From Thomasclavelia ramosa DSM 1402 (GTDB lineage: Bacteria; Bacillota_I; Bacilli_A; Erysipelotrichales; Coprobacillaceae), in assembly GCF_014131695.1 (NCBI RefSeq), contig NZ_CP036346.1:2170001-2234000 (forward strand): a stretch of DNA of 64,000 bases, given 5' to 3'. The translations under genes and the position numbers were made by a program. Of this stretch, positions 1 to 64,000 are shown one piece after another (positions within the stretch are counted from its first letter, which is position 1; the number at the start of each line of letters is the position of its first letter). The notes beneath the pieces are model-generated. The model made no database searches. It was given only the letters and a program-made list of their open reading frames with translations, and was not told where the DNA came from.

Positions 1-3000
1 CAATCGTTGCTAAAGCATTACCATCTTTAACATACCATTTATCATCTTTACTAATTGCGCCATCTTCATCTGATGATACTTCTTTTGCTTTATAGACACT
101 AAATTTTATTCCTGCTAGCGGTTCACTAACATCTTTATTATCCTTATCTAACCATTTAGCTGTTTTAACTAAACCAAGGCTGCTGTATGGCACATTTTCA
201 ATTGGATTTTCAACATAAACTTTATTTGTTTTACCTTCAACAATCTCAAATTCATGTGGAGTTGGATCAATTGTATAGTTTCCAACCACAGCTTTTTCAA
301 TTAATACATATTTCCCCGGTGCTAAGAATTCACTAGTAACCACATTACCATCAGCTTTTGTCGTAAGTACATACACTGGATCACCAGTATAATTTCCTGT
401 TTCATTCCATTTATAAACATTAAATGTCGCTGCTACTCCAGTATCACTGTCAACTGAGCTGACCTTTTTAACTGCCACCTTACCTTTGATCAAACGGTTG
501 ACTACATCAACATTTGATACTAATTTATCATCAGTATTTGAGCCAGGCTTTACAGTTACGACCTTTGCATTACCACCTTCAACTTCAAATTCTGATTTAA
601 CATTTTTTTCAACAACCCAATATTCTCCAGCATCTACTATTTTTGAAGTAGCGATACCATCATTATTAGTTGTAACTGTTAAAAGCGTCTTATTAGTATC
701 AGCAATTTTACGGTCCTCATCAATATTCGTACTTAACTTAGGAAAATATTCAAACGTTATATTTCCCGCTGGTTTAGCGATAGTTTCATCAATATTAAAT
801 GAAGTCTTTGTAATTGTAAACTTACCTTTAGGAACATTTGCAACAATCTCTTTGCTCTCATAAACTAATGAATTATTTGTATCATTAACTTGTGGTGCGG
901 TAAATGAATATTCAGTCGTATTTAATGTATATCCATCCGGTGCTTTGGTTTCAACGTAATAATATGTTGCTCCAGGTGTTAATCCAGTAAAGATTACATA
1001 CCCTTGACCATTAGATTCAATTCCTTCATCAATTACCTTTTTATCAGCATCTAATAATTTAAATTCCGCTTTATATAAGCCAGTATTATGATCTAAAGAT
1101 GACACTTTTCTAATCATATATCCAACTAACGGATCGTTAGAAACAGTTTTACTAGTTTCTTTATTATTTTCAATCTTAAAATCAATATTTTTCGTATTAA
1201 CAGCATAGCCAGTTAACTTCGAAGTTTCCTTTAAGTAGTATTCACCAGCTTCTAAAAACTTAGTTTTAGCTTTACCATCACTATCTGTTTTAATTGTATC
1301 AACTTTAGTATCATCATCTTTACGGTAAACATCAAATGTTACATTGGCAAGTGGCTCCTTTGTTTTAGAATCTATTTTAGTCACTTCTAAATATCCTAAT
1401 GTAGTTGATTCATTCATGATCTCTTTAGTAGCTGTTTTTCCAGATTGAATTTCGACTGTAATTACATCTGTTAATTGATTATAGCCACTAGGCGCTTCAA
1501 ATTCTTTTAAATAATATGTTCCAGCAGCTAACTCAACTTTATTAGAATTTGAACTACTTGAAACCGAATTGTTAGATTCAATTACAATTGGATTACCCGC
1601 ATCATCTTTTACAAGGCTATCATCTGTAACATTTTTATTTGTATAAACATGGAATTTAGCTCCAGCTAAATTAACCGTAATAGTTGGATAATCTTTTAAT
1701 GATCCTTTTTTCAAGATTTGTAAATATCCTAATTCTTCATTTTTTACTGTAACTTCATTTAATGTTTGCGTTTTTAATTCTGTCACATAATAATTTTCAT
1801 CAAGTTTATAATGATTAGGTGCTTTAGTTTCTTGATATACATAAAAACCTTTAACTAAAGCTTTTGATTCCTCATTACCATTTAAAGTAAAACTGTCCAC
1901 ACTACTGAAATCTTCAGACTCAATAGCTATATTAGCGGTTTCTTTAGATTCAAAAGGCCCATAAACAGTAAACTCAGCACCATTTAATTTTTTTGTTTCT
2001 GTCAATGCATCAACTTTATTAATAATTAATTTACCTTTGTTCGAACTATTTACAACATATGGCACCCCAGTATTGTGATCTTGTAACATTAAAGATGGAT
2101 AGTTTACTTTATTTGCTTCAACTTTAACGTCCCATTTATAAACATCCGGTTTATCATATTCTGCACTTGAAAAATCTTCCTCAACAGTATAATCACCTGC
2201 AATAATTCCTTCAAATAAGACTAATCCTTTATCATTTGAAACAGTTTCATATTTATCTCCAGTTACTTTATTGGTCAAAATAAATTTTACTCCCACAAGC
2301 GGTCCATGCTGGCTATTCGTTGCACTTGTTCCCACTTTATTAAATGCAACATAACCAAATCCTTGAGCAGTTGTAAGATTATTTATTTCTAATTTTCCAT
2401 TTTCAATTTTCTTACCATCCAAATAAACTACAGCTTTATTATTTTCATTTTTAACTTCAATTTTATAAATCGTTTCACCATTAGCACTATCAACACCATC
2501 TCCAATAAATGGTAAATTGCCAACAGTTTCTTTCAAATAATATGTTCCTTCAGAAATTTTAGCAAAATTTACTTTACCATCCTTATCAATAACTTTGCTA
2601 TTGCCAACTGTGTTACCATCAATATCAGTCGCAGCATTTTGACACGCTTCATCAGTATACAGTCCAAACGCTATACGTGAATCAGTATTTTGATAATAAC
2701 AATCTTGTTTTTCTTGATCAAAAATAAATTTATTATCACCAACAATACTGTTGTCACCATTAACAGTAACATATTTGGTAATATCCAAATTTGTTGTTGG
2801 CGCATTTTCATCTACCCAGCCAACATTTACAGGAGCATTAGCACTTACATACTTAGGCGTATTTTCTCCCAAAGGAAGATATTTCAACTCAACCTTATTA
2901 TCCAAAATAAACGGAATATCATCTTTTTCATTTGGTAAGACACGATAAGCATCTTTGCTATAATTCGCATTAATCGTATAAGTAGTTAGCATTGCAGCAC

Positions 3001-3982
3001 CATCTGGTACATAATTAGTATCATCCGGGTTGCTTTCGTAAGTACTTATATAATAAATTTTAATTGCTTTTACAGTACCATTTTCATTTAAAACTAATTC
3101 ATAATCTTTATCAGCACCTTCTTCTAGTACTTTATCTCCCACTTTGATAGAGATATTAGCAGCTCCCCCATCTTCACGTCCTGCTGGAGCAACCGGTAAA
3201 GTATCCACTAATTCAAATGTCGTACAGTTAAGCCGACCATAATTATTACCTAAATCCGTAAGATTACTACCTGGAGCGGCAGTTACTTTGTAATCGACAC
3301 TATAATAGTCTTTCCCATCTATTGATTTAATCGTGTAATTATTACCATCTGCTTGCTGAATAACATTTTTCCCTACAGTCCATTCTTGACTGGCTTTTGC
3401 GGTAACTGAAGCATCAGGTACAGAGACTGGGTTAATTGTATAACTTCCATTTTCATTAACCATAGAACCTGTCATTTTCATATCAACAAACTTAGCAGTT
3501 GTGCCATTCTTAGTTGTCATATTCTTAAAATGCATTTTTAAATATAACGTACCTGATTGTCCAGCCGCCAATTCTTTACTTTTAATTGATAGAATATTTT
3601 TCCCTAGTGATGTTCTTTGTTCAATTGAATCAAAACCAGTATTACTAATATCTGTTGTTTCATCGAACTCAATATCGTTTGGCAACGTGATACTCAACGT
3701 ACACTCAGTATACTTGGAAGCATCTGTACTTGCTGAAACAGCATAATAAATTGCCAAAAAGAATGAATCTCCTGAATCAGCTTGTGAAACATCAACATCC
3801 TGTCCATTGACTTTTTCTACGATTCGTGAGTTAAATGTAATGTTCGCATCAGCATTACCATCAACCGCATTAATTATGGTTCCATTTGACATCACCCCAA
3901 TTAACATAGCCAATACTAACGATAAAATTCCAAACTGTTTAACCATTTTGGTTTTCTTGAGTTTTTTCATTAAATTACCCAT
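1..3982 (-). CDS. Giant Cna-B repeat surface protein, C-terminus beyond left edge
   Basis: An uninterrupted minus-strand frame of at least 1327 codons runs off the left edge, so the C-terminus (where a sortase signal would be) is not visible. The start ATG at 3982 follows AGGGGGAG; a second in-frame ATG at 3970 is possible. Residues 1-32 look like a signal peptide (MKKLKKTKMVKQFGI then a hydrophobic stretch). An N-terminal region of about 400 residues is followed by eight complete Cna-B/SpaA-like modules and the start of a ninth. Each begins with a strand such as GYLEVTKID and ends with an E-box such as YYLKET, YYLKEF, YYYVET or YWVVEK. In this family Lys and Glu of each module form internal isopeptide bonds. 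Likely a cell-wall-anchored adhesin or pilin-like stalk. It starts 22 bases after the upstream regulator gene, so the two are probably cotranscribed. Confidence 0.9.
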   Translation of the reverse strand, partial: MGNLMKKLKKTKMVKQFGILSLVLAMLIGVMSNGTIINAVDGNADANITFNSRIVEKVNGQDVDVSQADSGDSFFLAIYYAVSASTDASKYTECTLSITLPNDIEFDETTDISNTGFDSIEQRTSLGKNILSIKSKELAAGQSGTLYLKMHFKNMTTKNGTTAKFVDMKMTGSMVNENGSYTINPVSVPDASVTAKASQEWTVGKNVIQQADGNNYTIKSIDGKDYYSVDYKVTAAPGSNLTDLGNNYGRLNCTTFELVDTLPVAPAGREDGGAANISIKVGDKVLEEGADKDYELVLNENGTVKAIKIYYISTYESNPDDTNYVPDGAAMLTTYTINANYSKDAYRVLPNEKDDIPFILDNKVELKYLPLGENTPKYVSANAPVNVGWVDENAPTTNLDITKYVTVNGDNSIVGDNKFIFDQEKQDCYYQNTDSRIAFGLYTDEACQNAATDIDGNTVGNSKVIDKDGKVNFAKISEGTYYLKETVGNLPFIGDGVDSANGETIYKIEVKNENNKAVVYLDGKKIENGKLEINNLTTAQGFGYVAFNKVGTSATNSQHGPLVGVKFILTNKVTGDKYETVSNDKGLVLFEGIIAGDYTVEEDFSSAEYDKPDVYKWDVKVEANKVNYPSLMLQDHNTGVPYVVNSSNKGKLIINKVDALTETKKLNGAEFTVYGPFESKETANIAIESEDFSSVDSFTLNGNEESKALVKGFYVYQETKAPNHYKLDENYYVTELKTQTLNEVTVKNEELGYLQILKKGSLKDYPTITVNLAGAKFHVYTNKNVTDDSLVKDDAGNPIVIESNNSVSSSSNSNKVELAAGTYYLKEFEAPSGYNQLTDVITVEIQSGKTATKEIMNESTTLGYLEVTKIDSKTKEPLANVTFDVYRKDDDTKVDTIKTDSDGKAKTKFLEAGEYYLKETSKLTGYAVNTKNIDFKIENNKETSKTVSNDPLVGYMIRKVSSLDHNTGLYKAEFKLLDADKKVIDEGIESNGQGYVIFTGLTPGATYYYVETKAPDGYTLNTTEYSFTAPQVNDTNNSLVYESKEIVANVPKGKFTITKTSFNIDETIAKPAGNITFEYFPKLSTNIDEDRKIADTNKTLLTVTTNNDGIATSKIVDAGEYWVVEKNVKSEFEVEGGNAKVVTVKPGSNTDDKLVSNVDVVNRLIKGKVAVKKVSSVDSDTGVAATFNVYKWNETGNYTGDPVYVLTTKADGNVVTSEFLAPGKYVLIEKAVVGNYTIDPTPHEFEIVEGKTNKVYVENPIENVPYSSLGLVKTAKWLDKDNKDVSEPLAGIKFSVYKAKEVSSDEDGAISKDDKWYVKDGNALATI

Positions 3983-4004
3983 TCTCTAATTCTCCCCCTT
4001 TTAT

Positions 4005-5186
4005 TTATCTGATTTTCTTCAAATCATTTGTTAAAATAATCTCATCGTGTTTCTTCTTTTCATTATAACGATTAGTAATGCGATCAACCGCTATTTTTGC
4101 GCCATCTAAATCCGGTGAGGCAAGAATCAATGAATATTGTGTCATATTAAACTTTGAATAAACATCATTTTTTCTCAAACTATTTGAAATCACTTCTCTT
4201 AAAATATCTGCTTCTTGGCGAATCGCCTTTTCGTCTAAACAACCACTTGTATCAACGATCGTAAGTAAAGTTAAAATTCGTGCTTTCATCGAACGTCTTG
4301 CTGAACGAACATTGATTTGATAAATATTTTTAAAAACGTCAAAATCACAATAAAATGTATTATCATTGTTATCATCAACTGTTAGACTCTTTTCCAATTC
4401 TTCAACATCAATTTGTGTCGCAGGAGAAGTATCTAGAATCATTTCATAAATTTCTTTCAGTCGCTGTGACACTTCAATTCCATATTTACTATAGTAATAA
4501 TCTACGATTTGACGATAAAATGATAATGCAAGATCTGTTTTACCTGTCTTATAATAAGCATAAAGCTTCATTTCATATAATCGTGTATCCATTATTTTTT
4601 GACTGTTTTGGTGATTACAAATTTGTAAAACCTGTTCATATAAGTTATTGTTAGCTAAAATCGTTAAAGTTTTTAAAATTGCCTCTAAACAATTACGTTC
4701 TAACAAATTATTTATTTCTAAGATCCAGTCATTATAATTAAACTCTGGTAAAACCTCTCCATGATATTTGTTGATCATTTCTAAACAGCGTTCATGCTTG
4801 CGGTAAGGATCATCTTCCTGTTCAACACGACGACAAAGTTTCAACATCTCCTCATAATCAACTCGACATTCAACTTCAGGATTCCAATAATAACTTCGTC
4901 CCTTAGATTTAATACAATCAACTTCTTTAAAAAACTGTTTCATTTCCTTTCGAGCTCGATAAATCAGATTTCTTAATGCTCCTTCCGGTTTATCAGCATT
5001 TCCATCTGGCCAAAGAAAATCAATCAGTTGTGGATTAGTTATATTAGCATTTCGATTAAGAATTAAATATACAATCAACAACTCAACTTGGGCACTTCGT
5101 TTCTTTTCTTGAGGAAATTCATTTTCCCCATCAGTGATATGCAGTCTACCTAAGGTCTTGATTTTTAATACTAATTTTTTATCCAT
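4005..5186 (-). CDS. SARP/BTAD-family transcriptional regulator with degenerate GGDEF-like C-terminus
   Basis: 393 residues from the ATG at 5186, preceded by AGGGAGTG; an upstream in-frame ATG at 5240 has no such site. Residues about 1-103 form an OmpR-like winged helix (YLILNRNANI, LRNLIYRARKEMK), and about 105-255 the helical BTAD repeat domain typical of AfsR/SARP activators. The last ~110 residues (LREVISNSLRKNDVYSKF...YSLILASPDLDGAK) align by eye with the diguanylate cyclase core. The GGDEF signature is replaced by FNMTQY at 346-351, so no cyclase activity is expected; it may bind a ligand or be structural. The gene sits directly upstream of the Cna-B surface protein, so it probably activates that gene; this is inference. 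Confidence 0.8.
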   Translation of the reverse strand: MDKKLVLKIKTLGRLHITDGENEFPQEKKRSAQVELLIVYLILNRNANITNPQLIDFLWPDGNADKPEGALRNLIYRARKEMKQFFKEVDCIKSKGRSYYWNPEVECRVDYEEMLKLCRRVEQEDDPYRKHERCLEMINKYHGEVLPEFNYNDWILEINNLLERNCLEAILKTLTILANNNLYEQVLQICNHQNSQKIMDTRLYEMKLYAYYKTGKTDLALSFYRQIVDYYYSKYGIEVSQRLKEIYEMILDTSPATQIDVEELEKSLTVDDNNDNTFYCDFDVFKNIYQINVRSARRSMKARILTLLTIVDTSGCLDEKAIRQEADILREVISNSLRKNDVYSKFNMTQYSLILASPDLDGAKIAVDRITNRYNEKKKHDEIILTNDLKKIR

Positions 5187-5330
5187 AAAAATCACTCCCT
5201 TGTTTACATGTTTCAACATCATAATTATACTATATTCCAATTATGATATTTTCTTATTCAAAAAAATAAATCGTCTTTTTTCAAGACTTTAAATAAAATA
5301 TAACCGTTTTGTAACCAAAATAATATATAA

Positions 5331-6386
5331 TTAAAATTTTCTTTCAATCAAATTCGGATTTGATGCATACATGACTGCTGTCTCTTTTGTAATCTTATTT
5401 TGTTTATATAAATCAACGATCGCATCATCCATAGTAACCATACCAATTTGGCGATTAGTAGATATAGCATTATCAATTTGGTGCGTTTTACCATCACGAA
5501 TCAATGTTCTAATTGCTTGATTACAAATCATGATTTCAAATACGGGTATCATTTTACCATCAATACCTGGTACTAATTGTTGGGAGATGACTGCATTAAG
5601 TACCATTGCCAGCTGAACTCGAATTTGCTGCTGCTGTGAAGGAGGAAACACATCAATCATTCGATCAATCGTATTAGCAGCACCAACTGTATGCAAACTT
5701 GAAAAAACCAAATGCCCCGTCTCAGCTGCCGTAACTGCAATATCAATAGTTTCTAAGTCACGCATTTCACCAACTAAAATAACTTCTGGCGCCTCCCGTA
5801 AAGCTGCTCTTAACGCAGAAACATAGTCATGGGTATCGTGATAAACTTCTCGTTGTGAAACGATACTTTTGTCATGACTATGCAAATATTCAATAGGATC
5901 TTCAATTGTAATAATGTGTGTATTTCGATTACGATTGATCTGATCAATAATACAGGCTAATGTCGTAGATTTACCGCTTCCTGCCGGGCCGGTTACTAAG
6001 ACCATTCCTTTCTTTTGATTAGCTAGGTCAGTAATTACTTTTGGAATATGCATTACTTCAGGATCAGGAAGTTGAAAACTAACAACACGTAATACTGCGG
6101 CACAAGAGTTTCTTTGACGATAAGCATTGACCCGAAACCGCCCTACATTAGGAATAGAAAAAGAAAAATCATCATCGCCACTTCTCATAAATTCTTCAAT
6201 TCCAGCGTTATTAGCAATTTCATAAATATCACGAATCATCCGCTCAGTATCATGTGGTGTCAAACGTTCATCGCTATATTTTGAAATTCTCCCATCTATC
6301 TTAATAGCACAAGGCGAACCTGCAACAATAAAGATATCAGAAGCCCCTTTAGTTACTACTTCTTCTAATAATTTTTTTATTTCCAT
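5331..6386 (-). CDS. pilT: PilT-type secretion/pilus ATPase
   Basis: 351 residues, the usual PilT length. PilT is a cytoplasmic hexameric ATPase that powers pilus retraction. Walker A is GPAGSGKST (133-141), the Asp box region is TIEDPIEYLH (160-169), Walker B is VILVGEMRD (202-210), the His box is HLVFSSLHT, and the C-terminal AIRTLIRDGK (291-300) corresponds to the AIRNLIRE motif that marks PilT rather than PilB. It is the last gene of a compact operon that also encodes a PilC-like platform and small one-helix proteins. No extension ATPase (PilB) is in the window, so this protein may serve alone or with an ATPase encoded elsewhere. Family assignment is secure; its role in extension or retraction is not. 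Confidence 0.93.
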   Translation of the reverse strand: MEIKKLLEEVVTKGASDIFIVAGSPCAIKIDGRISKYSDERLTPHDTERMIRDIYEIANNAGIEEFMRSGDDDFSFSIPNVGRFRVNAYRQRNSCAAVLRVVSFQLPDPEVMHIPKVITDLANQKKGMVLVTGPAGSGKSTTLACIIDQINRNRNTHIITIEDPIEYLHSHDKSIVSQREVYHDTHDYVSALRAALREAPEVILVGEMRDLETIDIAVTAAETGHLVFSSLHTVGAANTIDRMIDVFPPSQQQQIRVQLAMVLNAVISQQLVPGIDGKMIPVFEIMICNQAIRTLIRDGKTHQIDNAISTNRQIGMVTMDDAIVDLYKQNKITKETAVMYASNPNLIERKF

Positions 6387-6387
6387 T

Positions 6388-6768
6388 TTATTCCTCCAGA
6401 TTAATTGTTTTTAAACTAATTATTTTGAGACTATCATTTTCTTGCACAAATGACAGCTGTAAAACTTGAGAATCATTTATTTTATCTTCAAGCATATATA
6501 AATCATCTTCTTTTTGATACTCGATTTGAAGATTTTCTAAACTATATTCTAAATTTTGACTATCTAATTGATAATATTTGGTTAACAGCCGTGACTCACT
6601 TTCGTAATATTGACTAGTAATATTAGCTTGGCGAACGCTTGACTCATAATAAGAATTAGCTCGCAAATATGATAATATTGCCAGTACACACATAACTAAA
6701 ATCACAAAAATCATAAAAATTGATGGCGCCCCAATTCCCAAACGCATTGAAGTATGTTTCTTATTCAT
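6388..6768 (-). CDS. Small one-helix membrane protein of the pilus-like operon
   Basis: 126 residues, not recognised. A hydrophobic segment at about 15-34 (GAPSIFMIFVILVMCVLAIL) is followed by an extracytoplasmic, Glu/Asn-rich and helical tail (YYESESRLLTKYYQ). No consensus prepilin-peptidase site (G followed by FTLxE) is present, so it is not an ordinary type IV pilin. Its start overlaps the end of the preceding gene by 8 bases through the sequence ATGAATAA, which implies translational coupling. Only one base separates its stop from pilT. By position and topology it may be a minor pilin-like or assembly protein. Confidence 0.7.
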   Translation of the reverse strand: MNKKHTSMRLGIGAPSIFMIFVILVMCVLAILSYLRANSYYESSVRQANITSQYYESESRLLTKYYQLDSQNLEYSLENLQIEYQKEDDLYMLEDKINDSQVLQLSFVQENDSLKIISLKTINLEE

Positions 6769-7129
6769 CGTGATTACCTCCTAATACAAAAGGCAATTCA
6801 CTGATAACTTCGTTTTTATTCTTTATCATTATTTTTCCTTGAGTAATCATATCTCTATCTATTTCAATAAAAATATTATCTTTTTGATAATGATTCTCAT
6901 CGATTTTTTCTACTTCCAATAATTGTTCTAAATCAGCCTGCGGATAAGCTTGCATTCTTTCAATCATACTTTGCGCCTCAATTAATGCATTTTGCAAATT
7001 AGTCCCTTGTACTTGTTTATTTTTAGCTTGCACTATAAATGAGGCACATACTGTTGTTGAAGCAGCAAAAAAGAGGATAACTATGATTAATTCCATTAAA
7101 AACGAAAATGACTGTACTTTTGATTTCAT
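6761..7129 (-). CDS. Pilin-like single-helix protein
   Basis: 122 residues. The N-terminus KSKVQSFSFLMELIIVILFF places a Glu about five residues into the hydrophobic helix, like the Glu+5 of type IV pilins, but the glycine expected just before the cleavage point is missing. The rest is a soluble domain with alternating strands. Three products of this operon share this plan of short N-terminus, helix, and small globular domain. It probably belongs to the pilus-like machine as a minor pilin or pseudopilin; whether it is processed is unknown. Confidence 0.7.
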   Translation of the reverse strand: MKSKVQSFSFLMELIIVILFFAASTTVCASFIVQAKNKQVQGTNLQNALIEAQSMIERMQAYPQADLEQLLEVEKIDENHYQKDNIFIEIDRDMITQGKIMIKNKNEVISELPFVLGGNHDE

Positions 7130-7138
7130 ACTTTCCTC

Positions 7139-7588
7139 CTATCCATGTAAATAAATTGAAATACTTTTGCTAACTTGATCACGTGTAACTGTAAATTTAA
7201 ATAAACGGTCTTTTTGTTCTATTTTAAAATCATCTAATGCAAATAACTTACTACCCTCTTGTAACCCCGCATGATAGTCATTACTTGTATATAATTCCTT
7301 GAGATAACCATCTTGACAATAAATATAAGTAACCGTCTTAGCAGTTTTAATTTCTAAACATTGCGTATTATCTATTTCAACAATTTTAGTCGAATCGTCA
7401 CTATCATTTGCTTTTAACTTCGTGTTTAAATAAGCCAAAGGCACAATTAAATCATCTTCTTGTTGACACGTATCATTAATAACTTGATATCCTTTTATTT
7501 CATAAGTAACAATAAAGAAAGACCCAATTACAAAAAGCAAGAACAATGACAGCGAAAATAATACATGTATATTACGATGTTTATTCAT
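7139..7588 (-). CDS. DUF4860-like membrane protein of the pilus-like operon
   Basis: 149 residues from the ATG at 7588, which has AAGGAGAAG upstream; a longer frame to 7672 lacks a ribosome binding site. One transmembrane helix lies at about 9-31 (VLFSLSLFLLFVIGSFFIV), followed by an extracytoplasmic domain of mixed strands with two cysteines (IDNTQCLEIK, VTYIYCQDGY) that could pair. The pattern, with YLNTKLKANDSDD and then a short beta region, resembles the DUF4860 family found in Clostridia beside pilus/type II secretion genes. That assignment is from memory. Its start overlaps the previous gene by 8 bases (ATGAATAA). Confidence 0.65.
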   Translation of the reverse strand: MNKHRNIHVLFSLSLFLLFVIGSFFIVTYEIKGYQVINDTCQQEDDLIVPLAYLNTKLKANDSDDSTKIVEIDNTQCLEIKTAKTVTYIYCQDGYLKELYTSNDYHAGLQEGSKLFALDDFKIEQKDRLFKFTVTRDQVSKSISIYLHG

Positions 7589-7880
7589 AGTTCTTCTCCT
7601 TTTTAAATACCTTGATTCGTGGTTGTAAATTATCTCCTTCATAATAATAAATAACCTGATAATCTTCATCATTTAAAAGCAACCCATAATTTTCCTTCAA
7701 ATACTCAATATCTTTAGGATATTTGCCTTCAATACTATAACATTTTAAACTAAGTTGATTAATTGTATCACTAACCCGTTTTAGATCCTCATTTGATGAA
7801 TATGTTGAAGTAGAATTGAAAGCATAAATGCTTACCATGATTATAACTATCAGTAAGATTATCTTTAACATATTTTTCAT
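7581..7880 (-). CDS. Minor pilin-like small protein
   Basis: 99 residues with a single N-terminal hydrophobic helix (about 5-21, LKIILLIVIIMVSIYAF). A soluble part follows with the pattern CYSIEGKYPKDIEYLKENYG, reminiscent of the region after the helix in pseudopilins, where a Tyr-Pro pair follows a variable Cys/Glu stretch. No type III signal peptide is visible. It is the second small gene after pilC and overlaps the next gene by 8 bases. Not firmly recognised. Confidence 0.65.
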   Translation of the reverse strand: MKNMLKIILLIVIIMVSIYAFNSTSTYSSNEDLKRVSDTINQLSLKCYSIEGKYPKDIEYLKENYGLLLNDEDYQVIYYYEGDNLQPRIKVFKKEKNYE

Positions 7881-7890
7881 AAATAACCTC

Positions 7891-8919
7891 CTATAAAGAG
7901 GACATGATACTAATTAATGGCAACATTACCGACATCAAGACTATTCCCACTACTAAAGATAACAAAGTTACAATCGTTGGTTCTATGATATTTAAAAATT
8001 GGTCTATCGCACGACTAACTTCTTCTTGAAAACTATTTGATAATTGTTTCATGATTATATCAACCTGTCCAGTTTTAAAACCGACCTGAATCATATTTAA
8101 CTGCATTCCTTGATAAATTTGATATTTTTTGATAACTTCAACGAAACTATCACCATTTATGAGATCTTCATTGCATTTTTCTAAATTAGCCCTAAGCTGT
8201 TTATCATCAACTAATTTTGGTACAAACTTCATTGCCTCTTGTAAATCATAACCACTAGAAATAAACAATGACAAAGCATAAGTAATTTGAGCTTTATTTA
8301 ATGCTCTTGACAATTTCCTTGTTAAAAAAGATTTCTGCACTACGTTTGACAAGACATTTACATGGGTAACGCGCTGATATAAATATCCAGCAATAATTAC
8401 TATCACCAGCACTAACAAGACCGCAAAACATATCAATGAAAAAATTTGACCAAATTCCATAAAACTATTAGCATACGATGATAAATCACTGCCTAGTCCA
8501 TTTAAAACATCTTTAAAAATTGGTAATACTTTAAATACAATGATTCCTACAACCACCACCATCATAATAATTAAAATGATTGGATAAGTTAAAGCCTGTT
8601 TCAGTTTATTTGTTATATCATCAATTCGAGCATAATATTCACTTAATGATTGCATAACATCATCTAAATTACCGCTCGTTTCACCCACTTTGACTAAATT
8701 AACCATATAGTCATCAAAAGCTTTAGTTAGATCGATTGCTTCACTAAAACTTACTTGTTCATCTAAATATTTAGCAACTTCTTGAAGAACCCCTTTAATG
8801 TTTTTATCATCCATTTCTTCATATACCATCGTAACCCCTTGATTAAGACTAAATCCCGATTCTAAGATCATTGCCATCTGGTTACAAAACATATATTTTT
8901 CACTCATCGTCAATTTCAT
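7891..8919 (-). CDS. pilC: Type II secretion F / PilC-family inner-membrane platform protein
   Basis: 342 residues, slightly shorter than typical PilC/GspF (about 400). Two T2SSF domains are visible: one at about 6-128 (MSEKYMFCNQMAMILESGFSLNQ...), a second at about 195-320 (LNKAQITYALSLFISSGYDLQEAM...). Transmembrane segments follow each (YPIILIIMMVVVVGIIVFKV; CFAVLLVLVIVIIAGYLY; IVTLLSLVVGIVLMSVMLPL). In the family this protein anchors the ATPase and the growing pilus in the membrane. It lies between the lipoprotein gene and the small pilin-like genes, with gaps of 10-11 bases. Confidence 0.9.
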   Translation of the reverse strand: MKLTMSEKYMFCNQMAMILESGFSLNQGVTMVYEEMDDKNIKGVLQEVAKYLDEQVSFSEAIDLTKAFDDYMVNLVKVGETSGNLDDVMQSLSEYYARIDDITNKLKQALTYPIILIIMMVVVVGIIVFKVLPIFKDVLNGLGSDLSSYANSFMEFGQIFSLICFAVLLVLVIVIIAGYLYQRVTHVNVLSNVVQKSFLTRKLSRALNKAQITYALSLFISSGYDLQEAMKFVPKLVDDKQLRANLEKCNEDLINGDSFVEVIKKYQIYQGMQLNMIQVGFKTGQVDIIMKQLSNSFQEEVSRAIDQFLNIIEPTIVTLLSLVVGIVLMSVMLPLISIMSSL

Positions 8920-8930
8920 CGTTTTTCTCC

Positions 8931-9836
8931 TTAATAACGTGCTGTTTCAACGTATTTTCCCTCATAATCATACTTAGTGCTTGCGAAAGTCGGATCCATA
9001 ATCGTCCATGTATCTTTATCCATAAAAATATCCGGATTGACCCAACCCTGCCCTTTAACATAAACTTCTAACCAAGAATGATATTCATCTTTATCAGTCC
9101 CCCCACAAATCAGTCGGGCTGGAATATGATTGATTCTTAACATTGCCGTCATCATTGAAGCATAATCAAAACATATGCCCTTTTTATTGTTAATTATTTC
9201 ATCTAAATTTGGAATCAAATACTGCTGTTTTGCTAAAGCTACTTTATCATCGTCATAGTTTATATAATTAGCCACAAATTCATAGACTTTTTTTATTCGT
9301 TTTAAATCATTATCTTCATCCTTCACTTCATCAATAGCTAACGTCGTAATCGCATCACCCGGTTTATAATTAACCAAGATATTAGGATATAAAAAGGGGA
9401 GCAGTTCGTTATCTAAAATAACATCAACTTCCACACTTTTTTTAATTGCATATTGGGTACCCTCAATATTTTCTAAAATTTTAATCAAATATTTTCCATT
9501 TCCCAACTGGAGTGGATAACTCACTCCTTGTTCATCCGTTAAATCATAATTTAGTTTTTGTTCATCTTTACTAATTTGAATTTTTATTCGTTTACTAACA
9601 CCTGGTTTTAAAAAGGCCATTACATATCCTTGATTAGTATTAGAATAATCAACCTTCGCTACATCACTATCTAAAACCAGTGCCCCTGATGCTTCAGGAT
9701 AAAGAATCTCATCAACTGTATAACTTTTTGATGTTGGATAATCACTTGGGTATTCTTGATTACTGTTATTATCACTTGAACATCCAGTAAGAAGACATGA
9801 TAATACAGTGACTACCACTAGTATTCGCTTGTACAT
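8931..9836 (-). CDS. Lipoprotein with transglutaminase-like domain
   Basis: 301 residues from the ATG at 9836, which lies 9 bases after AGGAGG; the ATG two codons earlier is only 3 bases away and less likely. The signal peptide ends in the lipobox LLTGC with Cys19 as lipidation site, so the protein is exported and membrane-tethered. A beta-rich middle precedes a transglutaminase-like domain near residues 190-290. It has the Cys in KKGICFDYASMMTAML, the His in EYHSWLEVYV and the Asp in IMDPTF, so the catalytic triad is intact. First gene of the pilus-like operon. It could cross-link, cleave or anchor surface polypeptides; the substrate is unknown. Confidence 0.88.
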   Translation of the reverse strand: MYKRILVVVTVLSCLLTGCSSDNNSNQEYPSDYPTSKSYTVDEILYPEASGALVLDSDVAKVDYSNTNQGYVMAFLKPGVSKRIKIQISKDEQKLNYDLTDEQGVSYPLQLGNGKYLIKILENIEGTQYAIKKSVEVDVILDNELLPFLYPNILVNYKPGDAITTLAIDEVKDEDNDLKRIKKVYEFVANYINYDDDKVALAKQQYLIPNLDEIINNKKGICFDYASMMTAMLRINHIPARLICGGTDKDEYHSWLEVYVKGQGWVNPDIFMDKDTWTIMDPTFASTKYDYEGKYVETARY

Positions 9837-9859
9837 TACCATTATCCTCCTTAATTTTA

Positions 9860-9888
9860 ATTATACACCGAAATATCTGGGATTGAAA
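9860..9888 (-). promoter_or_regulatory. Promoter of the pilus-like operon
   Basis: On the minus strand TTTCAA (9888-9883) and TATAAT (9865-9860) are separated by 17 bases and lie about 24 bases before the lipoprotein start. The -10 is perfect and the -35 matches moderately. It lies after the end of the chromate transporter gene, which makes the operon an independent unit. Confidence 0.65.
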
Positions 9889-9920
9889 AGAAAAAGGCAA
9901 AAAGAAAAACTCTCTCTACC

Positions 9921-10481
9921 TTAACTAATTCCTATATAATATAAACCAATCTGTATGATTCCAGCTATTACCATCACTGTAATCGGGTTCATTTTCTGTT
10001 TCCTTAATAAAACCAGAGCAACTATAAATATGGCTACAGAACCAAATTTCAAATTTGCAAAGTTTACTGTATCTCCAAAAAAACAGCTAACAATAATCAA
10101 TAGTCCTGAAACTGCAATCAGCGACACTACAGCCGGACGAATATATTTTAAAATATTTTGAATAATTGACATTTGCTGATATTTTAAATAAATATAAGCA
10201 ATCAGCGATACAATAATACATGAAGGTAAAATGCATCCCAATGTCGCTACTATAGCCCCATAAAAACTATCTATCTTTAATCCAACAAATGTTGCCGCAT
10301 TAATTGCAATCGGTCCAGGTGTCATCTGGGATATCGTTATTAAATCTGTTAACTCATTCATCGTCAACCAATGATATAAATCAACTACTTGATGCTGAAT
10401 CAGCGGTAAAGCAGCATATCCTCCTCCAAAACTAAATGCACCAATTTGAAGAAAACTGGAAAACAAAGTTAAAAGTTTCAT
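9921..10481 (-). CDS. Chromate transporter family (CHR) protein, second of a pair
   Basis: 187 residues from the ATG at 10481, which overlaps the previous stop as ATGA and has GGAGGGA upstream. Short-chain CHR proteins consist of one six-helix half and work as pairs. The signature FSFGGGYAALPLI is near residue 15 and SQMTPGPIAINAATFVG near 48, followed by several hydrophobic helices. The family name comes from chromate resistance in proteobacteria; the substrate in Firmicutes is often unknown. It pairs with the neighbouring CHR gene, presumably forming a heterodimer. Confidence 0.88.
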   Translation of the reverse strand: MKLLTLFSSFLQIGAFSFGGGYAALPLIQHQVVDLYHWLTMNELTDLITISQMTPGPIAINAATFVGLKIDSFYGAIVATLGCILPSCIIVSLIAYIYLKYQQMSIIQNILKYIRPAVVSLIAVSGLLIIVSCFFGDTVNFANLKFGSVAIFIVALVLLRKQKMNPITVMVIAGIIQIGLYYIGIS

Positions 10482-11038
10482 TGTCTTTCCCTCCATCTGC
10501 TTACCATATTTTGTATAATTCCAATAAATCCACAACTTAAGATTACGTAAATAACATTTACATTAAAAAGATATGTTGCAATAAAAGCACATACCATAAT
10601 TATAATTGGTAAGATTTCTTTTTCTTTAACAACCCCTACTGCCATATCATAAGCAACTGAAGCAATTACTGCCCCAACTCCAGCCTGCATTCCAGAAAGC
10701 ATTAAGGCAATTATCTCATTGCTTTTAAAAATTTCATAAAACACTGACACTAATGATAAAATTACAAACGGTGGCAAAATCGTCGCTAAAATAGAAACTA
10801 TCGCACCTTTGATTCCCGCTAATTTAAAACCAACTACAATTGCACCATTTACCGCAATTGCCCCTGGGGCAGATTGGGCAATGGCAATCAAGTCAAGCAT
10901 TTCTTTTTCATCGATCCAGTTGAACTCATCAACATATTTTTTCTTCATCAATGTCACAATTACATAGCCACCGCCAAATGTAAAAGCACTTAAATAAAGA
11001 TTTGTTACAAAAAGCTTCAACAACATTCCTTTTTTCAT
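10478..11038 (-). CDS. Chromate transporter family (CHR) protein, first of a pair
   Basis: About 186 residues; two adjacent ATGs (11041 and 11038) follow GGAAGGTGAT and the second has better spacing. The CHR signature FTFGGGYVIVTLM and the motif AQSAPGAIAVNGAIVVG are present, with four to six hydrophobic segments. Its stop overlaps the start of the second CHR gene by four bases, so both are translated together. A clear promoter lies just upstream. The transported ion cannot be read from the sequence. Confidence 0.88.
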   Translation of the reverse strand: MKKGMLLKLFVTNLYLSAFTFGGGYVIVTLMKKKYVDEFNWIDEKEMLDLIAIAQSAPGAIAVNGAIVVGFKLAGIKGAIVSILATILPPFVILSLVSVFYEIFKSNEIIALMLSGMQAGVGAVIASVAYDMAVGVVKEKEILPIIIMVCAFIATYLFNVNVIYVILSCGFIGIIQNMVSRWRERQ

Positions 11039-11055
11039 CATATCACCTTCCCTAT

Positions 11056-11084
11056 AGTATAGTGCTAAATTATGATGATGTAAA
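11056..11084 (-). promoter_or_regulatory. Promoter of the CHR transporter pair
   Basis: Minus strand: TTTACA (11084-11079), 17-base spacer, TATACT (11061-11056), about 17 bases before the start codon. It lies immediately after the terminator of the dap operon. Confidence 0.65.
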
Positions 11085-11088
11085 ACAA

Positions 11089-11118
11089 AAGATAACATTA
11101 CTATTGCAATGTTATCTT
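11089..11118 (-). terminator. Rho-independent terminator of the dap operon
   Basis: Perfect 11-base inverted repeat, AAGATAACATT and AATGTTATCTT with an 8-base loop, followed on the minus strand by TTGTTTT. It lies 36 bases after the stop of the aminotransferase gene. Confidence 0.75.
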
Positions 11119-11154
11119 AAACAATTCCTTTTTTCTATCTTTTAAAAGTAAAGA

Positions 11155-12342
11155 TTAACTATTAATTTCATCAATAACTTCAGTAAATATACTAATCATC
11201 TCATCAACATCTTTTTCTTCAATGATGAATGGCGGCAACATTCTAATTACATTTGTTCCCGCAGTAATCAACACTAGACCTTTATCGAGAGCTTTTTGAA
11301 TATATGGTTTGACTGGATGATCAAATTCTAAGCCAAGCATTAGTCCTAAACCGCGACGTTCCTTAATAAAATCATATTTTTCAACTAGTTCATCTAATTT
11401 AGTAATCAAATATTCACTGACATCTTGAACATGATCAAGCATTTGCGTTTCTTCTAAAATCTTAAAGACTGTCTTACAAGCTTTTCCAGCCATAGGGTTA
11501 CCACCATAAGTAGATCCATGATCACCAGGTTTTAAAGCATCTCCGATTTTTTTATTTGCTACAAACGCTCCCATTGGGAAACCAGCCCCAATTCCTTTAG
11601 CTAGACAAACAATATCAGGCATGATTCCATATTGGAAATATGTCATGATCGTTCCTGTTCGTCCCATCCCACATTGAACTTCATCAAGAATCATTACAAT
11701 CTCATGCTTATCACATAATTGTCGAATTCCCTTCATAAATTCTTGGGTGCAAACATGGATCCCCCCTTCCCCTTGAACAGGTTCTAAAATAATCGCAGCT
11801 GTTCTTGGGGTGATTAACTTAGCCACTGAATCCAAATCATTAATATCGCCATATTTTACACCCGTAATTAATGGTCCAAATGCAGTTTGATATGCAGGAG
11901 TTCCTGTTAATGTAACCGCTCCTGTAGAACGGCCATGAAAAGAATGATTCAAACTAATAATTTCACTATCAGCCTTTCCATGTTTTTCATAATAATATTT
12001 ACGCGCTAACTTCAACGCCCCTTCGGTCGCTTCTGTCCCACTATTAGTAAAAAATACTTGATCAAGTTGTGTTGCTTTAATTACCGCTTCAGCAGCCTCA
12101 ATTGTTTCAACACTATTAAAATAATTTGATATGTGCATTAAACGGTGCATCTGTTGACACATTGCATCTGTATACAGCTGATAATCATAGCCAAATGAAT
12201 TAACACCTATTCCAGAATAAAAATCCAAATACTTTTTACCGTTTGTATCATATAAATAAACTCCATTACCGTGATCAAAAGTAACATCAAATCTACCATA
12301 AGCTTTCATAAAAGCATTATTAGCTCTATCAAAATAATCCAT
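11155..12342 (-). CDS. Class III aminotransferase (ArgD-like), probable N-acetyl-LL-diaminopimelate aminotransferase
   Basis: 395 residues, full length for ArgD/class III PLP aminotransferases. Landmarks are SGIGVNSFGY, the PLP-phosphate-binding TNSGTEATEGALKLARKY, EPVQGEGG, LDEVQCGMGRTG and the Schiff-base lysine in CLAKGIGAGFPMG. By sequence alone one would call it acetylornithine aminotransferase. It is, however, the last gene of an operon for the acetylase branch of lysine/DAP synthesis, with no arginine gene nearby, and that pathway needs exactly this step: transamination of N-acetyl-2-amino-6-oxopimelate. The DAP role is inferred from context. It starts two bases after the deacetylase gene. 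Confidence 0.88.
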   Translation of the reverse strand: MDYFDRANNAFMKAYGRFDVTFDHGNGVYLYDTNGKKYLDFYSGIGVNSFGYDYQLYTDAMCQQMHRLMHISNYFNSVETIEAAEAVIKATQLDQVFFTNSGTEATEGALKLARKYYYEKHGKADSEIISLNHSFHGRSTGAVTLTGTPAYQTAFGPLITGVKYGDINDLDSVAKLITPRTAAIILEPVQGEGGIHVCTQEFMKGIRQLCDKHEIVMILDEVQCGMGRTGTIMTYFQYGIMPDIVCLAKGIGAGFPMGAFVANKKIGDALKPGDHGSTYGGNPMAGKACKTVFKILEETQMLDHVQDVSEYLITKLDELVEKYDFIKERRGLGLMLGLEFDHPVKPYIQKALDKGLVLITAGTNVIRMLPPFIIEEKDVDEMISIFTEVIDEINS

Positions 12343-12344
12343 TT

Positions 12345-13475
12345 TTAGTCCCCCAATTTAATCTTATCTGCTAGACGATAATATAATTCTACTGCCTGCA
12401 TCAAGACTTCTTCATCAAAATTAAATGTTTCTGTGTGTAAACCGCTAAAATATTTTGGTGTTTTAGTTCCTACATAAAAGAATATTCCTGGTACCTCTTT
12501 TTGATAGAAAGAAAAATCTTCAGCTAACATTAACGGCTCTTTTAATTCCTCATAATTCTCATCAGTTAATCTAACAAATTGCCGATATAGATCATAATCA
12601 TTTAAAACCGGTGGATACATTGGCGGGCAACTAAATTCAATGGTACAGCCATAAGTTTGCTCCATCCCTTGATTAATTGCCTCCATCGTATCTGTAATTT
12701 TTTTAAAAACTGTCTCGCTGTAAGTTCTAACTGTTCCTTTAAAAGTTGTTTGATCAGCAACGATATTTCGCACAGTTCCCCCCTGAATTTCTCCAATATT
12801 AATTACGCAGCTTTCAACAGGTGCTATTACTCGAGAAATAATACTTTGATATTGACAAATTATTTGACTAGCAATCATGATTGAATCAATTCCTAAATGA
12901 TATAACCCTGCATGAGCACTTTTGCCAGTTATTGTCACATCAAGTTCACCATTTTGAGCCATCAATGGTCCCGGTCGACAAGCAATCTTTCCTGCTTCGA
13001 TTGTCGGCATTAAATGTAAACCAAATATTGCTCTTACATTATACTGCTTTAAAATCCCAGCTTCAACAATTAACTTTGCACCACCTGGTGATTCTTCTGC
13101 CGGCTGAAATATCAATAAGATATTATGCTTCCACTTTAAAGGCTGCTCTTTTAGTTTTTTAGCTAATCCAAGTAAAGCAGCCATATGACCATCATGACCA
13201 CATGCGTGCATATAACCATTATGACATGATGTAAAACTACAATTAGTTTGTTCGGATATTTTCAATGCATCCATATCACTACGAAAAGCCAAGGTTTTAT
13301 CTTGATGATTATCAAGATAAACAAGAACCCCTGTATCCAAGATTGAAATTGGTTCATATCCCATCTTAGTTAATTCATCTTTAAGATATTTTGAAGTCTT
13401 AAATTCTTGTAAACCTAGCTCAGGGATTTGATGTAATTCCTGACGCCATCTTTTAATTTCATTTAAAGCGTCCAT
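12345..13475 (-). CDS. dapL: N-acetyldiaminopimelate deacetylase (M20D amidohydrolase)
   Basis: 376 residues, typical of the M20D family (B. subtilis YkuR). It would remove the acetyl group from N-acetyl-LL-diaminopimelate. Visible metal-site motifs are MHACGHDGHMAALLG (Cys/His ligands), FQPAEESPGGA with the catalytic Glu pair, and GLHLMP. The dimerisation domain lies in the middle (LDVTITGKSAHAGLYHLGIDSI), and LHTETFNFDE closes the active site. It is placed between dapH and the aminotransferase; related M20D enzymes cleave other N-acyl amino acids, but the operon supports the DAP role. Confidence 0.9.
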   Translation of the reverse strand: MDALNEIKRWRQELHQIPELGLQEFKTSKYLKDELTKMGYEPISILDTGVLVYLDNHQDKTLAFRSDMDALKISEQTNCSFTSCHNGYMHACGHDGHMAALLGLAKKLKEQPLKWKHNILLIFQPAEESPGGAKLIVEAGILKQYNVRAIFGLHLMPTIEAGKIACRPGPLMAQNGELDVTITGKSAHAGLYHLGIDSIMIASQIICQYQSIISRVIAPVESCVINIGEIQGGTVRNIVADQTTFKGTVRTYSETVFKKITDTMEAINQGMEQTYGCTIEFSCPPMYPPVLNDYDLYRQFVRLTDENYEELKEPLMLAEDFSFYQKEVPGIFFYVGTKTPKYFSGLHTETFNFDEEVLMQAVELYYRLADKIKLGD

Positions 13476-13485
13476 AACTGATCTC

Positions 13486-14190
13486 CTAAATTTTTCTTAA
13501 ATCATCCATTAACTGAGTTTTACCTTCAGTTGTTTCATCTTTTTGTTCTTTAATAATTCGAGCTGGATTTCCAACTACCACAGCCCCTGCCGGAACATCA
13601 CTTGTAACAATCGAACCAGCACCAACAACTGCACCTTTACCAATGTGTACTCCTTCAATAACTACAGCATTAGCTCCAATCAATACATCATCTTCTAATA
13701 TTACTGGTGAAGCACTAGGTGGTTCAATAACTCCAGCTAAAACTGCTCCAGCACCAACATGACAACGTTTCCCAACTTCTACACGACCACCTAAAACAGC
13801 TCCCATATCGATCATAGTTCCTTCACCAATCTTGACTCCAATATTTATAACTGCACCCATCATAATTACAGCATTATCGCCAATCGTTACATGTTCGCGA
13901 ATAAAACATCCAGGTTCAATACGAGCATTAATATTAGTCATATCTAACATTGGAATTGCACTATTACGACGATCTTGTTCTAAATAAGAATCAACAATAA
14001 CCTCTTTATTTACCTCCATATAAGCTTTAATAGCCTCTAAATCACCAATACATACTTTACTATCTTCTCCACCAAACATTTTAAATTCAGTTGCTTCTGG
14101 TAAGTTTTTCCCTTTTAAATAAACTTTTACCGGTGTTTGTTTTTTTGCATCACCAATATATTTAATTATCTCTTCTGCACTATTTAACAT
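13486..14190 (-). CDS. dapH: Tetrahydrodipicolinate N-acetyltransferase
   Basis: 234 residues, matching DapH/DapD of the acetylase pathway (B. subtilis YkuQ). It transfers acetyl from acetyl-CoA to tetrahydrodipicolinate. After an N-terminal domain, a left-handed beta-helix of hexapeptide repeats starts near residue 88 ([21 protein letters not shown]) and continues to about 208 ([22 protein letters not shown]). The conserved [13 protein letters not shown]-type segment just before the helix is present. Second gene of the dap operon, 14 bases after dapF. Confidence 0.93.
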
Positions 14191-14204
14191 ATCTATCTCC
14201 TTTT

Positions 14205-15038
14205 CTATATCTCTATTGTTCCATTAAAAACATTTGCTGCAGGTCCAGACATCATGATCGTTTCATCTACATATTCAATTTCCAAACAACCACCTAATAA
14301 TTCCACTGTTACCTTACTATCCGTATAATGATTTAAATAGCATGCATACATAACTGCACAAGCACCAGTACCACAAGCCATAGTTTCACCCGAACCGCGT
14401 TCCCAAACACGCATCTTAACATAACTTTTGTTAATGATTTGAACAAATTCAGTATTAACAGATGCAGGAAACAATTGATGGTGCTCAAATTTAGGACCTA
14501 TTGTTTTTAAATCCAAAGTATCTAAATCAGAAACAAAAGTCACAGTATGAGGATTCCCCATTGAAATAGTAGTTAAACGATATTCTCGCCCACCAATTTC
14601 TACCGGTTCATCAATCATTTTCTCTTTAGCATATGTACAAGGAATATCTTGACAAGTTAGGACGGGTTTGCCCATATTAACCTTTGCTCCAATACACTCA
14701 TCGCCATCAAATAATAATTCTACTGTTCGTAATCCTGATTTAGTTTCAATTTTCAATACATGTTTATCACTCAATTTATGATCATAGATAAATTTAGCAA
14801 AACAGCGGATTCCATTTCCACACATCATTGCTTCACTTCCATCTAGATTAAACATTCGCATTTTAAAATCATACTGATCCGATGGTAAAATCACGATCAT
14901 TCCATCACTTCCAATACCGAAATGACGATCACTTATTTTCATGATAAATTCTTTATCCATGGGAATCTCCTGATTTATTCCATCAAAGTAAATATAATCG
15001 TTACCAATGCCTTCCATTTTTGTAAAATGCAGCTGCAT
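14205..15038 (-). CDS. dapF: Diaminopimelate epimerase
   Basis: 277 residues from the ATG at 15038, which follows AAAGGAGGGG; a longer frame lacks a site. DapF converts LL-DAP to meso-DAP, used for peptidoglycan cross-links and lysine. Both catalytic cysteines are visible, in [13 protein letters not shown] and [12 protein letters not shown], along with the N-terminal [12 protein letters not shown] and SMGNPHTV. First gene of a four-gene operon that contains the three acetylase-pathway enzymes. Together they turn tetrahydrodipicolinate into meso-DAP. Confidence 0.95.
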
Positions 15039-15067
15039 AATTCCCCTCCTTTTCATGTATTTACAAG

Positions 15068-15096
15068 ATTTTATCAAATTGACTAATATTTTTCAA
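15068..15096 (-). promoter_or_regulatory. Promoter of the dap operon
   Basis: Minus strand: TTGAAA (15096-15091), 17-base spacer, TAAAAT (15073-15068) with an extended TGA just before the -10. It lies about 30 bases before dapF and right after the terminator of the HAD gene. No lysine riboswitch-like structure is visible in the short leader. Confidence 0.65.
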
Positions 15097-15121
15097 TTCC
15101 AAGATTATATTTATTTAAAAA

Positions 15122-15148
15122 AGAACCTTTGCACATTTTAAAGGTTCT
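15122..15148 (-). terminator. Terminator of the HAD phosphatase gene
   Basis: Nine-base stem AGAACCTTT / AAAGGTTCT with a 9-base loop and a T-run on the minus strand. The stop codon of the HAD gene (15138-15140) lies inside the hairpin. Confidence 0.75.
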
Positions 15149-15923
15149 CTTCAGCCAATATTTCCATTACTTTCAAATACGCTCCATCAGCTTCAACCGG
15201 CTGACAAATTGTCCCATATTGATATAGTTCAGGAGCCGCATTTTCCATCACATAAGGATGCCCCACCATATTAAAAATTTCCACATCATTAAATCCATCA
15301 CCAAAAAAATATGTGTTTTCTGTTTCAATTTCTAAGCGTGTTAAAATTGCCTTTAGCCCACTTGCTTTAGAATGGTACTTATTTCTAATTTCAATCAGAT
15401 CATAATCATCCTCAAAAGCTAAATTAAAACAGCCAAATTGTTCAATAATCTCATTTTGTTTTTTCTTTTGACAATGAATATATAATTTAAATACCTGATC
15501 ATCATATTTTTCATAATTAATTTTGTTCATATCAAAGTTAGCTTTTTTTAGAAATGGTGCAATTACCCCATCTTTTTGTAAATAAGCCCCATCTTTAAAC
15601 AATAAACCATACTCTAAAGTTAATGATCGTGCTAATGAAATAGTTCGTTCAACATCACCATGATCTAAAGGCTCTTTAATAATCTCTTCACCATTTAAAA
15701 TAACATGCGCTCCATCACTTAAAAGATATCCATCAAATTCAAATCCTCGAAGAGGTACTGTGATCAAAGGTAACAATCGTCCTGAAGCAATCATTACTAA
15801 AAAACCATGTTCGCGTAATTTTTGAAAAGCTTCAAACATTTGTTTAGTTGGCTTATCGATTCCCTGGCGCCAGTCAATTAATGTTCCATCCATGTCAAAT
15901 AAAATTAATTTTTTCTTTTTCAT
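15138..15923 (-). CDS. Cof-type HAD-IIB phosphatase
   Basis: 261 residues, usual for Cof/YidA-like sugar-phosphate phosphatases. HAD motif I is LFDMDGTLI at residues 8-16, motif II (S/T) is in MIASGR, and motifs III/IV are the Lys in HSKASGLKAIL and FFGDGFNDVEIF. The type IIB cap lies between motifs II and III. Substrate cannot be predicted. It ends in its own terminator, separating it from the dap operon. Confidence 0.9.
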   Translation of the reverse strand: MKKKKLILFDMDGTLIDWRQGIDKPTKQMFEAFQKLREHGFLVMIASGRLLPLITVPLRGFEFDGYLLSDGAHVILNGEEIIKEPLDHGDVERTISLARSLTLEYGLLFKDGAYLQKDGVIAPFLKKANFDMNKINYEKYDDQVFKLYIHCQKKKQNEIIEQFGCFNLAFEDDYDLIEIRNKYHSKASGLKAILTRLEIETENTYFFGDGFNDVEIFNMVGHPYVMENAAPELYQYGTICQPVEADGAYLKVMEILAEENL

Positions 15924-16034
15924 TTTATCACCAGCGTCATTATAACAGTTATCTTCTCAATAAGGAATTAACATTTGTCATATTATTTCATGTTAAATAT
16001 TAATAAATCAAACATATATTATAATGGTGATAGT

Positions 16035-16121
16035 ATGAGATACATGTTTAAACGAGTTAATCGCGTATTAACTATTATTCTTTCAACTCTTATTTTCATG
16101 ATAATTTGTTATTGGTGGTAA
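16035..16121 (+). CDS. Possible 28-residue membrane peptide
   Basis: ATG at 16035 follows GGTGAT with three bases between, and the frame ends at TAA 16119-16121. The peptide has a basic start (MRYMFKRVNRVL) and then a hydrophobic stretch ending in aromatics (TIILSTLIFMIICYWW), the make-up of a single-pass small membrane protein. It lies in an otherwise empty 258-base gap, upstream of and in the same direction as the next gene. No homology is recognised, and chance cannot be excluded at this length. Confidence 0.4.
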   Translation: MRYMFKRVNRVLTIILSTLIFMIICYWW

Positions 16122-16181
16122 TAGTGCATATTTAATGCTAGTAAAAATAGAAACCGTTATAATGATATTGAGGTGATAACC

Positions 16182-16460
16182 ATGGAAGACATTAATAACG
16201 TTGCAGTTGAAGTTAAAAACGGTGAAATGGACGAAGAAGAAATAATTGCTTATATCAAATACTTAGAAAAAAAGTTTCCTGATGAAACACTTAAATCATT
16301 ATCAATTAAAATTGACGGTGATGAGGTTGATTTAGATTATACTTTTTATCCTTTGGGTTTTGAAAGAATCCGTCGAATCACTGGATATTTAGTAGGTACT
16401 TTAGATCGGTTCAATGATGCTAAAGCTGCTGAAGAAAAAGATCGGGTCAAACATGCATAA
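16182..16460 (+). CDS. Small protein with NrdD-like C-terminal motif
   Basis: 92 residues from the ATG at 16182 after GAGGTGAT. The N-terminal half is acidic and helical (MDEEEIIAYIKYLEKKF), then comes IKIDGDEVDLDY. The C-terminal third, ERIRRITGYLVGTLDRFNDA followed by KAAEEKDRVKH, strongly resembles the tail of anaerobic ribonucleotide reductase (NrdD), which typically reads RITGYL...WNxGKxxExxxRVxH. The ten-stranded catalytic barrel, the glycyl radical site and the CxxC zinc pairs are all absent. It may be a free-standing accessory or regulatory protein. The motif is seen directly; the function is unknown. Confidence 0.85.
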   Translation: MEDINNVAVEVKNGEMDEEEIIAYIKYLEKKFPDETLKSLSIKIDGDEVDLDYTFYPLGFERIRRITGYLVGTLDRFNDAKAAEEKDRVKHA

Positions 16461-16463
16461 AAA

Positions 16464-16489
16464 AGCAGCTCAAATCGAGCTGCTTTTTT
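16464..16489. terminator. Bidirectional terminator
   Basis: Eight-base stem AGCAGCTC / GAGCTGCT with loop AAATC, flanked by A-run and T-run so that it can work for the small plus-strand gene and for the minus-strand ABC exporter, whose stop is at 16488. Confidence 0.85.
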
Positions 16490-18350
16490 AATCTAATTCT
16501 AAGCCACCAGTGTATAACTGATAATAAGTTCCTTTTTCTTTAATCAATTTATCATGGTCACCACGTTCAATGATCCTTCCTTGATCAAGTACCATGATGG
16601 CATCAGAATTTTTAATTGTTGATAAACGATGAGCAATAACAAAAACTGTTCGTCCTTCCATCAGTTTATCCATTCCACTTTGAACAATACTTTCTGTTCT
16701 CGTATCAATACTTGATGTTGCTTCATCTAAGATCAATACCGGTGGATTAGCAACCGCAGCCCGAGCAATAGCTAGCAGCTGACATTGTCCTTGTGATAAA
16801 CTTGAACCATCACCACTCAAAATAGTTTGATACCCATGTTCTAAATGCATAATAAATTCATGAGCATTGGCTAGTTTTGCAGCTTCTATACACTCCTCAT
16901 CAGTAGCATCAAGTTTACCATAACGAATATTATCCATTACTGTACCAGTAAATAAATGTGTATCTTGCAAAACGATTCCTAACGATCTTCTCAAATCTGC
17001 CTTTTTAATTAATTTAATATCAATTCCATCATAAGTTATTGAACCTTTTTGAATATCATAAAAACGGTTGATCAAATTCGTAATAGTTGTTTTACCAGCT
17101 CCTGTAGCTCCAACAAAAGCAAGCTTTTCACCAGGTTTAGCAAATAAATTCATATCATACAAAATTGTCTTATTTTCATTATATCCAAATGTAACATCAT
17201 GAAAACGAACATCACCAGCTAAACGGACATATTCGATTGAACCGTCTGGTCGCTTATGCTCCCAAGCCCAAAGTCCAGTACGTTCTTTAACTGGAGATAA
17301 TGTACCATCAGCATTTTCTTTAGCATTAACTAAAGAAACATGACCAAGATCATCTTCAACCTCTTCATCCATTAATGCAAAGATTCTTTCTGCACCTGCC
17401 AATGCCATCAACACCATATTTATTTGTTGAGAAATTTGTCCAATTGGCTGATTAAAAGAGCGGTTTAATTGTAGAAAGGCAGCTAATGTCCCTACCGTTA
17501 AATCCATATAGCCATTAATCGCAAGAACACCACCTACAACCGCAACTAACACATAACTTACGTATCCTAAGTTTCCAATTAACGGCATTAAAATATTAGC
17601 ATATTTATTTGCTTGATATGCACTTTCAAATAATTCTTCATTGACTTTATCAAAATCAAATTTAGCTTCTTCTTCATGAGTGAAGACTTTAACAACTTTT
17701 TGTCCTTCCATCATTTCTTCAATAAAACCATTAACTTTACCTAAATTAGTTTGTTGAGCAAAGAAATACCGCCCACTACGATTAGTTACATGTTTAGAAA
17801 CTAATAACATTACACAAACCATCAAAACACTAATTATCGTCATTGGAATAGACATTACAATCATTGAAACAAGAACACAAACGATCGTTGTTGCTGAAAC
17901 AATAACCTGAGGTACACTTTGCGAAATCATCTGTCTTAAAGTATCAGTATCATTAGTATAGATTGACATGATATCCCCATGGTTATGAGTATCAAAATAA
18001 CGAATCGGTAATTTTTCCATATGTTCAAACATCGTATCACGAATTTCTTTTAACGATCCCTGAGTCACTTTAATTAAGAGCTTATTATAACTAAAAGTAG
18101 CAATTACTCCTACTGCATAAATTGCAATCATTTTCAAAATCGCATTCGTTAACGGTCCAAAATCAGGATTTGCCATATTAATATATGGTGTAATATAATC
18201 ATCGATTAAGCTTTTGATAAAGATTGTTCCCATAACACTAGCAATACTACTAACAATGATTAATAACAATATTGCAAAGCAGGTCTTTTTATGTCTTTTA
18301 ACAACAAATTTAAACAATCTTTTCATTGTTTTTCCCCGACTATTACTCAC
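16488..18350 (-). CDS. Heterodimeric ABC exporter, subunit with catalytic Glu
   Basis: 620 residues: six-helix transmembrane domain (about 20-320) then a nucleotide-binding domain. Walker A is GATGAGKTT, Walker B is VLILDEATSSID with the catalytic Glu, but the signature is LSQGQ rather than LSGGQ. The partner has the opposite defect, as in heterodimeric exporters (LmrCD, BmrCD) with one degenerate site. The GTG start at 18350 overlaps the partner's end by eight bases (GTGAGTAA) and has GGGAGG 8 bases before it; an ATG at 18326 is weaker. An insert of about 45 residues between the two domains (NAKENADGTLSPVKERTGLW) is notable. Probable multidrug or peptide exporter under MarR control. Confidence 0.93.
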   Translation of the reverse strand: MSNSRGKTMKRLFKFVVKRHKKTCFAILLLIIVSSIASVMGTIFIKSLIDDYITPYINMANPDFGPLTNAILKMIAIYAVGVIATFSYNKLLIKVTQGSLKEIRDTMFEHMEKLPIRYFDTHNHGDIMSIYTNDTDTLRQMISQSVPQVIVSATTIVCVLVSMIVMSIPMTIISVLMVCVMLLVSKHVTNRSGRYFFAQQTNLGKVNGFIEEMMEGQKVVKVFTHEEEAKFDFDKVNEELFESAYQANKYANILMPLIGNLGYVSYVLVAVVGGVLAINGYMDLTVGTLAAFLQLNRSFNQPIGQISQQINMVLMALAGAERIFALMDEEVEDDLGHVSLVNAKENADGTLSPVKERTGLWAWEHKRPDGSIEYVRLAGDVRFHDVTFGYNENKTILYDMNLFAKPGEKLAFVGATGAGKTTITNLINRFYDIQKGSITYDGIDIKLIKKADLRRSLGIVLQDTHLFTGTVMDNIRYGKLDATDEECIEAAKLANAHEFIMHLEHGYQTILSGDGSSLSQGQCQLLAIARAAVANPPVLILDEATSSIDTRTESIVQSGMDKLMEGRTVFVIAHRLSTIKNSDAIMVLDQGRIIERGDHDKLIKEKGTYYQLYTGGLELD

Positions 18351-20076
18351 TTAAAGTTCCTCCCTTCTTTTGTGTTTCATAAATTTCTTTATAAATTGCA
18401 CTAGACTCCAATAGTTCATCATTAGTACCCATAGCACTGATCTGACCATCATCTAAAACAATGATTAAATCAGCATCTTCAACTGAACTAATTCTTTGAG
18501 CAATAATTAATTTTGTTGTTCCAGGGATAACTTTTTTAAACGCACTACGAATCAATGCATCTGTTTTAGTATCAACTGCACTAGTTGAATCATCTAAAAT
18601 TAAAATTTTGGGTTTCTTTAGCAATGCACGAGCAATACACAATCTTTGCTTTTGCCCTCCAGAAACATTAGTTCCGCCTTGTTCTATATAGGTATCATAT
18701 TTATCTGGGAAACGTTGAATAAACTCATCTGCCTGAGCTAATTTACAAGCCTCCACAATTTCTTCATCACTAGCTTCTTTATTACCCCAGCGTAAGTTTT
18801 CTTTAATTGTTCCAGAAAACAAAACATTTTTTTGTAATACCATTGCAACTTCATTTCGCAATGTTTCCAAATCGTATTTTCTAACATCTTTACCGCCAAC
18901 TAAAACTTCTCCTTTAGTTACATCATATAACCGTGGAATAAGCTGAACAAAAGTTGATTTAGCACTACCGGTTCCACCAATAATCCCGATTGTTTGTCCA
19001 GATTTAATATGAACATTGATATCACGTAAATTAATTTCTTCTTGATCATCAAAATATGAGAAATTAACATTATTAAAATCAATTGAACCATCTTTAATTT
19101 CATAATCAGGCTCAGCAGGATTATGCAGCGTTGATTTTTCATTGATTACTTCACTAATACGTTGGGCTGAAGCAATTGACATAACTACCATGACAAATAC
19201 CATTGAAAACATCATTAAACTCATTAAAATCATCATTACATAGGTAAATAAACTAGTTAATTCTCCAGTAGTAAGATTTCCCCCGACAATTAAGTGTGCT
19301 CCAAACCAAGAAATTCCAATAATACATCCATATACAGTTAACTGCATTAGCGGCATATTAAAAACTAAATAGTTTTCTGCCTTTACAAATAGTTTATAAA
19401 TCAAAGTTGATGTCTTTTTAAATTTCTCGTCTTCATGTTCTTCACGAACATAAGCTTTAACAACCCGAATTCCATTAACATTTTCTTGAACTGAAGCGTT
19501 TAAATCATCATATGTGTTGAATACTCTTTTAAAATACGGATGAGCTCTAGTCATAAAGAAAACTAAAAGAACTCCTAAAAAGATAATTGCCACTAAAAAA
19601 ACCATAGCAATCTGAGCATTGATCGTAAAAGCCATGATCATGGCACTAACCATCATCAATGGGGCACGGATACAAGCTCTTATTAACATTTGAAAAGCAT
19701 TTTGGACATTAGTAACATCCGTCATCATTCTTGTAACCAATCCAGCAGTTGAATATTTATCAATATTAGCAAAAGAAAAATCTTGAATATTGTAATACAT
19801 TGCCTTTCTTAGATTTTTAGCAAAACCTGTTGAGGCCTTAGCGGCATATTTACCAGCCAAACCTCCTGCCGCTAAAGAAATAAAGGAAGCGAGCAATGTA
19901 ATGATTCCTAATTTAACAACCATATTCATATCTCTAACTTCTATTCCCTTATCAATGATCATCGCCATTAAAAGTGGAATTACAACTTCCAAAATAACTT
20001 CAACCACAACAAGTACAGGTGTTAAGATCGTATCTTTTTTATACTCTTTTATTTGGGCTAAAAGTGTTTTTAACAT
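18343..20076 (-). CDS. Heterodimeric ABC exporter, subunit with degenerate catalytic site
   Basis: 577 residues with six transmembrane segments followed by the ATPase domain. Walker A is GGTGSAKST, in which the usual glycine before Lys is Ala. Walker B is ILILDDSTSAVD with Asp in place of the catalytic Glu, while the signature VSGGQKQRL is canonical. Together with its neighbour it forms one normal and one degenerate ATP site. Start ATG follows GGGAGG. The gene is 55 bases downstream of the MarR gene, with a MarR-type palindrome in between, so drug- or signal-inducible expression is likely. Confidence 0.93.
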   Translation of the reverse strand: MLKTLLAQIKEYKKDTILTPVLVVVEVILEVVIPLLMAMIIDKGIEVRDMNMVVKLGIITLLASFISLAAGGLAGKYAAKASTGFAKNLRKAMYYNIQDFSFANIDKYSTAGLVTRMMTDVTNVQNAFQMLIRACIRAPLMMVSAMIMAFTINAQIAMVFLVAIIFLGVLLVFFMTRAHPYFKRVFNTYDDLNASVQENVNGIRVVKAYVREEHEDEKFKKTSTLIYKLFVKAENYLVFNMPLMQLTVYGCIIGISWFGAHLIVGGNLTTGELTSLFTYVMMILMSLMMFSMVFVMVVMSIASAQRISEVINEKSTLHNPAEPDYEIKDGSIDFNNVNFSYFDDQEEINLRDINVHIKSGQTIGIIGGTGSAKSTFVQLIPRLYDVTKGEVLVGGKDVRKYDLETLRNEVAMVLQKNVLFSGTIKENLRWGNKEASDEEIVEACKLAQADEFIQRFPDKYDTYIEQGGTNVSGGQKQRLCIARALLKKPKILILDDSTSAVDTKTDALIRSAFKKVIPGTTKLIIAQRISSVEDADLIIVLDDGQISAMGTNDELLESSAIYKEIYETQKKGGTLSE

Positions 20077-20099
20077 TTATATACCTCCCTAAAAATTAA

Positions 20100-20111
20100 A
20101 TAGCGTGCTAT
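20100..20111. promoter_or_regulatory. Putative MarR operator before the ABC exporter genes
   Basis: ATAGCGTGCTAT, a dyad identical (read on the other strand) to the sequence in front of marR at 20580-20591. It sits between a poor -35 (TTACTG) and -10 (TTTAAT) on the minus strand, upstream of the exporter start at 20076. Confidence 0.7.
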
Positions 20112-20128
20112 GAATAACAGTAAAATAA

Positions 20129-20152
20129 ATATTAAGAATTACTTCTTAATAT
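20129..20152 (-). terminator. AT-rich hairpin at the end of marR
   Basis: Ten-base stem ATATTAAGAA / TTCTTAATAT with a four-base loop, followed on the minus strand by TTATTTT. It includes the last codons and stop of marR. AT-rich, so it may only attenuate read-through into the exporter genes. Confidence 0.5.
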
Positions 20153-20560
20153 CTTAATCAAATAACTTTGTAAATTGTCTATTTCTTCTTTTGATAATGA
20201 TTCAACTAATTTTTCATCAGACTGTTGGAAAACAATCCGTAGCTGTTTATCCAGTTCTAAGGCCTTTTCAGTTACTTCAATATTTTTAGCACGAGCATCA
20301 TGACGACACGGTACCCGGGTAATTAATCCCTTTACTTCTAAACGATTCAAAATTCCAGTAACTGTAGGATTAGAAATATCTAATTCTTTTTCAATATCTT
20401 TTTGATTCACACTAATTCCTTTGTCGTGAGATTTAAACAAATAAATTAATGTAAATGTCTGTGAAGCAGTTAATCCAAATTTACTAAATTGTTTATTTAA
20501 ATGCTGTTCATGTAAATAAAAAACTTGTTTGATTAAAAATCCAATTTTTTTATTTGGCAT
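20132..20560 (-). CDS. MarR-family repressor of the ABC exporter
   Basis: 142 residues with the MarR winged helix: recognition region VNQKDIEKELDISNPTVTGILNRLEVKGLI (about 50-80) and wing RVPCRHDARAKNIEVT. MarR dimers bind short palindromes and release them on binding small molecules. Start at 20560 follows GGAGGTGG. One identical 12-base palindrome lies in its own promoter and another before the downstream exporter genes, which supports autoregulation plus control of the exporter. The ligand is unknown. Confidence 0.92.
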   Translation of the reverse strand: MPNKKIGFLIKQVFYLHEQHLNKQFSKFGLTASQTFTLIYLFKSHDKGISVNQKDIEKELDISNPTVTGILNRLEVKGLITRVPCRHDARAKNIEVTEKALELDKQLRIVFQQSDEKLVESLSKEEIDNLQSYLIKILRSNS

Positions 20561-20579
20561 TTTACCACCTCCAAAATAA

Positions 20580-20621
20580 ATAGCACGCTATATATTATAT
20601 GCAAATATTAGCAAATGTCAA
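20580..20621 (-). promoter_or_regulatory. marR promoter with operator
   Basis: Minus strand TTGACA (20621-20616), 16-base spacer, TATAAT (20599-20594): both boxes are consensus. The palindrome ATAGCACGCTAT (20580-20591) starts two bases past the -10, covering the expected transcription start, so bound repressor would block initiation. Confidence 0.8.
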
Positions 20622-20672
20622 CTATCTTTCAATAATTATTTATCATCTTTATAAGAGCTGATAAACGATAAA

Positions 20673-20694
20673 AAGCTAAGAATCATCTTAGCTT
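20673..20694 (-). terminator. Terminator of the nitroreductase gene
   Basis: Nine-base stem AAGCTAAGA / TCTTAGCTT with loop ATCA, then TTT on the minus strand. The nitroreductase stop codon lies in the stem. Confidence 0.75.
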
Positions 20695-21449
20695 TCTTCA
20701 TCCTCTTTTCCCCATTGTTCAATCCATAATTTAGATGAACGAGACATTTCTTCAATAAATGGATCAGTCCATTTGCGATTATAAATATCATCGACAAAAC
20801 TTCGTCCCCCACTGCTGCGATTAGCTAAAACTGCTCGATCATCAAACATTTTTACTAACTTTTCATCATCAAATTTTTCATAACGATCAACACTAACAAC
20901 ATATTTAGAATCAAAACGAGCAGGCTTAGTTCGATGTTGCTGCTGTTCTGTCGGATAACCCATTACAAGCATCCCCACTGGAGCTGTATATTGAGGTAAA
21001 TTTAATAATTCACGATGTACTTCATACTGCTCAATGATATCACCGATAAAACAACTTCCTATTCCTAAACTTTCAGCTGCAACAACGGCATTTTGAGCTG
21101 CAATCAAAGTATCACTAAATGCTAATAAAAAATCACCATATGATGGCGAACGCATCTGTTCTTCACCATGATAATATTTAAATGCATCATACCATTTTTG
21201 ATAATCAGCAACAAAGATTAAAACTAGGGGTGCTTTTGCAATAAACGGCTGATTATCACACGTCTTCGCTAATTTTTCTTTAATAGCCTGATCTTGTATA
21301 TCAATAATCGAATATAATGTCATATTCCCTGCAGTCGGAGCCTGAATGGCTGCATTAAAAATTAATTGTTTTTCTTTAGCCTCAATTGGTTTATCTTGAT
21401 ATACACGAACCGATTTACGCTCAAATAACTGCTTAATTGTATTATTCAT
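20688..21449 (-). CDS. Nitroreductase family (NfsA/FRP-like) FMN oxidoreductase
   Basis: 253 residues from the ATG at 21449 after AGGAGG. The family uses FMN and NAD(P)H to reduce nitro compounds, flavins or quinones. The FMN-binding N-terminus FERKSVRVYQDKPI, the core APTAGNMTLYSII, AAESLGIGSCFIGDI and VGMLVMGYPTEQQ are all present. The C-terminal tail (RSSGGRSFVDDIYNRKW) fits the longer NfsA-like group. It stands alone between two terminators. Physiological substrate unknown. Confidence 0.9.
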   Translation of the reverse strand: MNNTIKQLFERKSVRVYQDKPIEAKEKQLIFNAAIQAPTAGNMTLYSIIDIQDQAIKEKLAKTCDNQPFIAKAPLVLIFVADYQKWYDAFKYYHGEEQMRSPSYGDFLLAFSDTLIAAQNAVVAAESLGIGSCFIGDIIEQYEVHRELLNLPQYTAPVGMLVMGYPTEQQQHRTKPARFDSKYVVSVDRYEKFDDEKLVKMFDDRAVLANRSSGGRSFVDDIYNRKWTDPFIEEMSRSSKLWIEQWGKEDEES

Positions 21450-21490
21450 AATTTTCCTCCTGAAATCCCTATTGTCTATATTATACACAA

Positions 21491-21525
21491 AATAACAAGT
21501 AGATACCTAGTATCTACTTGTTATT
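21491..21525. terminator. Bidirectional-looking terminator with perfect 16-base stem
   Basis: AATAACAAGTAGATAC and its exact complement flank the loop CTA. The stop codon of the ABC-F gene (21514-21516) is inside the right arm. On the minus strand the stem is followed by TTGTGTATAAT, so the T-run is short. Confidence 0.75.
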
Positions 21526-23109
21526 TTCTTTATATTCTAAATATTCATCATATGTTGATAAACGATCTAAAATACCATTTTCATTAAATTCAATAATTCG
21601 ATCAGCAATTGTTTGAACAAACTGATGGTCATGGCTGGTAAATAAAATATTCTCCTTAAAATTAATAAGTCCTTGGTTTAGGGCTTGAATTGATTCCAAA
21701 TCAAGGTGATTAGTTGGTTCATCTAAAACTAAAACATTAGCTTCGGCCATCATCATCTTAGCCAGCATACAACGAACCTTTTCGCCTCCTGATAATACCG
21801 AAGCTTTTTTTAGCGCTTCTTCACCAGAAAACAACATTCTTCCTAGCCAGCCCCGAAGATCTTGCTCATATTCATCTTTAACCGAGAATTGACGCAACCA
21901 GTCTACTAAAGTTAAATCACAGTTATTAAAAAACTCGGAATTATCTTTAGGAAAATATGATTGTGACGTCGTTACTCCCCATTGGAAAGTTCCTTCATCC
22001 GGTTCAATTTCACCCATAATGATTTTAAAGAATGTCTCTGTTGCTTTAACATCGCCGACGAAAGCTACTTTTTCTTTAGGATTAATTGAGAAACTAACAT
22101 TATTTAATAATTTAATACCATCAACTGTTTTTGATAATCCTTCTACTTTTAAAACAATATTTCCAACTTCTCGACCTGGTTTAAAAGCGATAAACGGATA
22201 ACGACGAAGAGAAGGCTTAATATCAACCATTTCTAAGTTATCTAATAATTTTTTTCTTGAAGTTGCCTGCTTAGCTTTAGAAGCATTAGCACTGAACCGC
22301 GCAATGAATTCTTCCAATTCTTTTTTCTTAGCCTCTGCCTTTTTATTTACTTCTTTAGCTTGTTGTAATTGTAATTGGCTATATTCATACCAAAAATCGT
22401 AATTACCAACATATAATTGAATTCGCGAGTAATCAATATCAGCAATATGTGTACAAACTTTGTTTAAGAAATAACGGTCATGGCTGACAACAATAACAGT
22501 ATTTTTAAAATTCAATAAGAAGTTTTCTAACCAGCGAATACTGTCTAGATCAAGGTGGTTAGTTGGTTCATCTAATAATAAAACATCAGGATTCCCAAAT
22601 AATGCCTGAGCAAGCAAAACTTTTACTTTTTGGTTTCCATCTAATTCTTTCATTTTTAAATTATGTAACTCTTCACCAATCCCTAAACCATTAAGCATGA
22701 TTTCTGCATCTACTTCGGCATTCCATCCATCCATTTCTGCGAATTCACCTTCAAGTTCAGCTAACTTGATTCCGTCTTCATCATTGAAATCAGGTTTAGA
22801 ATATAATACTTCTTTTTCTTGCATAATTTCATAAAGACGTTTATTACCCATGATAACAGTTTCTACAACACCATTTTCATCATAAGCAAAATGATCTTGC
22901 TTCAAGACCGATAAACGTTTATGTGGTTCTAAAATTACTTCACCTTTATTAGGCTCAATTTCTCCAGCTAAAATTTTTAAAAAAGTACTCTTACCAGCTC
23001 CATTAGCACCGATGATTCCATAACAATTACCATCAGTGAATTTAACACTTACATTTTCAAACAAGGCACGATCACCATATTGTAAAGATACATTTTGTGT
23101 AGATATCAT
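21514..23109 (-). CDS. ABC-F ATPase (YbiT/YkpA-like)
   Basis: 531 residues with two ABC domains and no membrane segment. First Walker A is GANGAGKST near residue 37, Walker B LLLDEPTNHLDLDS. The first signature is changed (LDGNQKVKV) while the second is LSGGEKVRC, followed by VLVLDEPTNHLDLES. The linker between the domains is Lys/Ala-rich (AEAKKKELEEFIARFSANAS), as in the ABC-F ribosome-binding P-site tip region. The second Walker A is poor (GDVKATETF replaces GxxGxGKST), a known feature of YbiT-like proteins. Such proteins act on stalled or initiating ribosomes; antibiotic protection is possible but not indicated. Confidence 0.92.
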   Translation of the reverse strand: MISTQNVSLQYGDRALFENVSVKFTDGNCYGIIGANGAGKSTFLKILAGEIEPNKGEVILEPHKRLSVLKQDHFAYDENGVVETVIMGNKRLYEIMQEKEVLYSKPDFNDEDGIKLAELEGEFAEMDGWNAEVDAEIMLNGLGIGEELHNLKMKELDGNQKVKVLLAQALFGNPDVLLLDEPTNHLDLDSIRWLENFLLNFKNTVIVVSHDRYFLNKVCTHIADIDYSRIQLYVGNYDFWYEYSQLQLQQAKEVNKKAEAKKKELEEFIARFSANASKAKQATSRKKLLDNLEMVDIKPSLRRYPFIAFKPGREVGNIVLKVEGLSKTVDGIKLLNNVSFSINPKEKVAFVGDVKATETFFKIIMGEIEPDEGTFQWGVTTSQSYFPKDNSEFFNNCDLTLVDWLRQFSVKDEYEQDLRGWLGRMLFSGEEALKKASVLSGGEKVRCMLAKMMMAEANVLVLDEPTNHLDLESIQALNQGLINFKENILFTSHDHQFVQTIADRIIEFNENGILDRLSTYDEYLEYKENNK

Positions 23110-23397
23110 TAATTAAACTCCTTTTTACTAAGTCACATTATTATGTCATAAAGCAATGATTAAATCAATATAATTTATCATAAGATTGTTCAAATCAAGC
23201 TAATTATAACAATATTAGTATCTATCTTCATCATTATTTATTTTCCATAACAAAAAATAATTTAAATCTCCCATCTAAAATCAATATCAATATTTTAATG
23301 ATGTAAAAAAAGCCGAGCTAATAAAATCCTTTGCCCAACTGAATTTATTACAACGAAAATCGAACAAATAATAGAATAGAAGAATAAATTCAGTGAT
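23110..23397. other. Intergenic, no gene seen
   Basis: AT-rich stretch upstream of the ABC-F gene with no coding frame or RNA gene. The only structure is a perfect 12-base inverted repeat, ACTGAATTTATT (23338-23349) and AATAAATTCAGT (23383-23394), with a 33-base loop. It is close to the 3' side of the intron remnant and might be its domain VI or the old flanking DNA. Confidence 0.5.
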
Positions 23398-23414
23398 CTA
23401 TTGTCCCTCCCATT

Positions 23415-23445
23415 GAACCGTATGTACGGGTCTCGTATACGGCTC
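23415..23445 (-). ncRNA. Group II intron domain V
   Basis: Minus strand: GAGCCGTAT, ACG, loop AGACC, CGT, two-base bulge AC, ATACGGTTC. It forms the catalytic hairpin with the AGC triad (G-U pair at the third position) and the two-nucleotide bulge. It appears intact although the element lacks its protein. Confidence 0.82.
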
Positions 23446-23461
23446 TACATTTATATCGCTA

Positions 23462-23659
23462 TCACAAACTCTTAAGATAGTAATCGAGGGGATTGACTAA
23501 ACCTAGTTTGTCTCTTTTCTTTATACCTAAAACTTTTGATGATATTGTAAAATTTACGACATTCATCGCACTTCTTCTATACCATCCTAATCTTGTATTC
23601 ACACATTTATATATTTCTTCTTCACTAAACCCGCATCGACATGCCTTGTTTAGCTTCAT
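23462..23659 (-). pseudogene. Remnant of group II intron maturase C-terminus
   Basis: The frame encodes about 65 residues. The portion EEIYKCVNTRLGWYRRSAMN followed by SSKVLGIKKRDKLGLVNPLDYY resembles the last ~45 residues of group II intron reverse transcriptase/maturases. The reverse transcriptase and X domains are missing, so it cannot splice or mobilise the element by itself. The first residues are probably read-through of intron RNA rather than protein. Confidence 0.65.
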
Positions 23660-23813
23660 TAAATTTCTATTCGTAACCTCGAAGATTTTGTTACACTACT
23701 TCTTTCACCCATAACATCGCTGTTAATGACTTGCGGTTCACTATACTTGGCGGTAAATACCCGTGGTTGGGCTTTCACCAACTAGATGTATGCCATGCGC
23801 GGCACACTTAAAA

Positions 23814-23847
23814 AAACAATACAATGAAGTATCTCATTGTATTGTTT
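23814..23847 (-). terminator. Terminator of cotJABC and landing site of the intron
   Basis: Perfect 14-base stem AAACAATACAATGA / TCATTGTATTGTTT with loop AGTATC, followed on the minus strand by TTTTTTAA, then directly by the intron's 5' end. Confidence 0.88.
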
Positions 23848-23851
23848 TAAT

Positions 23852-24466
23852 TTACTTTTTATTGCATTTACCATTTCTAAATGCTGGATTATAGGCATAG
23901 TAATTATCACTGTTTAAATGCCCTTTAACGATCTCCAACGCTTCAGCAAATCTTTGATAATGAATAATTTCACGTTCTCTTAAGAAACGAATCGGTTTTT
24001 TTATTTCCTCATCATCAACAAGAGCTAAAATGTTATCATAAGTTGTACGTGCTTTTTGCTCTGCCGCCATGTCCTCCGTTAAATCAGTAATTGGATCGCC
24101 TTTAGATTGGAAATAGGCCGCTGTAAAAGGTACATTACTTGCACCTTGTGGATAAATTCCCAAAGTATGATCAACAAAATATTTATCATAACCTTGTGCT
24201 TTTATTTGATCAATTGTTAAATCTGTAGTTAATTGATATAAAATTGCACTGATCATTTCAACATGGGCTAATTCTTCAGTACCAATATCTGTCAATAACG
24301 CTTGAATTTCTGGATATGGCATTGTATAGCGTTGAGATAAATATCTAAGTGCCGCTCCAAGCTCTCCATCAGGTCCGCCTAATTGGTCAATAATAACTGC
24401 CGCTGCTTTTGCATTCGGTTTAGTAATGTTTATAGGGTATTGCAAACGTTTTTCGTACAACCACAT
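23852..24466 (-). CDS. cotJC: Spore coat protein CotJC (manganese catalase family)
   Basis: 204 residues, the normal CotJC length. It is a ferritin-like four-helix protein related to manganese catalases. Conserved positions are DQLGGPDGELGAALRYLSQR, TDIGTEELAHVEMIS with the Glu/His metal ligands, EDMAAEQKARTTYDNI and REREIIHYQRFAEAL. It overlaps cotJB by 37 bases and has GTAGGTGATC before its start. Last gene of the cotJABC operon, expressed in the mother cell during sporulation in Bacillus. Marks the organism as a spore former. Confidence 0.95.
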   Translation of the reverse strand: MWLYEKRLQYPINITKPNAKAAAVIIDQLGGPDGELGAALRYLSQRYTMPYPEIQALLTDIGTEELAHVEMISAILYQLTTDLTIDQIKAQGYDKYFVDHTLGIYPQGASNVPFTAAYFQSKGDPITDLTEDMAAEQKARTTYDNILALVDDEEIKKPIRFLREREIIHYQRFAEALEIVKGHLNSDNYYAYNPAFRNGKCNKK

Positions 24467-24717
24467 TTATGATCACCTACCCATGGCCAAGGTGCAGATA
24501 AGTAATCGTTTTGGTAAGCTCCAACTTCTCGATTTACTAAAGCATGACCTTGTTTTTGATATTCTTTTTTTGCTGCTTTTAAACGTGTTGCTGCCTCATT
24601 AAAATAATTCATCGCTTCTTTATCACAGGGATGAGTATCAATAAATAATGCAGAATCTTGCACTGCAAAATCCAACATCATGATTTGCATTAATAGATCA
24701 TCATTTTTCATCGGCAT
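24430..24717 (-). CDS. cotJB: Spore coat protein CotJB
   Basis: 95 residues. CotJB features are MLDFAVQDSALFIDTHPCDK near the start, EAMNYFNEAATRLKAAKKEY in the middle, and the Trp/Pro-rich LSAPWPWVGDHKC tail. Start ATG at 24717 follows GGGGTGA; a second ATG at 24711 would form an ATGA overlap with the cotJA stop. Middle gene of cotJABC, needed with CotJC for coat assembly in Bacillus. Confidence 0.92.
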   Translation of the reverse strand: MPMKNDDLLMQIMMLDFAVQDSALFIDTHPCDKEAMNYFNEAATRLKAAKKEYQKQGHALVNREVGAYQNDYLSAPWPWVGDHKCGCTKNVCNTL

Positions 24718-24842
24718 AACTCACCCCATGGCAAATCTAACTCTTCAAAGATAGTTCCAGAGTGAAAAGCTTTAACAATTGGATATATCTTTCTAAATTC
24801 TTGGCATTTTATTGATGAAATACCTAACTCTAATTTATTCAT
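24708..24842 (-). CDS. cotJA: Spore coat protein CotJA, short form
   Basis: 44 residues from the ATG at 24842, which follows a perfect AAGGAGG seven bases away. The sequence contains the CotJA pattern: a Pro/Tyr-containing core (FRKIYPIVKAFHSGTIFEEL) followed by DLPWGELCR. In CotJA the corresponding segment reads GTLFPELDxPY. It is much shorter than Bacillus CotJA (about 80 residues) but has the conserved centre. It overlaps cotJB by 10 bases and is the first gene of the operon. Confidence 0.82.
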   Translation of the reverse strand: MNKLELGISSIKCQEFRKIYPIVKAFHSGTIFEELDLPWGELCR

Positions 24843-24937
24843 TAAATTCCTCCTTCTACTCTAAATTATGAATATTGAAATAATTCGTATAGGTTAACAT
24901 CACAAGAAACTTATTTATAATATTTATTAATTTTTTA

Positions 24938-24966
24938 TTTACAAGATTTTACAATTATGTTATTAT
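24938..24966 (+). promoter_or_regulatory. Promoter of tRNA-Trp
   Basis: TTTACA (24938-24943), 17-base spacer, TATTAT (24961-24966), 18 bases before the tRNA. Confidence 0.65.
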
Positions 24967-24984
24967 TAATTGGCAGTTGGAAAT

Positions 24985-25058
24985 AGAGGTATAGTTCAAT
25001 GGTAGAATACCGGTCTCCAAAACCGTTGATGTGGGTTCGACTCCTACTACCTCTGCCA
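24985..25058 (+). tRNA. tRNA-Trp (anticodon CCA)
   Basis: Folds as a cloverleaf: acceptor AGAGGTA / TACCTCT, D arm GTTC / GAAT, anticodon loop CTCCAAA with anticodon CCA, and T arm GTGGG / CCTAC with TTCGACT loop. Discriminator G and an encoded CCA follow. The anticodon stem has one C-U mismatch at its base; the rest pairs well. Single tRNA gene with its own promoter and terminator. Confidence 0.95.
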
Positions 25059-25068
25059 GTAAACAAAT

Positions 25069-25093
25069 AAGTGGCTAATTAAGCCACTTTTTT
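25069..25093 (+). terminator. Terminator of tRNA-Trp
   Basis: Eight-base stem AAGTGGCT / AGCCACTT with loop AATTA, then TTTT. Confidence 0.85.
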
Positions 25094-25180
25094 ATTTATT
25101 AAAAAGAATTATCTGGAAATTTTATCATCACTTTTTCAATCAATAACTTTATCAACAACTGTTTGAAGTAATGAATCATT

Positions 25181-26473
25181 TTAAGATAAATAGTACTTTA
25201 GAATCTCATCGATTTTGGTATCTTCTTTTTTTACTATTAATAATATTTGTTTATTTTTAATTGCTACAAATGTATTATCAAAATAATAGCATTTATCAGC
25301 ATACTCAGTTTGAATATACTTAAATTTTTTTATCGCTTGTAAATAATTTAAATATTTTACATCATTAGTAGACCATTCCCCTGTCGTTTCAACAATTGCA
25401 TCAATTTCTATTTCATCAGGAATCCTGCTATCTCGCTCCACGCCACAAACTATTTCTTCAAATACCTTATTTGCAATATAATTATTTAAACATTCATATT
25501 TACTTTCTAAAAAAATCAATTGCTCTCCTTCATAAGAAGTATTAACATAATTACTAACTAAAATCGACCGCGTTGAAGTGCTCTCAACGTTTATTCCCTT
25601 TTGTAAAGGCTGAATAGTTTTAATATTAATATCAAAATCAATATTTTGCATTGCAATCACAAATACTACAACTAATACCATTGCAACAGCAGTCTTCCCT
25701 CGTCTAAGTGTACTATTAATTTCATGGTAAGCTTTCTTATTGATATAATAATTATATATTTCAAAACCACCAATTACTATTATCAGGCCGATCAAAACAA
25801 ACGGGTTATATACTACAATATCAATTATCACTAAAGTTAAGATAAATAATAGAATCAGCCCAATTAACTTTTCAATTATAAAACATAGTTTTATCCATTT
25901 TTTTAACGATTTTTTATTTTCTTGTTGGCGATTGATACTTAGCTTCATCAAGAATAGTGCAATACCATCGATAACAAACATTAAAGCTATAAAGATATAT
26001 AAATAATGACCGAAAAACAGCTTTGTATTAAGAAAGAAACTGCCAAGAGTATATCGAATTACCAATAAATTCATTTTCCATATACTTGAGTTTATAATCA
26101 ATAATATTAATGCACATCCAATTATTAAAAAAACATGGAAATATTTATATATGTTGCCTAATGCCATTAGCCTTGCTGCTTCATCTGTATGTAGATTCGC
26201 TGCATTAATATCTTCATTATAAAAGAATGAAATTTCTCTATAATTGTCAACAAAGCGATAGCCTTCTAAAGTGATCATTTCAAGATAATCAGGTGTTAAA
26301 AGATTATAATCCATTTGATATTTAACTTTTCTGGGCGACCGCCGTTCAAATTTAAAAAAAGTTGTTCCCACTTTCACTAAATACCAGCCATCTTGTGCCA
26401 TTTTTTCTAAATAGGTAATACATTCATCTTCATAAAGTAACAAATCATTGAGCAATCTATATTTAACCTTCAC
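25181..26473 (-). CDS. DUF2812 domain membrane protein
   Basis: 430 residues. The first ~100 match the DUF2812 pattern: YEDECITYLEKMAQDGWYLV, FFKFERRSPRKVKYQMDY and LEGYRFVDNYREISFFY. About five transmembrane helices follow (110-135, 150-175, 198-250, 262-280), and then a C-terminal extracytoplasmic region (about 285-430). DUF2812 proteins are usually encoded next to a PadR regulator, as here. Function unknown; membrane stress or transport regulation has been supposed for such pairs. Confidence 0.85.
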   Translation of the reverse strand: MKVKYRLLNDLLLYEDECITYLEKMAQDGWYLVKVGTTFFKFERRSPRKVKYQMDYNLLTPDYLEMITLEGYRFVDNYREISFFYNEDINAANLHTDEAARLMALGNIYKYFHVFLIIGCALILLIINSSIWKMNLLVIRYTLGSFFLNTKLFFGHYLYIFIALMFVIDGIALFLMKLSINRQQENKKSLKKWIKLCFIIEKLIGLILLFILTLVIIDIVVYNPFVLIGLIIVIGGFEIYNYYINKKAYHEINSTLRRGKTAVAMVLVVVFVIAMQNIDFDINIKTIQPLQKGINVESTSTRSILVSNYVNTSYEGEQLIFLESKYECLNNYIANKVFEEIVCGVERDSRIPDEIEIDAIVETTGEWSTNDVKYLNYLQAIKKFKYIQTEYADKCYYFDNTFVAIKNKQILLIVKKEDTKIDEILKYYLS

Positions 26474-26639
26474 TATGTTCTCCCACTTTCCATAATTTAA
26501 AATAAAATTTCCCCATGTAATTTTTATTAAAAAAAGCCATTAAATAAATTAACAATTGCCAATATCAATACGCAAATCAACTACCGCTAAATCTTCGGTA
26601 TAAAAATTTTGATACATTTATAAATATCTATAAACATAT

Positions 26640-26828
26640 ACCAGTTATCAAATCTTTATATTCATCACTATGCAGGTGATAATCAACTTGATATTTTAAA
26701 TTCTGAGATTTTTCCCTTACAAAAATAAAATTTAATAGTTCTTAAAATCCAGCCATTTCTTGCCTAATAAATTTAATTGACTTAGATATTCCTCCTCATC
26801 TATAAACAGCATATCATATCTTTTTATT
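26640..26828 (-). pseudogene. Decayed second DUF2812 gene
   Basis: Between padR and the intact DUF2812 gene the minus strand encodes, in shifted frames, DEEEYLSQLNLLGKKW, then GWILRTIKFYF, then VREKSQNLKYQVDYHLHSDE and YKDLITG. These match EDECITYLEKMAQDGW, GWYLVKVGTTFF and RRSPRKVKYQMDYNLLTPDY of the intact protein. Stops and at least two frameshifts break it, and only the N-terminal domain is left. The rest of the gap to 26474 shows no clear coding sequence. Confidence 0.75.
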
Positions 26829-27146
26829 TTAATTTTTATCTTGATTTACCTCATTCAAAGCTTTTATCTGCATTTCCAGTTTCCGCTTTTCCTCTTGCAG
26901 TTTATATTTACCTATTTTTGTAATCTGGTAAATTTTTTTTCGATCAATCTCACTTACTAATTCAATATAACCATCATTTTGAAACCGCGATAAGAGAGTA
27001 TATAAAGTTCCTGCTCCTACCCTTATCTCATCATTTGTAATTCGCATAATTTCATTCATAATTTCATAGCCGTGTCGAGGAACATTCAATACTACTAAAA
27101 TATAGAACATTTGAGGCGTGAGTGTTTCAAACTCTTTTCTTGCCAT
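26829..27146 (-). CDS. PadR-family transcriptional regulator
   Basis: 105 residues from the ATG at 27146 after AGGGTGG; the in-frame GTG three codons earlier is part of the ribosome binding site. PadR winged helix: LTPQMFYILVVLNVPRHGYEIMNEI, then VGAGTLYTLLSRFQNDGYIE with the usual GxxYxxLxRL motif, then a short C-terminal helix for dimerisation. It is the first gene of a padR-DUF2812 operon. Two palindromes lie in its promoter, consistent with autorepression. Confidence 0.92.
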   Translation of the reverse strand: MARKEFETLTPQMFYILVVLNVPRHGYEIMNEIMRITNDEIRVGAGTLYTLLSRFQNDGYIELVSEIDRKKIYQITKIGKYKLQEEKRKLEMQIKALNEVNQDKN

Positions 27147-27160
27147 TTTTACCACCCTTA

Positions 27161-27224
27161 TATCGATTATCGATACTCTTCTTACTTTTATTATACACTA
27201 ACTATGTTGATAATCAATATAGTT
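27161..27224 (-). promoter_or_regulatory. padR promoter with two palindromes
   Basis: Minus strand TTGATT (27217-27212), 16-base spacer, TATAAT (27195-27190). One near-perfect dyad spans 27200-27224 (AACTATGTTGAT, A, ATCAATATAGTT; one mismatch) over the -35. A perfect one, TATCGAT-T-ATCGATA (27161-27175), lies just before the ribosome binding site. Confidence 0.65.
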
Positions 27225-27233
27225 AACTAAAAA

Positions 27234-27251
27234 AAGAATCCCAAAGGATTC

Positions 27252-27253
<2 letters not shown>
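27234..27253 (-). terminator. Terminator of the dehydrogenase-like gene
   Basis: Eight-base stem AAGAATCC / GGATTCTT with loop CAAA, then a run of T on the minus strand. The stop codon (27252-27254) overlaps the stem. Confidence 0.85.
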
Positions 27254-28343
<1,090 letters not shown>

Positions 28344-28361
28344 GAATTTGTGAAATAATTA

Positions 28362-29192
28362 TCAAATTTTTATTGGAACTTGTAACCTTAAATACATATT
28401 TCTTTGTTTATCGTTAAATATCAAAATATCATTCAAACTTTCGCATAGATAATCCCCGACTATTGTATAATTTTTAGATTCAATTTCATCAAAAAGACGA
28501 TGTGCATATTCCTTTTCTTTAGTAAAATCATCACAATAAATACATAGATACATATTAGCTGGAATTGTTTCTTTTTTTAACGGAATTTCTTTTTTATCAT
28601 CAATAAAAACAAAAATTTCAGTTGCACAAAATTTTCTTTTCAAAACATATTCCTTACGCAAAATAGTTCCTGGATTAAAAAAGATTGTTGGAGGTAAAGC
28701 TTGTTTAATGAGATCATCTTTAAATTCCCTTAATAATTCTTCATAAACATCTAGATCATAATCATAAAAATTTACTTTTTCATCAACATAGAGCATCGTT
28801 CTTTTATTTATAAATTCTAATGTGATCATTCCAACTTTTGGGGCAGCTTTAAAAAGTTCAAATGAATCAATTGTTTTTTGAATTGCTGCTTTTTGCTCAT
28901 TTAATTGAATAATTTGATTGTTAATCTGTAGCTTACTTTCTTCTAGTTTTTCCTGTAATAATTCTAAATTTTTTGAATCAAAAATTTCTTTGATTTCTTT
29001 TAAAGTCATTCCCAAATTCTTTAAATACTGAATTATGTCAAGTCGTGCAGACTGACCAATATCATAGAGTCGATATCCGTTATGTTCATCTACATAAGCT
29101 GGTTTAAATAAACCCATTTTGTCATATAATCTTAGGGTTTGTTCAGTTACGTTATTTAATTTTGCCATTTTCCCTATTGTATAACGTTTCAT
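28362..29192 (-). CDS. MerR-family activator with effector-binding domain
   Basis: 276 residues. N-terminal MerR DNA-binding domain: YTIGKMAKLNNVTEQTLRLYDKMGL, then NGYRLYDIGQSARLDIIQYLKNLGMTLKEIKEIF. A coiled coil lies at about 85-115 (LEESKLQINNQIIQLNEQK). The C-terminal part (about 120-276) looks like a GyrI/BmrR-type effector domain that senses small organic molecules. The promoter with 19-base spacing right after this gene suggests that it controls the neighbouring dehydrogenase-like gene. Confidence 0.92.
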   Translation of the reverse strand: MKRYTIGKMAKLNNVTEQTLRLYDKMGLFKPAYVDEHNGYRLYDIGQSARLDIIQYLKNLGMTLKEIKEIFDSKNLELLQEKLEESKLQINNQIIQLNEQKAAIQKTIDSFELFKAAPKVGMITLEFINKRTMLYVDEKVNFYDYDLDVYEELLREFKDDLIKQALPPTIFFNPGTILRKEYVLKRKFCATEIFVFIDDKKEIPLKKETIPANMYLCIYCDDFTKEKEYAHRLFDEIESKNYTIVGDYLCESLNDILIFNDKQRNMYLRLQVPIKI

Positions 29193-29257
29193 TTAAATCA
29201 CCCATAAACATTATACCAAGAATAAGGTTTTTTGGTAATTGAGATGATAATATTTCG

Positions 29258-29289
29258 TTTACAAATTTCTATTCCATGATAGAATAGAA
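29258..29289 (+). promoter_or_regulatory. Promoter with dyad for the Uup-like ABC-F gene
   Basis: TTTACA (29258-29263), 16-base spacer, TAGAAT (29280-29285) with TGA before it. The dyad TTCTATTC-N7-GAATAGAA (29267-29289) covers spacer and -10, so it could be a repressor site. The gene starts at 29310 after AAGGAGA. Confidence 0.55.
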
Positions 29290-29309
29290 GAAGGTTTAAG
29301 GAGACGTAT

Positions 29310-31067
29310 ATGTTAATAAGTGCAAATAATTTATCAAAAACGAATGGTATTAAAAATATTGTTGATAATGTTACTTTTTCAATTGAAGAAACCGATAAAG
29401 TTGCTTTGATTGGAGTTAATGGTACGGGGAAAAGTACCTTGTTGAAAGTCATTGCTGGAAATGAAAATTATCAGGGAGATATTATTAGAAAAAAAGATAT
29501 GACAATCTCATACTTACCACAAAACCCTGATTTTGATCCTAATAACAGCGTTATTAAACAAGTTTATAAATTAATTGATGCCAGCGAAGTTAATGAATAT
29601 GAAATCAAAGCAATTTTAAATAAGTTTGGAATTACTAATTATGAACAGTTAATTAAAGAATTATCAGGTGGTCAGCAAAAGCGTATTGCGCTTGCAATCA
29701 CCTTGCTAAAACCATGTGATCTCTTAATTCTCGATGAACCAACTAATCATCTAGATAACGAAATGATTGAATATTTAGAAAAATATTTAATTAAGTTCAA
29801 CAAAGCCATTCTAATGGTTACCCATGATCGTTATTTTCTTGAACGAGTTACCAATAAGATCATGGAAATTGATCGTAGCAAAATTTATGAATACACTGCT
29901 AACTATTCAAAATTCCTTGATTTAAAAGCACAACGCGAAGAAGCTGATCTAGCTTCCCAAAGAAAAAGAAAATTATTCTTAAAAAAAGAATTAGAGTGGG
30001 TTAGAGCTGGAGTTCAGGCTAGAACTACTAAAAGCAAAGAGAGACTTCAACGATTTGAACAGCTCAACAATATTTCTGATATTCAAACTATTAATCAAGT
30101 AGAATTAATCAATACTGCTTCTAGACTTGGTAAAAAGACAATTGAGTTGAAAGATTTGAGTATGTGCTACGATGATCATACCTTGTTTAACAACTTTTCT
30201 TACTTATTTAAACGAACAGATCGAATTGGAATCCTCGGAATAAATGGTTGTGGTAAAAGCACCCTTCTAAAGATTATCGCTAAAGAGTTAGAACCAAGCA
30301 GTGGATCAGTTACTCATGGAGATACAATTAAAATCGGATATTTTAAACAGATGAATGATGGTCTTGATGAAAATATGCGCGTGATTGACTATATCAAACA
30401 AACAAGTAATGATTTAAAAACCCTTGAAGGCAGCTTTACTGCTAAACAAATGTGTGAACGTTTCCTTTTTGATTCAAGTTTACAACATACTTATATTGCT
30501 CGTTTATCAGGTGGAGAAAAACGTCGTCTATATTTGTTGAATATTTTGATGCAAGCTCCCAATGTACTATTGTTTGATGAGCCAACTAACGATTTAGATA
30601 TTTCCACTTTAGCTATTCTTGAAGATTATCTTGATAGTTTTAATGGCATAGTCATTACCGTATCTCATGATCGTTATTTTCTTGATCGTATTTGTGATGG
30701 CTTATTCGTTTTTAAGAATCAACAAATCACTTATTGTAATGGTGGCTATAGCAGTTATATCGATATTTCTGAACAACAAAATAAGAATAAAAGCGACGGA
30801 GCTTTAAAATATAAAGAACAGAAAAAACTTCAAAGTGCTATTCGCTTAAGTTTTAAAGAAAAACAAGAACTTGAAAATATGGAAAAGGTTATTCTTGAGT
30901 TTGAACAACAAATCAAAATTATTAATGAACAAATGAATGAGTATCAAAGTAATTATAATAAATTGTCAGAATTATCAAATCAGCGTGACTATTTAAATGA
31001 ACAACTTGAGATTAAAAATGAACGCTGGTTAGAGCTATTAGAAAAACAAGAACAAAGTCAAAAATAA
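29310..31067 (+). CDS. ABC-F ATPase, Uup/YfmR type
   Basis: 585 residues, two ABC domains with intact motifs: GVNGTGKST, LSGGQQKRIA, LLILDEPTNHLDNE in the first; GINGCGKST, LSGGEKRRLY, LLFDEPTNDLDIST in the second. The inter-domain linker LKKELEWVRAGVQARTTKSK is the mark of the Uup/YfmR group, and the C-terminal ~90 residues form a coiled coil (MEKVILEFEQQIKIINEQMN). In B. subtilis YfmR helps ribosomes through difficult stretches. It is the only plus-strand gene in this section, with its own promoter and terminator. Confidence 0.92.
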   Translation: MLISANNLSKTNGIKNIVDNVTFSIEETDKVALIGVNGTGKSTLLKVIAGNENYQGDIIRKKDMTISYLPQNPDFDPNNSVIKQVYKLIDASEVNEYEIKAILNKFGITNYEQLIKELSGGQQKRIALAITLLKPCDLLILDEPTNHLDNEMIEYLEKYLIKFNKAILMVTHDRYFLERVTNKIMEIDRSKIYEYTANYSKFLDLKAQREEADLASQRKRKLFLKKELEWVRAGVQARTTKSKERLQRFEQLNNISDIQTINQVELINTASRLGKKTIELKDLSMCYDDHTLFNNFSYLFKRTDRIGILGINGCGKSTLLKIIAKELEPSSGSVTHGDTIKIGYFKQMNDGLDENMRVIDYIKQTSNDLKTLEGSFTAKQMCERFLFDSSLQHTYIARLSGGEKRRLYLLNILMQAPNVLLFDEPTNDLDISTLAILEDYLDSFNGIVITVSHDRYFLDRICDGLFVFKNQQITYCNGGYSSYIDISEQQNKNKSDGALKYKEQKKLQSAIRLSFKEKQELENMEKVILEFEQQIKIINEQMNEYQSNYNKLSELSNQRDYLNEQLEIKNERWLELLEKQEQSQK

Positions 31068-31093
31068 AATAGCGCCTTATGCGCTATTTTATT
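31063..31093. terminator. Terminator after the Uup-like gene
   Basis: Thirteen-base stem AATAAAATAGCGC / GCGCTATTTTATT with loop CTTAT; the stop codon (31065-31067) is part of the stem. Confidence 0.85.
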
Positions 31094-31102
31094 TATATTG
31101 AT

Positions 31103-31521
31103 TTAAAAAATTATGATAACATCAAAGACCGCTCTAACATAAAAAATTGAACGCTCATGATCAGCTTTAGCAACTTTGCATAAAGTTGCATTATAACCAT
31201 ACTCTTTTTATTTTTGATATAATTCTACTGATTGTTCAAAAGGAACAACATGATCCTTAGAACCATGCAGAATAAGAATTGGTAGCAAATTCATTTTCGC
31301 TTCAAGATAAGATACCGGTGATGCTTCACGATAGAGAACTTCATCATCCTCGCACCAGCACCCCAACAAATCATAAATATTTGTCATTTCTTTTTCATTA
31401 TATTTACTAAAACCTTGATTGAAAGTTAAAAAGTTAGTCACACCATATAAATCGATCATTCCCTCAACATCTTGGGGATATTCTAGAAAAGTTTGATAAC
31501 TATAATTTTTAACTTTTATAA
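31103..31521 (-). pseudogene. 5'-truncated, frameshifted alpha/beta hydrolase
   Basis: The frame gives FLEYPQDVEGMIDLYGVTNF, SPVSYLEAKMNLLPILILHG and SKDHVVPFEQSVELYQK, then stops at 31208. A shift of one base restores KEYGYNATLCKVAKADHERS followed by IFYVRAVFDVIIIF, the expected end of an esterase (S9/lipase type) with the catalytic Asp (GSKDH) and His (ADHE). The N-terminal half with the nucleophile Ser is missing; the fragment begins right after the stop of the transglutaminase-fold gene. Confidence 0.75.
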
Positions 31522-32892
31522 TTAAACTTTCTTGATCTCTAGTACTTCTAAATGTAAATCGTATTCATCTAAATACAGCCCACGATCTTCAAACTCAGCC
31601 TCACCAGTTTGATTATCATATGGATCTTGACGAATAAATTGTTTCGGTGGATAAAGATCGTATTGATATTCACTATTTGCAGGCATTCTAAACGGATCAA
31701 GGTGTCCAAAATAATACTGCCATCGTTCCTGATCACCATTACGATAAGCAGAACCTCCAAAAGAACAATCAGCATATAACCAGCCATATGGAGCAATATA
31801 AAATCTTGCCCAATCATGATTACCGATATCCTGTGGAGTTACATATAAACCTGCTTGCCAACGGGCAGGAATCCCCACGCAACGACATAAAGTAATAAAT
31901 AATAGTGCTTGAACACCACAATCACCTTTTCCACCTAAAGCAGCATACTCAGGAATATTGGGAATTGTGTAATAATTCCGAACAAATGAATAGGTTATGT
32001 GAGTTGTAATATACTCATATATTAATTTAGCTTTAATTAAATTATTTGTCTCGTCTTTAACTATTTCTTTTGCCAAAGACTTTAAATAAGGGGTAAAAAC
32101 AATATGCGGTGCTTGTTCATGTAAATAAAAATTAGGTTGACTTTCTAAAACATCTTCGGGTTTAAGTTCTACATATTTCATCTCATTATCATATTCATAC
32201 TCCACATAAAAATCTTTAACCTGATCAATATTTTCTTCAAAATAGATAGTTCGCTGTGGATGACTTCCGTCATTTAAATATTTGTATTGCGGCATTGTCG
32301 CAATTAATTTAAAATTCTTAACTTGACAATCTTCTAACGGCAAAGGAAGATGAATTTTAATTTTTTTATTTGAATCTGATGCCTTGATCTTAATTCCCGT
32401 CTTTAAACGAAAATGATATGTTAATTGTCCCTTTGTTTTAATTTCATGTATTGCATTATTAAGCAGTGCAAAATTTGCTTCACGACTTTCAACTTTGCTT
32501 TTATCAAACAAACGTGCAGCATAATCATTTCTAGTCTTTAAAATGTTATCAAAAAAATCAGCTCTAAAGTATGGTTGTCCTTCTACAAAAATCCATTCTA
32601 CCGCATTTTCATCTTGTAATTTTTCTAGTTCCTCATCACTAAAATCATTAAAATTATTATGACAAATTTTTAAAGCTTCTTCATATGATAACGGATATTC
32701 TTTAGGTATTCTACGAATAATTTCTTTTTCATGAAGCAGTCGTTTTTTTAAAGCTATTGGAATATCATTAGCTAATTTTGCATCAATTATTCTTTTCATT
32801 CTTGTAAAACTACCATGCCATTTTAATTTTAATAATTCCTCTGGCAACGGAATTTGTAAATACTGTAAGTCATCAAAATTATAATTTCCCAT
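31522..32892 (-). CDS. Transglutaminase-fold protein
   Basis: 456 residues, no signal peptide, so cytoplasmic. The helical N-terminal part (1-150) is followed by a beta domain and a transglutaminase-like core at about 290-400. The triad is seen as Cys in GKGDCGVQALLFITLCRCVG, His in GNHDWARFYIAPYG and Asp in WLYADCSFGG. A conserved tail YYFGHLDPFRMPANSEY follows. The family hydrolyses or transfers amide bonds; substrate unknown. It lies 15 bases downstream of a GNAT gene and forms a likely two-gene unit. Confidence 0.88.
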   Translation of the reverse strand: MGNYNFDDLQYLQIPLPEELLKLKWHGSFTRMKRIIDAKLANDIPIALKKRLLHEKEIIRRIPKEYPLSYEEALKICHNNFNDFSDEELEKLQDENAVEWIFVEGQPYFRADFFDNILKTRNDYAARLFDKSKVESREANFALLNNAIHEIKTKGQLTYHFRLKTGIKIKASDSNKKIKIHLPLPLEDCQVKNFKLIATMPQYKYLNDGSHPQRTIYFEENIDQVKDFYVEYEYDNEMKYVELKPEDVLESQPNFYLHEQAPHIVFTPYLKSLAKEIVKDETNNLIKAKLIYEYITTHITYSFVRNYYTIPNIPEYAALGGKGDCGVQALLFITLCRCVGIPARWQAGLYVTPQDIGNHDWARFYIAPYGWLYADCSFGGSAYRNGDQERWQYYFGHLDPFRMPANSEYQYDLYPPKQFIRQDPYDNQTGEAEFEDRGLYLDEYDLHLEVLEIKKV

Positions 32893-32907
32893 TATTCTTT
32901 CCTTTCT

Positions 32908-33600
32908 TTACATATACCAGGTGATAATATCATCAGAACGCTCATAGCCTAATTTTTCATGTAGTCGCATTGATGGATAATTATCTACTTCTACTTGTAA
33001 ATAAATAATTTCGTTTTCAGCAATTAGTTTTTGCATTAAATACTGTTCTAGAGCCTGAGCTATTCCAAGACGTCGATATTCTTTAATTACTTCAACAAAA
33101 CCAATTGTTCCCTCTATATGACGCCCAGCAAATCCAACAATCTGCTTTTCAATAAACGCACCCACAAATACATTAGCATCAATTCGTTCAAGCAAATATG
33201 CTTCTTCAATCGGAGTAGAATAATTTTCTTTAATAAATTCAAAATATTCCCTCCCAATTTCTTTAATTTCAACGATTGGGTTATTAATTATTCTAACATA
33301 TTTTTTTAAATAGCCATACTGGTAAGCTACAATTTCTTTATTTAATCTCCATTTTTGATTAATTATATTAAAATATTTATCATTGTGAATTGCTAGCATT
33401 GAGCACTTATCTATTTGTTTAAGTAATTGTTCAGCAATTTTTTCATCTTTGAATGCAAGCATATAGATATCCTCAAATTTAAGCATTATTCCTGCCTGAT
33501 TATAATATTTTATCTTAGCACCATGTTCAAGAGCATATATTAAATCTAAATTATTAAGATAATCTTGTTTAAGAAATTTTAATATCTCATTTTTCATCAT
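32908..33600 (-). CDS. GNAT-family N-acetyltransferase
   Basis: About 230 residues from the ATG at 33600 after AGGAG; the next codon is also ATG. The C-terminal ~120 residues carry the GNAT fold: FVGAFIEKQIVGFAGRHIEG, then GFVEVIKEYRRLGIAQALEQ (acetyl-CoA-binding loop), then VDNYPSMRLHEKLGYERSDD. The N-terminal half is unrelated to known parts and may bind the acceptor. Substrate unknown. It is probably cotranscribed with the transglutaminase-fold gene. Confidence 0.85.
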   Translation of the reverse strand: MMKNEILKFLKQDYLNNLDLIYALEHGAKIKYYNQAGIMLKFEDIYMLAFKDEKIAEQLLKQIDKCSMLAIHNDKYFNIINQKWRLNKEIVAYQYGYLKKYVRIINNPIVEIKEIGREYFEFIKENYSTPIEEAYLLERIDANVFVGAFIEKQIVGFAGRHIEGTIGFVEVIKEYRRLGIAQALEQYLMQKLIAENEIIYLQVEVDNYPSMRLHEKLGYERSDDIITWYM

Positions 33601-33615
33601 TCCTACTCCTATTAA

Positions 33616-33638
33616 AAAAACAGGCACTGCCTGTTTTT
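33616..33638 (-). terminator. Terminator of ftsEX
   Basis: Ten-base stem AAAAACAGGC / GCCTGTTTTT with loop ACT. The ftsX stop codon (33637-33639) overlaps the stem. Confidence 0.88.
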
Positions 33639-34548
33639 AGAATTTTAAGAATCGTCTAATTGAAACAAAGCTTCCAACCAAACCAACGCCAGCCCCTACA
33701 GCAGCAATAACTAGTGAGAAATCGCGGATAAATGGCATTGGTGGTTTTAGTGCTAACATTGCTGACATTAATGCACCATTAGCGTAATCATATACCATTC
33801 CATAACCATAAACTAAAACAATAATCGGGATAATTGATCCAATTAGACCAATCAACATTCCTTCAAGCATAAAAGGAATACGGATATACCAGTTACTAGC
33901 ACCGACCATACGCATAATACTGATTTCAGTTTGACGCGCTGTGATCGTGATTTTAATTGTATTAGCGATCATAAATAATGCAATAATGGCAAGTCCGACA
34001 ATAAAAATCGATCCTCCAGTTTGAATAGTTTTCAAAGTTTTTACCATATCTTGTGTTGATTGTCCACCATAACTTGTTTTATTGACATTTGGTATTTCTT
34101 GAATCTTTTCAGCGATTTTAGCAATATTTGCTGCATCATCAACTTCTACTTCATAAGCCCCACCTAATGGGTTATCTGCTCGGTATGATTCAAATAAAGC
34201 AGCACCTTCATCACCTTGAGTTTCAATTAATTTATCTAATTCTTGATCTTTAGTATAATAAGTAATCTTTTTTACTCCAGAAATAGCTTCTATTTGTGGC
34301 CCAACTGCTTGTTCAGCAGCTTCGTCTATATATCTATCTAATTTTACATAAATACTAACTCCCTCTTCAATGTTCGAACTAATATCTTGAACATTTAAAG
34401 CTAAAACACCAATTACACCAATTAAAACAAGCGTAATCGTAACAGCGAAAATTGATGAAAATGACATTACACCATTACGCCATATATTTTGAACTGCCGT
34501 TTTAAAATGTTTAGGCAGATTTTTCACACAACTAATCAACTCGTTCAT
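33637..34548 (-). CDS. ftsX: Cell division ABC transporter permease FtsX
   Basis: 303 residues. FtsX has four transmembrane helices and a large outside loop. Here the first helix is at about 28-50 (SSIFAVTITLVLIGVIGVLAL), the extracytoplasmic domain follows (EEGVSIYVKLDRYIDEAAEQ...), and three helices lie at about 178-200, 225-250 and 275-297. With FtsE it activates peptidoglycan hydrolases in Firmicutes. Its ATG overlaps the ftsE stop by one base (TAATG), so the two are coupled. Confidence 0.95.
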   Translation of the reverse strand: MNELISCVKNLPKHFKTAVQNIWRNGVMSFSSIFAVTITLVLIGVIGVLALNVQDISSNIEEGVSIYVKLDRYIDEAAEQAVGPQIEAISGVKKITYYTKDQELDKLIETQGDEGAALFESYRADNPLGGAYEVEVDDAANIAKIAEKIQEIPNVNKTSYGGQSTQDMVKTLKTIQTGGSIFIVGLAIIALFMIANTIKITITARQTEISIMRMVGASNWYIRIPFMLEGMLIGLIGSIIPIIVLVYGYGMVYDYANGALMSAMLALKPPMPFIRDFSLVIAAVGAGVGLVGSFVSIRRFLKF

Positions 34549-35231
34549 TAAATATCGTAACCTCCTAAACTAGTGTCCGCATTAACACATCCATTTTCAA
34601 TCAAAATAGTTCTCTTTTTATGTTCTTGAACAATTTTACTGTCATGAGTAACTACTAGAATAGTAGTATTCTGTTGTTCATTAATTCTCTCTAAAAGATT
34701 AATAATTTCTTCAGATGTTTCTGGATCTAAGTTTCCTGTTGGCTCATCAGCAATTAGCACTTTTGGTTTGTTGACAATTGCACGAGCAATTGCTACACGC
34801 TGCTGTTGACCACCTGAAAGTTCATGTGGAAAAGCATTGACTTTATCCTCAAGTCCTACTAACTCTAAAGTGGCTCTAACGCGACGACGGATTTCTACAC
34901 GTGGAGTATCAATTACTTCTAACGCGAACGCAACATTTTCGAAAACTGTCTTTTTTGGTAGAAGTCTAAAATTTTGAAATACAACCCCGATATTACGACG
35001 AAAATAAGGAACTTTTCGATTTTTAATTTTTGATACATCGCGCCCTACAACCTCTACTTTCCCTGAAGTTGCTTTTTCTTCGCGATATAAAAGCTTTATA
35101 AATGTTGATTTACCAGCACCAGTAGTACCAATAACATAAACAAATTCACCTGGTTCAATCGTAAGATTCATATCATTTAAAGCTCTTACACCAGTTTTAT
35201 AGATTTTCGTTACATTTGTAAGTTTTATCAT
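34548..35231 (-). CDS. ftsE: Cell division ATP-binding protein FtsE
   Basis: 227 residues, one ABC domain: Walker A GTTGAGKST near 35, Q-loop GVVFQNFRLLPKKTV, signature LSGGQQQRVAIARAI, Walker B VLIADEPTGNLDPE. The typical FtsE start MIKLTNVTKIYKTGVRALND is present, although no strong ribosome binding site lies just before the ATG (AGAAAGGGG is about 20 bases away). Partner of the FtsX permease. Gene order secA-prfB followed by ftsE-ftsX resembles B. subtilis. Confidence 0.95.
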   Translation of the reverse strand: MIKLTNVTKIYKTGVRALNDMNLTIEPGEFVYVIGTTGAGKSTFIKLLYREEKATSGKVEVVGRDVSKIKNRKVPYFRRNIGVVFQNFRLLPKKTVFENVAFALEVIDTPRVEIRRRVRATLELVGLEDKVNAFPHELSGGQQQRVAIARAIVNKPKVLIADEPTGNLDPETSEEIINLLERINEQQNTTILVVTHDSKIVQEHKKRTILIENGCVNADTSLGGYDI

Positions 35232-35343
35232 ATTTATTGCCGTATTCGACTAACCCCTTTCTATTATTATATTTATATATATTCAATTTTATTATATTCA
35301 ATTTTCCTAGAGTCCGATTTTACTCCACGCATATTATAGCATA

Positions 35344-35358
35344 CTTTATCGAATAAAG
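35344..35358. repeat. Inverted repeat between ftsE and a zinc-ribbon gene
   Basis: CTTTAT-CGA-ATAAAG, a perfect dyad midway between two divergent genes, next to a TATAAT on the minus strand. It may be an operator, but there is no further support. Confidence 0.35.
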
Positions 35359-35417
35359 GCACAAATACTATTATTATATCGCAATTTTATGATACAATAA
35401 ATTAAAGAGGTGACAGT

Positions 35418-35633
35418 ATGAAAAAAGTGTGCCCAGTTTGTCAAACCACGCTTAAAACTAACTGCTTTATTAAGGATAATGGCATTTCTACACTTAGCTA
35501 TTTAGAACTTATTATTAAAGATGATGATTTCAAAAAAACTAATTATGAATTGAAAAGCTGCTATTGTCCTAACTGCGGTCATGTTGAATTTTTTGTTGAT
35601 TTAAATAATCCTGAAAAAAATAAAAATGATTGA
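35418..35633 (+). CDS. Small zinc-ribbon protein
   Basis: 71 residues after AGAGGTGAC. Two CxxC pairs, KKVCPVCQTTL at the N-terminus and CYCPNCGHVEFF near residue 50, form a zinc ribbon; the region between them is helical. Similar short proteins are common in Firmicutes and have no known function. It ends in a terminator shared with the convergent yitT gene. Confidence 0.85.
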   Translation: MKKVCPVCQTTLKTNCFIKDNGISTLSYLELIIKDDDFKKTNYELKSCYCPNCGHVEFFVDLNNPEKNKND

Positions 35634-35650
35634 TCACAAAAAGTACAACA

Positions 35651-35678
35651 AAAAAAGAAATCTTATGATTTCTTTTTT
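35651..35678. terminator. Bidirectional terminator between zinc-ribbon gene and yitT
   Basis: Twelve-base stem AAAAAAGAAATC / GATTTCTTTTTT with loop TTAT; the yitT stop codon touches the right arm. Confidence 0.82.
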
Positions 35679-36535
35679 TATAAATCAATTGGTGGCAACG
35701 TGAAACCACGCCCCCTTACACTATGAGTAGCATTACTAATAATAAATGCAGTTGGATCAATCGCTAAAATCATGTCATTTAATAAATGCAGCTCACGTTT
35801 CGACACAACAGCCATTACCGCATATTGATTTTTTTGATGATATCCAGTTGTAACATTTAATAATGTACAGCCACGATTAATATCCTCAAAAACAATTTTT
35901 CGGATTTCCTGCCATTTAGGAGAAATAACAGTTACTTGTACTTTAGTTTCCCCCAACATCATAACTTGATCCATCACAATCGTTGTAATAATCACTACTG
36001 TAATTCCATATAAAACCTGTTCAATTGTAATTGGACAAAAAATCACCTGAAAAAGCAAAATTGCACAGTCAAATATATTAATCAGCCAGGCAACTGAAAA
36101 GCCGGTTTTTTTATTAACAATCAATGGAGGAATGTCCATTCCCCCAGTACTGGCTCCAACTCTTAAAACTAGTCCTAACCCTAAGCCAATACATAATCCG
36201 GCATATAGAGTTGATAATAAAGCATCACTAGTAATCGTTGATAAAGCAGGTACGCGTTCTAAAATTGCTAAAAAAGTTGGATATAAAAATGTACTTAACA
36301 AGGTTCCAGCTGCAAACTTTTTACCAAAGTAAAAATAACCAACAACAAACATTACAATATTTATTGCATACACAGTATAGGAAATATTTATTCCTGTCAA
36401 TGATTTGACAGCAATCCCGATACCTGAAGCACCACCTGTAATCAACCCAACCGGGGTAATAAAAGCACAGATTCCTAACGCTAAAATAAAATTACCGACA
36501 ATAATAATCAGTGTTTCATAAATATGCTTCTTCAC
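35678..36535 (-). CDS. YitT-family membrane protein
   Basis: 285 residues: five transmembrane helices in the first ~175 (GNFILALGICAFITPVGLIT, GGASGIGIAVKSLTG, YAINIVMFVVGYFYFGKKF, YAGLCIGLGLGLVLRVGAST, GGMDIPPLIV) and the C-terminal DUF2179 domain (GCTLLNVTTGYHQKNQYAVM). The family is widespread in Firmicutes and its transport substrate is not established. It starts 13 bases after prfB and is probably cotranscribed with it. Confidence 0.92.
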   Translation of the reverse strand: MKKHIYETLIIIVGNFILALGICAFITPVGLITGGASGIGIAVKSLTGINISYTVYAINIVMFVVGYFYFGKKFAAGTLLSTFLYPTFLAILERVPALSTITSDALLSTLYAGLCIGLGLGLVLRVGASTGGMDIPPLIVNKKTGFSVAWLINIFDCAILLFQVIFCPITIEQVLYGITVVIITTIVMDQVMMLGETKVQVTVISPKWQEIRKIVFEDINRGCTLLNVTTGYHQKNQYAVMAVVSKRELHLLNDMILAIDPTAFIISNATHSVRGRGFTLPPIDL

Positions 36536-36548
36536 GATGTCGTCCTCC

Positions 36549-37646
36549 TTACAATGCTGATTTTAAATAGGCATATATAAATCCATCAAGATCCCCATCT
36601 AAAACAGCTTTGGGATTATTAGATTCATATCCACTACGATTATCTTTCACTAGCGAATACGGATGAAGTACATATGATCTAATTTGTGAACCCCATGCTA
36701 TTTCTTTTTGCTCTCCTTTTAATTCTTTTAATTCACTAGCTTGTTTTTCCAGCATCAACTGATATAACTTGCTTTTTAACATTACCATTGCTTGTTCACG
36801 GTTTTGAATTTGACTTCGCTGGCTTTGACAGGTTACAACAATATTAGTAGGTAAATGTGTAATTCGAACTGCTGAATCAGTTTTGTTGATGTGTTGACCA
36901 CCGGCTCCACTAGCTCGATAAGTATCTATTTTCAAGTCAGTACTTTGAATCTCAATTTCAATCTCGTTATTAAATTCGGGCATTACATCAACCGATGCGA
37001 ACGAAGTATGACGGCGTTTTGCTGAATCAAAAGGTGATAAGCGCACTAAACGATGAACTCCCTTTTCTGCCTTTAAATGTCCATATACATTATCCCCTTT
37101 TATTAACATTGTAACCGATTTTATTCCTGCCACATCACCATCTAAATAATCTAAAACCTCGACTTTCCAGCCTTTATTAGCAGCATAACGTTGATACATC
37201 CTAAATAACATTTCTGCCCAGTCTTGACTCTCTGTTCCACCTGCTCCAGGATGAATTTCAACGATTGCGTTTAAATCGTCATGTTCACCAGACAATAACA
37301 TCATTGTCTCAAATTTTGATAATTCTTTTTCAAAAACAGTATAATCACTTTCAAGAATTTCCTTAAATTCTTGATCCTCAGTATTCTTTACAAGCTCATA
37401 TGTTTCATCTAAACTAGTTAATGTCGTTTCTAATAAATCATATTGATCAGTTGTTTTTTTCATCTTATTTAACTTATCATAAGTCACTTTAGCTTTATTA
37501 GCATCATCCCAAAATCCCTCTTGTAGTGTGATTACGGTGAGCCCCTCAATCTCTCGACGATATGCTTCAATATCAATTGATTGATAAAACTCCGTCATTA
37601 ATAAATGGGCTTTAGTAAGCCCATTTTTAATTTCGTATAATTCCAT
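36549..37646 (-). CDS. prfB: Peptide chain release factor 2
   Basis: 365 residues in one continuous frame. The RF2 anticodon-like motif SPF is at 204-206 (RLSPFDSAKRRHTSF) and the catalytic GGQ at 249-251 (SGAGGQHINKTDSAV). It releases peptides at UGA and UAA. Most bacteria encode RF2 with a programmed +1 frameshift near codon 25, but here the region (EFYQSIDIEAYR) has no in-frame stop or CTTTGA slip site. Its start overlaps the last base of secA, as expected for the secA-prfB pair. Confidence 0.97.
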   Translation of the reverse strand: MELYEIKNGLTKAHLLMTEFYQSIDIEAYRREIEGLTVITLQEGFWDDANKAKVTYDKLNKMKKTTDQYDLLETTLTSLDETYELVKNTEDQEFKEILESDYTVFEKELSKFETMMLLSGEHDDLNAIVEIHPGAGGTESQDWAEMLFRMYQRYAANKGWKVEVLDYLDGDVAGIKSVTMLIKGDNVYGHLKAEKGVHRLVRLSPFDSAKRRHTSFASVDVMPEFNNEIEIEIQSTDLKIDTYRASGAGGQHINKTDSAVRITHLPTNIVVTCQSQRSQIQNREQAMVMLKSKLYQLMLEKQASELKELKGEQKEIAWGSQIRSYVLHPYSLVKDNRSGYESNNPKAVLDGDLDGFIYAYLKSAL

Positions 37647-40279
37647 TACTTAAATGTAAGTTCCATCTTTAGATGAGGGATAGTTTGTTCTACTTCACTA
37701 CCAGGACGGATTCCCATATGGACAATATTACGAGAAATTGCATCTGCAATACTTGATGTCATTTGTTCAAACATGTAGAAAGCTTCTTCTGTATATTCAG
37801 CTAAAGGATCTTTTTGCGCATAAGCTCTTAAATAAATACCATTACGTAATTTAGTCATAGCATCAATATGATTGATCCAAGTATAGTCAATCACTCCTAA
37901 AAGAATACTTCTTTCATATTGTAATTTCTTTTCTGGCTCTAACTCTTTATTAAAACGACTAATATACTGATTGAAAACTAAATCCGTTAATGTTTCAATT
38001 AATTTTTGTGGATCTTTTTGTAATGCTTCACAGTTACTAGCTTCTACTTCAACTAATAACATATAGTTTTTAGCAACAAAATCAACAACTCCAGCAACAT
38101 CTACAATATCATCTTTTCCATCATGTTTTGTAAATTGGCGGACAGTCATTTCTATTGCTTGATTAAACATTCCTTTAACGATAGCATCCAAATTTTCTTC
38201 AGACATAATATCATCACGCTCTTTATACATGATTTCACGTTGTTGACGCATTACATCATCATACTCAAGAATATGTTTACGAGAATCGAAGTTTTGACCT
38301 TCAACACGTTTTTGAGCACCTTCAATTGCTTTAGTAACCATTTTATTTTCAATTGCTTGATCATCTTCTAAATAATCTGTAAATGATTTTAATCTTTCTC
38401 CAGCGAAACGTTCCATTAAATCATCTTCAAATGATACATAGAAAACCGAATAACCAGGATCTCCTTGACGACCAGAACGTCCTCGCAACTGATTATCAAT
38501 ACGGCGAGATTCATGGCGTTCTGAACCAATTACTGCTAAACCGCCAATTTCAGCAACACCTTCACCTAATTTAATATCGGTACCGCGACCAGCCATGTTG
38601 GTGGCGATCGTTACCGCTCCACGTTGTCCAGCTTTTTCAATAATTTCAGCTTCTTTAGCATGATTTTTAGCGTTCAAAACGTTATGTCTTATTTTACGAC
38701 GATCTAACATTTTTGATAATACTTCAGATGTTTCAACAGAAACAGTCCCAATCAAAATCGGTTGACCATATGAATTACGAGCTTCTACTTCTTCACATAA
38801 AGCTTTGAATTTATTAGCTCTAGTAGAATAAATCTTATCATTGCGATCATCACGAATAACTGGACGGTTAGTTGGAATCTCAATAACACGCATATTATAA
38901 ATCAATCTAAATTCTTCTTCTTCAGTTTTAGCTGTTCCTGTCATCCCTGCTAATTTATTAAATAATCTAAAGAAATTTTGATAAGTAATTGTTGCTCTAG
39001 TTTCTGTTTCTTCTTTAATTGGAACACCTTCTTTAGCTTCGATTGCTTGATGTAATCCATCAGAATAAGCACGACCAGGCATAACACGACCTGTAAATTG
39101 GTCAATAATCATAATTTTTGCATTACGAATATCACGAGTACCATCTTCTGTAGCAACCATATATTCAACATCGCGAGTCATTGTATAGTTAGCTTTCAAA
39201 GCTTGATTAATATGATGCACTAATGCAGTATGTTGTGGGTCATATAGGTTATCCAACTTAAAACCTTTTTCAGCTTTAGCAATTCCATCAGGTGTTAAAG
39301 CAACCGTCTTACTTTCGATATCAACTTCATAATCTTTATCTTGTTTCAAAGATTTAACAAAACGGTCAGCTTGTAAATATAACGCTGCTGTATTTTTACG
39401 ACCACCAGAAATAATTAATGGTGTTCTTGATTCATCGATTAAAATTGAATCGACCTCATCGACAAGGGCATAATTTAACCCTTTTACTAATACTTTATCC
39501 TCTAAACGAGTTACCATGTTATCTCTTAAATAATCAAATCCTAATTCGGCATTGGTTGTATACGTAACATCACACCCATGAGCTTCTTGTTTTTGTTCAG
39601 GTGTTAGCTCCCGTTTATTCAATCCAACTGTTAATCCCAAAAAGTTAAATACTTTGCCATTATTTACAGCATCACGTCCTGCTAAGTAATCATTAACAGT
39701 AACAACGTGAACACCATTACCAGTTAAAGCATTTAAATATACTGGAAAAATCGAAGTTAATGTTTTACCTTCACCAGTCTTCATCTCTGCAATATCACCT
39801 TCATGTAATGTGATACCACCCATCAACTGTACTTTGAAAGCTTTTAGGCCTAATTGACGATAAGCAGCTTCACGAACTGTAGCATAGGCATCAATAATTA
39901 TGTCATCAAGCGTTTTACCATTAGCTAGAGCCTCTTTGAAAATACTAGTTTGACCCGCTAATTCTTCATCACTCATCGCTGCATATTTTGATTCTAAAGC
40001 AATTACTTCGTCAGCCATTTTATCTAATTTTTTTAATTGTTTTCGTTCATCGTCAAAAACACCTTTAATTCTCCCAATAAAGCTTTTTTTTGTTGAATGT
40101 GGTGTTGTATTAAATGGAATTACTTCACCATTATAGATTCCTTGGAAATCTTCAACCTTTATATCTTCACCGGTTTGATCTTGCAAATCAACGATATTTG
40201 TTACTGCTTCAGGATTTAATCCCTCTTTTTCATTTTTCTTTTTTAACTCTTTTCTTATTTGCTCTTTTCTACTAGCCAT
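37646..40279 (-). CDS. secA: Preprotein translocase ATPase SecA with N-terminal extension
   Basis: 877 residues. SecA motor motifs are clear: GEGKTLTSIFPVYLNAL, VDEVDSILIDESRTPLIISG, NMAGRGTDIKLG and QLRGRSGRQGDPG. Normal SecA would begin near residue 67 (FIGRIKGVFDDERKQLKKLD); the first ~66 residues are an extra, charged, low-hydrophobicity segment. The ATG at 40279 is the only one with a ribosome binding site (GAGGAG, 8 bases). The C-terminus ends VEQTIPHLKMELTFK, without the zinc-binding CPCGSGKK tail. Drives protein export through SecYEG. Confidence 0.96.
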   Translation of the reverse strand: MASRKEQIRKELKKKNEKEGLNPEAVTNIVDLQDQTGEDIKVEDFQGIYNGEVIPFNTTPHSTKKSFIGRIKGVFDDERKQLKKLDKMADEVIALESKYAAMSDEELAGQTSIFKEALANGKTLDDIIIDAYATVREAAYRQLGLKAFKVQLMGGITLHEGDIAEMKTGEGKTLTSIFPVYLNALTGNGVHVVTVNDYLAGRDAVNNGKVFNFLGLTVGLNKRELTPEQKQEAHGCDVTYTTNAELGFDYLRDNMVTRLEDKVLVKGLNYALVDEVDSILIDESRTPLIISGGRKNTAALYLQADRFVKSLKQDKDYEVDIESKTVALTPDGIAKAEKGFKLDNLYDPQHTALVHHINQALKANYTMTRDVEYMVATEDGTRDIRNAKIMIIDQFTGRVMPGRAYSDGLHQAIEAKEGVPIKEETETRATITYQNFFRLFNKLAGMTGTAKTEEEEFRLIYNMRVIEIPTNRPVIRDDRNDKIYSTRANKFKALCEEVEARNSYGQPILIGTVSVETSEVLSKMLDRRKIRHNVLNAKNHAKEAEIIEKAGQRGAVTIATNMAGRGTDIKLGEGVAEIGGLAVIGSERHESRRIDNQLRGRSGRQGDPGYSVFYVSFEDDLMERFAGERLKSFTDYLEDDQAIENKMVTKAIEGAQKRVEGQNFDSRKHILEYDDVMRQQREIMYKERDDIMSEENLDAIVKGMFNQAIEMTVRQFTKHDGKDDIVDVAGVVDFVAKNYMLLVEVEASNCEALQKDPQKLIETLTDLVFNQYISRFNKELEPEKKLQYERSILLGVIDYTWINHIDAMTKLRNGIYLRAYAQKDPLAEYTEEAFYMFEQMTSSIADAISRNIVHMGIRPGSEVEQTIPHLKMELTFK

Positions 40280-40315
40280 GAAATACGCTCCTCTTTAATA
40301 GGTTTAGTCTACCGT

Positions 40316-40344
40316 ATTATAACATTTAAATATATTATTTTAAA
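40316..40344 (-). promoter_or_regulatory. secA promoter
   Basis: Minus strand TTTAAA (40344-40339), 17-base spacer, extended TGTTATAAT with TATAAT at 40321-40316, 37 bases before the start codon. Confidence 0.65.
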
Positions 40345-40355
40345 GTCCAAATTAA

Positions 40356-40380
40356 AAGACAAGGTTTTATCCCTTGTCTT
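40356..40380 (-). terminator. Terminator of the cold-shock gene
   Basis: Nine-base stem AAGACAAGG / CCTTGTCTT followed on the minus strand by TTAATTT. The csp stop codon (40379-40381) overlaps it. Confidence 0.8.
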
Positions 40381-40576
40381 AGATTTTAACAACATGTTTT
40401 GCTTGCATCCCACGGTCACTTTGATAAAGCTCAAATTCTACTAGTTCACCTTCATTTAAAGTCTTATACCCATCTTGAGTTATTTGACTATAATGAACAA
40501 ATACATCTTTGCCTTCACCACGATCAATGAATCCAAAACCTTTTTCTGCGTTAAACCATTTCACTTTTCCTTGCAT
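40379..40576 (-). CDS. Cold-shock protein (CspA family)
   Basis: 65 residues from the ATG at 40576 after GGGGTGA. Five-stranded OB-fold with RNP1 KGFGFI and RNP2 VFVHYS; starts [18 protein letters not shown]. Binds single-stranded RNA or DNA and acts as an RNA chaperone. A single gene with its own terminator; no other cold-shock gene is in view. Confidence 0.95.
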
Positions 40577-40677
40577 CTCATTCACCCCTTTAATAATATG
40601 GTCAATGTTAGTATATTATTATTGTTTTCAAAGATGAATTCATTTCACTCGACAAAGTTTGCCAATATAAGAATTTT

Positions 40678-40695
40678 GTTCTATTTTGATAGAAC
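40678..40695. repeat. Inverted repeat in the csp-comFA gap
   Basis: GTTCTAT-TTTG-ATAGAAC, perfect seven-base arms. The 270-base gap between csp and comFA (40577-40846) otherwise shows no gene or clear promoter. Confidence 0.35.
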
Positions 40696-40846
40696 TGTTG
40701 TCGCGTCAAGTATAAATTCGGTAATCAAAGTCGATATATGCTCTATTTTCATTTAAAAAAAATAAAACTTTCTTGAAACAAATTTAGCATCAAGTTGAGA
40801 CCCTTTTATTAGCATCTTGAGTTACAATATAAGTGGGTGATATAAG

Positions 40847-41950
40847 ATGATTTGTCCACGATGTAAGAATCAAGATTCACAATATTTTTATACTTTCAAA
40901 AATATTACTTATTGCCGTAAGTGCGTTAAGATCGGTTCAACTTGTTTTTCTCCTTCACAGTTACCTTCTATTATTAAGACAGTTGATTATCAGCTCGACT
41001 ACGAATTAACACCATTACAAAATAATATTTCCAGACAATTACTTCAACGTTATCAACAGCATCTCAACACTTCCCTTAAAGCGGTTTGTGGTGCCGGTAA
41101 AACAGAAATAACTTATGAGGTCATTAAATATGCACTAAACCAGGGGCAGCGAGTCTGCTTTACTACACCGCGAAAAGAACTAGTAATTGAATTAGCAAAG
41201 CGATTGCAAAGTCAATTCAAAAATATTTCAATAACCACTGTTTATGGCGGTCATAGTGAATTGGTAGATGGGCAATTTATTATTTGTACTACTCATCAGT
41301 TATATCGCTATCCCCAATATTTTGACTTATTAATTTTAGACGAATTGGATGCTTTCCCTTACGTAAATAACGAAGTCTTAATTGGTCTACTCCAAAACAG
41401 CATTAAAGGCAACTATATTTATATGTCTGCAACTCTAACCAATCAACCAGATTTATTAATGACCAAACGATATCATGGTTATCTTCTAGATGTTCCCAAG
41501 TGCTATCTAACTTCATCTTTGGTAATGTATCTTTGGGCAATTAAAAAAATTAGAGATTTTGTCAGAAAGAAAAAACCCGTACTTGTTTATGTTCCCACCA
41601 TACAATTAACAAATACAGTTGCCCGCATCTTTAAACTGTTTAAACTTAAAAGTCATGCTATCAGCTCTAACACTAAAGATATTCAAAAATTTATAGAACG
41701 TCTTAGACATCATCAATTAGATGTTTTAGTTACAACGACTATTTTAGAGCGCGGCATCACCATCGATAATGTTCAAGTAATTATTTTATACGGCAATAAT
41801 CGGATATATACAACTGCTACATTGATTCAAATATGTGGACGAGTAGGTCGTAAAACAGCACATCCCAGTGGAAGTATTAGTATTTTTACTCCATACAAGA
41901 CCAGGGCAATTAAAGAGTGTCTCAAAACAATCAAGCAGGACAATGCTTAA
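40847..41950 (+). CDS. comFA: Competence helicase ComFA
   Basis: 367 residues, shorter than B. subtilis ComFA (463). Four cysteines in the N-terminal zinc domain (MICPRCKN and CRKCVK), then a DEAD-like helicase: Walker A VCGAGKTEITYE, DEAH-like motif LILDELDAFPYV, SATL, and motif VI TLIQICGRVGRKT. ComFA helps to pull transforming DNA strands across the membrane. Start follows GGGTGAT. Overlaps comFC by 34 bases. Indicates a potential for natural competence. Confidence 0.92.
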   Translation: MICPRCKNQDSQYFYTFKNITYCRKCVKIGSTCFSPSQLPSIIKTVDYQLDYELTPLQNNISRQLLQRYQQHLNTSLKAVCGAGKTEITYEVIKYALNQGQRVCFTTPRKELVIELAKRLQSQFKNISITTVYGGHSELVDGQFIICTTHQLYRYPQYFDLLILDELDAFPYVNNEVLIGLLQNSIKGNYIYMSATLTNQPDLLMTKRYHGYLLDVPKCYLTSSLVMYLWAIKKIRDFVRKKKPVLVYVPTIQLTNTVARIFKLFKLKSHAISSNTKDIQKFIERLRHHQLDVLVTTTILERGITIDNVQVIILYGNNRIYTTATLIQICGRVGRKTAHPSGSISIFTPYKTRAIKECLKTIKQDNA

Positions 41951-42546
41951 TCTGTTTTAATGATCTCAATAAATCACCTAGCTTATATCATCTTTATTAT
42001 CATGCTACACTATGTTTTCATTGTCTTAACCAATTTTCAATCTATAATCGAACTCATGACTATCATGGTTACAAACTTACGATTTTATATTACTATAACG
42101 ATTTCTTTAAACAATTGTTATTTCAATATAAAGGACAAGGTGATTATGCTTTAAAAGATGCTTTTTTGAATGCATATCCTCATTTTAAAACCAAATATCG
42201 GCGTCATCTCATCGCGCTTGTTCCCAGCAGCCAACAAGACGATCTAAGACGAGGTTTTAACCCAAATGAAATGATTGTAAGAAGTTTTAGTAATCATATT
42301 TTTACTGGTTTATACAAAAATTCCGCCTATAAACAGACCAGCCAAACTGATCGCAGTCAAGTAAGTCAGATTATCAAGATTAAAGATGGTCAGCGGTTAT
42401 ATAATCAAAATGTGATAATTTTTGATGATGTTATTACCTCAGGCAATACTATTATGACTTGTGCAAAAGTTATCAGTTCCTATCAGCCCAAAACAATTAG
42501 TATAATCGTTATGGCAAGTAATCAATTAGATAAATTATTTAAATAA
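41917..42546 (+). CDS. comFC: ComFC-like phosphoribosyltransferase-fold protein
   Basis: 209 residues from a GTG start inside the end of comFA; no better ATG lies before the conserved region. An N-terminal zinc-binding part has CLICFNDL and CFHCLNQF. The C-terminal part carries the PRPP-loop-like motif VIIFDDVITSGNTIMTC, and ALVPSSQQDDLRRGFNPNEM precedes it. ComFC is needed for DNA uptake in competent bacteria. Cotranscribed with comFA. Confidence 0.9.
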   Translation: MSQNNQAGQCLICFNDLNKSPSLYHLYYHATLCFHCLNQFSIYNRTHDYHGYKLTILYYYNDFFKQLLFQYKGQGDYALKDAFLNAYPHFKTKYRRHLIALVPSSQQDDLRRGFNPNEMIVRSFSNHIFTGLYKNSAYKQTSQTDRSQVSQIIKIKDGQRLYNQNVIIFDDVITSGNTIMTCAKVISSYQPKTISIIVMASNQLDKLFK

Positions 42547-42635
42547 ATATTACACACTAAAACTTGTGTTTTACCACTAATAATATCGTTTTAAATAACC
42601 ATTAAATATAGTGTAACGTAAATACTTTTCTACTT

Positions 42636-42665
42636 AAAGGGCAAGAATTTAATTTCTTGCCCTTT
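42636..42665 (+). terminator. Terminator of comFA-comFC
   Basis: Twelve-base stem AAAGGGCAAGAA / TTCTTGCCCTTT with loop TTTAAT, then TATT. It lies 90 bases after the comFC stop. Confidence 0.78.
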
Positions 42666-42705
42666 TATTCCTTATTTTTTAATCATATTTATCTTTAAGC
42701 AAAAA

Positions 42706-42721
42706 AAGTGGCTGCCCACTT
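42706..42721 (-). terminator. Terminator of the MarR gene
   Basis: Six-base stem AAGTGG / CCACTT with loop CTGC and a seven-T run on the minus strand. The stop codon (42720-42722) is in the stem. Confidence 0.7.
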
Positions 42722-43175
42722 ATTTTTCTTCTAATGCCTTTTTATAATTATCCAAATCCAACTTAATCTTCTTTAACGTATTAAAGACCCAGTCAACTCG
42801 ATCGTCAGGAATTGCTGATTTGTATAAATCTGCCAATTCATGATGGAACTGTTCATGAATAGCCAATGCTTCATGTCCCTTATCCGTTAACTTTAGATAA
42901 TAAACTCGTTGGTCTTTACTTGATCTCTCTTTAACTAAAAAACCTTTTTCAACTATTTTCTTTACTGCTGTTGTCAATGTTCCCATCGTTACACTTAATG
43001 ACTTAGCCACATTAGTCATTGAAGGAAATTCTACCTTATCCACTGCATCAAGGACATGAGTTTCACTCATCGATAATTCCTTAAATTTGCTCTTCTTGAG
43101 GTACAATTCTTGTATAACCATTGCTTCATTAAAAACATCAACTACTGTCTCGATTGCATCTGAGCGTTTGTCCAT
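42720..43175 (-). CDS. MarR-family regulator (FabT-like)
   Basis: 151 residues from the ATG at 43175, preceded by AAGGAGGTGAT. MarR winged helix with FPSMTNVAKSLSVTMGTLTT and wing ERSSKDQRVYYLKLTDKG; a C-terminal helix provides the dimer. The start AIETVVDVFNEAMVIQELYL resembles FabT, the repressor of fatty-acid synthesis in Firmicutes, but no fab gene is next to it. A palindrome lies in front of the gene. Divergent from the CLC channel gene. Confidence 0.88.
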   Translation of the reverse strand: MDKRSDAIETVVDVFNEAMVIQELYLKKSKFKELSMSETHVLDAVDKVEFPSMTNVAKSLSVTMGTLTTAVKKIVEKGFLVKERSSKDQRVYYLKLTDKGHEALAIHEQFHHELADLYKSAIPDDRVDWVFNTLKKIKLDLDNYKKALEEK

Positions 43176-43216
43176 TCCTATCACCTCCTTAATTGTACAA
43201 TATTTTGTCAATAATT

Positions 43217-43233
43217 GAAACATTTATTGTTTC
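43217..43233. promoter_or_regulatory. Palindrome, putative MarR operator
   Basis: GAAACA-TTTAT-TGTTTC, perfect six-base arms, overlapping a minus-strand promoter (TTTCAA, 17 bases, TACAAT) of the marR gene and lying between the two divergent genes. Confidence 0.5.
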
Positions 43234-43300
43234 TGCTTCAAAACAACCTTTGAATTTTACTACTAATCGTTCTATAATGTCCTAGGAATGGGGAGTAGAT

Positions 43301-44860
43301 ATGAAAAATAGATTAATTAAAACATTAAATATCAAAAGATTTAAATTAGTATTATTACTAGAAGGTTTGCTGGTCGGAATATTAGCGGGATTAGTAATTG
43401 TTGGATATCGAATTTGTTTAACTAATGGAGCTCTTTGGTTACAGCGAATTTTAGCCTATTGTAAACAATCAATATTCACAATAATTATCTGGTTTGTTAT
43501 CCTATTTGTGATAGCACTAGTTGTCACAAAATTACTCGATTGGGAATCATTAATTTCTGGAAGCGGGATTCCACAGCTTGAAGGAGAATTGGCAGGTAAG
43601 ATTGATGCCAAATGGTGGCGAGTTTTGATTGCTAAATTTTTTGGTGGTTTCTTAGCTAATTTTTCTGGTTTAGCCCTTGGTCGTGAAGGTCCTTCAATTC
43701 AATTAGGGGCAATGGTTGGTAAAGGAATTGGTAAAGTTTTAAAACGTGGTAAGACTGAGGAACGCTATTTACTTACTTGTGGTGCCAGTGCCGGATTAGC
43801 AGCTGCTTTTCATGCCCCGCTGGCAGGAGTAATGTTTGCCCTTGAAGAAGTACATAAACATTTTTCTGCCCCACTATTGATTTCAGTGATGACCTCATCA
43901 ATTGCCGCCGATTATCTTATGAGTTCTATTTTAGGAATGGCTCCTGTATTTTCTTTCAATATTCATGGAACTCTGCCTACCCAATACTATTGGATGGTTA
44001 TTATTTTAGGAATCATTTTAGGGCTGCTTGGCGCTTTTTATAATAAAGCCTTACTATTTGTTCAAAGCCTCTATAATCACTCAAAGCATTTAAATAACTA
44101 TACTAAATTATTAATACCTTTTATTTTGGCAGGAATTTTAGGATTCACTGTTCCTCAGCTATTAGGTAGTGGCGATACTTTGGTCGACTTATTAATCGAA
44201 GGAAAATTAACAATGTCCTTAATTCTTCTTTTGCTGGCAGGGAAATTCTTATTTGCAATTACCTGCTTTGGCTCAGGAGCTCCAGGTGGAATTTTCTTCC
44301 CACTATTAGTAATTGGCTGTTTGATTGGTGGTGCTTTTGCTAATATCTCCGTCGATTACTTAGGTTTAGATCCTATTTATATTAATAATTTTATTCTACT
44401 GGCTATGGCTGGTTATTTTACTGCAATTGTAAGGGCTCCAGTGACAGGAATTATTCTGATTTTTGAAATGACAGGTTCTTTAAATCACCTCTTATCAATT
44501 GCTATTGTTACTATCGTTGCTTATGTTGTTGCCGATTTATTAAAATCTAAACCAATTTACGAAAGTTTGTTAGAAAATTTATTAAAGAAAAGAAGTCTTC
44601 CAACTCCACAGGGAGTTGGAGAAAAAGTATTATTAGATTTTATGATTTTACATAATTCTCCATTGGATAATCATTTAGTTAAAGAAATTCAATGGCCTAA
44701 TCACTGCTTGATTGTTTCACTTAGACGTGATGGACAAGAATTCATTCCCCATGGTGACACTTATTTAAAAGCCAGTGATAGTATTATTGTCATGTGTGAT
44801 AAAATAGATGAAAGCTATATTTATGATACTCTTTCAGCTCTAACAACTGAACAAATTTAA
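43301..44860 (+). CDS. CLC-family chloride channel/antiporter with TrkA-C domain
   Basis: 519 residues. CLC selectivity motifs are present: GSGIPQLEGEL near residue 87, GREGPSIQLGAM near 127, and GSGAPGGIFFPLLVIG near 325. Up to 16-18 membrane helices. The external gating Glu in GREGP is present, which fits a proton-coupled antiporter. The last ~80 residues form a TrkA-C domain (LVKEIQWPNHCLIVSLRRDG), a regulatory ligand-binding fold. Start follows GGGGAG. The gene is divergent from the marR gene. Confidence 0.93.
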   Translation: MKNRLIKTLNIKRFKLVLLLEGLLVGILAGLVIVGYRICLTNGALWLQRILAYCKQSIFTIIIWFVILFVIALVVTKLLDWESLISGSGIPQLEGELAGKIDAKWWRVLIAKFFGGFLANFSGLALGREGPSIQLGAMVGKGIGKVLKRGKTEERYLLTCGASAGLAAAFHAPLAGVMFALEEVHKHFSAPLLISVMTSSIAADYLMSSILGMAPVFSFNIHGTLPTQYYWMVIILGIILGLLGAFYNKALLFVQSLYNHSKHLNNYTKLLIPFILAGILGFTVPQLLGSGDTLVDLLIEGKLTMSLILLLLAGKFLFAITCFGSGAPGGIFFPLLVIGCLIGGAFANISVDYLGLDPIYINNFILLAMAGYFTAIVRAPVTGIILIFEMTGSLNHLLSIAIVTIVAYVVADLLKSKPIYESLLENLLKKRSLPTPQGVGEKVLLDFMILHNSPLDNHLVKEIQWPNHCLIVSLRRDGQEFIPHGDTYLKASDSIIVMCDKIDESYIYDTLSALTTEQI

Positions 44861-44885
44861 TTAATAAAAGATAGTTATAAAATAA

Positions 44886-44917
44886 AGCGTGAAATCTAAA
44901 TTAAATGATTTCACGCT
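44886..44917. terminator. Hairpin between convergent CLC and FAD genes
   Basis: Eleven-base stem AGCGTGAAATC / GATTTCACGCT with a ten-base loop; short T-runs on either side. The FAD gene's stop codon (44911-44913) is in the right arm. Confidence 0.65.
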
Positions 44918-46350
44918 AATTTACTATCTCTATTTTTTATTGTCCCAATAATATGACGTGCTACGATGATTCCGTTTGCTCCTGCCTGAGCCAGCCCTCT
45001 TGTTAATCCGGCTCCATCACCTGCTACATACAGATCATCTATTTCACATTCAAACCCTTCTCTTACCTTTGGCCGCGCTGAATAGAATTTCGCTTCCACT
45101 CCATACAGCAACGTATGCTCATTCGCTATCCCCGGTGTTACATTATCCAGTGCCTCAATCATCTCGATAATTGATTTCATCGTGTTGTACGGTAATACCA
45201 GCCCCAGATCTCCCGGTACCGCCTCTGCTAAGGTCGGCTCTGTATACCCTTCTTTCAAACGCTTGTAAGTCGTTCTTCTCCCTTTCTTGATATCTCCATA
45301 TCTTTGCACCATGACTGATCCGTTTGACAGCTTGTTCGCCAGTCTGCTCACCTCATGTGCAAATTCATTCGGTTCATTGAACGGCTCGCTGAAGGTATGG
45401 GATACCAGCAGCGCAAAGTTGGTATTCTTGCTCCCCAGCTTCGGATCATGATAGGCATGTCCGTTCGCCAGCATCGTCCCGCTGTGATTCTCTATTACTA
45501 CATGCCCTGACGGATTTGAACAGAATGTTCTTACTTTTGTTCCGACACTTGTATTATAGACAAATTTACCTTCATACAGATTGCTGTTGATCTCTTCCAT
45601 TACGATATTGCTGGTCTCTACCCGCACTCCTATATCGACCTGATTATTATAAAGCTCCAGTCCATGCTGTTTCAGTACTTTTGTCAGCCAGGCAGAACCG
45701 TCTCGTCCCGGTGCCAGTACGATCTTCTTCGCTTTGATGACCTCATCATTTTCCAGAACTACCCCGACAGCATGTCCGTCTTCAACCAGTACTTCCTTTA
45801 CAGCTGTTCTAAATGCCATATCAATATGTTCTTTCAGTTCCGTTGACATTTCTGTCATGATCCGCAGATTCTCTTCTGTTCCTAAATGTCTTACCTTGGC
45901 CCGCAGCAGTTTTAATCCTACTGCATAGCCTCGATGTTCAATTTCTTTGACCTTGTCAGTCGTAGGATCCGTTATTTCTCTGGTTGCTCCGTGTTTTAAA
46001 TAAAGATTGTCAACATAGTTGATTACATCTTCAACCTCATTGGTTGAAAGATAGTCAGTCAGCCAGCCGCCAAATTCACTGGTAATATTGAATTTACCGT
46101 CAGAATAGGCACCGGCACCGCCAAATCCGGCTGTAATCGAACAGGCAGGAAGACAGCCCGGTTCATTGTTCCTGATGATTGGACAGGACTTGATCTTCTT
46201 TTCCTTGATCGGACAGTGACGTTTCATAACATCCTGACCTTTATCTATAAGCAATACGTTCAATTCCGGCTGTTTCAAATACAGTTCATAGCAGGCCATG
46301 ATTCCTGCTGGTCCCGCTCCAACAACCACAACATCATAATTATTTTTCAT
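44911..46350 (-). CDS. FAD-dependent oxidoreductase (COG2509-like), GC-rich
   Basis: 479 residues. FAD-binding Rossmann motif VVVVGAGPAGIMACYEL near residue 7 and the closing motif LYVAGDGAGLTRGLAQAGANG at the C-terminus. Between are C-rich CPIIRNNEPGCLPACSITAG and GFGGAGAYSDGKFNIT, typical of a group of uncharacterised FAD-dependent dehydrogenases. Reaction unknown. GC content is clearly above the surroundings: a hand count gives 28/60 at 45361-45420 against 19/60 in the PTS gene at 47101-47160. Synonymous codons ending in C or G are common. Likely acquired by transfer from a GC-richer relative. Confidence 0.88.
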   Translation of the reverse strand: MKNNYDVVVVGAGPAGIMACYELYLKQPELNVLLIDKGQDVMKRHCPIKEKKIKSCPIIRNNEPGCLPACSITAGFGGAGAYSDGKFNITSEFGGWLTDYLSTNEVEDVINYVDNLYLKHGATREITDPTTDKVKEIEHRGYAVGLKLLRAKVRHLGTEENLRIMTEMSTELKEHIDMAFRTAVKEVLVEDGHAVGVVLENDEVIKAKKIVLAPGRDGSAWLTKVLKQHGLELYNNQVDIGVRVETSNIVMEEINSNLYEGKFVYNTSVGTKVRTFCSNPSGHVVIENHSGTMLANGHAYHDPKLGSKNTNFALLVSHTFSEPFNEPNEFAHEVSRLANKLSNGSVMVQRYGDIKKGRRTTYKRLKEGYTEPTLAEAVPGDLGLVLPYNTMKSIIEMIEALDNVTPGIANEHTLLYGVEAKFYSARPKVREGFECEIDDLYVAGDGAGLTRGLAQAGANGIIVARHIIGTIKNRDSKLA

Positions 46351-46365
46351 CTTTCCTCCATATTA

Positions 46366-46385
46366 AAAGTGGCATCGGCCACTTT
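46366..46385 (-). terminator. Terminator of the PTS operon
   Basis: Eight-base stem AAAGTGGC / GCCACTTT with loop ATCG, then TAAT on the minus strand, two bases after the stop of the IIC gene. Confidence 0.75.
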
Positions 46386-46386
46386 A

Positions 46387-47664
46387 TTATTCTGCTTCAT
46401 TTGCAAGTGTGTTTTTTTCATAAACTTTAAAAAATGGATAATATACTCCAACTGAAATAATAATCAAAACAATCATGAAGATTACATTACGAATATCCAA
46501 TGCTGACAAAAAACCTTGAGCAAAAAATGGCGTAAATGATGGATCAACTATATATCCCATTGAAACTAATCCAATTTTTTGAACTAAATACCCTAAACCA
46601 ATCGAAATACACGGCATTACTAAAAACGGTATCGATAAAATTGGATTTAATACAATCGGAGCCCCAAACATGATTGGCTCATTAATTCCACAAATCCCAG
46701 GAACAATACTTAAACGACCAATCGAGCTAATATGCTTAGATTTAGAACGACACATTAATAAAACCAATCCTAAAGTATTACCAGCTCCACCTAATAAAGC
46801 ATATCTAAACATCTGTAAATTCATGATTGCTGTTGGATCTTTTCCTAAATTTACTAATTCACCATTTAGTCCCGTATTCGCAATCCCCAAAGCAAAAACT
46901 ATTGGAAATACAATTGAAGAACCATTAATTCCAAACATCCAAAGAATATTTGAAAATAAATAAATTCCCATAAACATCCAAACATTATCAACCCCTGAAA
47001 TTGCAGGTGTTAAAAACGACATAATTAAATTTGGCATACTTTTCCCTGATAAAGCTACTAAAATCAAATTAGCCCCATAAATAACAATGATATTTAGCGC
47101 TAATGGCATTAAACTATTTACAAAATTAGTCACTGCACTAGGAACACTATCTGGAAAAGTAAAGACTATTCGATGACTGACTACTCGTGAAATCTCTACT
47201 GATATTAATGAAATTATTAAAGCAACAAATAGACCATCCGCACCTAAATAACTCATTGTAATAGCTCCATCCTTTAATGGAGCTGCAACCATTAAAAAAG
47301 TACACATCGAAATTATCCCATAAACCGAAGCTTTCATCTTATAACTTTCAGCTAAGCAATAAGCAACCCCAAAAGCTGAAATCAAACCAACTAAGCCCAT
47401 TGTATAATTATATGGTAAAGTTAAAACATCATAATTAGCTAAAGCAAATTGTTTCCAGCTAATTAAAAACTTTAAAAAGATATTTCCTGTATTCAAATCA
47501 ACCAAGTCTAAATTAATTGGCGGATTGGCAATAATTAAGAAAACTGACCCTACTACGATTAATCCTAATGACATCATCATACCCGATGAAATTGCTTGAA
47601 GATGTCGCTGCTGAGCCAATTTATTTGCAATTGGTCCTAATAATTTCTCTAATTTACTAATCAA
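46387..47664 (-). CDS. PTS EIIC (lactose/cellobiose family)
   Basis: 425 residues, about ten transmembrane helices, full length for the CelB-type IIC channel that imports and hands sugar to IIB for phosphorylation. Recognisable: start MISKLEKLLGPIANKLAQQR, LGADGLFVALIISLISVEIS, FGINGSSIVFPIVFALG, GICGINEPIMFGAPIVLNPI (the conserved NEP motif). No IIA or IIB gene is in the window, so it must use partners from elsewhere. Sugar unclear. It is 15 bases downstream of a RarA-C-like gene. Confidence 0.93.
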   Translation of the reverse strand: MISKLEKLLGPIANKLAQQRHLQAISSGMMMSLGLIVVGSVFLIIANPPINLDLVDLNTGNIFLKFLISWKQFALANYDVLTLPYNYTMGLVGLISAFGVAYCLAESYKMKASVYGIISMCTFLMVAAPLKDGAITMSYLGADGLFVALIISLISVEISRVVSHRIVFTFPDSVPSAVTNFVNSLMPLALNIIVIYGANLILVALSGKSMPNLIMSFLTPAISGVDNVWMFMGIYLFSNILWMFGINGSSIVFPIVFALGIANTGLNGELVNLGKDPTAIMNLQMFRYALLGGAGNTLGLVLLMCRSKSKHISSIGRLSIVPGICGINEPIMFGAPIVLNPILSIPFLVMPCISIGLGYLVQKIGLVSMGYIVDPSFTPFFAQGFLSALDIRNVIFMIVLIIISVGVYYPFFKVYEKNTLANEAE

Positions 47665-47679
47665 TTTTTTATCCCCCTA

Positions 47680-48291
47680 TTAAAATTGCCAACCATTAAA
47701 AGTGAACGCTGTTTCACTAACATTCTCTGGATCATATTCTTCAAGAATTTTTGCATAGCGTTCTTTATAATCGTTATCCACCTCCATTTGTGGAATAACT
47801 TTACTAGCTTCATTCAAGAAATGGAATGAATCACGCCCCATGGCTTTTCCTCTTACTGTATGCTTGTCTAAAGCAACATCAGGTATTTCCGGTAATTTTC
47901 CCATCGCAAAAGATTTAATACAGATATTTTTTAATAAATCACTAGAACGATCTTTTTGACAACTGCATAAATATCTAATCGCGTGGATAAAATACATTGG
48001 TTGATCACCATCAGCATAATCAAAATGTTTTGACATTTGATATAAATTATTTACTAATACTGCAGCCATCGGATCTCCCATTCCAATATCTTCTACCGAA
48101 ATAGTTAATAATCGACGCCACATTTTTTCTAATAATTCCGGTGAAGAAATATACATTTCATAGGCGAACATACATGCCTGTTCTTCTAAACTGCGACGAA
48201 TTGATTTCTGTAAAGCTGATATTACCTCATCTCCAGCATAACCATTTCTTGTAATAATCTTTGACCATGGGTCGTACATCGTTTTTGCCAT
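47680..48291 (-). CDS. Stand-alone RarA/MgsA C-terminal-domain-like protein
   Basis: 203 residues from the ATG at 48291 after AGGAGC; the upstream in-frame ATG at 48321 has no site. The stretch ISALQKSIRRSLEEQACMFA, MWRRLLTISVEDIGMGDPMA and DKHTVRGKAMGRDSFHFLNE matches the C-terminal tetramer domain of the replication-linked AAA protein RarA/MgsA (SLRGSDxDAALY..ARRLVRxASEDIGxADP). There is no AAA ATPase domain. It is cotranscribed with a PTS transporter gene, which is puzzling; perhaps the fold is reused. Similarity is by eye. Confidence 0.75.
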   Translation of the reverse strand: MAKTMYDPWSKIITRNGYAGDEVISALQKSIRRSLEEQACMFAYEMYISSPELLEKMWRRLLTISVEDIGMGDPMAAVLVNNLYQMSKHFDYADGDQPMYFIHAIRYLCSCQKDRSSDLLKNICIKSFAMGKLPEIPDVALDKHTVRGKAMGRDSFHFLNEASKVIPQMEVDNDYKERYAKILEEYDPENVSETAFTFNGWQF

Positions 48292-48341
48292 AAACTTGCT
48301 CCTTTTTCTAATCTGTGACATAATCTAATTGAGGTGATAAT

Positions 48342-49031
48342 ATGAATATCGAACATTTAAGAGATAAATTTGATTTAAATGAACTTGAATTAGCATTAGT
48401 TAAATATCTTGAAGATAATCAAAATAATTTAAAAGATATTACGATTCGGCAAATGGCCAGCGCTAATTTCACATCTACTTCTGCAATTTATCGTCTTTGC
48501 AATAAATTTGGTTTTAGTGGCTACAGTGATATGATCTATCAGCTGTCATCATCGAATAATACCCAGCTTTTTTCTCCTGATGATCTTGAACAATATATTC
48601 CAGCATTCATTGAATTATTAAATAAACATCGTCAACATAATATCATCGTTTTTGGGATGGGATTCTCTGCTCCAATTGCTGATTATTTGCAACAGCGTCT
48701 AACCCTAAATGGATTTTATGCAATGAATGTTGTCCATACTGAAATGCTTGATATTAAATATCAAGATAATTCCCTATTTATTGTGATTTCTAATTCTGGA
48801 ATTACACCCCGATTAGTTGAAATTGTCGATAATGCTTTTAAAAATAACATCGATATAATTAGTTTTATTGCCAATGAAAATTCTAATCTTTATCAAAATG
48901 TAACACTACCAATTATTGTTGGTTCTTATAATTCATTTACTCATAACAATTTAGTACCAAATACCTTCTTTGGTCAGGTTCTAATTGTTTTTGAATCACT
49001 CCTTTATACATATTTGTCCTCTATAGAATAA
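48342..49031 (+). CDS. RpiR/MurR-family regulator (HTH + SIS)
   Basis: 229 residues. N-terminal HTH_6 (TIRQMASANFTSTSAIYRLC, then NKFGFSGYSDM) at about 35-70, and a SIS sugar-phosphate-binding domain at about 95-225 (IIVFGMGFSAPIADYLQQRL, VISNSGITPRLVEIVD). Binds sugar phosphates and controls sugar genes. Divergent from the PTS IIC unit with 50 bases between starts, so it likely controls that operon and itself. Start follows GAGGTGAT. Confidence 0.92.
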   Translation: MNIEHLRDKFDLNELELALVKYLEDNQNNLKDITIRQMASANFTSTSAIYRLCNKFGFSGYSDMIYQLSSSNNTQLFSPDDLEQYIPAFIELLNKHRQHNIIVFGMGFSAPIADYLQQRLTLNGFYAMNVVHTEMLDIKYQDNSLFIVISNSGITPRLVEIVDNAFKNNIDIISFIANENSNLYQNVTLPIIVGSYNSFTHNNLVPNTFFGQVLIVFESLLYTYLSSIE

Positions 49032-49074
49032 TATACGCTTATAATGACAAAATTAAATAGATGTTCTCGATAAA

Positions 49075-49105
49075 AAAACATGTTTCAAAATTCGAAACAT
49101 GTTTT
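49075..49105. terminator. Terminator of luxS and rpiR
   Basis: Twelve-base stem AAAACATGTTTC / GAAACATGTTTT with loop AAAATTC, between convergent genes, with A/T-runs on both sides. Confidence 0.85.
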
Positions 49106-49112
49106 AATTTAA

Positions 49113-49559
49113 CTATAAATAATGATATTCATGCTGCCATTCGCTAGTAACAAAATGTTTAGCCGCAGCTTTAGCTTTTTCTAAATCCATAAATGAGTAA
49201 TTGCCACATTCTTCCATCTTCGCTCCAGGTATGGGTTCTTGCCAATTTGCAATCTGTTCAAATAATTCACGTACAATTTTGATTACTCGAGCCAAATCTA
49301 ATTCTTTTGTAATTAAATAAAAACCTGTCATACATCCCATTGGTCCAAAATAAATTATTTTATCTTTGTTTTCGCCGTTACGAAGTAATGTTGCCCCGAT
49401 ATGTTCAATTGTATGAGCACCACGAGGATCTAAAGCAGGCTCTAAATTAGGTGTAGTCATGCGGATATCAAATGTTGTTAATTCACCATCTATCCGAGAT
49501 ACATAGACACCTTTTGTTAACTTTGTATGGTCAACACTAAAACTTGTTATTCGTTCCAT
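49113..49559 (-). CDS. luxS: S-ribosylhomocysteine lyase LuxS
   Basis: 148 residues. LuxS splits S-ribosylhomocysteine into homocysteine and DPD, the precursor of AI-2. Zinc ligands are His49 and His53 in AHTIEH and Cys118 in EECGN, Glu52 is the base, and Cys76 in GPMGCMTGFY is the catalytic cysteine. So the active site is complete. The first ~10 residues and the DIRMTTPN core fit the family. It overlaps the upstream degV gene by 13 bases. The nucleosidase (pfs/mtn) gene is not nearby. Confidence 0.95.
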   Translation of the reverse strand: MERITSFSVDHTKLTKGVYVSRIDGELTTFDIRMTTPNLEPALDPRGAHTIEHIGATLLRNGENKDKIIYFGPMGCMTGFYLITKELDLARVIKIVRELFEQIANWQEPIPGAKMEECGNYSFMDLEKAKAAAKHFVTSEWQHEYHYL

Positions 49560-50428
49560 GTTAATCCCTCGTATTTTTTTATATATTGATATCCAACACC
49601 ACCAACACCCATATGTGCTCCTACAACCGCTGGTAACTCTCGAACGGTAATCTCACATTCACCAATTCGATCAATAATCGCCTGTTTCATTTGATGAGCT
49701 AAATCATCAACTAAGACATGTTCAATAGCAATAATAAAGTCTTTATTGTTCAATCCACATTCATTAACTAAATGATCAACTATCTTTAAGTTGGCTTTTT
49801 TCACCGTTCTAACTTTATCTAAAGTATCGATCTTACCGCCCAACTCATAATTTAATTTCATTACCGGCACTATTTTTAATAAGTTCCCCAATAGTGCTAC
49901 CGCTGGAGTGATTCGTCCGCCTTTCTTTAAATGGTCTAAATTAGGTGCCATAATCACAGTCGCTGAATCCTCAACCATTGCTGTTAAAATCGTTTCAATT
50001 TCCGCAACACTTTTACCATCATCAATTAATTTTTTAGCAACCCTAATTAAATAGCGATGATTACTAGCCGTACCCTTAGTATCAATTAACGTAACTGGTA
50101 CTCCCACCATATCACAAGCCAATTTCATTCCATTCAAGGTTGAAGATAATCCAGTTGCAATCGGCAAAGCAATAATATGATCATATCCCGCATCTTTAAT
50201 TCTATGAACTGCATTTTGAATTGAACCTGTTGAAGGCTGTGATGTCATCACCATTTCCCCAGTTTTATTCATTCTTTCAAATACTTCATTAGCACTTATT
50301 TCTTCTAAATCTAAATATGTTTTATTACCCATTGTAATCGTTAAAGGTACAATATAAATTCCTTGATCTTCTAACGAACCAATTGGTAACTGGCATCCAC
50401 TATCTGCTAAAACAGCTATTTTTTTCAT
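49547..50428 (-). CDS. DegV-family fatty-acid-binding protein
   Basis: 293 residues. DegV proteins bind a fatty acid and present it to the fatty acid kinase FakA (FakB subunits). Start MKKIAVLADSGCQLPIGSLE, then TSQPSTGSIQNAVHRI (S-T-G fatty-acid-carboxylate site), ALPIATGLSSTLNGMKLA and LKKGGRITPAVALLGNLL are family landmarks. It is cotranscribed with luxS through a 13-base overlap. The specific fatty acid is unknown. Confidence 0.93.
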   Translation of the reverse strand: MKKIAVLADSGCQLPIGSLEDQGIYIVPLTITMGNKTYLDLEEISANEVFERMNKTGEMVMTSQPSTGSIQNAVHRIKDAGYDHIIALPIATGLSSTLNGMKLACDMVGVPVTLIDTKGTASNHRYLIRVAKKLIDDGKSVAEIETILTAMVEDSATVIMAPNLDHLKKGGRITPAVALLGNLLKIVPVMKLNYELGGKIDTLDKVRTVKKANLKIVDHLVNECGLNNKDFIIAIEHVLVDDLAHQMKQAIIDRIGECEITVRELPAVVGAHMGVGGVGYQYIKKYEGLTWNE

Positions 50429-50524
50429 GGTCTCGCCCTCCCTATAATTACGTAACTAATATACCAAATTTATCATACTTTTGCTAGTAATATGTGTTAT
50501 GATAATAAAGAAATGAGGGATTTA

Positions 50525-51124
50525 ATGAAATCAGTACGTGAAATAACTACATATAAATGGATAATTAAAAAATCAGAATTTATTTGTACTTTAATACCGT
50601 GTAATGACGAAACTGCAATTGATAATATTATTAAAGAATATCAAGAAAAATATCATGATGCTACTCATAACTGTATTGCTTATATCGTTGGTACCCAAAA
50701 ACGTGCCAATGATAACGGGGAGCCGAGCGGAACTGCCGGTCTACCAATGTTAGATGTTTTAGAAAAAAATAAACTTACTAATATCATTGCTATTGTTACA
50801 AGATATTTTGGCGGGATTAAATTAGGAGCTGGCGGTTTAACTCGAGCTTATCGTCAAAGTGTTGCTGATGCTTTAAAAGGAGCTGAGATTGTAGAAAAAT
50901 TCAGTGTTCCTTTATATAAAATTACAGTGGATTATTCATACACTAAAAAATTTGAACACTTAATTAAAGTACATCATATTAAATGCATTAATACCGAGTA
51001 TTTAGATCGGGTTAGTTATACCTGTTATCTTGAAAATGAATCTTTTCTAACTATTATTCAAGATCTAACCAATAATACCTATACAAAAGAATATTTGCGT
51101 CATGATTATATTGAATTATCATAA
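50525..51124 (+). CDS. YigZ/IMPACT-family protein
   Basis: 199 residues from the ATG at 50525 after GAGGG; a longer frame from 50492 lacks a site. The UPF0029 domain is clear: SEFICTLIPC, ATHNCIAYIVG, NDNGEPSGTAGLPMLDVLEK, VTRYFGGIKLGAGGLTRAYR, and a ferredoxin-like C-terminal domain follows. The family is widespread; a role in translation stress has been suggested for eukaryotic IMPACT. It is read away from degV. Confidence 0.93.
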   Translation: MKSVREITTYKWIIKKSEFICTLIPCNDETAIDNIIKEYQEKYHDATHNCIAYIVGTQKRANDNGEPSGTAGLPMLDVLEKNKLTNIIAIVTRYFGGIKLGAGGLTRAYRQSVADALKGAEIVEKFSVPLYKITVDYSYTKKFEHLIKVHHIKCINTEYLDRVSYTCYLENESFLTIIQDLTNNTYTKEYLRHDYIELS

Positions 51125-51178
51125 TTCATGAAAATGTCACATAAAAGAGTATAATAATACTTAAGAGGTGATAATTAA

Positions 51179-51643
51179 ATGAATGAAATTAATAAAATCT
51201 ACCAAGCGCATATGAGCCACGAATTAAAATTGGTCGTTGATCCTAATCATGCTGTTTTAAATAAAGATAAGGTTGAAGCAAAAGTACTAGCTTTTCTTTG
51301 TGAATTAGGTAAAGTCGGTGAAGAAGCAAAAGTATTTAGCTTTTGGGATAATTCATCTGCCAATAACAAAGAAATCCTTAACTATTATACTGATGCCCTT
51401 CATATGTTGATGTCAATCGGATTTGAATTGCACGTTGACAAACTCAAGAACTATCAAGAAATCAACAACTCCAACAATATTGCCAATCAACTAATCAAGG
51501 TTTATCAAAGCGCATTGAAAGTTAATGAAACCTACAGTTTTGAAGCATTCCAAAACTGTATTGATGATTATTTTACATTAGGTTTTAAAATCGGTCTTGA
51601 TTTTGATACGATTTTAGCAAATTACAGTTCACAAAAAGACTAA
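51179..51643 (+). CDS. Dimeric dUTPase-like (MazG-fold) protein
   Basis: 154 residues. The helical pattern LCELGKVGEEAKVFSFWDNS followed by KEILNYYTDALHMLMSIGFE fits the dimeric dUTPase / all-alpha NTP pyrophosphatase family, whose metal site uses E..E motifs in ELGKVGEE and E..D in EILNYYTDALH. It would hydrolyse dUTP to dUMP. Ribosome binding site GAGGTGAT. Ends in a symmetric terminator shared with the convergent gene. Moderately sure because the family is divergent. Confidence 0.8.
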   Translation: MNEINKIYQAHMSHELKLVVDPNHAVLNKDKVEAKVLAFLCELGKVGEEAKVFSFWDNSSANNKEILNYYTDALHMLMSIGFELHVDKLKNYQEINNSNNIANQLIKVYQSALKVNETYSFEAFQNCIDDYFTLGFKIGLDFDTILANYSSQKD

Positions 51644-51665
51644 ACAATTAATTGTTTAGTCTTTT
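51634..51665. terminator. Palindromic bidirectional terminator
   Basis: Perfect 16-base arms, AAAAGACTAAACAATT and AATTGTTTAGTCTTTT, with no extra loop. The stop codons of both convergent genes (51641-51643 and 51648-51650) lie within it. Confidence 0.85.
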
Positions 51666-52010
51666 GTCTTTAAGTAACATCTCAATAAATTTTTGATCAA
51701 AATCACTTTCTAATTTATCCGCATATAATCTTGCTTCATATGAAGTTAACCCTAAAGCCAATATCCATCGATAAACTTGCTGATAACTTTTCAAACTTTC
51801 TTGTGCCAACATACTTCCCCGCTCTGTTAAAGTAATGTTATTTTTAATAAGATCAATATACCCTGCTTTTTTCAATTGTTTAATTGCAATTGAAACACTT
51901 GAACGTGCGTATCCTAGAGATAAAGCCAAATCAATTTGACGTACCTTTTTTCCCTCCAACAATAATTGATAAATATATCGTAAATATTTACGATTTGTTG
52001 CTTGTATCAT
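51648..52010 (-). CDS. DtxR/MntR-like HTH protein
   Basis: 120 residues with a winged helix at about 5-70 (RYIYQLLLEGKKVRQIDLAL, then SLGYARSSVSIAIKQLKKAG) and a partial dimerisation part (MLAQESLKSYQQVYRWILAL, then YEARLYADKLE). It resembles the N-terminal two-thirds of metal-dependent repressors DtxR/MntR; the usual Cys/His/Glu metal ligands are only partly visible. Its start overlaps the methyltransferase stop by one base (TAATG), so both are translated together. Could be a metal sensor; no transporter gene lies nearby. Confidence 0.75.
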   Translation of the reverse strand: MIQATNRKYLRYIYQLLLEGKKVRQIDLALSLGYARSSVSIAIKQLKKAGYIDLIKNNITLTERGSMLAQESLKSYQQVYRWILALGLTSYEARLYADKLESDFDQKFIEMLLKDKRLNN

Positions 52011-52615
52011 TATTTTACTCCTTTGATCATGTAAGCACTATTCGATACCTTTATCCATTTTATTTCATGAAATAATTCTTCCAAGAACGAAATCATTTCT
52101 TTTTTTGAATAAATTCTAACATCCCCATCTTTATTAAAGCGAATAAAATAATTCATAACCTGCCGAGCAATGACTGGCAAATATGTGTCACCAATAATCA
52201 ATGTTCCCCCAATTTTTAAAACACGATATATTTCTGCAATGGCTTTTTGAGGATTTGGATAGTGATGAAATGAATCATTACAATAAACAATATCAAAAGT
52301 TTGATCAAAAAATGGCAAATTCTCACTATCTCCTACTACTAAAGTCGCCTTATTCTTAAGTTGGTGTTTAGCCTTTTCAATCATTTGTGATGATAAATCA
52401 ATTCCTGTAAGATGTCGATGTGAATCCTCACTAATAACTTGTTTCATTAAAGCTCCTGTCCCGCATCCTAAATCAAGTACTTCCTCACCATAACAGCGAA
52501 TAATTTCATTTAAAAGATATGGATAAATTTTACGGGCATGTTTTCCATAAAAAGTAGTATCATATTTTGAAGCCTGTAAGTCAAATGTTTGTCTAGATTG
52601 TTCTTTTTTATTCAT
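52010..52615 (-). CDS. Class I SAM-dependent methyltransferase
   Basis: 201 residues. Methyltransferase_11 fold: motif I VLDLGCGTGALMKQVI near 45-60, GIDLSSQMIEKAK, and GDSENLPFFDQTFDIVYCND near 95-115. The N-terminus FDLQASKYDTTFYGKHARKI fits UbiE/BioC-like enzymes. Acceptor unknown. It starts 13 bases after the operator palindrome (AATGAAC-GAT-GTTCATT) with AGGAGG in between, so the TetR gene upstream probably controls it. Confidence 0.88.
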   Translation of the reverse strand: MNKKEQSRQTFDLQASKYDTTFYGKHARKIYPYLLNEIIRCYGEEVLDLGCGTGALMKQVISEDSHRHLTGIDLSSQMIEKAKHQLKNKATLVVGDSENLPFFDQTFDIVYCNDSFHHYPNPQKAIAEIYRVLKIGGTLIIGDTYLPVIARQVMNYFIRFNKDGDVRIYSKKEMISFLEELFHEIKWIKVSNSAYMIKGVK

Positions 52616-52628
52616 AATGCCCTCCTTA

Positions 52629-52645
52629 AATGAACGATGTTCATT
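52629..52645. promoter_or_regulatory. TetR-type operator before the methyltransferase gene
   Basis: AATGAAC-GAT-GTTCATT, a 17-base palindrome that matches the one at 53301-53317 (AATGAAC-ATT-GTTCATT). It lies right before the ribosome binding site. Confidence 0.75.
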
Positions 52646-52672
52646 TTTTTGTTTTAATTTTAATCCCTAGAG

Positions 52673-53251
52673 TCAGGGATTAAATTTCATTAATTGATTA
52701 ACATACTGATTCAATAATTTTGCAACTTCATGATGATCAATATTACTTTTAGATAATAATCCAACTTGACCATATATAATAAAACTAATTAATGCCTCAG
52801 GATTTTCAATATATATTTCTTTAGCTGCAATAGCTTTTTTTACTGCTTCTAATAAATGTGGATACATATATTTGCATAATTTGATTGATAATTGTTCATG
52901 TAATTCTTCATTTTCAACACGATGAAAAAAATCATAATATTGCATATTTGAATGCTCATCACCTATTGAAGTAAATAATGCATCTATCTTATCTTTAATC
53001 GTAATAGTAGAATCATGTAAAATAGCAAGATAACTATTACAACACTCTTCAATATAAAGATCGATTGCTGTATTAAATAGTATTTGTTTTGAATCAAAAT
53101 AGCGATAACACAAACCTAACGAAACTCCCATTGTCCTAGCAATATCACGCATTGATGTTTGCGCGTATCCTTTTTCACTAAATAATTGCATCGCAGCTTT
53201 GATAATCTCTTTTTTTCGTTCAATTGTTTTATTAAAACGCTGACTAGTCAT
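52673..53251 (-). CDS. TetR-family regulator
   Basis: 192 residues from the ATG at 53251; a GTG six codons earlier is possible. TetR HTH: KEIIKAAMQLFSEKGYAQTS, then MRDIARTMGVSLGLCYRYFD (about 10-50), followed by an all-helical ligand-binding part. Two 17-base palindromes, one in its own promoter and one before the methyltransferase gene, suggest that it represses itself and the methyltransferase/DtxR-like unit. Ligand unknown. Confidence 0.9.
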   Translation of the reverse strand: MTSQRFNKTIERKKEIIKAAMQLFSEKGYAQTSMRDIARTMGVSLGLCYRYFDSKQILFNTAIDLYIEECCNSYLAILHDSTITIKDKIDALFTSIGDEHSNMQYYDFFHRVENEELHEQLSIKLCKYMYPHLLEAVKKAIAAKEIYIENPEALISFIIYGQVGLLSKSNIDHHEVAKLLNQYVNQLMKFNP

Positions 53252-53273
53252 CTCATCATCTCTTTTCACACTT

Positions 53274-53317
53274 ATTATATGCTATCATCAACAAGCATTC
53301 AATGAACATTGTTCATT
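53274..53317 (-). promoter_or_regulatory. tetR promoter with operator
   Basis: Minus strand TTGAAT (53302-53297), 17-base spacer, TATAAT (53279-53274). The palindrome AATGAAC-ATT-GTTCATT (53301-53317) overlaps the -35, so a bound repressor would exclude polymerase. Confidence 0.78.
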
Positions 53318-53344
53318 TTTTGTTAGTTTTTCTAACAAAAAAAA

Positions 53345-53369
53345 GAGATTTGCTTTAAAAACAAATCTC
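53345..53369 (-). terminator. Terminator of the mfd operon
   Basis: Eight-base stem GAGATTTG / CAAATCTC with loop CTTTAAAAA, then a run of eight T on the minus strand. A second hairpin (TGTTAG / CTAACA, about 53321-53337) follows. Confidence 0.83.
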
Positions 53370-53392
53370 CCTATTCAAGAATACTCTGTTTG

Positions 53393-56300
53393 CTAACTGT
53401 TTAATGTCGTTATCAATTGATTGATTCGCTCAAGCCATTGATCACCTTTTGGCAAGACAATTACAATTTTACCACCTAATTGCCTAAACACAGGTTTAGT
53501 GAAAAGTCGATTGACTAATTCAAACAATTGATCCCCTTTAACATTTTGACTATATCCTTTAGTAAAAGTAATTTCCATCTTCCCTTTAACTTCCGCTAAG
53601 TTTTCAATAATTTCAGTAGATGCTAAAATATCTAACTTCCGTTTTTCTACTAATGTACTTACTTCCTCTGGTAATTTACCGTAATAATCAATAAATTCTG
53701 ATTTTAGATAATCAACACCGCTTATCGTTTTGGCATTATCTAGACGCTGATATAGTTCAAGTTTTTCAATATCACTAGATACATAATCATGAGGAATATA
53801 TCCATCAACTTTGACATTAACACTTTTGATTTCTTTTTCTGCTTCCACATCCTCTTTACCCATTTTTTCGTTAATAGCATCTTGAAGAATCTTCATATAC
53901 ATCTCAAAACCAATTGAATCAATAAAGCCTGATTGTGTACCACCCAAAATATCTCCTGAACCGCGAATTGCTAAATCACGCATAGCAATTTTATATCCAC
54001 TTCCTAATTCAGTAAACTCCTTAATTGCCTTAAGCCGTTTACTAGCTTCTTCATTTAAAACTTTAGTAGGATTATATAACAAATAAGCATATGCACCACG
54101 ATTACTTCTCCCTACGCGCCCTTTAATCTGGTATAACTGACTTAATCCAAATTTATCAGCGTCTTCAACAATAATCGTATTTGCATTAGGAATATCGATT
54201 CCTGTTTCAATAATCGTTGTGCAAACGAGAACATTAAATTCCTTGTTCACAAAACGCATCATTACATCTTCTAATTCATTTTTATCCATTTGCCCATGAC
54301 CTACCGCTACCCTTGCCCCAGGTACTGATAAAGTAATATTATAAGCAACATTAGCAATCTGACTAGTTCGGTTATACAAATAGAAAACCTGTCCATCACG
54401 AGCTAATTCTCGTTCAATGATCTGTTTAATTAAAACATTATTTTTTTCAATAACATATGTTTGAACTGGCTGACGATTCTTAGGAGGAGTTTCAATTTGT
54501 GACAATCCGCGAATTCCCATCAATGACATTTGTAAAGTTCGAGGAATCGGGGTAGCTGTAAGGGTCAAAACATCAATAGTTTTACGATACTCTTTAATTT
54601 TCTCTTTTTGTTTAACACCAAAACGCTGTTCTTCATCTATACATAATAATCCAATATCTTTAAAAACAATATCCTTTGATAAGATTCGATGTGTCCCTAC
54701 AAGCAGATCAATATTTCCTAATTTTAAATCACTTAGTATCTGCTTCTTTTCCTTAGTCGATGTAAAGCGATTCAATAAAGCAATTTTGACAGGAAAATCC
54801 TTAAATCGTGCAATCATTGTTTTATAATGCTGCATTGATAAAATTGTTGTGGGACACAAAAAAGCAACCTGTTTATTTCCTAGAATAGCCTTAAATGCTG
54901 CTCTTAAAGCAACTTCCGTTTTCCCAAATCCAACATCTCCGCATAGCAAGCGATCCATCGGCTGACTCTTTTCCATGTCGGCTTTAATTTCTTCAACTGA
55001 ACGTAACTGGTCAACTGTTAATTCATAACCAAATGAGCGTTCAAACTCCAGCTGAATCTCACTATCACTTGGGAAAGCATAGCCAGGCTGATTAATACGA
55101 GCAGAATAAATTTCAATTAACTTATCAGCAATATCATCAACTTTACTCCGTGCTTTGGCTTTTGTTTTCTGCCATTGTGAGCCTCCCAATTTATTAATTT
55201 TAGGAACTTTACCCTCATTACTTGAATACTTCCTAATCATCTTAAATTGTTCAACCGGTATATATAAAGTATCGTCTCCAGCATAGGCTACATATAAATA
55301 ATCTTTATGAAATCCTTGAACTTCTAATGTTTTAATTCCTAAGTATTGCCCTATCCCATGATTATCATGTACAACATAATCACCAATATTTAATTCTTGA
55401 TAATCTTTTAAAACCTTTGCATTCTTATACTTAAAATATTTTGGTTTTTTAATATTACGTGTTTTGAATAATTCATTTGCACTTATAATAACAATTTTTT
55501 CATCAACTAATTCGATTCCAAAACCAATTTTATTTACCGCAATATTCAACCCCGGATATATTTCATCTTTTATCCCAATCAAAGTATATGCCATTTCATG
55601 ACGATCAAATAATTCAGTCATTAATTTTAATTGATGATCATCATCTAAAGCTACAACAACTTTTGATAACTTTAAATAAGCTCTAATTTGATTAATAATC
55701 ATTGCCTCATCATCATTATTGATCATAATAGCACGAGCATTAAACAACACATCTTTATCACTTTGAGCAAAAGGTTTAAAATTAACTGATTTTCTATCAA
55801 TCACTTCATATAAATCTCTAAATAGATTCAAACCTTTAATAGTTTTCCCAATACTAGCCAATTCTTGATAATAATAATGATTTTCTTCTAAATAGTTCTT
55901 ATAAGCAAAATTAATATCATGATTGTTTGCTTGGATGATTAGCGGGGTATCGAGATAATCTAATAAACTAGCTGTCTGATTAAATAAATTAAAATAACCA
56001 TACATCGTAAAACTAGTATCATGATTCCGCAAATTTTCTTGATCTATTGATACTTTACTTAAATAATCTTCTTGATATAACTCATCAAGTTCTTCAATCT
56101 GCCGGTCTCTTAAATCATTGATTTTACTTAAAACAGCCGGGACTTCTTGTTCATCATATAAAATATCACTAGCGGGAATAATGGTTACTTCTTTAACCTT
56201 TTCTATCGTTCTTTGACTATTTTGATTATAAAAACGTATATTATCAATCTCATCATCAAAAAATTCAATCCGTAATGGATTATCATATTGAATTGAAAAA

Positions 56301-56827
56301 ACATCGATTACTCCACCACGTTTAGAAAAATAAAACGGCTGATCTACTCGCGGTGCTGATGTATAACCAGCCTTGATCAAAAGTTTTTGCAAATCATATA
56401 TATCAATTTGCATTCCTGTTTTTAGATTTAAACAATTATCTAAAAATAACTGTCTACTTGGTAAATACCGTACCAGGGCCTGTCCATGAGTAATTAAAAT
56501 TTTAGGCTGATCAGTTGTCAATTGATATAAAGCATCAATTCGCTGTCCTAATAGTTCTGGCGATGAGGCTAAAGCTTCAATTCGATATGACTCATCAACT
56601 GGAAAAAATAAGCTGTCTTTTTCATTAATCAATGAAATCTGTTGATACAACAAGTTAGCCTCATACTGATTTGGTTTAATTACAATAATATCTTTTTGTA
56701 ATGTCAAAAAGGCACTAGTTACTAATAGTGCCTCATCGTTAAGATCATTAACAATGATATTCCCCTCTCCCTTTAACAATGTTTTAAAGGCAGGGTTTTG
56801 TTTCAATATTTCATCTATCTTCTTCAT
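53393..56827 (-). CDS. mfd: Transcription-repair coupling factor Mfd
   Basis: 1144 residues. Mfd lifts RNA polymerase stalled at DNA damage and recruits UvrAB. The UvrB-like N-terminal part, the RNA-polymerase-interacting domain (LNIGDYVVHDNHGIGQYLGI), then the translocase: GDVGFGKTEVALRAAF, LLCIDEEQRFGVKQKE, LTATPIPRTLQMSL, QIKGRVGRSNRGAYAYL. The TRCF C-terminal domain ends near LPKGDQWLERINQL. Start ATG is 8 bases after the pth stop; the gene order pth-mfd resembles B. subtilis. Confidence 0.97.
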   Translation of the reverse strand: MKKIDEILKQNPAFKTLLKGEGNIIVNDLNDEALLVTSAFLTLQKDIIVIKPNQYEANLLYQQISLINEKDSLFFPVDESYRIEALASSPELLGQRIDALYQLTTDQPKILITHGQALVRYLPSRQLFLDNCLNLKTGMQIDIYDLQKLLIKAGYTSAPRVDQPFYFSKRGGVIDVFSIQYDNPLRIEFFDDEIDNIRFYNQNSQRTIEKVKEVTIIPASDILYDEQEVPAVLSKINDLRDRQIEELDELYQEDYLSKVSIDQENLRNHDTSFTMYGYFNLFNQTASLLDYLDTPLIIQANNHDINFAYKNYLEENHYYYQELASIGKTIKGLNLFRDLYEVIDRKSVNFKPFAQSDKDVLFNARAIMINNDDEAMIINQIRAYLKLSKVVVALDDDHQLKLMTELFDRHEMAYTLIGIKDEIYPGLNIAVNKIGFGIELVDEKIVIISANELFKTRNIKKPKYFKYKNAKVLKDYQELNIGDYVVHDNHGIGQYLGIKTLEVQGFHKDYLYVAYAGDDTLYIPVEQFKMIRKYSSNEGKVPKINKLGGSQWQKTKAKARSKVDDIADKLIEIYSARINQPGYAFPSDSEIQLEFERSFGYELTVDQLRSVEEIKADMEKSQPMDRLLCGDVGFGKTEVALRAAFKAILGNKQVAFLCPTTILSMQHYKTMIARFKDFPVKIALLNRFTSTKEKKQILSDLKLGNIDLLVGTHRILSKDIVFKDIGLLCIDEEQRFGVKQKEKIKEYRKTIDVLTLTATPIPRTLQMSLMGIRGLSQIETPPKNRQPVQTYVIEKNNVLIKQIIERELARDGQVFYLYNRTSQIANVAYNITLSVPGARVAVGHGQMDKNELEDVMMRFVNKEFNVLVCTTIIETGIDIPNANTIIVEDADKFGLSQLYQIKGRVGRSNRGAYAYLLYNPTKVLNEEASKRLKAIKEFTELGSGYKIAMRDLAIRGSGDILGGTQSGFIDSIGFEMYMKILQDAINEKMGKEDVEAEKEIKSVNVKVDGYIPHDYVSSDIEKLELYQRLDNAKTISGVDYLKSEFIDYYGKLPEEVSTLVEKRKLDILASTEIIENLAEVKGKMEITFTKGYSQNVKGDQLFELVNRLFTKPVFRQLGGKIVIVLPKGDQWLERINQLITTLNS

Positions 56828-56835
56828 ATAAACCT

Positions 56836-57390
56836 CTAATTATAACGATTCATAATGTAATCAAAATCATGATCAAGATAATCCAAAACAGCATCACTAG
56901 CCTTATCAATTCCTTGATTGATTGCTTCAGTCTCCTCTTTTGCAAACCTTGATAAAACATAATCAACTACTTTCATATACTTGTGACGATCAATTCCCAC
57001 ACGAATTCGTTTAAAATCTTGACTAGATAAATGAGCGATAATGTTTTTTATCCCATTATGCCCCCCAGCGCTGCCAGTTTTACGTAATCTTAATTTACCA
57101 ACCGGCATATCCAGATCATCATAGATAACAATAATATCTTCTTTATCCAGTTTAAAAAAATTCATTGCAGCAATTACTGACTCACCAGAAAGATTCATAT
57201 ATGTTTGCGGCTTTAATAAAATAACATCTTCTCCATGATATTTTACCTTTGTATATAAACCTTTGAATTTATTCTGATTTATTTCTGTATTTAATTTATT
57301 AGCTAATTCATCTACTACCATAAACCCACAGTTGTGACGAGTTCCTTCATACTCTTTCCCAGGGTTTCCTAATCCTACAATTAATTTCAA
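56836..57390 (-). CDS. pth: Peptidyl-tRNA hydrolase
   Basis: 184 residues. It cleaves peptidyl-tRNA released from stalled ribosomes. Motifs: VGLGNPGKEYEGTRHNCGFM with catalytic His, TYMNLSGESV (Asn/Met site), VIYDDLDMPVGKLRLRKTGS (catalytic Asp), AGGHNGIKNI and RIRVGIDR. Located 10 bases downstream of the pullulanase gene and 8 upstream of mfd. Confidence 0.97.
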   Translation of the reverse strand: MKLIVGLGNPGKEYEGTRHNCGFMVVDELANKLNTEINQNKFKGLYTKVKYHGEDVILLKPQTYMNLSGESVIAAMNFFKLDKEDIIVIYDDLDMPVGKLRLRKTGSAGGHNGIKNIIAHLSSQDFKRIRVGIDRHKYMKVVDYVLSRFAKEETEAINQGIDKASDAVLDYLDHDFDYIMNRYN

Positions 57391-57400
57391 TTTAATTCTC

Positions 57401-59485
57401 CTATCTTGCTAGAACAACAATCGTTCTAGCTCCTATTTGCTGATCAGTAATTTCACCATAAAGGTGCTGATAAGCAGTTTCTTCATAATCAAATGTAAAA
57501 CTTGATGGGTTAATGTAAATAACAAATTCACGATATTCACCTTCATCTTGTTTTAGAGTATATTTTAACATTTTAAAGTCAATATTTTCAACCATAACAT
57601 TTGCTTCAATCTCTTTTCTAGTTGCATAGCGAAAACACTTATTATCTTTACGTAATTGAATAATTTTTCTTATCTCATTAATATCATCTTTATAAATATC
57701 TCGAAAATCCCAATTAATACAGTTAATATTATCAGGTGAATTATAAGTATTCCCAATCCCGCCTTTAGTTCGATAAAATTCTTGTCCCGCATGGATAAAG
57801 GGAATTCCCTGCGACAATAACACCATGATCGTAAGATTCTTTTGTCGAGTTATTATCCCATCTAAACCTTCTTCAACATTAGAAATATACAATTTATCAA
57901 AAACCGTCGCATTATCATGACATTCAACATAATTAATTGATTGGTCCGGACTTGTATAACGATTAGTCGCTGTAATTACATTTCTTGCCTTTTCTGTTTC
58001 GTAAAGATTTCCCGTAATAAAACCTTTATTAACTAAAACATTATCACTGCTTCCACCTTTAATAACCTCACGATATTCATCATTAAAAAAACTAATTTTC
58101 GGCATTTTTGCATGATTATCCTGCATCGCCTTTTGCTCATCTGGTAAATTAGTCGGCATATTCCAACCCTCCCCATAAACCATAAATGAAGCATCGTAAG
58201 CAGAACAAATTTGATAGACACGATTAATCGTTTCAATATCAATAATTCCCATTAAATCAAAACGATACCCGTCAACACCATAAAAACTTTGCCAGCGTCT
58301 CGACATATCTATAATATACTTACGCACCATATGTTCACCACTATCCAAATCATTACCACACCATGAACCATTTGATAAACTCCCATCTGGATTTTTTCTA
58401 AAATAGTAGCCAGGTACGATTCGTTCAAAAGCACTCGCATTAACATCATACATATGGTTATAGACAACATCCATCACTACCCGAATTCCTTTCGCATGCA
58501 GATCTGCTATCATCTGTTTACACTCAACGATCCTGCTGTAACCATCATTAGGATCTGTACAATAACTTCCTTCAGGAACATTATACTGAGCTGGATCATA
58601 TCCCCAATTATATAGTACTTCCTGGTGATTTTCATCGACAGTCGCAAAATCATAGATTGGCAATAATTGTATATGTGTTATTCCTAATTCCACTAAATAA
58701 TCTAACCCTGCACTATTACCATGTTTAGTCAATAACCCAGTTTCTCTAATTCCAGCGAATTTTCCTTTGTACTTACTTAAACTGTTTTCATACATCGTAA
58801 AATCACGGACACTAGCTTCATAAATAATCGCATCTGTCTTATTTTTTAATGGCTTTAAACATTCCCGATTCAGGTCGATCTTAATCTTATTTAAATCAAC
58901 AATATAACTACTTTTACCATTTGATGAAGATCCATAAGCATATGGATCCAATGCCTTAATATAACTATCATGATGTCGTACTAGATAAACATACTCACAG
59001 TTATCAAAATTTCCCGCAACATATGAACAAAAAACACCGTTACCAATTCTTTTCATTTCATAACTATATGTAGTATGGTCTTTAGTAATTGCAACTTTAA
59101 CAGCTAACGCTGTTGGAGCCCATACTTTAAAAATCGTATAATCTTCATGATATGAATTTCCTAAATCATTACCATCATAATAGTTATTTTTTAAAAACTC
59201 AGCATCATAGATCAGTTGAGTATATTGGAGGGTTTCCGCTAAACCATATGCATCTACAATTTGATAAACATGACAAAAATCTATTTCGACATTATCGAAA
59301 TAGTAATGAACGTATTCTTCTTCTACAAATTTAGCGGATATTTCTATTTCTATCAAAGTATTATTATTTAAATCTCTCAAATAAAAACGAGGACAATTTC
59401 CTTCGTAATATCTTCTAATCAATTGTACTTCGATTTTATTTACAGATACCATCTTTGCAATCATTCTAATGGCACTTTTTTCCAT
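57401..59485 (-). CDS. pulA: Type I pullulanase
   Basis: 694 residues from the ATG at 59485 after AAAGGGTGA. GH13_14 pullulanase cleaves alpha-1,6 branches of pullulan, glycogen or amylopectin. The type I mark YNWGYDPAQYNVPEGSY is present. The CBM48-like domain lies at about 110-190. Catalytic residues are Asp in DGYRFDLMGI, Glu in YGEGW and Asp in YVECHDNATVFDK. No signal peptide, so intracellular: it would debranch glycogen together with the phosphorylase encoded next to it. Followed tightly by pth and mfd. Confidence 0.95.
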   Translation of the reverse strand: MEKSAIRMIAKMVSVNKIEVQLIRRYYEGNCPRFYLRDLNNNTLIEIEISAKFVEEEYVHYYFDNVEIDFCHVYQIVDAYGLAETLQYTQLIYDAEFLKNNYYDGNDLGNSYHEDYTIFKVWAPTALAVKVAITKDHTTYSYEMKRIGNGVFCSYVAGNFDNCEYVYLVRHHDSYIKALDPYAYGSSSNGKSSYIVDLNKIKIDLNRECLKPLKNKTDAIIYEASVRDFTMYENSLSKYKGKFAGIRETGLLTKHGNSAGLDYLVELGITHIQLLPIYDFATVDENHQEVLYNWGYDPAQYNVPEGSYCTDPNDGYSRIVECKQMIADLHAKGIRVVMDVVYNHMYDVNASAFERIVPGYYFRKNPDGSLSNGSWCGNDLDSGEHMVRKYIIDMSRRWQSFYGVDGYRFDLMGIIDIETINRVYQICSAYDASFMVYGEGWNMPTNLPDEQKAMQDNHAKMPKISFFNDEYREVIKGGSSDNVLVNKGFITGNLYETEKARNVITATNRYTSPDQSINYVECHDNATVFDKLYISNVEEGLDGIITRQKNLTIMVLLSQGIPFIHAGQEFYRTKGGIGNTYNSPDNINCINWDFRDIYKDDINEIRKIIQLRKDNKCFRYATRKEIEANVMVENIDFKMLKYTLKQDEGEYREFVIYINPSSFTFDYEETAYQHLYGEITDQQIGARTIVVLAR

Positions 59486-59635
59486 GATTTTCACCCTTTC
59501 ATCTCGTGTTCATTATATCCTATCACTTCTCAGATAGCAATGATATAAAATGTAGATAATCAGCATTTTTTTAGACTATATACAGATAATTTGGGTTTTA
59601 TCAATAACTTATATACCAATTTTAATCAAAAGAAA

Positions 59636-59654
59636 AAGGGATTTTCAATCCCTT
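59636..59654 (-). terminator. Terminator of glgB-glgP
   Basis: Eight-base stem AAGGGATT / AATCCCTT with loop TTC, then TTTTTC on the minus strand. The glgP stop (59653-59655) overlaps the stem. Confidence 0.82.
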
Positions 59655-62049
59655 AAAATTTTACTTTATCTAAATGCCAAATATCGTCAACATATTGTTG
59701 AATAGTTCGATCTGATGAGAAGAACCCACTCTTTGCAATATTTGTTAGACATACTTTTGCCCATCTTGAACGATCTTTATATAGATCACGCACAGAACTT
59801 TGAGCTTGGCAATATGCTTCATAATCAGCCAAAACAAAATATTCATCATTTTTATTCATTAACTCTTCAAAAATAACCCGGAATTCTTCACGATTCTCAT
59901 GGAATGTACCATCCATCAAGCTATCGATAATTCTCTTTAATCTTGGATTATTATTATAATAATCCCATGCCTTATAAGCACCACTCATTTGTAATTCTTT
60001 AACTTCATGATCTTTCATTCCAAAGATTACACAGTTTTCTTCACCAACTAATTCTGCAATTTCAACATTTGCTCCATCCAAAGTCCCTAATGTAATCGCA
60101 CCATTCATCATAAATTTCATATTTCCCGTACCACTAGCCTCTTTACCAGCAGTTGAGATTTGTTCCGATACATCAGCCGCTGGCATGATTTTTTCAGCTA
60201 AAGTAACTCCGTAATTTTCTAAAAAGACTACTTTTAAGTATTTATTAGTTTCCGAATCATTATTTACAACATCGCCAACACTATTAATTAACTTAATAAC
60301 TTTTTTAGCAAAATAATATCCACTTGCAGCTTTTGCCCCAAAAATAAATGTTCTCGGTTCAATTCTAAAATCAGGATTTTCTTTCATTCTTAAATACAGA
60401 TCAATAACATGAAGAATATTTAATAATTGACGTTTATAAGCATGAAGACGTTTTACTTGAATATCAAAGATACTGTCAACATCAACAGTAATTCCGTTAT
60501 GTTCTTTAATATAGTCAGCTAAAATTTGTTTTCTTTCTTTTTTCACCGCCAAGAAACGATCTTGAAGGGTAAGATCATCTAAATGCCCCATTAGATCTTC
60601 TAATCTTTCCGGATGCTTGATCCATTCATCTCCGATATATTCACTAATTAATGATGATAGTTCTGGATTGCAATATGCTAACCAGCGACGATGTGTAATC
60701 CCATTAGTCTTATTATTAAATTTTGATGGATATAATTGTGCAAAATCTTTTAATTCACGTTCCGCTAGAATATCAGAATGTAATTTTGCCACCCCATTGA
60801 CACTAAAACTTCCAACAATTGCAAGTCGCGCCATGTAGACTGTACCATCGCGTAAAATCATTACTCGATTCAATAACTCTTCATCACGGTCACTTGCCAT
60901 TTTAACATACCCAATAAAACGTCGATGAATTTCTTCAATAATTTCATAAACTCTTGGCAATAATGACTGCATTAAACTGATTGGCCATGTTTCAAGCGCT
61001 TCAGCTAAAATCGTATGATTTGTATAAGCAAACGTCTGTGTCGTAATATCCCATGCTTCTTCCCATTCATATCCTTGTTCGTCAATCAAAATACGCATTA
61101 ATTCAGGAATTGCTAAAACAGGATGTGTATCATTTAATTGGATAACATTTTTTTGATGGAAATTATTCAAATTTGGATATTGTCTTAAATGCGCCCTTAC
61201 AATAGAATTTAATCCTGCACAAGTAAAGAAATATTCTTGTTTCAAACGCAACATTTTTCCCGCAGGAGTTGAGTCATCAGGGTATAACATTTGACAAATA
61301 TCTCTAACATTTTGGATATATTGCCTAAAATCTTGATTTGCAGGAATATTATCACTTGCTTCAGCACTCCACAAACGAAGCGTATTAGTATTTGTAGTAT
61401 CATTACCGACAATAGGGACATCATAAGGAACTGCGTACACTTCCTCAGCATCAACATGTTCATATTTCCCTGTCGTTTCATTAAAAATAATTTTACCAAA
61501 GAACTTTACTGGTACTCGATGTTTCGGCTTTCTCACTTCCCAGTTAAATCCTGTTTGCATCCATTGATCTGGTAATTCGATTTGATAACCATTTTCAATT
61601 TTTTGTTTAAATAATCCATATTCATAACGAATCGTATGCCCATGCCCCGGATATGCTAGTGAAGCCAATGAATCCATAAAGCAAGCTGCTAGTCTTCCAA
61701 GACCACCGTTTCCTAGACCAGCATCTGTTTCAAGCTCCTCTAAATCATGAATATTGATTCCATATTCTTCAAGACCATCTTTAGCAATCTGATATATTCC
61801 TAAGTTCATCATATTATTTACTAATAATCGTCCCATTAGAAATTCCATTGAGAAATAATGCATTTGTTTTTGATAGTTATTACGAATAATCGCTTTACTA
61901 GTTGCCCAGTTTACTGAAGCATAGTCACGAACCATTGTTTCCAAAACTAAGAAGCGTTCAGTAATATGTGCTTCTTCTACAGTTCGTCCATAAGATTCTA
62001 TAATTCTTCTTGAAAATTCAAATTTAAATTCTTCTTTATTCTTAAACAT
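59653..62049 (-). CDS. glgP: Glycogen/maltodextrin phosphorylase
   Basis: 798 residues, a GT35 phosphorylase that releases glucose-1-phosphate from alpha-1,4-glucans. Typical segments: GNGGLGRLAACFMDSLASL, QLNDTHPVLAIPELMRIL, NGITHRRWL, VKRLHAYKRQLLNILHV, and the PLP-lysine site EASGTGNMKFMMNGA. Second gene of the glgB-glgP unit, 24 bases after glgB, with a terminator behind. Provides G1P from stored glycogen, helped by the nearby pullulanase. Confidence 0.96.
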   Translation of the reverse strand: MFKNKEEFKFEFSRRIIESYGRTVEEAHITERFLVLETMVRDYASVNWATSKAIIRNNYQKQMHYFSMEFLMGRLLVNNMMNLGIYQIAKDGLEEYGINIHDLEELETDAGLGNGGLGRLAACFMDSLASLAYPGHGHTIRYEYGLFKQKIENGYQIELPDQWMQTGFNWEVRKPKHRVPVKFFGKIIFNETTGKYEHVDAEEVYAVPYDVPIVGNDTTNTNTLRLWSAEASDNIPANQDFRQYIQNVRDICQMLYPDDSTPAGKMLRLKQEYFFTCAGLNSIVRAHLRQYPNLNNFHQKNVIQLNDTHPVLAIPELMRILIDEQGYEWEEAWDITTQTFAYTNHTILAEALETWPISLMQSLLPRVYEIIEEIHRRFIGYVKMASDRDEELLNRVMILRDGTVYMARLAIVGSFSVNGVAKLHSDILAERELKDFAQLYPSKFNNKTNGITHRRWLAYCNPELSSLISEYIGDEWIKHPERLEDLMGHLDDLTLQDRFLAVKKERKQILADYIKEHNGITVDVDSIFDIQVKRLHAYKRQLLNILHVIDLYLRMKENPDFRIEPRTFIFGAKAASGYYFAKKVIKLINSVGDVVNNDSETNKYLKVVFLENYGVTLAEKIMPAADVSEQISTAGKEASGTGNMKFMMNGAITLGTLDGANVEIAELVGEENCVIFGMKDHEVKELQMSGAYKAWDYYNNNPRLKRIIDSLMDGTFHENREEFRVIFEELMNKNDEYFVLADYEAYCQAQSSVRDLYKDRSRWAKVCLTNIAKSGFFSSDRTIQQYVDDIWHLDKVKF

Positions 62050-62073
62050 TTTATCTCCTCTTATACCAGTTCA

Positions 62074-63936
62074 TTATTTAGAGCCTTTATATTCGAAAAT
62101 CATGCTGCCAAATGGCGCAATATTTACTGGTATGTAATATTCCTTATTTAAAGTTTGACCCTCTTTAGCTTTTATAGCCCGTTTATTAACGAAATTGCTT
62201 CCAGTATAGATATCAGTATCACTATTTAAAATTTCTTTATAACTTCCTGGCTGATTTACTGGAACCATATATCCCTCATGTTTGTTTCCTGTAAAATTCA
62301 TAACAGCAATTAAAGAACTTCCATCCGTTCCTTTTCTTTCAATTGCAAATACACTTTGTGCTCGATCATCAACAACTAACCATTCAAAACCATCCATTCC
62401 ATAATCCTGTTCATACATACATGGATATGTTTTATAAACTTCATTTAATCTAATCATAAATTTATGAAAGGAATCATGAATAGGATACTTAAGAATATTC
62501 CATCCTAAAGCTACCTTTTCATCCCACTCTTTATATTCACCCAATTCATTTCCCATGAAATTTAATTTCTTTCCAGGATGAATCATCATATAAGTATAAA
62601 GTGTTTTTAATTGGGCAAATTTTTGTTCATTATTACCCCAAATTTTATCAATGATAGTTCCCTTACTATGAACTACTTCATCATGAGAAAATGGTAAAAT
62701 GAAATTTTCACTATAAAAATAAGCCATCGAGAACGTTAGTAAATTATGATCACCTTGACGGTAAACTGGATCTAGTTTCATATATTTTAAAGTATCATTC
62801 ATCCATCCCAAATCCCATTTATAATCAAATCCAAGGCCACCAATATCTGGTGCTTTTGTAACGCCATTAAAATCACTTGAATCTTCAGCAATCAACATCA
62901 CACCAGGATAATAACCCTTCATATGATTATTCATACGTTTCATGAATTCTAACGCACCATCATTAACTCCAGCTTCTTTATTGCCTTTCCAATAGATCAA
63001 GTTACTTACCGCATCAAAACGTATCCCATCAATGTGGAAATATTCAGCTAAAAAGCCAACACTACTCATTAAAAAGCTTCTAACTTCTTCACGCCCAACA
63101 TCAAAATAAACACTGTCCCATTCAGTATAACGACGATTAATATCTGGATAATCATATACAAATCCACCATCAAACTTATAAAGACCATGTCCATCTTTTA
63201 CATAATGTGCAGGAACAAAATCCATAATGACACCTATTCCCGCCTTATGACAAGCATTGATAAATTTCATTAAACCTTTCGGTTCACCATAACGACTAGT
63301 TATACTAAAATACCCAGTTGCTTGATACCCCCACGAACCATCAAACGGAAATTCTGTCAGTGGCATTAATTCCAAATGAGTATAGTTATTTTCAACTAAA
63401 TATGGAATTAGAAGCTCTATCATCTCTTCATAAGAGTAGAATTCACCGTCTTCTTCTGCCGTAAAATCCTTTTTCATTTTCCAAGAACCAATATTTACTT
63501 CATAAATATTCATTGGTTTATCAAAATTCTTTGTTCGGCTATTAAGCCATTTTTTATCAGCCCAACGAAACCGTTCAATATTGTAAACCCTTGACGCTGT
63601 TCCTGGTCGTAACTCACTATAAAACGCATATGGATCAGCACGATCTACTGTCGCAAAATTTTGTGTTTCAATCCGGTACTTATAAAGAGCAAATTCTTTT
63701 ACCCCAGGAATAAATAAAGTCCAGATTCCTCCATCTGTATACCTTTCCATATAATGGTTTTGCCCATCCCAGTCATTAAAATCACCTACGACTTGTACAC
63801 TTCGTGCATTAGGTGCATAGACGGTGAAGCGGACACCTTTTTTGTGGTCATTTGTTTCTAAATGAGCACCAAATACTTTATACGCTTCTAATGTATTTCC
63901 TTTGTGAAATACGTGAATTAAAAAATCATCGAGCAT
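62074..63936 (-). CDS. glgB: 1,4-alpha-glucan branching enzyme
   Basis: 620 residues, GH13_9. Makes alpha-1,6 branches in glycogen. CBM48 domain at about 20-110 (VFGAHLETNDHKKGVRFTVY, VQVVGDFNDWDG); catalytic barrel: Asp in GIRFDAVSNLIYWKG, Glu in MLIAEDSSDFNG, and Asp in LPFSHDEVVHSKG. Start follows AAGGGGGAG. First gene of the glgB-glgP unit; glgC, glgD and glgA may lie elsewhere and are not in the window. Confidence 0.96.
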   Translation of the reverse strand: MLDDFLIHVFHKGNTLEAYKVFGAHLETNDHKKGVRFTVYAPNARSVQVVGDFNDWDGQNHYMERYTDGGIWTLFIPGVKEFALYKYRIETQNFATVDRADPYAFYSELRPGTASRVYNIERFRWADKKWLNSRTKNFDKPMNIYEVNIGSWKMKKDFTAEEDGEFYSYEEMIELLIPYLVENNYTHLELMPLTEFPFDGSWGYQATGYFSITSRYGEPKGLMKFINACHKAGIGVIMDFVPAHYVKDGHGLYKFDGGFVYDYPDINRRYTEWDSVYFDVGREEVRSFLMSSVGFLAEYFHIDGIRFDAVSNLIYWKGNKEAGVNDGALEFMKRMNNHMKGYYPGVMLIAEDSSDFNGVTKAPDIGGLGFDYKWDLGWMNDTLKYMKLDPVYRQGDHNLLTFSMAYFYSENFILPFSHDEVVHSKGTIIDKIWGNNEQKFAQLKTLYTYMMIHPGKKLNFMGNELGEYKEWDEKVALGWNILKYPIHDSFHKFMIRLNEVYKTYPCMYEQDYGMDGFEWLVVDDRAQSVFAIERKGTDGSSLIAVMNFTGNKHEGYMVPVNQPGSYKEILNSDTDIYTGSNFVNKRAIKAKEGQTLNKEYYIPVNIAPFGSMIFEYKGSK

Positions 63937-63966
63937 GTGTCACTCCCCCTTTTCTTAGATATTCCC

Positions 63967-63975
63967 ATTATAACA
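63967..63975 (-). promoter_or_regulatory. Extended -10 promoter of glgB-glgP
   Basis: Minus strand TGTTATAAT with TATAAT at 63972-63967, 31 bases before the glgB start. No good -35 is visible, as is normal for extended -10 promoters. Confidence 0.55.
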
Positions 63976-64000
63976 TAATTTATCTGGTATTTCATTAAAA

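Follow-up and report, generated by a model that had tools for sequence, protein, structure and literature searches.

A conserved PilT-PilC operon of Thomasclavelia ramosa as a candidate type IV filament relative that may work without PilB or prepilin peptidase

Four core parts, namely a pilin, a prepilin peptidase, an extension ATPase and a platform protein, are described in every type IV filament (T4F) system (PMC10191384). A PilT- and PilC-encoding operon of the gut bacterium Thomasclavelia ramosa DSM 1402 raises the question of whether it belongs to an ordinary type IV pilus (T4P) or represents a machine of its own. The window analyzed here, a stretch of 64,000 nucleotides, contains seven tightly packed open reading frames, all on the minus strand between 5331 and 9842, encoding a transglutaminase (TG) lipoprotein, PilC, four one-helix proteins and PilT, as the earlier note had described. 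Their intergenic gaps of -8 to +11 bp are consistent with a single transcript. The DUF4860 gene has a listed start at 7672, the ATG at 7588 being the likelier one, and ends at 7139. The features, with the neighboring regulator, are as follows.

8931..9842 (second in-frame ATG at 9836), minus strand: transglutaminase-fold lipoprotein (PF01841)
7891..8919, minus strand: PilC/GspF platform with two T2SSF domains, without the N-domain (PF00482)
7581..7880, minus strand: p99, 99 aa, predicted one-helix G-like (major-pilin-like) subunit with an uncleaved signal anchor; no family above cut-off
7139..7588, minus strand: DUF4860 protein, J-like (GspJ/XcpW-like) minor pseudopilin fold in a predicted model (PF16152)
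6761..7129, minus strand: p122, 122 aa, probable I/V-type pilin relative (family alignment, signal survey)
6388..6768, minus strand: p126, 126 aa, one-helix protein, possibly K-like (family alignment, signal survey)
5331..6386, minus strand: PilT-family ATPase of a distinct clade (TIGR01420)
4005..5240, minus strand: BTAD/SARP-type regulator, likely accessory (PF03704, 4.2e-9)

In Pfam and profile searches, p99, p122 and p126 match no family above its cut-off. Apart from PilT, no T2SSE ATPase in the window passes the Pfam cut-off, and Peptidase_A24 is missing from it, so the absence of PilB and prepilin peptidase stands at this scale. In 34/122 homologous loci a BTAD/SARP regulator lies no more than 1.5 kb from the module ends, and one also occurs beside the module in Christensenella sp. 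G233. A promoter scan was uninformative, with 43 found against 30.5 expected.

Homologous loci were collected through DUF4860 or p99, not through PilT or PilC, yielding a sample of 122 loci in Erysipelotrichales and Clostridia. The order PilC-p99-DUF4860-p122-p126 is present in 118 of them, the other four being cut by contig ends; it is usually followed by PilT, with the transglutaminase adjoining on the same strand in 110/122, and it is shared by both groups with differing flanks. Five Lachnospiraceae loci have no PilT next to the module, and a PilT-sized ATPase is encoded elsewhere in those genomes. None of the 122 module loci includes pilB, the sole extension-ATPase neighbor being a comG operon in one genome (G173), where the module directly adjoins comGA-comGB. 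Across nine pairs, dN/dS values of 0.01-0.31 for all seven genes indicate purifying selection; given this selection and the same order in about 120 loci, the operon is, on sequence grounds, not a chance arrangement. Literature searches found no paper on DUF4860, on a transglutaminase/PilT/PilC operon or on PilT twitching in Roseburia, and nothing relevant on type IV pili in Christensenella. The window operon is a separate, conserved and previously undescribed module.

Beyond the window, the 3.25 Mb genome carries a full T4P locus 143-153 kb downstream of the operon, comprising pilB, pilT, pilC, pilD, PilM, a T2SSM-family protein and prepilins, whose main genes are located at the following genome coordinates.

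2319174-2320184: main pilT
2320221-2321363: main pilB
about 2326.9-2328.1 kb: main pilC
2328288-2328599: pilD
2329462-2329539: FTLIE pilin

PilM_2 and T2SSM matches fall at this separate locus, and none of PilM, PilN and PilO is found among the module genes. A comG operon lies at 1586-1590 kb (1.59 Mb) of the same genome, which makes the compact window operon its third pilus-like set. The proposed lack of PilB and PilD therefore does not extend from the window to T. ramosa as a whole, and the PilB and PilD present there could serve the module. Of the two refuting findings named in the earlier note, a complete pilus set elsewhere is thus present, whereas homologous operons with pilB did not turn up among the 122 loci. 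The operon might accordingly be an accessory of an ordinary T4P or Com pilus, contributing a second platform, a retraction ATPase and a minor-pilin set that join PilB-built pili. Among Gram-positive bacteria with pilT, most have a second pil operon as well (Imam 2011, PMC3244431), and module carriage correlates positively with the presence of a T4P locus (24/53 against at least 15/156; p = 8e-8 by Fisher's test), an association that suggests cooperation or a shared lifestyle.

The module ATPase is clearly of the PilT family, the retraction ATPase of type IVa pili (T4aP), reaching 442 bits against TIGR01420 (cut-off 319; 1.3e-132) and 9e-100 against the A. aeolicus PilT structure 2gsz. Its catalytic motifs are intact, with all TIGR01420-type motifs present (AIRTLIRD, Walker/Asp/His boxes), and it carries the signatures GPAGSGKSTTLAC, ASDIFIVAG and HxHxKSIVSQRE. 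It scores 140 bits against the ComGA-type model NF041000 (cut-off 300) and 126 bits against the GspE model (cut-off 630), and is thus neither ComGA nor GspE. It shares 45% identity with the PilT of the main T4P locus and belongs to a clade of module sequences (63/65 members, support 100/99). Module PilC matches T2SSF PF00482 with 147 bits, which identifies it as a platform protein, shares only 24% identity with its counterpart at the main T4P locus and is placed outside the T4P PilC clade (100/100). This separate grouping of both proteins argues against an accessory role. The TMS1 Tyr-Pro and TMS3 Glu-Pro columns, residues with a channel role in PilC (PMC10790770), are conserved in the family alignment. 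The lipoprotein, with the lipobox LLTGC, matches Transglut_core PF01841 with 75 bits and PDB 3isr at 1.5e-6, and its Cys-His-Asp residues are kept in 38 loci (consensus GICFDYA...YHAW...DpT).

None of the four small proteins of the window combines Gly(-1) with Glu(+5), which together with a hydrophobic helix make up the class III signal, in agreement with the earlier note, which had nonetheless overlooked the glutamate at the +5-like position of p122 (SFLMELIIVI), where Gly-1 is replaced by Phe. This glutamate is present in all scored rows with a recognizable helix but one. In early-branching Clostridia, p122 and DUF4860 bear canonical prepilin signals: Gly-1 of p122 is found in 18/27 basal vs 12/88 other rows (p = 3e-7), and Gly-1 with Glu+5 of DUF4860 in 14/27 vs 0/93 (p = 3e-11), both p-values overstating the significance because the rows are related. 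The derived clade, window included, has mostly lost the -1 glycine and nearly always keeps the p122 Glu+5. The p122 homologue of Acetoanaerobium, from a chromosome deposited as a plasmid, reads GFTLIE and matches N_methyl with 28.4 bits (cut-off 21.2); PilT matches among plasmid records are generic.

The DUF4860 protein matches PF16152 with 90 bits (9e-26), and its AlphaFold2 model (pLDDT 93.3) predicts an N-terminal helix and eight strands that most resemble the minor pseudopilin GspJ (XcpW 3nje, probability 0.90, TM 0.49/0.47, E 0.62). In p99, which occurs in 122/122 loci with the motif CYxxEGxYPxxxxYL and has a class III signal in none, the model (pLDDT 93.9) predicts a helix over residues 2-51, a further helix and a beta hairpin, weakly resembling type IV pilin 4d40 (TM about 0.5, E 4.4); profile searches with p99 gave PilE/TcpA only as sub-threshold matches. 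Neither model has a fold match at E <= 0.001, so that both assignments rest on TM-score and on homology to signal-bearing relatives. A single-protein query with p99, which reaches close relatives only, found no relative in viral contigs. p126 has no Glu+5, shows GSSSxLV in relatives and is perhaps K-like. Streptococcus sanguinis PilI/J/K were considered as counterparts of the module proteins and found no support in the text consulted. Given the canonical signals of basal p122 and DUF4860 and the GspJ-like model, the small proteins are, as judged from their relatives and predicted folds, pilin descendants or pilin-like.

Loss of cleavage sites, together with a patchy distribution within genera (4/8 genomes of the window's own genus), could also be read as decay of a T4P locus. 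Such a relic is hardly credible, and already disfavored, in view of the purifying selection on all seven genes, the order shared over Clostridia and Erysipelotrichales despite different flanks, and the retention of Glu+5 and catalytic residues.

Only 24/53 Erysipelotrichales carriers have full-length PilB. Christensenella hongkongensis HKU16 has no T2SSE ATPase over cut-off besides the module PilT and no T2SSF protein besides the module PilC, and neither Peptidase_A24, N_methyl nor ComGA is found in its genome. Christensenella sp. G233 (2.97 Mb contig) has the full module and no T2SSE ATPase other than that of the module. Merdimmobilis hominis gives the same picture as C. hongkongensis, with no PilB, prepilin peptidase or canonical prepilin, one weak 27.7-bit ATPase match aside, and neither PilB nor ComGA was found in genome G227. 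Searches for a prepilin peptidase were negative for C. hongkongensis, M. hominis, G227 and G007; several of the PilB-less module genomes are drafts. G230 was rejected as a module-only genome, having further T2SSF and prepilin fragments on another contig. In some species the module is, by genome content, the only such machine left. Its persistence without PilB and ComGA in C. hongkongensis, G233 and G227, and its subunits that mostly lack a PilD site though most carriers have PilD, make the accessory role rather unlikely.

The same genomes bear on DNA uptake, which had been raised because comFA-comFC lie in the window (40847-42546) and which the G173 arrangement might also favor. These genes are 31 kb from the module and unlinked, a separate comG operon serves competence in T. 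ramosa, and the module occurs without comG in Christensenella and where no ComGA was found, so the proposal has no specific support and is very improbable.

The conserved set of PilC, PilT, four pilin-derived or pilin-like proteins and an extracytoplasmic TG lipoprotein, surviving in some genomes without other T4F genes, instead suggests that the operon is probably a self-contained type IV filament relative, with the PilT-clade ATPase as its sole dedicated motor, independent of PilB and prepilin peptidase. The "reduced, PilT-driven envelope machine" of the earlier note is thereby supported, since the module persists in PilB-less genomes, several of which also lack both the peptidase and a canonical prepilin. 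On balance, a widespread class of T4F-derived machines in Clostridia and Erysipelotrichales is likewise favored, in which a PilT-family motor alone and uncleaved pilin-like subunits would make both extension ATPase and prepilin peptidase unnecessary. The four subunits would insert through uncleaved signal anchors and assemble on PilC into a short complex, tethered to the membrane and resembling an endopilus or a tip, with the p122 Glu+5 possibly retained for helix packing. A PilT hexamer would rotate PilC and pull or rotate the complex, producing strokes across the wall that are powered by ATP. Movement outward could come from spontaneous assembly, from ion flux through PilC, whose channel Tyr-Pro/Glu-Pro residues are kept, or from a bidirectional PilT acting like CpaF in Tad. 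The transglutaminase might act on the wall, a substrate or the complex. The most likely role would be envelope work, either the export of proteins or polymers or attachment to surfaces, rather than a long pilus.

One version of this self-contained filament relative, not exclusive of it, has PilT as the assembly motor, a functional PilB that builds a real if short filament of uncleaved pilins. Several genomes have PilT as their sole ATPase, and CpaF of Tad is described as a single bidirectional motor (PMC11300603); with all TIGR01420-type motifs present and the presumed major subunit p99 devoid of a class III signal in 122/122 loci, this version is conceivable and somewhat doubtful.

Set against the four core T4F parts, the window module has the platform and lacks the extension ATPase, peptidase and class III signals (peptidase and PilB being encoded elsewhere in the genome), the signals being partly present in basal Clostridia. 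If the proposal is true, the module breaks the rule that no type IV filament can do without an extension motor and an enzyme that cuts prepilins. Denise 2019 (PMC6668835) used PilB as the ATPase in concatenate trees; the module may escape PilB-based surveys, since it lacks two of the four core parts while its PilT and PilC are strongly selected. It would also open tests of PilT/PilC action without PilB, of outward drive by ion flux or PilT, and of the conversion of pilins to uncleaved membrane subunits, and it offers a context and a probable ancestry, in common gut bacteria, for the function-unknown domain DUF4860.

Compared with known systems, the module resembles T4aP in its PilT-family ATPase, PilC platform and pilin-derived subunits, but its genes include no PilB, PilD, PilM/N/O or cleavable major pilin, its PilT forms a clade apart and the TG lipoprotein is a near-constant neighbor. 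The Com pilus (ComGA-GG) is similarly a small set of one ATPase, a platform without the N-domain and few pilin-like proteins, whereas the module ATPase is of the PilT clade, its subunits are mostly uncleavable and comC would not be needed. Like the T2SS endopilus (GspE-F-G-H-I-J-K), the module appears to place G-, I-, J- and perhaps K-like subunits on a GspF-type platform, its DUF4860 model being nearest the GspJ protein XcpW; it differs in having PilT, without GspE or peptidase, and no GspL/M or secretin among the module genes or, for the secretin, their Pfam matches. DotB of Dot/Icm is also a PilT-like ATPase that works without PilB, but Dot/Icm has no PilC or pilins, and the module ATPase reaches only 161 bits against the DotB model (cut-off 463). 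Finally, Tad-like loci of Clostridia are comparable as pilus-like loci without a recognizable prepilin (Imam 2011, PMC3244431), and they differ in encoding TadA/TadC/TadV/TadZ where the module encodes PilT/PilC/DUF4860.

The operon in the window is a compact unit on the minus strand, in which the genes for a transglutaminase lipoprotein (TG), PilC, p99, a DUF4860 protein, p122, p126 and PilT follow one another; p99, p122 and p126 are one-helix proteins named after their lengths in amino acids.

5331-9842, minus strand: seven-gene module, intergenic gaps of -8 to +11 bp
First gene of the module: lipoprotein with transglutaminase core
PilC of the module: two T2SSF domains
Fourth gene of the module: PF16152 (DUF4860, 'domain of unknown function')
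PilT of the module: TIGR01420 match, 442 bits

The 99-, 122- and 126-aa proteins matched no family above its cut-off. As the earlier note had stated, the class III prepilin signal occurs in none of the four small proteins (0/4); in p122 (SFLMELIIVI) the +5-like residue is still glutamate, and phenylalanine replaces Gly-1. The ATPase motifs of PilT are intact, PilC contains the Tyr-Pro and Glu-Pro platform residues to which an ion channel role has been assigned (PMC10790770), and the module is under selection, with dN/dS of 0.01-0.31 for all genes in nine close pairs. Two chromate-transporter-like ORFs, named by eye, lie upstream (9921-11098), and similar pairs flank the module in two genomes of the same genus (G032, G036).

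The earlier note also reported PilB and PilD to be absent, which holds inside the window but fails genome-wide: the source genome, a single contig of 3.25 Mb (G000:C1, with the window at 2170001-2234000), encodes both in a main type IV pilus (T4P) locus at 2318-2330 kb.

2319174-2320184: pilT of the main T4P locus
2320221-2321363: pilB of the main T4P locus, carrying an MshEN domain

This locus additionally includes PilM_2, a T2SSM-family gene, pilC, pilD and four genes with FSLIE/MTLIE/MTLVE/FTLIE-type N-termini, while comGA, comGB and FTLIE prepilins are found at 1586-1590 kb. The window PilT and PilC share 45% and 24% identity, respectively, with their main-locus counterparts.

DUF4860 is patchily distributed, occurring in 53/209 genomes of the order, with a TIGR01420 PilT about 1 kb away in nearly all 53 carriers. 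The seven-gene order is retained in 40 neighbourhoods plus the window, with differing flanks, TG in 38/41 and an insertion in one locus. A p99 scan of named genomes yielded 207 relatives, the best 80 belonging to some Erysipelotrichales and to Clostridia (Lachnospiraceae, Oscillospiraceae, Christensenellaceae, Family XIII, Fusibacter, Fermentithermobacillaceae and others). PilC-p99-DUF4860-p122-p126 occur in order in 118/122 loci, the remaining four being truncated by contig ends; PilT is directly next in 105 and TG adjoins in 110. Judged by length, at least three loci (L113, L156, L160) seem to lie on contigs already represented by L043, L074 and L078, which leaves about 119 distinct loci. 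In the homologous operons that the earlier note had proposed to collect, pilB is present in 0/122 loci. The sole other T2SSE gene is comGA beside the G173 module, which lies directly upstream of the comG operon on the same strand (L071). In five Lachnospiraceae loci without an adjoining PilT (L115, L128, L131, L137, L155), each genome has one PilT-sized ATPase elsewhere. The L048 module, from a single-contig genome (G042), has other ORFs between p122 and p126 and PilC in two frames, and is probably a broken copy; at L152 the contig has a second, inverted copy of the module with exactly matching gene lengths, which may be an artefact of assembly.

The module probably shows INDEPENDENCE from PilB and PilD: full-length PilB is present in 24/53 Erysipelotrichales carriers, and 7/53 have no Peptidase_A24 match, gaps that may partly reflect draft incompleteness. 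In C. hongkongensis HKU16, the module PilT is the sole T2SSE ATPase over cut-off and the module PilC the sole T2SSF protein, with neither Peptidase_A24 nor an N_methyl prepilin found in the genome; M. hominis agrees on all four counts, save one 27.7-bit ATPase match. In Christensenella G233, on a contig of 2.97 Mb, the module is complete and no T2SSE ATPase besides its own was found, whereas three congeners also have PilB, so that the module exists with and without T4P inside one genus. T4P is nonetheless commoner in carriers (24/53 versus at least 15/156, p = 8e-8), and the module may therefore cooperate with it in some hosts.

The small proteins retain traces of a pilin origin. In the same operon of Acetoanaerobium noterae, p122 reads MNKRNGFTLIEIII, with Pfam N_methyl over cut-off, and the DUF4860 protein reads KGVSKVEVILVM (PF16152, 8e-27); its replicon NZ_CP154629.1 (2.63 Mb), a PLSDB 'plasmid', looks like a chromosome. 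Gly-1 and Glu+5 occur together in 18/27 p122 and 14/27 DUF4860 proteins of early-branching Clostridia, against 12/88 and 0/93 in the remaining loci, while p122 rows with a recognised helix keep Glu+5 in all but one case. No surveyed p99 has a prepilin signal, and p126 relatives carry GSSSxLV without Glu+5, a pattern that may recall GspK. The predicted DUF4860 model (pLDDT 93.3) consists of a long helix and eight strands and resembles XcpW (GspJ) at probability 0.90 and TM 0.49/0.47, with a Foldseek E-value that is not significant; that of p99 (pLDDT 93.9) has a long helix and small hairpin, with a weak type IV pilin match.

Phylogenetically, 63/65 module PilTs form one clade (100/99), which does not include the T4P PilTs that these genomes also encode; the two module PilTs outside it are those of L092 and L105, of PilT-PilC order. 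PilT also precedes PilC in L119 and L087, and in these four loci p122 retains GFTLVE or AFTMVE. Signal-poor Lachnospiraceae, Oscillospiraceae, Christensenellaceae and Erysipelotrichales fall into one PilT group of 48 (100/100), and all module PilCs lie outside the single T4P PilC group (100/100). Given the T4P ancestry of the pilins and the root as drawn, from which the direction is read, prepilin signals were probably lost rather than gained. Among PilTs of the module clade, branching and taxonomy agree only loosely, which makes transfer between lineages likely.

Mechanistically, the uncleaved subunits could assemble on PilC into a short endopilus-like or tip complex that stays tethered to the membrane and that PilT would rotate or pull; outward motion might arise from self-assembly, ion flux or bidirectional PilT, and the transglutaminase would act outside. 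A BTAD/SARP regulator close to the module in 34/122 loci suggests regulated expression. By eye, the C-terminal part (LRKNDVYSKFNMTQYSLIL) of the window's regulator (4005-5240) resembles a degenerate GGDEF-type domain, without Pfam confirmation, as does that of a Christensenella homologue (L189, 5794-7032).

No mention of DUF4860 or this gene combination was found in the open-access literature searched, with PMC3244431 and PMC6668835 covered by keyword. According to PMC10191384, every type IV filament (T4F) has a pilin, a prepilin peptidase, an extension ATPase and a platform. The module lacks two of these four parts, and the canonical pilin signal is mostly gone in the derived clade; under that definition it is not a T4F, but it derives from one and probably works like one.
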